A DNA stretch of 41,191 nucleotides, from positions 1 to 41,191 of the forward strand of contig JACZQZ010000009.1 in the NCBI GenBank assembly GCA_022545455.1, read 5' to 3'. Below the pieces are notes generated by a model. That model was not told the origin of the DNA and did no database searches. It was given only the letters and a program-made list of their open reading frames with translations. Source of the DNA: Pseudomonadota bacterium (lineage in GTDB: Bacteria; Pseudomonadota; Alphaproteobacteria; Rhodospirillales; 2-02-FULL-58-16). Shown in pieces: positions 1-41,191 of the stretch; position 1 is the first letter of the stretch, and the number at the start of each line of letters is the position of its first letter. Made by a program: the position numbers and the translations under genes.

Positions 1-1371
1 AAGGAAAGGGCGGCGGACCACGCCTCCCGCCTGGCGGCGCTGACGCAGACGGCGGCGGACGTCGACGCCGAACTGAAGGTGGCCGAAGTCCGGGCCAGGG
101 AGGCCGGCGAGGCCCTGGACGCCCTGCCCGAGGCGGACGCCGCCCGCCGGCAGGTGGACGGGCTGAGGGCGGAGCTGGCCCGGAGCCGCGCGGTCCAGGC
201 GGAATGCCGCAGCGCCCACGATACCCTGATCCACGCGGCCGAGGAACGGCGCCACCGCCTGGAAGACATGGTCGGCGAGGTGGAATCGTGGCGCCGGCGC
301 ATCGACGACGCCACCCGCCAGATCGAACGGCTCGAGGAGCGGCGCCGGGCGGCGGCGGCGGCGGCGGACCTCTTGTCCGCCGCGCCCGAAGAGGTCGCGG
401 AAAAGCGCCGTCGGTTGCTGAGCGCCCTGGAATCGGCGGAGGCCAAACGCGCCGCCGCGGCCGACCGGCTGGCCGAAACCGAGACCCGGGTGGCCGAGGC
501 GGAGCGCATCCTGCGCGCGGCGGAGGCCGACCTTCGCGACGCCCGCGAGCGGCGGGTGCGCGCCGAAGGCCTGGTCGAACAAGCCGAGCAGGCCTGCACG
601 AGCCTCACCCAGCGCATCGCCGAGCGCCTGGAGTGCGCGCCCGACCGGTTGCGCGAAATGGCGGGCCTGGCCGAGGACGCCGAACTCCCCGACATGGAGG
701 CGGTGGAGCGGCGCGTCGAACGCCTGCACCGCGAACGCGAGACCATGGGGCCGGTGAACCTGAGGGCGGAGCAGGAGGCGGGCGAGCTGAAGGAGCAGAT
801 GGACTCCCTCGACACCGAGCGCGCCGACCTGATCAAGGCCATCGAAAAGCTGCGCCGGGGCATCAACGAGCTCAACCGCGAAGGACGGGAAAGGCTTCTC
901 GCCTCGTTCAAGGAGGTGGACCAGCACTTCCGGGAACTGTTCGTGCGCCTGTTCGGCGGCGGCCGGGCCCATCTCGCGCTGACCGAGTCGGACGACCCCC
1001 TGGAGGCCGGCCTGGAAATCCTGGCCAGCCCGCCGGGCAAGCGGCTGCAGGCCCTGTCGCTGCTGTCGGGCGGCGAGCAGGCGCTCACCGCCATCGCGCT
1101 GTTGTTCGCCGTTTTCCTGACCAACCCGGCGCCGATCTGCGTCCTCGACGAGGCGGACGCGCCCCTGGACGACGCCAACGTCGACCGGTTCTGCACCCTG
1201 CTCGAGGAGATGGCCGCCTCCGGACAAACCAACTTCCTGATCATCACCCACCACCGCATGACCATGGCCCGCATGGACCGGCTGTTCGGCGTGACCATGG
1301 GCGAGCGCGGGGTGTCGCAACTGGTGTCGGTGGACCTGCGCCAGGCCGAGGAGCTCAGGGCCACCGCCTGA
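1..1371 (+). CDS. smc: Chromosome segregation protein SMC, C-terminal part (5' truncated by window edge)
   Basis: Frame is open from base 1. Coiled-coil region is followed by ABC signature [19 protein letters not shown] and Walker B/D-loop [19 protein letters not shown]. Confidence 0.95.
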
Positions 1372-1378
1372 ACGGCGT

Positions 1379-1453
1379 CTCCCCCGGGGGTCGCGGGGGC
1401 GCCCCCCGCATACGGTGTCGGGGGGACACCCCCGGTGGCCCCCCGGGGGTTTT
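1379..1453. repeat. GC-rich dispersed palindromic repeat family A, copy 1; probable smc transcription terminator
   Basis: Near-identical to the reverse complement of 6471-6538 (gcgccccccgcatacggtgtcggggggacacccccggtggccccccgggg). Distal hairpin cccccgg...ccggggg is followed by TTTT. Confidence 0.75.
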
Positions 1454-1516
1454 CCGGCCCGGAATAAAGGAAATTATTTCCGTATTATCAACCCGTTAGG
1501 CGTGGGGTTTTCGATC

Positions 1517-1545
1517 TTGACAGGTCTCCGGCCCGCCATTACTTT
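1517..1545 (+). promoter_or_regulatory. Candidate sigma70-like promoter for the atp (F0) operon
   Basis: TTGACA at 1517-1522, 17-bp spacer, weak -10 TACTTT at 1540-1545, about 70 bp upstream of atpI. Confidence 0.35.
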
Positions 1546-1617
1546 TCGCCCCGCATATGGCACAACTCCGGCCAAACGGGGAGTTTCCCGCGCGCCTTCC
1601 CTGTGCGCGATGTTCCG

Positions 1618-2043
1618 ATGAGCGAAGGCAAGGCCCCGCATCCTTCCGCGCCCCCGGCGCCGAAACATCCGACGGCGCTGGAAGACCTGGATGCACGCCT
1701 GCGCCATGCCCGCGCGGCACGGGAACCGCCGGCGCCGAAGCACGAAGGGGTGCCGATGAGCGGTCTCGGCATGGCGTTCCGCATCGGGACGGAACTGGTG
1801 GCGGCCCTGGCCGTGGGCGTAGGCATCGGTCTCCTGCTCGACCACTGGCTGGACACCGGGCCGTGGTTCCTGGTCGTGTTTTTCTTCCTCGGCGCGGCCG
1901 CCGGAATGCTGAACGTCTACCGCGCGGCAAGCGGTATCGGTCTGGCCCCCGGTTTTCCGCAACGCCCTGAGAAGGGCACGGAACCGGGGGAAGAGAAAGA
2001 GGAACACGACGGACCGGCCGGAACCGGGCGGCCGGGAAACTAA
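1618..2043 (+). CDS. atpI: ATP synthase F0 accessory protein I (AtpI)
   Basis: Two-TM protein GMAFRIGTELVAALAVGVGIGLLLDHWLDTGPWFLVVFFFLGAAAGMLNVYR directly upstream of atpB. ATG at 1618 preferred over the upstream GTG at 1603. Confidence 0.88.
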   Translation: MSEGKAPHPSAPPAPKHPTALEDLDARLRHARAAREPPAPKHEGVPMSGLGMAFRIGTELVAALAVGVGIGLLLDHWLDTGPWFLVVFFFLGAAAGMLNVYRAASGIGLAPGFPQRPEKGTEPGEEKEEHDGPAGTGRPGN

Positions 2044-2072
2044 GTATAAGACGAGGGACGGCGGGACATACC

Positions 2073-2798
2073 GTGGCCAATCCGTTAGCGCAGTTCGAAA
2101 TCACCACCCTGGTTCCCATTCAACTGGGCGGGGTCGACGCGTCGTTTACCAATTCCGGCCTGTTCATGGTCGTCGCGGTGACCGCCATCACCCTTTTCCT
2201 GACCCTGGGCATGCGGGCCCACCGCCTGGTTCCGGGGCGCTGGCAATCCATGGCCGAGCTCAGTTACGAATTCATAGCCTCGATGGTGCGTGACAACGTG
2301 GGCACGGAAGGGCGCCCGTATTTTCCCTTCATCTTCTCGCTGTTCATGTTCATCCTGTTCGCCAACCTGATCGGCCTCGTTCCGTACAGCTTCACCTTCA
2401 CCAGCCACATCATCGTCACCTTCGCCATGGCCATCACCGTCTTCCTCGGCGTCACCGTCATCGGGATCATCCGCCACGGGCTGCGTTTCTTCACCCTCTT
2501 CCTGCCCAGCGGGGTGCCCATGGTCATGGCCCCGTTGCTGATTCCCATCGAGATCGTCTCGTACCTGTCCCGGCCGGTCAGCCTTTCCATCCGGCTGTTC
2601 GCCAACATGATGGCGGGGCACACCATGCTCAAGGTGTTTGCCGGGTTCGTCGTGCCCCTTGGCATCCTCGGCGGATGGGCGCCGCTCGCCGTCGACGTGG
2701 CGCTCACGGGGTTCGAGTTCCTGGTGGCGGTCTTGCAGGCCTATGTGTTTACGATTCTGACCTGCCTTTACCTGAACGACGCGATAAATCTGCATTAG
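2073..2798 (+). CDS. atpB: ATP synthase F0 subunit a
   Basis: SLSIRLFANMMAGHTMLKV and LVAVLQAYVFTILTCLYLNDAI motifs; GTG start. Confidence 0.97.
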   Translation: MANPLAQFEITTLVPIQLGGVDASFTNSGLFMVVAVTAITLFLTLGMRAHRLVPGRWQSMAELSYEFIASMVRDNVGTEGRPYFPFIFSLFMFILFANLIGLVPYSFTFTSHIIVTFAMAITVFLGVTVIGIIRHGLRFFTLFLPSGVPMVMAPLLIPIEIVSYLSRPVSLSIRLFANMMAGHTMLKVFAGFVVPLGILGGWAPLAVDVALTGFEFLVAVLQAYVFTILTCLYLNDAINLH

Positions 2799-2821
2799 AG
2801 AGAAACCGAGGAAACAGGACC

Positions 2822-3046
2822 ATGGAATTAGACGCCGCGAAAATGGTTGGCGCCGGCTTGGCCGTTATCGGCCTGGGCGGCGTGGGCGCCGGGATCGGCA
2901 ATATCTTCGCATCCCTGATCGGCTCCATCGCCCGCAACCCCGCCGCCCGGGGCCAGGTGTTCGGCCTGTCCATGCTGGGCTTTGCCCTGGTCGAGGCGGT
3001 GGCGCTGTACGCCCTGCTGATCTCGTTCCTGATCCTGTTCACCTGA
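2822..3046 (+). CDS. atpE: ATP synthase F0 subunit c
   Basis: MELDAAKMVGAGLAVIGLGGVGAGIGNIFASLIGSIARNPA...GFALVEAVALYALLISFLILF. Confidence 0.97.
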   Translation: MELDAAKMVGAGLAVIGLGGVGAGIGNIFASLIGSIARNPAARGQVFGLSMLGFALVEAVALYALLISFLILFT

Positions 3047-3104
3047 GGCGACGGGACGCGGGCGGCGCGGGCGCGCCGGCCGCAAATTCCCAGGGGAGCG
3101 CGCA

Positions 3105-3680
3105 ATGGTCATGGGGACCGTAAGGACGGCGCTGGCATTCGCGACCGGCGCCATGGCCCTTCCCGCCGGGCCGGCTTTGGCGGCGGGCCTGCCGCAACTG
3201 GATCCGTCCACGTACGCGCCCCAGGTCATCTGGCTGGCCATCACCTTTGGCGTGCTCTACGTCCTCATGGCCAGGGTGGCGCTGCCCAGGATCGGCCACG
3301 TGCTGGAGGAGCGCCGGCACAAGATCGATCGAAACCTGAAAATGGCCGAAACCCTGAAGGTCGACGCCGAGGACGCGGCCGAGGCCTACGAGGGCGCCAT
3401 GGCCGACGCCCGGGCCCGCGCCGGGAACGTGCTCGGCGACGTCCGCGAGCGCGCGGCCAAGGAAACGGCCGAGCGCCAGGCGGAACTGGGCGCGCGCCTG
3501 CACGCCGACATCCAGGAGGCGGAAGCGGGCATCGCCGAGGCCAGGGACAAGGCCGTGGCCGGCATCCGGGACCTGGCGGCCGAGGTGGCGCATTCGGCGG
3601 CGGAGAAGCTGGCCGGGGAAACCGTGGACGCGGGCGCGGTGCGAAGCGCCGTCGACGCGGTGCTGAAGGAGCGCGGATAA
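3105..3680 (+). CDS. ATP synthase F0 subunit b' (AtpF2/AtpG type)
   Basis: N-terminal TM followed by a long charged helix; lies between atpE and atpF in the standard alphaproteobacterial order. Confidence 0.9.
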   Translation: MVMGTVRTALAFATGAMALPAGPALAAGLPQLDPSTYAPQVIWLAITFGVLYVLMARVALPRIGHVLEERRHKIDRNLKMAETLKVDAEDAAEAYEGAMADARARAGNVLGDVRERAAKETAERQAELGARLHADIQEAEAGIAEARDKAVAGIRDLAAEVAHSAAEKLAGETVDAGAVRSAVDAVLKERG

Positions 3681-4207
3681 TGCGGGCATGGGCGGCGGAA
3701 ACGGCCGCCGGGGCCGGCGAGGCCTTCTACGAGGCGCCCGAGTTCTGGGTGGCGGTGGCCTTCGTCATCGTCGTCGCCGCCATCTTCAAGCCGGTGGCCG
3801 GCCGCATCGGCGCCGCCCTGGACGACCGTGCCGAGACCATCAAGACCCAGATCGACGAGGCCGTGCGCCTGCACGAGGAGGCCCAGGAACTCCTGGCTTC
3901 GTACGAGCGCAAGCATCGCCACGCGGCTGCCGAGGCCGAAGAGATCGTCGAGCGCGCCCGCAAGGAAGCCGACAGGCTGGGCAAAAGGGCGGCAGAGGAC
4001 CTGGAGAAGGCCCTGAAACGGCGCCAGCAACAGGCCATGGAGCGGATCGCCCGGGCCGAGGCCGAGGCCCTGGACGAGGTCCGCGGCGTCGCCGTCGACG
4101 TGGCGCTGGACGCCACCCGGCGCCTGCTGGCGGAAAAGGTGTCGGGCAAAAGGGCCGACGCCATGATCGACGCCGCCATCGAGGAACTGCCGGAAAAGCT
4201 GGGCTGA
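3680..4207 (+). CDS. atpF: ATP synthase F0 subunit b
   Basis: FWVAVAFVIVVAAIFKPVAGRIGAALDDRAETIKTQIDEA; start overlaps the b' stop (taATG). Confidence 0.93.
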   Translation: MRAWAAETAAGAGEAFYEAPEFWVAVAFVIVVAAIFKPVAGRIGAALDDRAETIKTQIDEAVRLHEEAQELLASYERKHRHAAAEAEEIVERARKEADRLGKRAAEDLEKALKRRQQQAMERIARAEAEALDEVRGVAVDVALDATRRLLAEKVSGKRADAMIDAAIEELPEKLG

Positions 4208-4214
4208 GCCCCTG

Positions 4215-6641
<2,427 letters not shown>

Positions 6642-6757
6642 CGTCGCGCGCCGCTTGTGATGCTCCACCATCACGGCGCGCCGCGCTCCTAGCCGGAAAC
6701 CTCGCAAGACCGTCGTATGGTGCGCCAAATCGTGAAAGTGAGTACTAGAACCCCGGC

Positions 6758-8431
6758 TCACGGCCCCGGCCCTTCGAGCAGGCTGCCGGCCGCGGCCCGC
6801 GCCTCGTCGGTCACCCGCGCGCCGGCCAGCATGCGCGCGATCTCTTCCTTGCGCGCCGGCTTGGAAAGGGCGTCCACGGTGGTCGTCACGCCCCGCCCGG
6901 CGGCCGATTTGGAGACCCGCCAGTGGTGGGCGCCGCGCGCCGCCACCTGGGGCGAATGGGTGACCACCAGCACCTGCACGGTGTCCGCCAGCCTGGCCAG
7001 GCGCTCGCCCACGGCCGCCGCCACGGCGCCGCCGACACCCGTATCGACCTCGTCGAAGACGATGGTGGGAACCGGATCGGCCTCGGCCAGCACGACGCGG
7101 AGCGCCAGCATGAACCGCGCCAGTTCGCCGCCCGAGGTGATGCGGTTCAGCGGTCCCGCCGGCATGCCGGGATTGGTCGCCACCTGGAAGACGACGCTTT
7201 CGCACCCCTGTTCGCCCCAGTCTTCCTCGTCCAGGGGTCTCAGCTCGGTCGAGAACGTGGCCTTGCCCAGCTTCAGGGGCTTGAGCTCCCCGGCGACGGC
7301 GGGATCGAGCCCAGCCGCGGCCTGCCGGCGGGCACCGCTCAACGCCCCGGCCGCCTCCATGAACGCGGCGCGCGCCGCCTTTTCCTCGCGCTCCAGCCTT
7401 TCCAGGGCCGCCGCGCCGTCCTCCACCGCCGCCAGCTCCGCGGCCAGCTTTCCATGCACCGCCGACAGGCCGTCGACGCCGGTGCCGTGCTTGCGGGCCA
7501 GGGCCCTGAGCGCGAACAGCCGTTCCTCCACCGCCTCCAGGGCGCGCCCGTCGAGGTCGATCCCGGCGCCCGCCTTTTCCACGAGGGCCGTGCCCTCGGC
7601 GACCTCCGCCTGGGCGCGCTCGAAGGCGGCGATGGCCGCGTCCAGGCGTCCGCCGGCCTTTTCCGCCACCCGCTCCAGATGCCTGAGCGCGCGCCGGAGC
7701 GCGGCCTCGACGCCGGGGCCTTCGCCGAGCGCCTCCGTCGCCTGGTTCATCGCCTGGAGCAGTTTTTCCGCGTGCATCATCACCGCCCGCTGGCCGGCCA
7801 GCGCCGCCTCCTCATCGGGTTTGGGATCGAGGGCCGCCAGTTCCCCGGTGGCGTGGCGCAGGAAGTCCTCCTCTGCCCGCGCCGCCTCCCACGCCGCCGC
7901 GGCCCCGGCCCGGGCCTGGCCGGCCCGGCGCCAGTTCCGGCGGGCCCCTCCGACGCGCGCCACGAGGGATTCCAGGTCCCCGTAGGCATCCAGCAGGGCG
8001 CGGTGGTTGGCCGGGTCGAGGAGGCGCTGGCTCTCGAACTGCCCGTGCACTTCGGCCAGGCTTTCGGCGAAGCGCCGCAGCAGCGCCACGCTCACCGGCT
8101 GGTCGTTGACGAAGGCCCGCGAGCGGCCGTCGGCGCCAAGCACCCGGCGCAGGAGCAGGGTCCCGTCGGCGCCGTCGATGCCGTGTTCTTCCAGGAGTTC
8201 ACCGGCGGGATGGCCGGCGGCCACGGCGAACTCCGCCGTGACCACGGCCTGCTTGGCGCCGTGGCGGACGAGGCGGCTGTCGGCGCGCACGCCGAGCGCC
8301 AGTCCCAGGGCGTCCAGCAGAATGGATTTCCCGGCCCCCGTTTCGCCGGTGAGCACGCACAAACCAAGATGGAAGGTAAGGTCCAGGCGGCCTATGAGGA
8401 CGACGTCGCGGATCGACAGAGTGCGCAGCAT
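6758..8431 (-). CDS. recN: DNA repair protein RecN
   Basis: [47 protein letters not shown] Walker [18 protein letters not shown] signature; [16 protein letters not shown] Walker B. Confidence 0.97.
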
Positions 8432-8444
8432 CCCACCCGTCCGG

Positions 8445-9293
8445 CTACCAGAACTTGTACCACGGTTCCTTCTCCCTCTCCCCGGGCTCCTTTCCCTCCA
8501 TGAGATCGTAGGAATCGTTGTACCACTCGCTGCCCGGAAAGTTGTGGCCCAGCACGGCGGCCGTCTTGCGCGCCTCCTCGTCGACGCCGAGGGCGCGAAA
8601 GGCCTCGGTCAGGCGGTGCAGCGCCTCGGGCACGTGGGTCGTGGTCTGGTAGTTCTCGATGACCGCCTTGAACCGGTTGATGGCCGCCCCGTAATGGCCC
8701 TGGCGCAGATAATAGCGGCCGATCTCCATCTCTTTTCCGGCAAGGTGGTCATAGGTCAGGTCGATCTTGATCTTGGCGGCGCGCGCATACTTGGTTTCGG
8801 GATACCGGGAAACCAGCTGGTTCAGGGTCTTCAGGGCAGACTCGGTCATATTCTGGTCGCGGCTCACGTCCGAGATCTGTTCGTAGTAACTGAGCCCCTT
8901 CAGGTAATAGGCGTAGGGAACGTCGCGGTTGGACGGGTGCAGCTGGATAAAGCGGTCCAGCGCAACGATGGCGTCGTCGTAGTCATTGTTCTGGTAGTAC
9001 GCGTAGGCGGCCATCAACTGGGCCCTGGTCGCCCAGGTCGAGTAGGGGTGCTGGCGCTCCACCTCGTCGAACAGGGCGCCCGCGGCCCGGTAATCCTTGA
9101 CCTCGAGCGCATCCACCGCCTCGTTGTAGAGGGATTCCACGGGGCGTTCGACGTACTCGTCCTCCTCCGTGCCCGCACACGCGGCCAGGAGAACGACGCC
9201 CAGGACCGCCGCCAGCCTGGCGAACAAGGGAAAACGGCGCGGCGCGGCGGCATTCCCTCCCCTGGCCGGAAAATTACGCAAACCCGGATTCAT
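8445..9293 (-). CDS. bamD: Outer-membrane assembly lipoprotein BamD (ComL/YfiO)
   Basis: Lipobox VVLLAACAG; TPR-rich; FDEVERQHPYSTWATRAQLMAAYAYYQNNDYDDAIVALDRFIQLHPSN. Confidence 0.95.
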   Translation of the reverse strand: MNPGLRNFPARGGNAAAPRRFPLFARLAAVLGVVLLAACAGTEEDEYVERPVESLYNEAVDALEVKDYRAAGALFDEVERQHPYSTWATRAQLMAAYAYYQNNDYDDAIVALDRFIQLHPSNRDVPYAYYLKGLSYYEQISDVSRDQNMTESALKTLNQLVSRYPETKYARAAKIKIDLTYDHLAGKEMEIGRYYLRQGHYGAAINRFKAVIENYQTTTHVPEALHRLTEAFRALGVDEEARKTAAVLGHNFPGSEWYNDSYDLMEGKEPGEREKEPWYKFW

Positions 9294-9301
9294 ACCGCCG
9301 G

Positions 9302-9307
9302 ATTATA
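9302..9307 (-). promoter_or_regulatory. Consensus -10 element (TATAAT) just upstream of the bamD ATG
   Basis: Minus strand ...TTGTAC-N19-TATAAT-ccggcggt-ATG. The -10 is perfect; the -35 is suboptimal with a long spacer. Confidence 0.45.
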
Positions 9308-9418
9308 TCACGGTGGCACGGACTCTGTACAAGTTCGTGGCCGACGTGCGGGGCGCGACGGCTGCGGGAATTCGACGGTAATGCGGAAACGAACGGGGGG
9401 AGGCGGGCGGATACTGGT

Positions 9419-10408
9419 CTAGGCCGTCGCGGCCACGGCCACGGCCGGCTCGTCGGCCCAGGCGCCATCCACGGACTGCGCGTCGACGGCGTCGGCGTCC
9501 GCCACGTCGTAACACCAGGCTTCCGCATCGGCGAACAGGGCGCGCAGGAGCCGGTTGGTGATGGCATGCCCCGAACGGACGCCGTGAAAACGGCCGATGA
9601 TGGGGGCGCCGGCCAGATAGAGATCGCCCACGGCGTCCAAGACCTTGTGGCGGACAAATTCGTCCTCGAAGCGCAGGCCGCCCTCGTTGAGGACCTTGTC
9701 GCCGCTGACCACGACCGCGTTGTCCAGGGACCCGCCCTGGGCCAGTCCCTCGGCCCTTAGCCGTTCGAGCTCGTGCAGGAAGCCAAAGGTCCGGGCGGGG
9801 GCGAGCTCTTTCTTGAAGTTGCCGTTGATGAGGCCGATGGAGATGGTTTGCCGGGAAACGGCGGCGCAGTTGAATTCGATCTCGAAGCCGAGGGAAAACC
9901 CGGTGCCGGGCGAAAGCGAGGCAAAGCGCTTGCCTTCGTCGATCACGACCGCCTTGCGCACGCGGATGACGCGGAGCGGCGCCGCCTGTCCGACGATGCC
10001 CGCGCGCTCGATGAGGGCGACGAAGGGCGCCGCGCTGCCGTCCATGATCGGCACCTCGGGACCGGTGATGTCGATAACGGCATTGTCGATGGCGCAGCCG
10101 CGCAGGGCCGCCATCAGGTGCTCGACGGTGCTGACCGTCGCCCCGTCTTCGTTGCCCACGGTGGTGGACATCCGGGTATCGACCACCCGGTCCCAGGTCG
10201 CCGGAATCACGGAGCCGCCGGCGATGTCCGTGCGCCGGAACACGATTCCGCTCCCGGCCTCGCCCGGGCGCAGCGTCATCGACACCATGTCGCCGCAGTG
10301 CAGGGCAATGCCGGTGCACTCGACCGGACCTTTAAGGGTCTTCTGGCGGATGATTTTCTTGCGGTTGAATTTCGCAGCCGGCCTGCGGCTGCCGCGTGAA
10401 ACCCCCAT
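9419..10408 (-). CDS. lpxC: UDP-3-O-acyl-N-acetylglucosamine deacetylase
   Basis: [90 protein letters not shown]. Start at 10408 has a purine-rich SD (gggggaag). Confidence 0.95.
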
Positions 10409-10490
10409 CTTCCCCCGCTTAAATTCCTTGGTCAGGTTCGACCCCCCCCCCCGGCAACGGCCCAATCCCCTTGGGCGCATTCCGGTGGAA

Positions 10491-10533
10491 GAGTGCCTCG
10501 GAGATGTCTTTACCAACATCGCCCGAGGCACTC
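10491..10533. terminator. Strong hairpin between ftsZ and lpxC (attenuator/terminator or processing site)
   Basis: Perfect 11-bp inverted repeat gagtgcctcgg / ccgaggcactc enclosing an inner gatgt/acatc stem; no long U-tract. Confidence 0.5.
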
Positions 10534-10580
10534 AAATCAACATTTGTTACGAATTGTTACGCCAACTCAGAGCCTTACCG

Positions 10581-12158
10581 TCAATTCGCCTGGCGGCGCA
10601 GGAAGGCCGGGATATCGAGCAGGTCCTCCTCGGCCTGGGCGACGGCCACGTGCTCGGCGGAATCGAGTCCGCCAGGCCGGCCGTGGCCGCCGGTTGGGTG
10701 CCTTTGCGCCGCCCCGTCGCCGTCCACCGCGGCGGCCTTGGCGCTTCTGGCGGCACGGCCGGTACCGGTGACCCGTTCGAAAAGGGTCGGTCCCCTGTCC
10801 CGGGCCGTCCGCCTGTCGGACGGCCTGTCCGGCGCCGGCGGAGGGGAAACCGCGGGCTTGTCGGCATTGCCGCCCGAGGGTTCGGCCGGCGGCGGGATGA
10901 AGATGTCGGTGGAGCCGAGGGCCGGTGTGGCGGGAGGACGCACCGCGGTTTCGCCGGCGGCGGCCTTGTCCGCGGCAGGTCCCGAGGCCGCCGGTTTCTC
11001 CGGTGCCGGCCCGGGGGTCTCGGACACGCTGGCGGCCGGTTCCGTGGCGGACGCGGCCGGCGGAACCATCTTCACCACCGTCGGCAACTTGTGCTCGGGC
11101 GCCTCGGCGTCCGCCTTTTGGGCCGGCGATGGAGCGTCCCCGGCGACCACGCTGAGCACGGCGGGGGCGGGTTGCGCCCCGGCCTGGACGTCGATTCCGG
11201 TGGCCACCACCGAGACCCGGATCTTGCCTTCCAGGTCCTCGGAGAAGGTGGAACCGAAGACGATGTAGCCTTCGTTGTCCACTTCGGCGCGGATCCGGTT
11301 GGCCGCCTCGTCCACCTCGAACAGTGTCATGTCGAGCCCGCCGGTGATGTTGATGAGGATGCCTTTTGCCCCCTTCATGGAGGTGTCGTCGAGCAGCGGG
11401 TTGGAGATGGCGGCCTCGGCGGCGTCGAGGGCGCGCCTCTCGCCCTCGGCCTCGCCGGTGCCCATCATCGCCTTGCCCATTTCGCTCATGACCGAGCGGA
11501 TGTCGGCGAAGTCCAGGTTGATCAGGCCCGGCATCACGATGAGGTCGGTGACCCCGCGCACACCCGAATACAGGACCTCGTCCGCCATGCTGAAGGCGTC
11601 GGCGAAGGTGGTCTTCTCGTTGGCGATGCGGAACAGGTTCTGGTTGGGAATGATGATCAGGGTATCGACGAACTGCTCAAGGTCCTCGATCCCGGCCTCG
11701 GCCACCTTCATACGGTGGACACCCTCGAAATGGAAGGGCTTGGTCACCACGCCGACGGTGAGAATCCCGTGTTCGCGCGCGGCGCGGGCGATCACCGGAG
11801 CGGCGCCCGTTCCGGTACCGCCGCCCATGCCGGCGGCGATGAACACCATGTTGGAGTCCTTGAGCCGTTCGATGATCTCCTCCATGCTCTCCTCGGCGGC
11901 GGCGCGCCCGATGTCGGGGCGCGACCCGGCTCCCAGGCCCCGGGTGATGGTGGTACCCATCTGAATGCGGCTGTCGGTGCGCGCCTGGGCCAGCGCCTGG
12001 GCGTCGGTGTTGGCGACGACGAAATCCACGCCCTCCAGTTCGGACCGGATCATGTTGTTGACGGCATTGCCGCCGCCGCCGCCGACGCCGAGGACGGTAA
12101 TCCGCGGCTTCAAGTCGGGTGTGTCGTTGTTGCTTGGTACGCTCAGGTTGATCGTCAT
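10581..12158 (-). CDS. ftsZ: Cell division protein FtsZ
   Basis: [33 protein letters not shown] tubulin signature; C-terminal peptide [13 protein letters not shown]; long Pro/Ala-rich linker. Confidence 0.98.
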
Positions 12159-12272
12159 GTCTTCCTCCGGATTGCAACCAAAACCAATTCCATTCGTGAA
12201 TGACGTGGGCAGAGCCTCCCCGGCGGCCCCGGGCCGTTCGCAGGCTGTGCCTGTGAATCACCCGTGTACAAA

Positions 12273-13544
12273 TTAAAAGTTCTCACGAATCCACTGGCCG
12301 AACCGGTCGAGGCGACCGCTCGGCTCCTCCACGGGGCGGTAGGTCCCACCGGAACCTTCCGCCCGATTGTTGACGGCATAGTTCAAGAGCCCGGCGCAGG
12401 TGGCGAAGGCCGGGCCGGTCACGGCCTCGGCCAACCCGTCGACGGGCGCCGGCCGGCCCATCCGCACCTGCTTGTCCAGGATCATGCCGGCGAGTTCGCG
12501 TGTTCCGGGCAACTGGCTGGCGCCGCCGGCAAGCACCACGCGGCGGCCGGCGATGCTGTCGAAGCCGGCGGTCTCGAGGCGGGCACGAACCATCTCGAAG
12601 ATCTCCTCCAAGCGCGGCCGGATGATTCCCACCAGCATGGAACGGGGCACCTGGTTGGGTTCGGATCCGCCGTCTTCGCCGATCAGGGGCACCTTGATGA
12701 TCTCGCGGTCATCCGACGGCGAGGGCATGGCGCTGCCGTACAGGGTCTTCATGCGCTCGGCGCTGCCGAGCGGCGTCGAAAGGCCGCGGGCGATGTCGTT
12801 GGTCACATGGCATCCGCCCAGGGGCACGCTGTCGGTGTAGGTCAGTTCGCCGTCGAAGAACACGGCGATGGACGTGGTGCCGCCGCCCATGTCGATATGG
12901 GTCACGCCCAGGTGTTTCTCGTCCTCGACCAGGCAGGCGAGGGCCGAGGCGTAGGGCGAGACCACCTTGGTCTCGATATCCAGGTGACAGCGGGCGACGG
13001 ACGTCTCCAGGGTGCGCACGGCGCCGGCGCCGGCGCTGACGATATGCATGTTCACGCCCAGGCGCTGGCCAAACATGCCGCGCGGGTCGCGCACGCCGCG
13101 GTTGCCGTCGATGCTGTACCCCACGGGGATGGCGTGGATGACCACGTGGTCCGGCGGCTGCCGGCGCAGCAGGCTCCCGGGGTCGAGGATGCGGCGCACG
13201 TCGGCGTCTCCGATCTCGTGCCCGGCGATGGAAACCTCATAGGCGATGAGCCGGGATTCCGGAGTCCCGCCCGACACATTGACGATCACCCGGCGGATGT
13301 TCTCTCCGGCCATGTGCTCGGCCGCTTCCACGGTCGCCCGGATGGCTGCCTCGGCGGCGTCCATGCCGACGATGGCGCCGCAGCGCAGCCCGCCGGACAC
13401 CTGGTGCCCGATGCCGACCACCCGCAGCGCCCCTTCACCATCGGCGCGGGCGATGAAGCAGCACACCTTCGTGGTGCCCACGTCCAGGGCCGCGATCAGG
13501 CCGCTGCGAACCTTCGATTGCGTCGCGCCTTTTTCCATGCTCAT
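12273..13544 (-). CDS. ftsA: Cell division protein FtsA
   Basis: SGLIAALDVGTTKVCCFIARADGEG; THIDMGGGTTSIAVFFDGEL; VVLAGGASQLPGTRELAG actin-like ATPase motifs. Confidence 0.96.
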   Translation of the reverse strand: MSMEKGATQSKVRSGLIAALDVGTTKVCCFIARADGEGALRVVGIGHQVSGGLRCGAIVGMDAAEAAIRATVEAAEHMAGENIRRVIVNVSGGTPESRLIAYEVSIAGHEIGDADVRRILDPGSLLRRQPPDHVVIHAIPVGYSIDGNRGVRDPRGMFGQRLGVNMHIVSAGAGAVRTLETSVARCHLDIETKVVSPYASALACLVEDEKHLGVTHIDMGGGTTSIAVFFDGELTYTDSVPLGGCHVTNDIARGLSTPLGSAERMKTLYGSAMPSPSDDREIIKVPLIGEDGGSEPNQVPRSMLVGIIRPRLEEIFEMVRARLETAGFDSIAGRRVVLAGGASQLPGTRELAGMILDKQVRMGRPAPVDGLAEAVTGPAFATCAGLLNYAVNNRAEGSGGTYRPVEEPSGRLDRFGQWIRENF

Positions 13545-13575
13545 CGGCTTTCGTGTCTGCTCTTGTCTTTTCGGG

Positions 13576-14424
13576 TCAGGTTTCCCGGCGCGGGGCCGCG
13601 CCCGAGCGTGCCGGCCACGGGGATCTGCGAAGGATCAGGCGGCCGGGCAGGCGTAAATCCAGGACCCTGACTTCCGGCGCCAGGACCCGATGGGTGCGTT
13701 GGTATTCGGCCAGGCGGGCCCAGGCCGACGCCGCGTTCTCCTCGGGCAGACGCACGTCGATGCCGTTGTGAAAGCGCACGTTCCAGCGCCGTTTGCCGAC
13801 CCGCACGGCCGCCTTGACCCGGGGCACCAGTTGGGGCTGGGTCTCCAGGACCTGGAGGATCTCGGCGGCGTGGGCGGGGGCGTCCTCGCCGACCACCAGC
13901 GGCAGATCGGAGAAGCGCTCCAGGCCGACCTTGAGAATCACCGCGCCCTCGTCATCGATGAGGGCGAAACGGCCCTGGTTCTGCCACAGGGCGAGCGGCC
14001 GGCGCTCGACGATGCGCAGGACAACGGTGTCGGGCAGGATGCGCTCCACCGACGCCGTGGATATCCAGGGCAGCGCCTCCACCCGCCGCCTGGCGGCGCG
14101 GAGGTCGAAGGCAAGAATGGGCGCGCCCCGCGTCAATCCGACCGCGGCGAGCAGGTCCGCCTTCGAGGTTTCCCGCCGCCCGATGACCAGGACCTCCTGG
14201 ACCGTGAAGTCCAGCTTCGCCGATCCGGCGATGAGCGTCCGTTCGAGGCGTTCGGCCATGCGCGCCACCCAGCCGTCTTGCCACAGCCACCATCCGCCGC
14301 CGGCGCTGGCCAACACGATCAGCGCCGCGGCGGCGGCAAGCGTCGCCCGGCTGCGCCACAGCGGGGTGACCCGGCGCCGGGGCTGGCCGCGCCTGCCGAA
14401 CCTTGGTGTTTTCGGAATCCTCAT
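13576..14424 (-). CDS. ftsQ: Cell division protein FtsQ
   Basis: N-terminal TM, then POTRA-like KLDFTVQEVLVIGRRETSKADLLAAVGLTRGAPILAFDL and FtsQ domain ALIDDEGAVI. Start overlaps the ddl stop. Confidence 0.92.
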   Translation of the reverse strand: MRIPKTPRFGRRGQPRRRVTPLWRSRATLAAAAALIVLASAGGGWWLWQDGWVARMAERLERTLIAGSAKLDFTVQEVLVIGRRETSKADLLAAVGLTRGAPILAFDLRAARRRVEALPWISTASVERILPDTVVLRIVERRPLALWQNQGRFALIDDEGAVILKVGLERFSDLPLVVGEDAPAHAAEILQVLETQPQLVPRVKAAVRVGKRRWNVRFHNGIDVRLPEENAASAWARLAEYQRTHRVLAPEVRVLDLRLPGRLILRRSPWPARSGAAPRRET

Positions 14425-15326
14425 GGGTCGCACTCCACGTTTTCCACCATCCAGCTCACCAGCTCCTCGAAGGAAAGGCCCACATGGGCGGCCTGCTCGG
14501 GCACCAGCGAGGTATGGGTCATGCCGGGTTGGGTGTTGATCTCGAGCAGGTATACGGTTTCGCCGTCGTAGCGCAGGTCGGCCCTGGACACGCCGCGGCA
14601 CCCCAGCGCCTCGTGGGCGAGGGCCGAGAGGCGCATGACCTCGTCGTAGACCGCCGGCTCGAGGGGCGCCGGGACCAGGTGCGCCGAACCGCCGTCTGAG
14701 TACTTGGCGTCGTAGTCGTAGAAGCCGCGGTCGGTGGTGATCTCGGTCACGGCCAGCGCCTTGTCGCCCATCACGGCCACGGTCAGTTCCTTGCCGGGGA
14801 CGAAGCGTTCGACCATCACCTCTTCGCCAAACGGCCAGTCCGCATCCGTGAACGGGGGGGCGTTGTCGCCCTCGAGGACGATGGTGACACCGACGCTGGA
14901 GCCTTCGTTCAAGGGCTTGACGACATAGGGACGCGCCATGACGTCGCCCCGGACCACGTCGTCCCGGCGGACGATCCTGTGCTCGGCCACGGGGATGCCG
15001 GCGGCGGCGAACAGGCGCTTGGCCATGGGCTTGTCCATGGCCAGGGCGGAGGCCAGCAGTCCGGAATGGGTATAGGGAATGTCCAGGATGTTGAGCAGGC
15101 CCTGCACGCAGCCGTCCTCGCCATAACGCCCGTGCAGGGCGTTGAACACGGCGTCGGGGCGCGGATACAACCGCGTCATGAGCGACCCCATGTCGCGTTG
15201 CACGTCGATGGGGGTGACTCGGCAACCGGTCTTCTTCAGGGCCTTGGCGACGGCGGCGCCGCTGACCAGGGAGACCTCGCGCTCGGCGGACCAGCCGCCC
15301 ATGAGAACCGCCACGTGCCGGCTCAT
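14421..15326 (-). CDS. ddl: D-alanine--D-alanine ligase
   Basis: [66 protein letters not shown]. Confidence 0.96.
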   Translation of the reverse strand: MSRHVAVLMGGWSAEREVSLVSGAAVAKALKKTGCRVTPIDVQRDMGSLMTRLYPRPDAVFNALHGRYGEDGCVQGLLNILDIPYTHSGLLASALAMDKPMAKRLFAAAGIPVAEHRIVRRDDVVRGDVMARPYVVKPLNEGSSVGVTIVLEGDNAPPFTDADWPFGEEVMVERFVPGKELTVAVMGDKALAVTEITTDRGFYDYDAKYSDGGSAHLVPAPLEPAVYDEVMRLSALAHEALGCRGVSRADLRYDGETVYLLEINTQPGMTHTSLVPEQAAHVGLSFEELVSWMVENVECDP

Positions 15327-16282
15327 GACGCGCCCTCCCCCGCCACTTCCCGGGCGGCCGGCCCGGCGGTAACGCCGACGCGGCGGATTTCCCACTCCAG
15401 CCTGACGCCGGTGGCCTCGAGGACCCGGCGCCGCACCTCCTCGCCCAGCCCTTCCAGGTCGGCGGCGGTGGCACTGCCGGTGTTGATGAGGAAATTGCAG
15501 TGTTTCTCGGAAACCATGGCGCCGCCGCGGCGCAGGCCCCGGCACCCGGCCCCGGCAATGAGCTCCCAGGCCTTCTTGCCGGGCGGGTTGGTAAACGTGC
15601 TGCCGCCCGTGGACTCGCGCAGGGGCTGGCTGTCCTGGCGCGCGGCCTGGATCTCGTCCATGCGGCGCGCGATCCCGGCCTTGTCCCCGGGCCGGCCGTG
15701 CACGGTGACGGAGACGAAGATCCAGTCCCCGGGCACGGCGCAACGGCGGTAGGTGAAACCGAGCTCGCCGGGGCTCAGGTCGTGGACGCCGCCGGCGGCG
15801 TCCAGGGCCCGGGCGACCACGGTCACATCCTTCATCTCCACGCCGTAGGCGCCGGCGTTCATGCGCAGCGCGCCGCCGATGGTGCCCGGGATGCCGCACA
15901 GGAATTCCAGTCCGGTGATGCCGGCCTCGCGGGCCACCCGGGCCACGTTGAGGCCCATGGCGGCGGTCCCGGCGCCGACCTCCGTCCCGTCGGCGTCGAT
16001 GGCCGCGAACTCCCGGCCCAGACGCACGACGACGCCGGGCACGCCGCCGTCGCGCACGAGAAGGTTCGAGCCGACCCCGATGACGGTGACGGGAACGTCC
16101 GCCGGCTTGGCGGTCAGGAAGGCGGCCAGATCCTCGGCGTCGGCGGGGCGGAACCGGACCTCGGCGGGGCCGCCGACACGGAAGCGGGTGAGCTTCGCCA
16201 GGGGCGCGTCCTCGGTGTAGCGTCCGCGCACGGCGGGCAGCCGTCCGATCAGGCGCGTGGTGCGGGACTTGGCCGCCATCAT
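15323..16282 (-). CDS. murB: UDP-N-acetylenolpyruvoylglucosamine reductase
   Basis: [79 protein letters not shown]. Confidence 0.96.
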
Positions 16283-17712
16283 TCGCCCGCCTCCGTCTTC
16301 AATCCGTGGCGCAGGCGTTCCAGCGCGCCGGGCAGCGCGTTGGCCCAGGCGGTGATGTTGCCGGCGCCCAGGCAAACGATCAGGTCGCCCGGCGATGCCA
16401 AGCCGTTGACGATCCCGGCCAGATCCTCGGGGCTATCCAGGGCCACCACCGAGCGGTGCCCGCGGGAGCGCAACCCGTCGACCAGGGCATCCCGGTCAAA
16501 ACCCTCGATGGGCTCCTCGCCGGCCGCATAGACGTGGGCCACCACCACCACGTCGGCATCGTTGAAGCAGGTGCAGAACTCTTCGAAGCAGTCCCGGAGA
16601 CGCGAATACCTGTGGGGCTGGACCACCGCGATCACCTGGCCTTCGGTGGCGGCGCGCGTCGTCTCCAGCACCGCGGCGATCTCCACCGGATGGTGGCCGT
16701 AGTCGTCGATCACGGTGATGCCGTCGACCGTGCCGGTCTTGGTGAAACGGCGGTTGACACCCTCGAAGTCGGCGAGCGCCCGGCGCAGCACGGCGTCCTC
16801 GATGTTCATTTCGCTGGCGATGGCGACCACGGCCAGCGCGTTCTGCACGTTGTGGGCCCCAAGCATGGCCAGGTGCAGGTCCGTGAGGGTCCGGCTTGTG
16901 TCCGCCATACGGTCGGTGATGACCACGTTGAAGCGCATTCCGTCGGCGTCCGATTCCAGATCGACGCCGCGGACGTCCGCCTGGGGGCTGAAGCCATAGG
17001 TGACGACCCGGCGGTCCGAGACCCTGGGGATCATCGCCTGGACCTCGGCGTGGTCGATGCAGAGCACGGCAAAACCGTAAAACGGGATGTTTTCGACGAA
17101 GGCGTCGAAGGCGGCGCACAGCGCTTCGAAGGAACCGTAGTGGTCCAGGTGTTCAGGATCGATGTTGGTGACCACGGCGATGGTCGCCGGGAGCTTGAGG
17201 AACGTGCCGTCCGATTCGTCGGCCTCGGCCACCACCCAGTCGCCGCCGCCGAGGCGGGCGTTCGACCCCCAGGCGTTGATGATGCCGCCGTTGATGACCG
17301 TCGGGTCCATCCCGGCGGCGTCCAGCAGGGCCGCGATGAGCGACGTCGTGGTGGTCTTGCCGTGGGTGCCGCCGACGGCGATGGACCACTTCAGGCGCAT
17401 CAGTTCGCCCAGCATCTCGGCCCGGCGCACCACCGGCATCAGGCGCTTGCGGGCGGCGGCGACCTCCAGATTGTCGGGCTTCACCGCCGACGAGATGACG
17501 ACAACCTGGGCCTCGCCCAGGTTCTCTTCCCGGTGGCCGATGGAGATCGGAATGCCGAGGGCGCGCAGGCGCTTGACGTTGGCGTTGTCGCCAAGATCAC
17601 TGCCCTGGACCGAATAGTTGAGGTTGTGCAGCACCTCGGCGATGCCGCTCATGCCGATGCCGCCGATGCCGACGAAATGGATGGTGCCGATGGAAAGCGG
17701 AAGCGCCCTCAT
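16279..17712 (-). CDS. murC: UDP-N-acetylmuramate--L-alanine ligase
   Basis: [63 protein letters not shown]. Confidence 0.97.
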
Positions 17713-18848
17713 GCCGCCTTCCTCCGGGTCTCGGGCTCGCCGTTGGAGGGCAGCAACTGAAACACCAGGTCGGCCAGGCGCGCCGCCGCGTCGTCCAGCC
17801 CGGCGGCCCGCGCGCAGGCGGCGGCCCGTTCCAGGATCGCCGGCAGGCCGAACAGGGACTCGAGCCGCGCCGCCAGGGCCTCGGGCGTGAACCCGTCCTG
17901 GGGCATCAACCAGCCGGCGCCGGCCTTGTCCACGCACCGCGCGTTGACGGTCTGATGGTCGTCGATGGCGAAAGGATAGGGCACCAGGATGGCGGGGCGC
18001 CCCACCGCCGTGCATTCCGCCACCGTCGAGGCGCCGGCGCGGGCGATGATCAGGTGCGCCGCCGCCAGGCGCTCGGGCACGTCGCCGAAGAAGGTGGAGA
18101 GCTCGGCCTCCACGCCCAGCGTGCCATAGGCGCCGCGGGTGTCCTCCAGGGTCTCGGGGCGGCACTGCTGGGAGATGCGCAGGCGACGGCGCCAGGTCCC
18201 GGCGAGCCGGCCCACGGCCTCGGGCACCACGTCGCTGAACACGCGGGCGCCTTGGCTGCCGCCGAACACGAACACATGCACCGGGCCATCCCCGGCCAGG
18301 GTGGGGTAGGGCCGCCCGCCCATGGCGGCGATCTCGGGACGCACCGGCATGCCGGTGCGGGTGACCTTGCCCGCGGCATCCTCGGGCAGCCCTTCCAAGA
18401 CCTCGAAGGAGGTGGCGATGCGTCCCACACGGCGGGCCAGCAACCGGTTGGCGCGGCCCAGCACCGCGTTCTGCTCGTGGATGGCGGTCCGCACGCCGGC
18501 GAAGCCGGCGGCGAGCATGGTCGGCACCGAGGCGTAGCCGCCGAAGCCGATCACGGCATCCGGTGCGAGCCGCTTCAGCAGGGCCCGTGCCTGCATGGTG
18601 CCCCAGGCCAGTTCCGGGGTGCTGCGCAGGCGGGCGACAATACTCTTCCCGGCGACGGCCCCGGCGCGGATACGGTGGGTTTCGACGGCGCCGAGGCCGC
18701 CGCCCAGGATGCTGCCCCGGCGGTCGGTGACCAGGGCCAGGCGGACACCGCGCCCGGCCAGCTCGGCGGCCAGGGCCTCGGCCGGGAACACGTGCCCGCC
18801 GGTGCCGCCGGCGGCCAACACCACCAGGTGCGCCCGCGGGGCCGTCAT
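17709..18848 (-). CDS. murG: UDP-GlcNAc:lipid I GlcNAc transferase MurG
   Basis: [60 protein letters not shown]. Confidence 0.96.
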
Positions 18849-20005
18849 CCGAACGCTCCCCGGCGCGCATCGACTTGCATGAAATCGTGCACGTGCATGC
18901 TCGCCCGCTGGCGCGTCAGCGCCAGAACCATGCCCATGGCATAGGCCATGGCCACGGTGGACGACCCGCCATAGGAGATGAGCGGCAGCGTCATGCCCTT
19001 GGGCGGCATCAGGTGGATGGTGGAGGCCATGTTGATGATGGCCTGCAGGCCGAACTGGGCGAGCAGGCCGGCGACGGCCAGGAGGACGAACAGGTCGTTG
19101 TCCCTGAGCACGCGGGAAAACCCGCGCAGCACCACGAAGGCGAACAGCCCGACGACGACAAGGCAGGCTATAAGGCCGAATTCCTCGCCGGCGACGGCGA
19201 ATATGAAATCGGCGTGGGCGTCGGGCAACATCTCCTTGATGCGCCCCTCCCCCGGGCCGCGCCCGAACAAACCCCCGTTGCGGAAGGCCTGGAGCGCCTG
19301 GGTGACCTGGTAGCCGTCCGCGGCCAGGGGGTCGAGGAAGCGATCGATGCGGGCCTGGACATGATCGAAGGCGAAGTAGGCGCCGACGCCGCCGCCCAGG
19401 AAAACGAGCGCGATCCCCACCACCAGCGCCATCGGCAAGCCGACCAGGAAAAGCTGCACGCCCCACACGCCGGCGACGACGACGGCCATGCCCACATCCG
19501 GCTGCATCAGCAGGAGCCCGACCACCAGGGCGAACAGCCCGGCGGCAATCCGGTAGCCGGGAAAGCGCTCGTCCAGGCGCCGCTCCGTCAACATCCAGGC
19601 GGCGATCACCGCGTAGCTGGGCTTGACGAACTCGGACGGCTGCAGGGAAAAGCTGCCCAACGGGATCCAGCGGGTGGCGCCGTTGATCTCCTCGCCGGCG
19701 AAAAGGGTCACCACCATCAGCCCCAAGGCGGCGGCGCAGCCGAACACGGCGAGCCGGCGGACGCCCCGCGGGGCGAGAAGAGAGGTGCCGAACATCACCG
19801 CCAGCGCCAGGGGCAGGAAAACGAACTGGCGGCGCGCGAAGTGGAAGGTCTCCAGGCCGATGCGCTCGGCCGCCGGCGGCGAGGCGGCCATGGTCAGCAC
19901 GGCGCCGACGGCGGCGATGGCCACCATCGCGGCCAGGGTCCAGCGGTCGACCGTCCACCACCAACGGCCAAGGAGACTGGTATCGGTACGGGCGAAGGTG
20001 CTCAT
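18845..20005 (-). CDS. ftsW: SEDS-family peptidoglycan glycosyltransferase FtsW
   Basis: Polytopic protein; [68 protein letters not shown]. Confidence 0.95.
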
Positions 20006-20025
20006 CTCGTTCGCTCCTCAGCCCC

Positions 20026-21456
20026 CTACGTCCGCCGATCCCCGGATGCACCGGAGTCGTCCTCGTACGGGTTCTCGTGCTTCCCCGGCATCGCTTCCAC
20101 CAGGTCTCGGAAGACCTCGCCGCGCGCCTCGAAGTCCTTGAACTGGTCGAACGACGCGCACGCCGGCGACAGCAACACCACCGCGCCGTCCGCTCCGTCC
20201 TCCAGCGCCAGGGCCCGGGCCTGCCCGACGGCGGCGGCCAGGGACCCCGACAGGGTGGTCGCCACCCTGCCGTCAAGGGCCTTGGCGAAGGCCTCTGCCG
20301 CCTCGCCAATGAGGAAAGCGTGGCGCAGCCGGTCGAGATGGGGTTCCAGCGCCTCCAGCCCGCCCTCTTTGGACCGGCCGCCGGCGATCCAGTAGATGGT
20401 GTCGTAGCAGGCGAGCGCCTTGGCCGCGGCATCCGCGTTGGTGGCCTTACTGTCATTGATGTAGGTAACGCCGTCGACAACCGCTACCTGCTCCTGGCGG
20501 TGGACCAGGCCCGGGTAGCTCTGGATGCAGGCCATGATCACATGGGGCTGGGTGCCGGCGGCCTTGGCGGCGGCGTAGGCCGCGGCGGCGTTCTGCCAAT
20601 TGTGCGCGCCGGGCAGGGTCGGCACCCCCTTCAGGTCGAGCACCGGCACCGCCTGGCCCTCGGTGTCGTCGTGGAGCATCCCGTCGATGGCGTAGACGCC
20701 GCCGGCGATGAGCCGGGTGCCGGAAATGGGAACCACCACCTGGTCGCCCTGCGCCTTGAGATCCTCGTAGACGGCCCGGGAGCGATCGTCGTCGACGCCG
20801 ACCACCGCCGTGCGCGGCGTCGTCTGGCGGTGGAAAATCAATCTTTTGGCGGCAACGTAGTCGTCCATGGTGCCGTGGCGGTCCAGGTGATCGGGGCTGA
20901 TATTGAGCAGCACCGCCACGTCGAAGGTGACCGACACGGTGAGTTCGAGCTGGAAGGACGACATCTCCAGCACATAGGCCCCCTCCTCCCCCAGGGGATC
21001 GAGGTCCAGCGCCGGAACGCCCAGGTTGCCGCCCACTTCCGCAGCGCGGCCCGAGACCTGCAGGATGTGCCCGATGAGGGCCGTGGTGGTGGACTTGCCG
21101 TTGGTGCCGGTGATCCCGATGAAAGCCGCGTCGCGCTGGGAGCGGACCAGCAACTCGGTGTCGCCGATGACCTCCAGGCCGGCGGCGCGGGCCATGTTGA
21201 CCACCGGATGCTCCTCGGGCCGGCCATGGGGAATGCCGGGGCTGAGGACCAGGGTGGTCAGCTCACGCCAGTTGCAGCGGTAAAGGTCGACCAGGGGAAT
21301 GTCGGCCTTGCGGGCCTCGGCGCGGGCGTCCTCGCTGTCGTCCCAGGCCCACACATCGGCCTCGCCCTCCACCAGCGCCTTCGCCGCCGACAGCCCCGAG
21401 AGGCCGAGTCCGAAGACGGCAACGGGAATACCGGCGAAGGGGAACATGGGGATCAT
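20026..21456 (-). CDS. murD: UDP-N-acetylmuramoylalanine--D-glutamate ligase
   Basis: FGLGLSGLSAAKALVEGEADVWAWDD; GITGTNGKSTTTALIGHIL; YINDSKATNADAAAKAL. Confidence 0.97.
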   Translation of the reverse strand: MIPMFPFAGIPVAVFGLGLSGLSAAKALVEGEADVWAWDDSEDARAEARKADIPLVDLYRCNWRELTTLVLSPGIPHGRPEEHPVVNMARAAGLEVIGDTELLVRSQRDAAFIGITGTNGKSTTTALIGHILQVSGRAAEVGGNLGVPALDLDPLGEEGAYVLEMSSFQLELTVSVTFDVAVLLNISPDHLDRHGTMDDYVAAKRLIFHRQTTPRTAVVGVDDDRSRAVYEDLKAQGDQVVVPISGTRLIAGGVYAIDGMLHDDTEGQAVPVLDLKGVPTLPGAHNWQNAAAAYAAAKAAGTQPHVIMACIQSYPGLVHRQEQVAVVDGVTYINDSKATNADAAAKALACYDTIYWIAGGRSKEGGLEALEPHLDRLRHAFLIGEAAEAFAKALDGRVATTLSGSLAAAVGQARALALEDGADGAVVLLSPACASFDQFKDFEARGEVFRDLVEAMPGKHENPYEDDSGASGDRRT

Positions 21457-21466
21457 GGGCCGTCCC

Positions 21467-22552
21467 TCACCGCAGCTTCAGGGTGGCGAGGCCGGCCAGG
21501 GCCAGGATGGTGGCGATGATCCAGAACCGGATGACGATGGTCGACTCGGCCCAGCCCTTTTGCTCGAAGTGATGGTGCAGCGGCGCCATGCGGAAAACCC
21601 GCTTGCCGGTGAGCTTGAACGAGACCACCTGGACGATCACCGAAACGGTCTCCAACACGAACAGCCCGCCGACGATGGCCAGCACCAGCTCGTGCTTGAT
21701 GATCACGCTGATGGCGCCCAGGGCCCCGCCCAGGGCGAGCGAGCCGGTGTCTCCCATGAACACCTTGGCCGGCGGCGCGTTGAACCACAGGAATCCCAGA
21801 CCCCCGCCGACCAGGGCGCCCAGGAACACGGCCAGCTCGCCGCTGCCGGGCACGTAGTGGAGCTGCAGATACCCGGAGAAAACGGCGTTGCCCACCAGAT
21901 AGGAGATCAAGGCGAACACGCCGGCGGCGATCATCACCGGAACGATGGCCAGCCCGTCCAGGCCGTCGGTGAGGTTGACGGCGTTGGACGCCCCCACCAT
22001 GACCACCACCGCAAAGGCCGGGAACATCCACCCGAGGTCGATCAGCAGGCTCTTGAAAAAGGGCACGGCCAGGGTGGTGCTCAGGGGCCCCGGCAGCAGC
22101 CGCATGATCCACAGGCCCGCGGCGACGGCGATGGCCGCCTGCAACCCCAGTTTCAGCTTGGACGACAGGCCGACGCTGTTGCGGTGCATCACCTTCAGGT
22201 AGTCATCGAGAAAGCCGATGGTGCCGTACGTGATGGTCACCGCCAGGGCCACCCACACGTAGCCGTTGGTGAGATCCGCCCACAGCACCGTGGCCACCGT
22301 CAGCGCGAACAGGATCAGGAAGCCGCCCATCGTCGGCGTGCCCTGCTTGGTGAAGTGACTCTCCGGGCCGTCGGCGCGGATCGGCTGGCCGCCGTTCTGG
22401 CGGGTGCGCAATGTCCGGATGAGCACCGGTCCGAAAACGAAGCTGAGCACGAGGGCCGTGATCACGGCGCCGCCGGTGCGGAAGGTGAGGTACCGGAAAA
22501 CGTTCAGCACCGCGAACTGATCGGAGAGCGGATAGAGGAAATGGAACAGCAT
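21467..22552 (-). CDS. mraY: Phospho-N-acetylmuramoyl-pentapeptide transferase
   Basis: [58 protein letters not shown]. Confidence 0.97.
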
Positions 22553-22567
22553 GGGCGCGTTCCGTCC

Positions 22568-24019
22568 CTATTCGTCGTTGGCGGCGCGTTTCGGCGCCGC
22601 CGCGTCGTCGCCGGACTCCAGCTTCAGCAGCGACCGCACGAGCAGGCCCGTGCGGGTGCCCGCCGATCCCTTGACGACGATCACGTCACCGGGCTGCACC
22701 GCCGCCGTCACCATGGGGGCCAGCATCTGGGAATCGGCGGCGTGGCCGCCGCGCATGGGGCGGGGCAGGGCGTCCCACAGGTGCGCCATGTCCGTCCCCG
22801 CCGTGAACACCACATCGATGCCGTGCTCCTCCAGGGGACCGGCCAGGGCCGCATGCGCCTCCGGCGAGGCGGCGCCCAACTCGAGCATGTCGCCGAGCAC
22901 GGCGATGCGCCGCCCGCCGGGGCCCGGGCGGGCCTGGCCGAGCACCTCGATGGCGGCGCCCATGGAAACGGGGCTGGCGTTGTAGCTTTCGTCGATGAGT
23001 TCGAACCGTCCGCCGGCGATGCGCACGCCATGGCGTTGACCGCGCCCGGTGAGCGCCGTAAGGCGATCGAGGTCGGCGGCGGCCCGCAAAACGTCTCCGC
23101 CGGCCGCGGCGACCGCCGCCAGGACCGCGAGGCCGTTCATCACCCAGTGGCGGCCGGCAATGCCGATGCGGCAGGCCACGTCGTCGCCGGATACATTGGC
23201 CAGGATGCGCGAACCGTCGCCATCCGGGGAGGACTCGACCAGACGCACGCTGGCGTCCACATGCCCGCCGAAGCCGAGGATGGTGTCTACGCCCCGCGCC
23301 CTGGCGGCGGCGGCAAGGCGGTCGAAATGGGGATTGTCGCGGTTGAGCACGGCGACGCCGCCGGGCTCCATGCCGGCGAACACCTCCGCCTTGGCGTCGG
23401 CGATCTGCTCGACGGTGTCGAAAAAGGCGCTGTGCACGGCCTCCACGGTGGTGATCACGGCCACATGGGGACGCACCAGCCGGGACATGGGTTCGATCTC
23501 TCCGGGATTGTTCATACCCATCTCGAAAACGCCGAAGGCGGTGTCCGACGGCATGCGGGCGAGGCTCAGCGGCAGGCCCCATTTGTTGTTGAGGCTTCCC
23601 TTGCTGGCGCTCGTCGGCCCCTGGCGGCCGAGCACCGTTTTCAGCGCCTCCTTGACCCCTGTCTTGCCGACGCTCCCGGTCACCGCGATGATGCGCCCGT
23701 CGGTGCGCGCGCGGGCCGCCGCCCCCAGGTCATCGAGCGCCGCCAGGGTGTCGTCGACGACCAGCAGCGGCATGTCCGCGGCCCCATTCGGCGGCGCCCG
23801 TTCGACGATGGCGGCGGCGGCGCCCCGCGCCTCGGCGAGAAAGTCGTGCCCGTCGAACCGGGGTCCCTTGATGGCGACGAACAGGTCGCCGGGCCTCAGG
23901 GTACGGGTGTCGATGGAGACGCCGGTGGCTTCCCATGTGGCGCCGCCGCGCCCTCCGGTCGCCTCCGCCGCTTTCGCCGACGTCCACAGGATGTCCCGGT
24001 CTTTGTCTCCGACCGTCAT
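22568..24019 (-). CDS. murF: UDP-N-acetylmuramoyl-tripeptide--D-alanyl-D-alanine ligase
   Basis: VSIDTRTLRPGDLFVAIKGPRFDGHDF; IAVTGSVGKTGVKEAL; FEMGMNNPGEI; LIDESYNASPVSM. Confidence 0.95.
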   Translation of the reverse strand: MTVGDKDRDILWTSAKAAEATGGRGGATWEATGVSIDTRTLRPGDLFVAIKGPRFDGHDFLAEARGAAAAIVERAPPNGAADMPLLVVDDTLAALDDLGAAARARTDGRIIAVTGSVGKTGVKEALKTVLGRQGPTSASKGSLNNKWGLPLSLARMPSDTAFGVFEMGMNNPGEIEPMSRLVRPHVAVITTVEAVHSAFFDTVEQIADAKAEVFAGMEPGGVAVLNRDNPHFDRLAAAARARGVDTILGFGGHVDASVRLVESSPDGDGSRILANVSGDDVACRIGIAGRHWVMNGLAVLAAVAAAGGDVLRAAADLDRLTALTGRGQRHGVRIAGGRFELIDESYNASPVSMGAAIEVLGQARPGPGGRRIAVLGDMLELGAASPEAHAALAGPLEEHGIDVVFTAGTDMAHLWDALPRPMRGGHAADSQMLAPMVTAAVQPGDVIVVKGSAGTRTGLLVRSLLKLESGDDAAAPKRAANDE

Positions 24020-25485
24020 CGTCCCAGCTCCCCGATGGCGGCGCGCAGGACTTCGGCGTCGTCGAAAGGCCGCACCTCGTCGCCGACGATCTGGCCCTGC
24101 TCGTGTCCCTTGCCGGCGACCACCAACAGGTCGCCGGGCCGCAACTCGGCGACCGCGGCGGCGATGGCCTGGCGCCGGTCCGCGATGTCGCGTGCCCCTT
24201 CGCAGGCGGCCAGGATCTGGCGGCGGATGCGCGCCGCATCCTCGCCGCGCGGGTTGTCGTCGGTGACGATGACCACGTCGGCGAGGGCGCATGCCGTGCG
24301 CCCCATCTGGGGCCGCTTGCCGGGGTCGCGGTCGCCGCCGCACCCGAACACCACGAAGAGGCGTCCCCGGGCGTGGGGACGCAGGGCCTCGAGCACGTTG
24401 GCGAGGGCGTCCGGCGTGTGGGCGTAGTCGACGAAAACGGCGGCGCCGCCGGGGTGGCCAGCGATCCTTTGGACCCGTCCCGGCGCCCCGTCCAGGCCCT
24501 CCAGGGCGGCCACGGCGCGCTCTGCGTCCTCGCCGCAGGCGAGCGCCAGGCCGAGGGCGCAGAGCGCGTTTTCGGCCTGGAAGGCGCCGACCAGGGGCAG
24601 GGTGACCGTATGGGCCCGGCCCATGACGGTCAGCCGCAACCGCTGTCCTTCGGGCAGCGGCGCGGCGTCCTCCAGGCGGATGTCTTCGCCCCGGGCGCCG
24701 TAGGTGATGATGCGGTGTCCCCTGGCCGCGCAGACGGCCCGCACGGCCTCGCCGTATGGCGCGTCCGCGTTCACCACCGCCACGCCGCCGGCGCCCATGA
24801 TGTCGGAGAACAGCCGCGTCTTCGCCTCCAGGTACGATTCCATGGAGCCGTGGTAATCCAGGTGGTCCCGGGACAAATTGGTGAACGCGCCGGCCGTCAC
24901 GCGCACCCCGTCCAGGCGGTGCTGGGCGAGGCCGTGGCTGGAGGCTTCCATGGCCAGGCACTCGACGCCCCGCCCGGCCAGGTCGGCGAGAATGCGGTGC
25001 AGCTCCACCGGGTCGGGGGTGGTCAGGCTGCCGGCGACCTCCAACCCGGGTGCGGATATGCCGAGGGTGCCCAGGCCGGCGGCCTGACGGCCCAGCCGCG
25101 TCCACACCTGGCGCAGGAAGGACACCACCGAGGTCTTGCCGTTGGTCCCGGTTACCGCGGCCACCGTGGGCGGCTGGGAAGCGAAGAATCGCGCCGCCAT
25201 GAGGGCGAAACGGCGGCGCGGATTGTCGTCGACGAGCAGGGGAACCGGGGGCTCCCGGTTTTCGATGCGGGTGCCGGGCGGCGCCAGCACGGCCGCCGCG
25301 CCGCGCCGCATCGCCTCGGGGATGAAGGCCCGGCCGTCGGCGCGGGCGCCGGCCAGCGCGGCAAAGAGGAATCCGGGCTCGACCAGGCGCGAGTCACATG
25401 TCAGACCGACGATGTCCGTATCCTTGCTTATCGCTCTTTGCGCCACCTGGGAATCGTCTCCTTCGACAAGATCAATGAGCCGCAA
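24016..25485 (-). CDS. murE: UDP-N-acetylmuramoylalanyl-D-glutamate--2,6-diaminopimelate ligase
   Basis: TCDSRLVEPGFLFAALAG; VTGTNGKTSVVSFLRQVW; VDYAHTPDALANVL; VTDDNPRGED (DAP-type DNPR motif). Start probably TTG 25485 overlapping ftsI; the ORF extends to ATG 25587. Confidence 0.94.
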   Translation of the reverse strand: MRLIDLVEGDDSQVAQRAISKDTDIVGLTCDSRLVEPGFLFAALAGARADGRAFIPEAMRRGAAAVLAPPGTRIENREPPVPLLVDDNPRRRFALMAARFFASQPPTVAAVTGTNGKTSVVSFLRQVWTRLGRQAAGLGTLGISAPGLEVAGSLTTPDPVELHRILADLAGRGVECLAMEASSHGLAQHRLDGVRVTAGAFTNLSRDHLDYHGSMESYLEAKTRLFSDIMGAGGVAVVNADAPYGEAVRAVCAARGHRIITYGARGEDIRLEDAAPLPEGQRLRLTVMGRAHTVTLPLVGAFQAENALCALGLALACGEDAERAVAALEGLDGAPGRVQRIAGHPGGAAVFVDYAHTPDALANVLEALRPHARGRLFVVFGCGGDRDPGKRPQMGRTACALADVVIVTDDNPRGEDAARIRRQILAACEGARDIADRRQAIAAAVAELRPGDLLVVAGKGHEQGQIVGDEVRPFDDAEVLRAAIGELGR

Positions 25486-27214
25486 GGCGTTGCTCCCGGA
25501 CCTTCGCCGGCGGGGGGTTGAGGGAAGCGAGCAGCGGGTGCGCGCCTTTCGGCGTCTCTTCCCCGGAGACCGGGGCGAAGCCCACAAGGGGCGCCATGCG
25601 CCGCACCATCCGGGCCACCACCGGCGCGGCGACCCGGCCCCCGGTGGCGGCCTTGCCGTCGGTGCCCTTGGGCTCGTCGAGCAGGATCAGCACCACATAG
25701 CGGGGCGCATTCATGGGGAAGGCGCCGACGAAGGAGGAAATCGAGGCGTCGCTGCGGTATCTGCCGCCCTCCAGTTTGTCGGCGGTTCCCGTCTTGCCGC
25801 CGACCCTGTAGCCCGGCGCCTGCGCCCTCCTGCCGGTGCCGCGGAGCACGACCAGGCGCATCAGCGCGCGCATCTGCCGCGACGTGGCCACGGACAACAC
25901 CCGCCTGCCTCCCGGCTGGACGCCGTCGGGCCGGCGCAGCAGGGTCGTCGGACGCGCGATGCCGCCGTTGACCACGGTGGCCACGGCCCCCGCCATCTGC
26001 AGCGGGGTCACGGCGATGCCGTGGCCGTATCCGATGGTCATGGTGTTGATGTCGCGCCACCGCGCCGGAATCAGCGGCGGCGCCACCTCGGGCAGCTCGA
26101 TGGGCGAACGGCTGAGCAGCCCGAAGTTGCCGAGATAGGACCGCTGGACCCGGGCGCCCACGTCCAGGGCCATCTTGGCGGCCCCGATATTGGACGAATA
26201 GACCAGGATTTCCGGCACCGACAGCCACCGGTTGCGGCCGTGGAAGTCGGTGATGGTGAAGCGGGCGACGCGGATGGGCCGGCTGGCGTCATACCCGTCG
26301 CGCAGGGTCACCGCGCCGCTGTCCAGGGCCATGGCCGTGGTGAACAGCTTGAAGGTGGAGCCCATCTCGTAGACGGCCTTGGTCACCCGGTTGAAACCGG
26401 CCTCGCCGCCGGCGGTGGCGGGCCGGTTGGGGTCGAAGTCGGGCAGGGAGGCGAGGGCCAGGATTTCGCCGTTCCTCACGTCGAGCACCAGCCCGGCGGC
26501 GCCCAACGCCCTGGACCCGATGAAGGCGGCGGAGAGCTCCTGGCGCAGCATCGCCTGCAGGCGAAGGTCGACCGACAGCCGCAAGGGTCCGCCGCGGCGC
26601 AGGGTTTCGTCGAAACGCCGTTCCAGGCCGGCGATGCCGCGGCCGTCCACGTCGGTGAACCCAAGCAGATGCGCCGCCGTCCGCCCGTGGGGGTAGACCC
26701 GGTGCTCGCCGCGCTGGAAGGCGAGGCCGGGGATGCCGAGGCGGTTGACCGCGTATTGCTGCGTCGGGGTCAGGGTGCGGCGCAGCCAGACGAAGCGCCC
26801 CCGGGACGTCAGCTTGGCCAGCACCTCGGACCGGTCGAGGCCGGGCAGGACCCCCACCAGCTTGTCGGCGGCCTCTTCCGCGTCCAGCACCTCGGTGGGG
26901 TCGGCGTAAAGCGAAACGGTGGGCAGGCTGGTCGCCAGGATGACGCCGTTGCGGTCGGTGATGTCGGCGCGCCCGCTGGTCGCGGCGCGGGCCGGGGCCA
27001 CGGCCGCCAGGCGGGACTCGGCGCCCCTCCCCAGCAAGGTCAGGTCGACCAGGCGCCCGGCGATGGCAAGAAAGGCCAGCGCGAAGACGACGCTGGTGAC
27101 CAGCAGGCGGTTGCGCCCCGTTTCCAGGGCCTGCTTGCGGGTGCCCTCCAGGCGGACCCGGTGCCGTTGCCAGGCTTCCGCGTGGATGGAACGGGACATC
27201 TCGCCCTGTGTCAC
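25472..27214 (-). CDS. ftsI: Peptidoglycan D,D-transpeptidase FtsI (PBP3)
   Basis: EMGSTFKLFTTAMAL (SxxK), VYSSNIGAAKMA (SxN), YRVGGKTGTADKLEGG (KTG). GTG start at 27214 overlaps the ftsL stop. Confidence 0.95.
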   Translation of the reverse strand: MTQGEMSRSIHAEAWQRHRVRLEGTRKQALETGRNRLLVTSVVFALAFLAIAGRLVDLTLLGRGAESRLAAVAPARAATSGRADITDRNGVILATSLPTVSLYADPTEVLDAEEAADKLVGVLPGLDRSEVLAKLTSRGRFVWLRRTLTPTQQYAVNRLGIPGLAFQRGEHRVYPHGRTAAHLLGFTDVDGRGIAGLERRFDETLRRGGPLRLSVDLRLQAMLRQELSAAFIGSRALGAAGLVLDVRNGEILALASLPDFDPNRPATAGGEAGFNRVTKAVYEMGSTFKLFTTAMALDSGAVTLRDGYDASRPIRVARFTITDFHGRNRWLSVPEILVYSSNIGAAKMALDVGARVQRSYLGNFGLLSRSPIELPEVAPPLIPARWRDINTMTIGYGHGIAVTPLQMAGAVATVVNGGIARPTTLLRRPDGVQPGGRRVLSVATSRQMRALMRLVVLRGTGRRAQAPGYRVGGKTGTADKLEGGRYRSDASISSFVGAFPMNAPRYVVLILLDEPKGTDGKAATGGRVAAPVVARMVRRMAPLVGFAPVSGEETPKGAHPLLASLNPPPAKVREQRLAAH

Positions 27215-27579
27215 CGGATCACCCTTCCGCCGATTGATGGTGTGGGAAGACGCGGCGTGTTCCGGTCCGCCACGTTGGTCCTCGGGGCGCGTTCGCGGCC
27301 GGACGAGAGCACCGACAGCGTGGCGAGGGTGCCCAACTGCTCCGATTCCACGGGGCGCAGCCCCAGGTGCCGCGCGGCCAAGGGGCCCAGGCGCGCGGGA
27401 TCGTTGAGATAGCTCCACTCCGCCTCGAGCACGCGCATGGCCCGCCGCTCGGCCAAGATGGAGCGGTTGAGGCCGACGAACTCGTCCTCCAGGTCCTGCA
27501 CCCGGTACTTGAGCGAGAACAGGGCCAGGCTCAGCGCCGCGGCCAGGAAGACGAACAGCACCGTGGTCCGCCGCATCAT
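27211..27579 (-). CDS. ftsL: Cell division protein FtsL
   Basis: Single TM followed by coiled coil [52 protein letters not shown], between rsmH and ftsI. Confidence 0.88.
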
Positions 27580-28547
27580 GCCGGGCCTCCCCTCATGGCG
27601 CCGGTCCACGGCGGCCCGGCGGTACGTTCGGCGGCCCTGAGGCGCGCCGAGCGGGCGCGCGGATTGGCGGCGATCTCGTCCGCCGAGGGCTTGGCCACCC
27701 CGCGGCCGAGGAGGAGAAAACTGGGCGGCGGCGGCGCCTCCGCGGGGCCGGGGACGTGGCGCGAAGGCCGGGGCGCGGCGCCGCCGCGGATCCTCAGGAA
27801 ATCCTTGACCGTCCTGTCCTCCAGGGAATGGAAGGAGACCACGGCCAAACGGCCCCCGGGGCCGAGCAGGGTTTCCGCCGCCGACAGGCCCCGGTCGAGC
27901 TCGCCGAGTTCGTCGTTGACGTAAATGCGCAGGGCCTGGAAGGTGCGGGTGGCGGGATCGATGCCGTCCCGGGACCGGGTGACGACGCGGCGCACCAGGT
28001 CGGCCAACTGGCGGGTCCGGGTGATGGGCGCCTCGGCGCGGGCCTCGACGATGGCCCGGGCGACGCGCCGGGATGCCCGTTCCCCGCCGTACCGATAGAT
28101 AATGTCGGCGAGTTCCTTTTCGCCCGAGTGGTTGACCACGTCGGCCGCGGTCCTTCCCACTTTGTCCATGCGCATGTCGAGGGGGCCGTCGGCCTGGAAG
28201 GAAAAGCCGCGCGCCGGAGCGTCCAGTTGCATCGACGACAGGCCCAGATCCAGGGCAACGCCGTCCACCCGGTCGACGCCGACACCACCAAGCAGCCCCG
28301 TCATGTCGCCGTAGCGCCCGTGGATGACCGTGAAGCGGCCCGGATACCGGCGCTCCATATGGGTGCCGCTCCGCACCGCATCGGGGTCGCGGTCGATACC
28401 CCAGACCGTGCACCGGGCGGCCTTGAGGACGGCTTCCGAATATCCCCCGGCGCCGAAGGTGGCGTCCACGTAGATGGCGCCGTCGCGGGGGGCCAAAACC
28501 TCCAGCACCTGGCGCAGCATCACCGGCGTGTGGGCGGGCGCCGACAC
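27576..28547 (-). CDS. rsmH: 16S rRNA (cytosine1402-N4)-methyltransferase RsmH (MraW)
   Basis: [76 protein letters not shown] start. Confidence 0.96.
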
Positions 28548-28549
28548 GG

Positions 28550-29017
28550 CTAAGCCTCCTCGTCCCGGTTTCGGCGCAGGCGCAGGGTGGCGCGGCGCGA
28601 CCGGGCACGCTCCAATGCCTGGTTGTGGTTGGCGTCGTAGGCCTTGGGCTCCCAGATCTGCAGGCGCGCGCCGCGGCCCACGAACAGGGCCTCGCCGGCC
28701 AGGCCCGCGTGCTCGATCAGCACCTTGGGCAGCACGATGCGGCCCTCGGGATCGAACGGCAGGGGATGGGCGTTCTCCAGGATGATGGCGGCCAGGTCGT
28801 CGTGGTCGTCGGAGAACATGTCCAGGTCCTCGAGGCTCGCGCTGATGCGGACCATGAAGTCCTCGTCGCACGCCTCGATGGCCGGAAATTTGAACAGGGG
28901 ATACGCGTACAGCCCGGCGAAGTCGTGCTCCCGGAAGGTATCGCGAAAGGGTTTGGGAACGGAAATCCGCCCCTTCTTGTCGATCCTGTTGACGTACCTG
29001 CCGACCAGCAGCGCCAT
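28550..29017 (-). CDS. mraZ: Transcriptional regulator MraZ
   Basis: [54 protein letters not shown] duplicated AbrB-like domain. Confidence 0.96.
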
Positions 29018-29098
29018 GCCGACCCCCGAGAAACCGTTCCCCGCCCCGGCATTCGCCGGAGTCCCGCCCCACGCGGTGCCTCCCCTTTAGACACATTC

Positions 29099-29163
29099 TG
29101 GGCCATATTGGGATACCATGGGAAATCATGGGCGTCAATGGGATACTGTGGTTTTACTTGGGC
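29099..29163. promoter_or_regulatory. MraZ-box-like array: seven TGG(G/T) units at exact 10-bp periodicity upstream of mraZ
   Basis: TGGGccatat|TGGGatacca|TGGGaaatca|TGGGcgtcaa|TGGGatactg|TGGTtttact|TGGGc beginning at 29099, 29109, 29119, 29129, 29139, 29149 and 29159. Confidence 0.8.
29110..29138 (-). promoter_or_regulatory. Candidate mraZ/dcw promoter embedded in the TGGG array
   Basis: Minus strand TTGACG (29133-29138), 17-bp spacer, TATCCC (29110-29115). Confidence 0.35.
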
Positions 29164-29487
29164 TCACAAAGTGTTGCCAAAACCTTCGGGGCCCGCACTA
29201 CATGTTGCGGAGAAATAGTTAAAAATTCCCCAAGGATTGTGACGGCCTATTAAGAAAGGAAATTCTGGCAATTTTATGTTCTTCGTATGTTCTTTTGTTG
29301 GCAATTTGGGTCTCCCGGCCAAATACCACGTGGCCCCCTTGCGCCACCCAGGGGTGGAACGGACGCGGGCACCGGCGAAGACCCTGGCGCCGGTATTCAC
29401 CCATACGCAAATTCGGGAATTCCGAGCCTTGTCGGACGGGTATCCACGCCGGCGCTGATTTCGGAAATACCCGTGATCGCGCGTAGT

Positions 29488-29566
29488 CCCTTTGCGTTCC
29501 TCTGCGTCCTCTGCGTTTGAATTATTTTCAACGCCGAGGGCGCCGAGGTGCGCGGAGGTACGCCGA
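29488..29566. repeat. Imperfect palindromic repeat of the CTCTGCGTCCTCTGCGTT / AACGCCGAGG type
   Basis: ctttgcgttcctctgcgtcctctgcgtt-TGAATTATTTTC-aacgccgagggcgccgaggtgcgcggag; the arms pair with several G-U pairs. Confidence 0.6.
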
Positions 29567-29684
29567 GAATTTTGTAAGCGCTCAGCGCCCCTTGGTATGA
29601 GCCCGTCTTCGGCGATCCCCGACGTTTCGGTCCTTTCACGCCTCGGGAATCCGGCATTCGGCACTACACGACGGCGGAAAGGAA

Positions 29685-30102
<418 letters not shown>

Positions 30103-30141
30103 ATAAGGGTAATCCGTCGCGGGCTGTCGTCAAGGGGCGCG

Positions 30142-30846
30142 TCACCGGCACAGGGCCAGCAGGCCCCGGAGCCGGCCGGCGGTGTCGCCGTCGACGCGGC
30201 CGTCGACGCGCCCGGGGCGGAAGTGGCGCTGGAAAGCCGTCACCGTCATCCCCGGGTCCTCCGTCTCGTAGCCGAAGTCGGCGAGCATGGCCTTGACCTC
30301 GTCCGCGTCCGCCGCGTCCGCCGGCGCGCTGTCCGGCCACAACCCGATGCCGGCCGCCGCCAGGCGCGGCCAGTCGAACAGTTCGCCCGGGTCCATCTTG
30401 CGCCGGGGCGCCACGTCGGAATGGCCGACCACGTTGCGCGCCTCGATGGGGTGGCGGGCGAGGATGCCCCGCGCCAGGTCTTCGAGCGCCGCCATCTGCG
30501 CCTCGGCGAAGGGGCGGTAGCCGAACTCGTGGCCCGGGTTGACCAGCTCGATGCCCAGCGAGCGGCCGTTGACGTCGCGCACCCCCCGCCAGCAGGCGAC
30601 GCCGGCGTGCCAGGCCCGGCGCTCCTCGGCCACCAGCCGGCGGACGGCGCCGTCCTCGTCGATCAGGTAATGGGCGCTGACCTTGGCCGCCGGGTCGCAC
30701 AGGCGCGCCAGGGCGGCGTCCGCCGTCTCCATGCCGCTGTAGTGCAGGACAACCATGTCGATGGCCGTGCCGTCGGGCCTGGCGTCATGGTTGGGCGATT
30801 CGTATCTCCCGATCTCCGCCATGGGCCGCCTTCCCTCCTCCGCCAC
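30142..30846 (-). CDS. N-acetylmuramoyl-L-alanine amidase (Amidase_2, AmpD/AmiD-like)
   Basis: DMVVLHYSGM; VSAHYLIDEDGAVRRLVAEERRAWHAGV; NGRSLGIELVNPGHEFGY; VVGHSDVAPRRKMDPGELFDW. ATG 30822 is an alternative start. Confidence 0.92.
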   Translation of the reverse strand: MAEEGRRPMAEIGRYESPNHDARPDGTAIDMVVLHYSGMETADAALARLCDPAAKVSAHYLIDEDGAVRRLVAEERRAWHAGVACWRGVRDVNGRSLGIELVNPGHEFGYRPFAEAQMAALEDLARGILARHPIEARNVVGHSDVAPRRKMDPGELFDWPRLAAAGIGLWPDSAPADAADADEVKAMLADFGYETEDPGMTVTAFQRHFRPGRVDGRVDGDTAGRLRGLLALCR

Positions 30847-31595
30847 TAACGCTGTCCGCGCTCCTTCCCGATGCGGTCATACGCCGTGTTGATGGCCGCC
30901 ATCTTCTCGGTTGCCAGGTCGATGAACTCCTGGGGCAGGCCCTGGGCGATCAGGGTGTCCGGGTGGTATTCCCGGCTGCGCTTGCGGTACGCCGTTTTCA
31001 CCTCGGCGTCCGTGGCGTCGCCGGTCAGGCCCAGCACCTCGTAAGGGTCGGCCACGGCCGCGTCCATGTGCCGGGCGCGGATGCTTTCGAAGGCGTGGCC
31101 CGCGAAGCCGAAGATGGCGCCCACCTGGCGCAGGTACTCCAGCTCGCCGGTATGCACCGTGCCGTCCGCCTTGGCGATGTGGAAGAGCCCGCCCAGCAGC
31201 TCCTCCAACACCGCCGGTTCCTGGGCGAACATCTGGGCGATCTGCCGGGCATAGGGCTCGAACCCGGCGGCGTCCTCGGCCGCGGCGTTGAACAGCTTCC
31301 CCACCTCCTTCATTTCGGCGGGCGGGATGCGGAAGATCTGTCTGAACGCGGCGATTTCGTCCCGGGTGACGCGGCCGTCGGCCTTGGCCATCTTGGCCCC
31401 GAGCACGATGACGGCCATGGTGAAGGCGACCTGGCGGTTGCCGGTGGCGCCGGCGGTGGCGCCGGCGCCGGCGCCGGCGGCCCGCTCCCGGGCCCGGTCC
31501 ATCGTGTGCCCGGCGTAGGCGCCGAGAAGCGCGCCGAAGGGCCCGCCGATGGCGAACCCGGCCACGCCTCCGATGACCTTGCCCCAGATGCTCAT
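30846..31595 (-). CDS. DjlA-like co-chaperone (TerB-like region plus C-terminal J domain)
   Basis: N-terminal glycine-rich membrane segment; KMAKADGRVTRDEIAAFRQIFRIP; C-terminal DPYEVLGLTGDATDAEVKTAYRKRSREYHPDTLIAQGLP. Confidence 0.88.
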   Translation of the reverse strand: MSIWGKVIGGVAGFAIGGPFGALLGAYAGHTMDRARERAAGAGAGATAGATGNRQVAFTMAVIVLGAKMAKADGRVTRDEIAAFRQIFRIPPAEMKEVGKLFNAAAEDAAGFEPYARQIAQMFAQEPAVLEELLGGLFHIAKADGTVHTGELEYLRQVGAIFGFAGHAFESIRARHMDAAVADPYEVLGLTGDATDAEVKTAYRKRSREYHPDTLIAQGLPQEFIDLATEKMAAINTAYDRIGKERGQR

Positions 31596-31612
31596 GACGC
31601 CTCCGTCTTGGC

Positions 31613-31655
31613 GGCACCTAATACCATCTTATTGTGATAGAGGGTATTAGGCGCC
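31613..31655. terminator. Hairpin at the 3' end of the DUF3750-like gene
   Basis: ggcacctaatacc (31613-31625) / ggtattaggcgcc (31643-31655), 12/13 paired; includes the stop codon (31647-31649). Confidence 0.45.
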
Positions 31656-32483
31656 GGGTCCGATGCGCCCGGCGAGGGGCAATTTCAGGGCCAGGTCCTT
31701 GGGGTCGATGCCGAAGGTGAAGCCGAGCACGTTGATCTCCAGGCCCTCCTCGACCGCGGCGAGCACGCCGAGGAGCCCGAACAGGGAAACCTGGTACCCG
31801 GTGCCGCTCGGCGCGGCGGCGAACACCGAGCCGTTGGTCAGGTAATCCTTGCCGATGGCGGTCGGCGGCAGGTCCATCTTCAACTCGGGCACGGCGCGGC
31901 CGACGTGGGCGGTAAACGTGTTCGAGTTGGGGCCCGGCCACACCCGGTATTCGTTGGCGTAGGGATAGCTTTTGGCGGCGGCGTCGATGCGCGCGATGAC
32001 CGCGTCGACGCCGTCGCCGCGCACCTCGGCGATGAGCACCGGCATGGACCCGAACCAGCGCGCGTCGGCGGGCCGGTTGGAGATGGTCAGCGCCGATCCC
32101 CCTCCCCCGTGCAGGACCCGCCAGCCGATCACCTCGTAGCGGGTGAAGGCGGGCGCGCCGGAGGGCTTGACCGCGATCCAGCTGTGCACGCCGAAGGTGC
32201 CGCGCCAGCCCCAGGCCCGGGCCACGTAGACCTGGGCCACGGCTTCCGGCGTCGTCGCCGGGTCGGGCGCGATGCCGGCCGGCTCATGGCTTGCCGTGCG
32301 CCAGTCGTGGGCCATGGCCGCCCCTTCATGGCTGGCCGTGCGCCCGTCGTGGGCCATGGTCGTTATCCCGGTGAGCACGGCGACCGCCGCGCCGCCCAGC
32401 GCGAGCACTACCGCCGCCACGATCGCCACGCGTTTCCATGCCATCACACGGGCCACCATAGCGAACCGGCGCGCCGCGGCCAA
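31647..32483 (-). CDS. DUF3750-like membrane-anchored protein
   Basis: N-terminal TM; VAQVYVARAWGWRGTFGVHSWIAVKPSGAPAFTRYEVIGWRVLHGG...YPYANEYRVWPGPNSNTFTAHV recalls DUF3750 proteins. Family assignment is from memory. Confidence 0.65.
   Translation of the reverse strand: MAAARRFAMVARVMAWKRVAIVAAVVLALGGAAVAVLTGITTMAHDGRTASHEGAAMAHDWRTASHEPAGIAPDPATTPEAVAQVYVARAWGWRGTFGVHSWIAVKPSGAPAFTRYEVIGWRVLHGGGGSALTISNRPADARWFGSMPVLIAEVRGDGVDAVIARIDAAAKSYPYANEYRVWPGPNSNTFTAHVGRAVPELKMDLPPTAIGKDYLTNGSVFAAAPSGTGYQVSLFGLLGVLAAVEEGLEINVLGFTFGIDPKDLALKLPLAGRIGPGA
32284..32359. repeat. In-frame 42-bp tandem duplication in the DUF3750-like gene
   Basis: 34-nt blocks 32284-32317 and 32326-32359 differ at 2 positions; they encode MAHD(G/W)RTASHE(G/P)A twice. 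Confidence 0.85.
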
Positions 32484-32560
32484 CCGGGCCGTCGATCACG
32501 AATCGGTCAGGGGGTTTGCGGGCTGCCTTTGTCGCCGGGTGCAAACGCCCGGCGCCGGCA

Positions 32561-33199
32561 TCAAACCTTCCTGCCGTCCAGCCTTTCGTGGAGTTCCTGG
32601 ACCTTTTCGCGGGTGCCCGGGAGGTGGGGGTTGATCTCCAGCGCCTTCTCCAGGGCGGCGAGCGCGGCGCGCTCCTCGTCCAGCTTCAGATAGATCAGGC
32701 CGAGGCCGGCGAGCGCCCCGAAATGGCGCGGCTCGAGGTCGAGGGTCCGGCGCAGGTCGGCGATCGAGGCCGGGTAATCGCCCATCAGGAATCGGACCGT
32801 GGCCCGCTTGTGCCAGGCCTCGGCGAAGTCGGGCGCCCAGGCGACGGCGGTGGAAAAATCGTCCAACGCCGAACGCAGGATGCCGAGGCGCATATACCAC
32901 TGCCCCTCGCGCATCTGCGCATCCACCACGCCCCGCCCGGAGTGGTTCCAGATGGACCAGATCGTCCCGGTCAGGCGCTCGGCCTCGGCCTGGTCATCGG
33001 TGGCCTTGAGGCGCGTGAACAGCTCGTCCAGGCGCGGATCGTTCTGGGCGGCGAAGGCGGGCGCGGCGCCGATGGGCGCCAGCACGAGGCCGACGGCCAA
33101 GGCGGCGGCGAGGAGGCGCCGGCATGGCCCGCCACCACGGGCGCCGGTGCAGGCCGGGCCGAAATCGGAGTCATCAGGAAACACGGATGGATTTCGCAT
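32561..33199 (-). CDS. Exported TPR-repeat protein
   Basis: Signal-like LLAAALAVGLVLAPIGAAPAFA followed by TPR units (LRSALDDFSTAVAWAPDFAEAWHKRATVRFLMGDYPASIADLRRTLDLEPRHFGALAGLGLIYLKLDEERAALAALEKALEINPH). Confidence 0.88.
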   Translation of the reverse strand: MRNPSVFPDDSDFGPACTGARGGGPCRRLLAAALAVGLVLAPIGAAPAFAAQNDPRLDELFTRLKATDDQAEAERLTGTIWSIWNHSGRGVVDAQMREGQWYMRLGILRSALDDFSTAVAWAPDFAEAWHKRATVRFLMGDYPASIADLRRTLDLEPRHFGALAGLGLIYLKLDEERAALAALEKALEINPHLPGTREKVQELHERLDGRKV

Positions 33200-33256
33200 C
33201 TTGTCACCCCACGTCGTGTCACATGTGTTCTCAATTGGGATGGAATACCGCATTTC

Positions 33257-33309
33257 CAAGGTTTCCCGTGCACCGTTCCGGGCTTCGGCGCCGTCCCCGG
33301 GAAACCTTG
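33257..33309. promoter_or_regulatory. Perfect 12-bp inverted repeat in the divergent intergenic region
   Basis: caaggtttcccg (33257-33268) / cgggaaaccttg (33298-33309). Confidence 0.5.
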
Positions 33310-33411
33310 TTCGTCGCCCACGGAATGGAGGACGCTTACCGGTCCTTATACGGAATACCCGTGCATAAATCACGCACCTGTTGCGCCGTCCCCGGTTCCA
33401 CCCGTCCCTTT

Positions 33412-33513
33412 CCCCGTTGCGCGTGAACGGGGCCCTGCCCATAGTGGGGGCCGCGCGCAGGGACCGGGGCCCGGCACGGGCAGGCACCACGCCGCCCGCC
33501 GGGCGGCGCCGGT
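33412..33513 (+). other. Candidate structured 5' leader RNA upstream of the aminotransferase
   Basis: Successive stems: ccccgtt/aacgggg (33412-33432), ccctgc/gcaggg (33433-33462), accgg/ccggt (33463-33513) enclosing gccgccc-gcc-gggcggc (33491-33507). Confidence 0.3.
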
Positions 33514-33530
33514 CACCAGGGGACACGCCC

Positions 33531-34805
33531 ATGCCGTCGATGAGGGAACGCTCGCTGGCCGTTTTTCCCGCCGGCTCCAACGGCGAGTTCAACCTGCCGC
33601 CCGAACTGGCCATGGTCATCGCCGGCGGCGAGGGCTGCCGGCTCACCGATACCGACGGCAACGAATATCTGGATTTCTCCATGGGTTGGGGTTCGGTGCT
33701 GGTCGGCCACGCGCGCGCGGAAGTGGCCGACGCCGTCCGCCGGCAGGCGGCGCGGGGTTCCAACTTCGCCTACATCACCGAGAACGCCCTCAGGGTGGCC
33801 GAGGAAATCGTGCGCCTGAGCCCGGCCGCGGACCGCGTGCGCTTCTGCGCCTCGGGCACCGAGGCGACCATGTATTGCATGCGCCTGGCCCATGCCTATA
33901 CCGGCCGGCCGCGGATGCTCAAGTTCGAGGGCGCCTATCACGGCGCCAACGCCGTCGGCGTCACCAGCCTGTTCCCCGAGCGCCCGCCCGATTACCCCCG
34001 GCCCGACCCGACCAGCGCCGGCATCGCCCACGAGGTGGCGGACTGGGTCCTGGTGGCGCCGTACAACGACCTGGAGGCGACGGCGCGCATCGTCGCCGGG
34101 CACGCGCGCACGCTGGCCGGCATCATCGTCGAGCCCCTGCACCGCTGCACGCCGCCGGCGCCCGGCTTCCTGGAAGGCCTGCGCGATCTCACCCGCGATC
34201 AGGGCGCGCTGCTCATCTTCGACGAGGTGGTGACCGGATTCCGCCTCGCCTACGGCGGGGCGCAGGAATACTACGGCGTGGTGCCCGACCTGGTGGCCTA
34301 CGGCAAGGCGCTCGGCGGCGGCTATCCCATCGGCGCCTTCGGCGGGCGCGCCGACATTATGGATCTGATGCGCGAGGACAGGATGGGCGCGGACGACTAC
34401 GTGTGGGCGGCCTCGACCCTCGGCGGCAACCCGGTTTCGGCGGCCGCCGCCGAGGCGGCGCTCGGCGTCTTCGCCAAAGCCGGTACCTACGATCGCCTGC
34501 GCGCCCTCGGGGAGTATCTGCGCACCGGTCTCCGGCGCGTGCTCGGCGAACGCCGGATCACCGCCCAGGTCATCGGCGACGGCCCGCTGGCGCAGGTGGT
34601 CTTTTCGCCCGATGCGGTGCGCGACTACCGCTCGGCCCGGCGCGGCGATCCGGGCAAGGGGCGGCGCCTGATGCTCGGCCTGTTCAAGCGCCGGGTGTTC
34701 CTCAACCCCATGGGGACCAAGCTCTATCTGTCGCTCGCCCACGACGAGGCGGTGTGCGACGAGTTCCTCGATCGGTTCGCCCATGTCCTCACCGAACTCG
34801 GCTGA
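33531..34805 (+). CDS. Class-III PLP aminotransferase, glutamate-1-semialdehyde aminomutase-like
   Basis: GCRLTDTDGNEYLDFSMGWGSVLVGHA; FCASGTEATMYCMRLA; LLIFDEVVTGFR; PDLVAYGKALGGGYPIGAFGGR (catalytic Lys). Confidence 0.93.
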   Translation: MPSMRERSLAVFPAGSNGEFNLPPELAMVIAGGEGCRLTDTDGNEYLDFSMGWGSVLVGHARAEVADAVRRQAARGSNFAYITENALRVAEEIVRLSPAADRVRFCASGTEATMYCMRLAHAYTGRPRMLKFEGAYHGANAVGVTSLFPERPPDYPRPDPTSAGIAHEVADWVLVAPYNDLEATARIVAGHARTLAGIIVEPLHRCTPPAPGFLEGLRDLTRDQGALLIFDEVVTGFRLAYGGAQEYYGVVPDLVAYGKALGGGYPIGAFGGRADIMDLMREDRMGADDYVWAASTLGGNPVSAAAAEAALGVFAKAGTYDRLRALGEYLRTGLRRVLGERRITAQVIGDGPLAQVVFSPDAVRDYRSARRGDPGKGRRLMLGLFKRRVFLNPMGTKLYLSLAHDEAVCDEFLDRFAHVLTELG

Positions 34806-34905
34806 AGGGACGGCGCCCGGTAGAGGGAAGGAACCCCAAACCGCTTAACCATTTCCGCGTTTGCCGATAAAACCGGGCCCTGAAGCAGGGATTGGAAACA
34901 GACCG

Positions 34906-37900
34906 ATGGCCGATATGCCCGCATTCAACGGCGCTCCCGCGGCCGGCCCGCGCCGGGCCGGGTGGCAGTTCTGCATCGACCGCGGGGGCACCTTCACCGA
35001 CGTGGTGGGGCGCCGCCCGGACGGCGCCGTGGTCACCCACAAGCTGCTGTCGGAAAACCCCGGGCGCTACGAGGACGCGGCGCTGCAGGGCATCCGCGAC
35101 CTGTTGCGCCTGGCCCCGGACGAGCCCATCCCCGCCGACGCCATCGAGTCCGTCAAGATGGGCACGACGGTGGCCACCAACGCGCTTCTCGAGCGCAAGG
35201 GCGAGGCCACGGTGCTGGTCATCACCAAGGGCTTCGGGGATGCGCTGCGCATCGGCTACCAGAACCGCCCCGAGCTGTTCGCCCGCCACATCGTGCTGCC
35301 GGAGATGGTGTATGAGCGGGTGATCGAGGTGGACGAGCGCGTCGGCGCCTCGGGCGAGGTGCTCAAGGCGCCGGACCTCGAGGCGGCGCGCGAGGCGCTG
35401 CAGGCGGCCCACGATTCGGGCATCCGCTCGGCGGCCATCGTCTTCATGCACGCCTACAGGTTCGGCGACCACGAGCGCGCCGTGGCCGAGCTGGCGCGCC
35501 GGATCGGGTTTACACAGGTGTCGGCGTCGCACGAGGTCTCGCCGCTGATGAAGCTGGTCTCGCGCGGCGACACCGCGGTGGTCGATGCCTATCTGTCGCC
35601 CATCCTCAGGCGCTACGTGGACGGCATCGCCTCGGCGCTGGGCGAAACCCGGATCATGTTCATGCAGTCCAACGGCGGGCTCACCGACGCGCGCCTGTTC
35701 CAGGGCAAGGACAGCATCCTGTCCGGCCCCGCCGGCGGCGTCGTCGGCATGGCCCGGACGGCGGCCATGGCCGGGTTCACGCAGGTCATCGGGTTCGACA
35801 TGGGCGGCACGTCGACCGACGTCTCCCATTACGACGGCACATTCGAGCGGGCCTTCGAAACCCTGGTCGGCGGGGTACGCCTGCGCGCACCCATGATGCA
35901 CATCCACACGGTGGCGGCCGGCGGCGGCTCCATCCTGCATTTCGACGGTGCCCGCATGCGGGTGGGGCCGGATTCGGCGGGCGCCAACCCCGGGCCGGCG
36001 TGTTACCGGCGCGGCGGGCCGCTCACGGTCACCGATTGCAACGTCATGCTGGGCAAGATCCAGCCGCGCTTCTTTCCCCGGGTCTTCGGCCCCGACGCCG
36101 ATAAGCCGCTCGACGACGCGGAGGTGCGCCTGCGCTTCGACGCCCTGGCCCGGGAAATCACCGCCGCCACCGGGGATCCGCGTTCGCCGGAGGAGGTGGC
36201 CGAGGGATTCCTGAGGATCGCCGTGGAGAACATGACCAATGCGATCAAGCACATATCCGTGCAGCGGGGCTACGACGTCACCGAGTACACCCTCAACTGC
36301 TTCGGCGGCGCCGGCGGCCAGCACGCCTGCATGGTCGCCGACGCGCTGGCCATGAACCGGGTCTTCATCCATCCCCACGCCGGGGTGCTTTCGGCGTACG
36401 GCATGGGGCTCGCCGACGTGCGCGCCATGCGCCAACGCAGCGTCGAGGCAAGGCTGGAAGCCGGCCTCACCGCCGAGCTGGCGGCCCAACTGGCGGTCCT
36501 GGAGGCCGACGCCCGCGCCGAGGTCCACGACCAGGGCGTGAAGAGCGACCACATCGCGGTGCTGCGCAAGGTGCACCTGCGCTACGACGGCACCGACACC
36601 GCCCTGGTCGTCGATTTCGCCGAGCGCGCCCGCATGGAGGCCGCTTTCGCGGAGGCTCACCGGCGGCGCTTCGGTTTCGTCATGCCGGGGCGCGGCCACG
36701 TGGTCGAGCTGGTCTCGGTGGAGGCCATCGGCACCACCGACACGGTGGAGGATGCCGAAATCGCGCCCATACCCGGTGTCGCGGCGCTCAAACCGCTGGA
36801 CGTGGTGCGCACGTATTCGGGCGGGGTCCGGCACAGGGCGCCCGTATTCAACCGCGATGCCCTGTTGCCCGGCGACAGGATCGACGGCCCCGCCATCATC
36901 GCCGAGGCCAACGCCACCACCGTCGTCGAGCCCGGCTGGGTCGCCCAGTTGAACCGGCACGGGCACCTGATCCTGACCCGTTCGCAGCCGCGCCCGGCGC
37001 AGGTGGCGGTGGGGACGGACGTGGACCCGGTGATGCTGGAAATCTTCAGCAACCTGTTCATGGCGATCGCCGAGCAGATGGGGGCGACCCTGTCGAACAC
37101 CGCCCTTTCGGTCAACATCAAGGAGCGCCTGGATTTCTCGTGCGCCGTCTTCGACCGCGAGGGGAACCTGGTTGCCAACGCGCCGCATATCCCTGTGCAC
37201 CTGGGCTCCATGGGCGAAAGCGTGCAGACGGTGATGCGCGAGGGCGCCGGCGCCATCAAACCGGGAGACGTCTACGTGTCGAACGCGCCCTACAACGGCG
37301 GCACCCATTTGCCCGACGTCACCATGGTCACGCCGGTCTTCGACGAGGCGGACGAAGAGATCCTGTTTTTCGTCGCGTCGCGCGGCCACCACGCCGACAT
37401 CGGCGGCATCACGCCGGGCTCCATGCCGCCCGACAGCCGCACGGTGGAGGAGGAAGGGGTGCTGATCGACAACTTCCTGCTCGTCGAGCAGGGCCGCTTC
37501 CGCGAGGCCGAGTTGCTGGAACTGTTGGCTTCCGGCCCCTGGCCGGCGCGCAACCCGCGTCAGAACATCGGCGACCTGAGCGCCCAGATCGCCGCCAATG
37601 AAAAGGGCGTGCAGGAGCTGCATAAGATGGTGCGCCACTTCGGCCTCGACGTGGTCCGGGCCTACATGGGACACGTCCAGGACAACGCCGAGGAATCCGT
37701 GCGCCGGGTGCTCGACGGGCTCACCGACGGCGAATTCGCTTATGAGATGGACGACGGCGCGGTGATCGCGGTGCGCATCACCATCGACAAGGGCGCGCGG
37801 CGGGCCGTCATCGACTTCACCGGCACGTCCGAACAGCGGCCGTCCAACTTCAACGCGCCGTTCGCCGTGTGCCGGTCGGCGGTGCTGTATGTGTTCCGTA

Positions 37901-38562
37901 CCCTGGTCGATGACGACATCCCGCTGAATGCCGGCTGCCTCAAGCCCCTCGACATCATCGTCCCCGAGGGCTGCATGCTCAGTCCCCGCTATCCGGCGGC
38001 GGTGGTGGCGGGCAACGTGGAAACCTCGCAGGCCGTGGTCGACGCGCTCTACGGGGCGCTCGGCGTCATGGCCGCGGCCCAGGGGACCATGAACAACTTC
38101 ACCTTCGGCAACGACAGGCACCAGTACTACGAGACCGTGTGCGGCGGCTCCGGCGCCGGGCCCGACTTCGACGGAACGGACGCCGTGCATACCCACATGA
38201 CGAATACGCGGCTCACCGACCCGGAGGTGCTGGAGTGGCGCTATCCGGTGCGGGTGGAGGACTTCTCCATCCGCCGCGGCAGCGGCGGCCGGGGGCGGCG
38301 CAAGGGCGGCGACGGCGTCGTCCGCCGCATCCGCTTTCTCGAGCCGATGACGGTGGCGATCGTATCCGGCCACCGCCGGGTAGGTCCCTACGGCATGGCC
38401 GGGGGCGGCGCCGGCGCCGTCGGCCACAACCGCATCGAGCCCGCCGATCCGGGCGCCCCGGCGGTGGAGCTGGGCGGCACCGACAAGACCGAGGCCGCCG
38501 CCGGCGACGTCTTCGTCATCGAGACTCCCGGCGGCGGCGGATACGGCACGGCCGAGGACTAG
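34906..38562 (+). CDS. Fused hydantoinase A/B (5-oxoprolinase family) protein
   Basis: HyuA part: [50 protein letters not shown]. HyuB part: [79 protein letters not shown]. Single ORF of about 1,218 aa. Confidence 0.95.
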
Positions 38563-38867
38563 GTCCTGTCCCCGCCGCCGACCGGCGGGTATGCCCCCTA
38601 TGCGGCTGGATAATTTCCCGGCGCGGCGAACCGGGCGACAATGAGGAGGACCACGCGCCTTCGCGGGGCCGTTTCCGCGGCCGGCGGCGAAGGCGGTGAT
38701 GGCGGAAACATCGCCGGCCGGACTACTACATGTAGTGTCCAGAGCCCACTAAAACGCGAAATCTTGTTGCGAAGAGGCGTAGGATATGGTAACCCGCGCA
38801 CAGGTATTCGGAGGATTTCCGGCCGACTCCGTGGTCGTGGCCGGTCCCCCCTCGGAAGGAGGATTCC

Positions 38868-39962
38868 ATGGCTGACGAGCCCTTGTCACCCGTCGGCGGC
38901 AAAGTCCCGGTGCCGGTGTCGAGCCCGAAGGACTCGGCCAAGCCGGTCCCGCCGGCGTCCCCGACAAGCGAACAGGCCCCGTTGGGGATCGGCCCGAGCG
39001 CGGTCGTGACCCTTTCCGACACCGCCCTCGAAGCGGCCGGAGACGACGACAACGCGATCGCCGGTGGCCAACAGGCGCTGGAGGATGCGGCGTCGCTGAT
39101 CAAGGACCTGGCGAAGGCCGTGAGGAAGCTGCACAAGGCCGTTTTCCGGTTGATGCACGACCTTGAGAAGCTGCAGCACCACGCGCAAAAGATCGCCGAC
39201 AAGTTCTTCGACCGTGTCTCGCGGGATATCGTCGGCGGCCGTTTCGAGGACTACACACACGGCCAGGCCATATCGACCCTGATCGACCAGTTCGGCGCGG
39301 CCGGCCGGGGGGAAGAGGACGACGACGAGGGCGAGCGCTCCCTCGACGACCTTTCGCGCGACATCGGCGCCGGCCGGCTCCTGGACGAAACCCAGGCCAC
39401 GGCCCTGGCGATAAGTTACTCCCAGACCATCACGTTTTCGGTGAAGAGCCTGGAATTCACCTACCAGGACGGGGACCAAAGCATATCGCTGAGCTACCAG
39501 AGCATTACGTTCAGCGTCACCACCACCATCGGCGCCGTCTTCGCCCAGTCCGACCCCCAGGTCATCGATACCGAAGGGAACAGCGTCGACACCGCCACCC
39601 TGAACAACGGCGTCTTCTTCGACGCCAAGCTGGAAAGCGTGGCCGACATCGTGGCCAGGCTTCGCGGCGGCGGCGAAGAGCACGACAAGGACAGCCTGGG
39701 CGACGAACTCCTGGGCCTCAAGGCCTTGATCGAGGCCCTGGCGCGCTTCCGCGAAGGCCAGGCCGACGCCTCGGTGTTCGGGGCGCTCAATACCCTGCTG
39801 CTGATCCGCCAGGTCACATTCACCCAGACCGTGACCGGGATCGGCATTACGCGCATCCTTCTCGACGCCGCGACTCAGGTGGGCCAGGGCGGCGAAGGCA
39901 GTGGCGACACGGCGGCAACCGGTTCCACCGGCGGCGAGGCGACCATCGATCTGGAGATCTGA
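38868..39962 (+). CDS. Hypothetical 364-aa protein with Pro/Ser-rich N-terminus, helical middle and repeated SYxQ(S/T)ITFSV beta motifs
   Basis: Perfect AGGAGG Shine-Dalgarno upstream (ggaAGGAGGattccATG); long ORF with compositionally ordered domains; no family recognised. Confidence 0.85.
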   Translation: MADEPLSPVGGKVPVPVSSPKDSAKPVPPASPTSEQAPLGIGPSAVVTLSDTALEAAGDDDNAIAGGQQALEDAASLIKDLAKAVRKLHKAVFRLMHDLEKLQHHAQKIADKFFDRVSRDIVGGRFEDYTHGQAISTLIDQFGAAGRGEEDDDEGERSLDDLSRDIGAGRLLDETQATALAISYSQTITFSVKSLEFTYQDGDQSISLSYQSITFSVTTTIGAVFAQSDPQVIDTEGNSVDTATLNNGVFFDAKLESVADIVARLRGGGEEHDKDSLGDELLGLKALIEALARFREGQADASVFGALNTLLLIRQVTFTQTVTGIGITRILLDAATQVGQGGEGSGDTAATGSTGGEATIDLEI

Positions 39963-40136
39963 CCCACGAACACCGGGCGGGAAGCCGGTCGACCAATCCG
40001 ATCCCGGCCGCGGGAACCGACGGTGTGCCCGAGGGACCGTATGCGGACCTTCCCGAACACGGATTCATCTTTCGGTAACGCCCTTGGACCATGATCGGCC
40101 ACCGGTGGCATCCCGGCCACCACCCAGGGACACGCC

Positions 40137-40403
40137 ATGAAGCACGATTTCGGCACCCACCACACGGCCTCGCCCGGCCATGGGGTCTGGCCGGCGGTGG
40201 ACCGGCGCGCCGCCGCCCACAGACGCTCCGTCTCCGACCGTCGGCGGGCCACGGGCCGGTGGCAGGCGCCGGCCTTCATGGAATGGGCGGCGCGCCGGGA
40301 CAAACACGGCCCGCAGGAATGGCGCCTGCGGCCGGCGGGATGGGACCGGCGAAGCGGGCTCGACCGGCGCGCCGGCATGAACGGCGCGCTGTTCGGCCGC
40401 TGA
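40137..40403 (+). CDS. Hypothetical 88-aa basic protein with repeated DRR motifs
   Basis: AGGGA SD-like site upstream; DRRAAAHRRSVSDRRRATGRW...WDRRSGLDRRAGM; followed 27 bp later by a rho-independent terminator on the same strand. Confidence 0.6.
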   Translation: MKHDFGTHHTASPGHGVWPAVDRRAAAHRRSVSDRRRATGRWQAPAFMEWAARRDKHGPQEWRLRPAGWDRRSGLDRRAGMNGALFGR

Positions 40404-40429
40404 TCCTTCGTTGCATCGAACATCCGGGC

Positions 40430-40456
40430 GCGGCCCCCTGAGGCGGGCCGCTTTTT
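40430..40456 (+). terminator. Rho-independent terminator
   Basis: gcggccc-cctgaggc-gggccgc followed by TTTTT. Confidence 0.85.
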
Positions 40457-40507
40457 GTATGCGCGGGCGCGCGGCGCCGGCGCCGCCAACCCGTTGCAAA
40501 ACTGCCG

Positions 40508-40536
40508 TTGACCGACGCCAACGGGCGGGTGATGAT
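40508..40536 (+). promoter_or_regulatory. Candidate msrA promoter
   Basis: TTGACC (40508-40513), 17-bp spacer, GATGAT (40531-40536), about 65 bp upstream of the msrA ATG. Confidence 0.4.
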
Positions 40537-40601
40537 CGGTCGCCAAGCCGGCAGCGGGACCCGCCGGCGGTGCCAGGGAAACCAGGGGAGCGGACGCGGC
40601 G

Positions 40602-41078
40602 ATGGAACGGGCCACCTTCGGAGCCGGATGTTTCTGGGGCGTGGAAGAGGCCTTCCGGCGGATCGGCGGCGTCACCGCCACCGCCGCCGGGTACTCCGGC
40701 GGGACCCTCGAGGACCCCACCTACAAGGACGTCTGCTCGGGAACAACCGGGCACGCCGAGGTGGTGCGGGTGGAGTACGATCCCGCCCGGGTAACATACG
40801 AAGACCTCCTGCGGGTGTTCTGGGACATCCACGACCCCACGACCCTGAACCGGCAGGGGCCGGACATGGGCACGCAGTACCGGTCCGTGGTGTTTTTCCA
40901 CGACGAGAAACAGGCGGCGGCGGCGCGGGCCGCGAAAGAGACGCTCCAGGCCTCGGGACGCTACCCGGACGGCATCGTCACCGAGATCGCGCCCGCGTCC
41001 ACCTTCTACATGGCCGAGGACTACCATCAGCGGTATGTGGAGAAGCTCCGCCGATCATCCCGCCGGCGGATACTCTGA
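40602..41078 (+). CDS. msrA: Peptide-methionine (S)-S-oxide reductase MsrA
   Basis: [93 protein letters not shown]. Confidence 0.96.
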
Positions 41079-41118
41079 CCCCCGCCAAGGGCCGGCCCGT
41101 CCCCCATATGCCGTGTCC

Positions 41119-41153
41119 AAGGGGCGTTGCCCCTTTTGATCCCCACCAAGGGC
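41119..41153. repeat. GC-rich hairpin repeat family B, copy 2 (inverted relative to 4236-4281); likely msrA terminator
   Basis: aaggggcgttgccccttttgatccccaccaagggcc matches the reverse complement of the atpF-ligA spacer; hairpin aaggggc-gtt-gcccctt followed by TT. Confidence 0.8.
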
Positions 41154-41191
41154 CACCGGGGCCGGTGAACGGGGTCCAGGCGGTTGTCACG

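Follow-up and report, generated by a model that had tools for sequence, protein, structure and literature searches.

An array of seven 10-bp-phased slots upstream of mraZ in an alphaproteobacterial genome is probably an operator for autorepression, at which MraZ would turn down its own promoter and with it the dcw operon (mraZ-rsmH-ftsL-ftsI and onward), a reading to which we assign a probability of roughly 0.85. The array lies within what we term the window, the whole 41,191-nt stretch of DNA that was analyzed. Few bacterial regulators are as conserved as MraZ, and work on its operators concerns, to our knowledge, repeats that are carried on the sense strand and either overlap the start site or follow it. 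In the systems described elsewhere, the protein binds repeats in 10-bp phase within the mraZ promoter and represses the dcw genes (PMC7761207; PMC8475190).

The array and its genetic setting

The array spans positions 29099..29162 of the plus strand, with TGGG starting at 29099, 29109, 29119, 29129, 29139 and 29159 and TGGT starting at 29149; all of these positions, and their strict 10-bp phase, are as the original prediction gave them. Because mraZ is encoded on the minus strand, the units read as CCCA or ACCA in the sense of the gene, whose start codon lies about 80 nt from the end of the array. The arrangement looked for in an MraZ operator, at least three TGGG/GTG units with a 10-bp period upstream of mraZ, is thus present in the window. 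Periods of 7-9 and 11-14 each accommodate at most three units in the array region, and simulated windows with the same dinucleotide make-up as the real one (n = 300) reached a maximum of three, versus the six exact TGGG found in seven phased slots. Across the whole genome (2.76 Mb in 191 contigs), no second array of four units was found with up to one mismatch, and the sole other exact three-unit match, located on a different contig, is a 10-bp minisatellite (TGGGGACTAG). The array in the window is accordingly the genome's only non-satellite array with at least three exact units, and the genome-wide search for a second array yielded no sign of an MraZ regulon beyond dcw.

The gene that follows the array (28550..29017, minus strand) encodes a 155-aa MraZ, identified by its PF02381 domain (3.8e-15; 56 bits against a curated cut-off of 23) and by a match to the crystal structure 1n0e (7e-07). 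Both of the two DxxGR-type DNA-contact loops are present in this protein; as in other Alphaproteobacteria, its second LR motif is without the Arg, where other phyla have L-R. As is characteristic of the family, mraZ is the first dcw gene, with rsmH (mraW; 27576..28553; PF01795, 4.4e-92), a probable ftsL and ftsI (25472-27400; PF00905 and PF03717) following on the minus strand. The ftsL-like open reading frame (27211..27577, minus strand, start approximate) was taken from its translation and is assigned by its position and an apparent N-terminal hydrophobic stretch. The upstream neighbor is rnpB, encoding a class A RNase P RNA (29685..30097; RF00010, 285 bits), beyond which lies an N-acetylmuramoyl-L-alanine amidase gene; rnpB shares the minus strand with mraZ, and we found no plausible divergent gene on the plus strand that the array might serve. 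RNase P was also the sole match when the window and 20 class loci were searched for UpsM or other known leader RNAs. Between rnpB and mraZ stands a dispersed repeat, palindromic and about 91 bp long (29488-29578), with 16 matches in the genome.

A candidate promoter woven into the array

On the minus strand, TTGACG (29138-29133) and TATCCC (29115-29110) stand 17 nt apart, such that the putative −35 element (29133..29138) fills the spacer between two operator units and an extended −10 element, TGG-TATCCC (29110..29118), overlaps a unit. Transcription is predicted to start 6-8 nt past the −10, at 29102..29104 on the minus strand, which would give mraZ a 5′UTR of about 85-87 nt. A generic sigma-70 scan did not list this promoter because its −10 is without the final T; the hexamer, TATCCC, seems to be compromised by the operator and is apparently aided by the extended TG. 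When loci of the same order were anchored on an in-phase TTGA (n = 45), the aligned columns read CCCATTGAC-n-CCCAT-n5-CCCATG-n-TATCCCA, with the −35 inside a spacer. Within these columns TTGA is invariant, as the anchor itself demands, and the C stands at 93%. TGnTAT at the 17-nt spacing is found in 89% of the anchored order loci and in 80% of the anchored class loci, anchoring on TTGA having been possible for about half of the class sample.

A published start site supports this placement. The mraZ promoters of Sinorhizobium meliloti and Rhizobium leguminosarum carry CCCATTGACGCCCAn6CCCATGnTATCCCA, which matches the window in both orientation and weave but has four units only and a longer leader (about 170 nt). 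For S. meliloti strain Ak57, from which the array sequence was taken, a start 6-8 nt past the −10 predicts an mraZ 5′UTR of 170-172 nt, and a start 7-8 nt past it one of 170-171 nt; the published value for S. meliloti is 170 nt (Weber et al., public sequencing data; PMC5089854), in agreement with the woven-promoter prediction. The TTGACG-N17-TATCCC promoter that had been proposed to overlap the array on the mraZ strand is therefore supported, with its −35 and −10 conserved inside the array and a leader length in S. meliloti that fits.

Conservation of the array and competing explanations

To place the array in a wider setting, we compared the regions upstream of mraZ in relatives, taking 50 loci from the order of this genome and 110 from its class. 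At least three perfect CCCA units in 10-bp phase precede mraZ at 45 of the 50 order loci and 86 of the 110 class loci. The class figure is slightly too low, since about ten of the sampled genomes, each with at least five units, had been fetched earlier by pattern search and fall outside the 110; roughly one in five class loci that have mraZ are without three perfect units. Among 3,200 shuffles of those upstream regions, none had three units. Perfect units range from one to six in the order, with at least five at 25 of the 50 loci, and seven of the 50 show the full seven-slot layout with the imperfect slot 2 that the window also has; the same layout is found at two loci of Rhodospirillales/Rhodospirillaceae (L078 and L176) among the pattern matches listed. 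The closest relative in the genus (L006, whose MraZ is 94% identical) has lost one outer unit. Because seven-slot arrays recur in the order and so many loci hold at least five perfect units, the length is ordinary: seven slots is, as judged from these loci, the long end of the normal range rather than an oddity of this genome. The earlier description of an unusually long operator holds against the three units of E. coli but not within the order, while a loss of the 10-bp phasing in close relatives, which had been named as evidence that would speak against an operator, did not occur.

The array also tends to disappear together with mraZ. Among 30 class genomes with no PF02381 hit, which we searched for rsmH, an alphaproteobacterial MraZ profile recovered an MraZ open reading frame before rsmH in six (five genomes of family f43, in which the protein is divergent, and G101); these six and two other loci were left out of the co-loss count. 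At least three phased units were found at one of the remaining 22 rsmH loci, compared with 86 of 110 in the class sample (Fisher p = 5e-11, with phylogeny ignored and the 22 spanning many families), a pattern of absence that is expected of an MraZ operator. The exception, L387 (G191, a 0.8-Mb genome with no mraZ), keeps CCCATTGACGCCCAGCTATTCCCATGTTATTTTC about 218 bp upstream of rsmH; to judge from its sequence, this array is a relic operator in which the −10 has drifted from TATCCC to TATTTT. The reverse situation is seen in family f43 (L370, L371, L372, L375 and L376), where a divergent mraZ is present and the CCCA array absent, and in Sphingomonas parapaucimobilis (L348), where mraZ is likewise present and the array absent. 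As the f43 and Sphingomonas lineages keep a divergent MraZ without the array, the pairing of the two is not universal, and these lineages may use another operator or none. The proposal of an MraZ operator is supported, at the level of sequence comparison, by the conserved position of the array, its co-loss with mraZ and its uniqueness in the genome.

A different origin is conceivable, if doubtful, for the two units farthest from mraZ (29149 and 29159), which could be remnants of a site for another regulator with a CtrA-like TTAAC, leaving a true MraZ operator of five units. Order relatives have a conserved CTTTGTTAACCCAAGTAA whose TTAAC abuts unit 1, a CtrA motif is reported at S. meliloti mraZ (PMC3616915; PMC4414408), and elsewhere in the class these two slots are seldom filled, with CCCA at 4-6%. 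The window, however, has lost the TTAAC (GTGAG) while keeping CCCAAGTAA, and 62% of the order loci hold slot 2 in strict phase as nCCA, with CCCA at 9%. Across the order the two slots coincide with the CtrA-like TTAAC, of which they may in part be a component. CTTTGTTAACCCAAGTAA itself is seen about 20-35 nt upstream of the unit that bears the −35 (for example, at L014, L019 and L021), and has degraded to CTTTGTGAGCCCAAGTAAA in the window.

The makeup of slot 2 likewise bears on whether the array might act as a G-quadruplex, with GGG runs 7 nt apart folding on the mraZ template strand and controlling dcw transcription. GGG-N7 repeats do fit the G3+N1-7 motif, and a quadruplex has been reported for the S. 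aureus mraZ promoter (PMC11796246). For such a structure it is four G3 tracts, not the phase, that should be conserved, but the loci show the opposite: slot 2 is conserved as nCCA, without the third G, and half of the phased units in other proteobacteria are not GTGGG (they read GTGGT, GTGGA, GTGTC and others) although the 10-bp phase is kept, indicating that G3 tracts are not the conserved feature. Folding would moreover leave both the loss of the array with mraZ and the strict 10-bp period unexplained, and we regard it as very improbable.

Finally, we scanned about 85,000 genomes for the seven-unit pattern and examined 120 among the matches listed. In this set, 117 lie away from mraZ and are satellites, their spacer identity having a median of 0.94 and a minimum of 0.44, and three lie beside mraZ, with spacer identities of 0.29-0.36; the window's own value, 0.29, is the chance level for unrelated spacers. 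Bare seven-unit TGGG matches are thus common as satellites in other genomes, but the diverged spacers rule out a minisatellite here, and a chance origin is rejected by the simulations and by conservation across the class, so that we treat both sources as negligible. At mraZ-adjacent arrays, the divergence of the spacers leaves the units and their phase as the sole conserved features, the pattern that an array bound by a protein should give.

A probable inverted operator and its meaning

Wherever alphaproteobacterial loci have the array, its units are CCCA in the sense of mraZ. At least three sense TGGG units occur at one alphaproteobacterial locus only (L260, in G238), which also has a CCCA array; its three phased sense TGGG units stand further upstream than that array. 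In gamma- and betaproteobacteria, Bacillota, Actinomycetota and Bacteroidota, by contrast, the mraZ-sense units are GTG(GG). Thirty other proteobacterial loci include 22 with at least three sense GTG units and none with at least three sense CAC units, and sense GTG units are likewise found in E. coli, Aeromonas, Burkholderia, Bacillus, Paenibacillus, Nonomuraea, Phocaeicola and Monoglobus.

This orientation sets the array apart from the E. coli operator and its Burkholderia counterpart. The E. coli mraZ operator (Pmra, mraZ1p), for which repression by MraZ has been published (Eraso 2014, as cited in PMC7761207 and PMC8475190), resembles the window in having TGGG units every 10 bp before mraZ (GTGGG, three times); its units, however, are GTGGG in mraZ sense and lie downstream of the −10, whereas those of the window are inverted, as CCCA in seven slots, and extend over the −35 and −10. 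The E. coli array begins 44 nt before the ATG and the mraZ 5′UTR is 38 nt (PMC5089854), which puts the start of the array at about −6. PmraBc of Burkholderia cenocepacia similarly has four repeats with a 10-bp period that are bound by MraZ in EMSA (PMC7761207), but these are sense GTG units that lie past the −10 and span the start site. In Mycoplasma gallisepticum, an octameric MraZ binds 10-bp-period direct repeats, (AAAGTGKN3)3 (PMC5282649), which differ in their AAAGTG core and belong to a different host class. The literature searched, with subscription papers mostly outside it, yielded no description of an inverted, promoter-overlapping alphaproteobacterial operator, and no binding or expression study of any alphaproteobacterial MraZ was found in it. 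Against that literature the inverted, promoter-covering operator appears to be new, and the seven-unit length alone ordinary. The original prediction was thus supported in calling the array an MraZ operator that overlaps the dcw promoter; it overstated the length, and it missed the strand of mraZ and the inversion of the array.

The alphaproteobacterial unit is [A/T]TGGG, placed on the strand opposite mraZ and repeated once per helical turn, with the −35 TTGAC set in one spacer, TG-n-TAT in another and the −10 hexamer taking its final CCC from a unit. A ring of MraZ that contacts the DNA from a single side would span about −60 to +4 and so exclude RNA polymerase. We infer that MraZ binds here, that it represses and that steric exclusion is its mode, autorepression by blocked RNA polymerase binding being what we would take as the simplest reading. 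In its distribution, the absence of the second-motif Arg from alphaproteobacterial MraZ matches both the replacement of GTGGG units by [A/T]TGGG and the reversal of the array. A fuller scenario, which we offer tentatively and consider rather unlikely as a whole, is that in Alphaproteobacteria the inverted operator left the early transcribed region for the core promoter, where MraZ would exclude RNA polymerase instead of acting from a position past the −10, that this change accompanied the altered unit preference and the loss of the second-motif Arg, and that in this Rhodospirillales-related order the operator grew to seven slots, enough to fit two MraZ rings and allow graded or cooperative control of dcw.

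Because the inversion onto the core promoter is class-wide, MraZ probably represses in a different manner in Alphaproteobacteria than in E. coli. CCCATTGACnCCCAn6CCCATGnTATCCCA is a clear signature by which dcw promoters can be found across the class, and the natural series of two to seven units would offer a test of how unit number relates to repression by a ring-shaped regulator.
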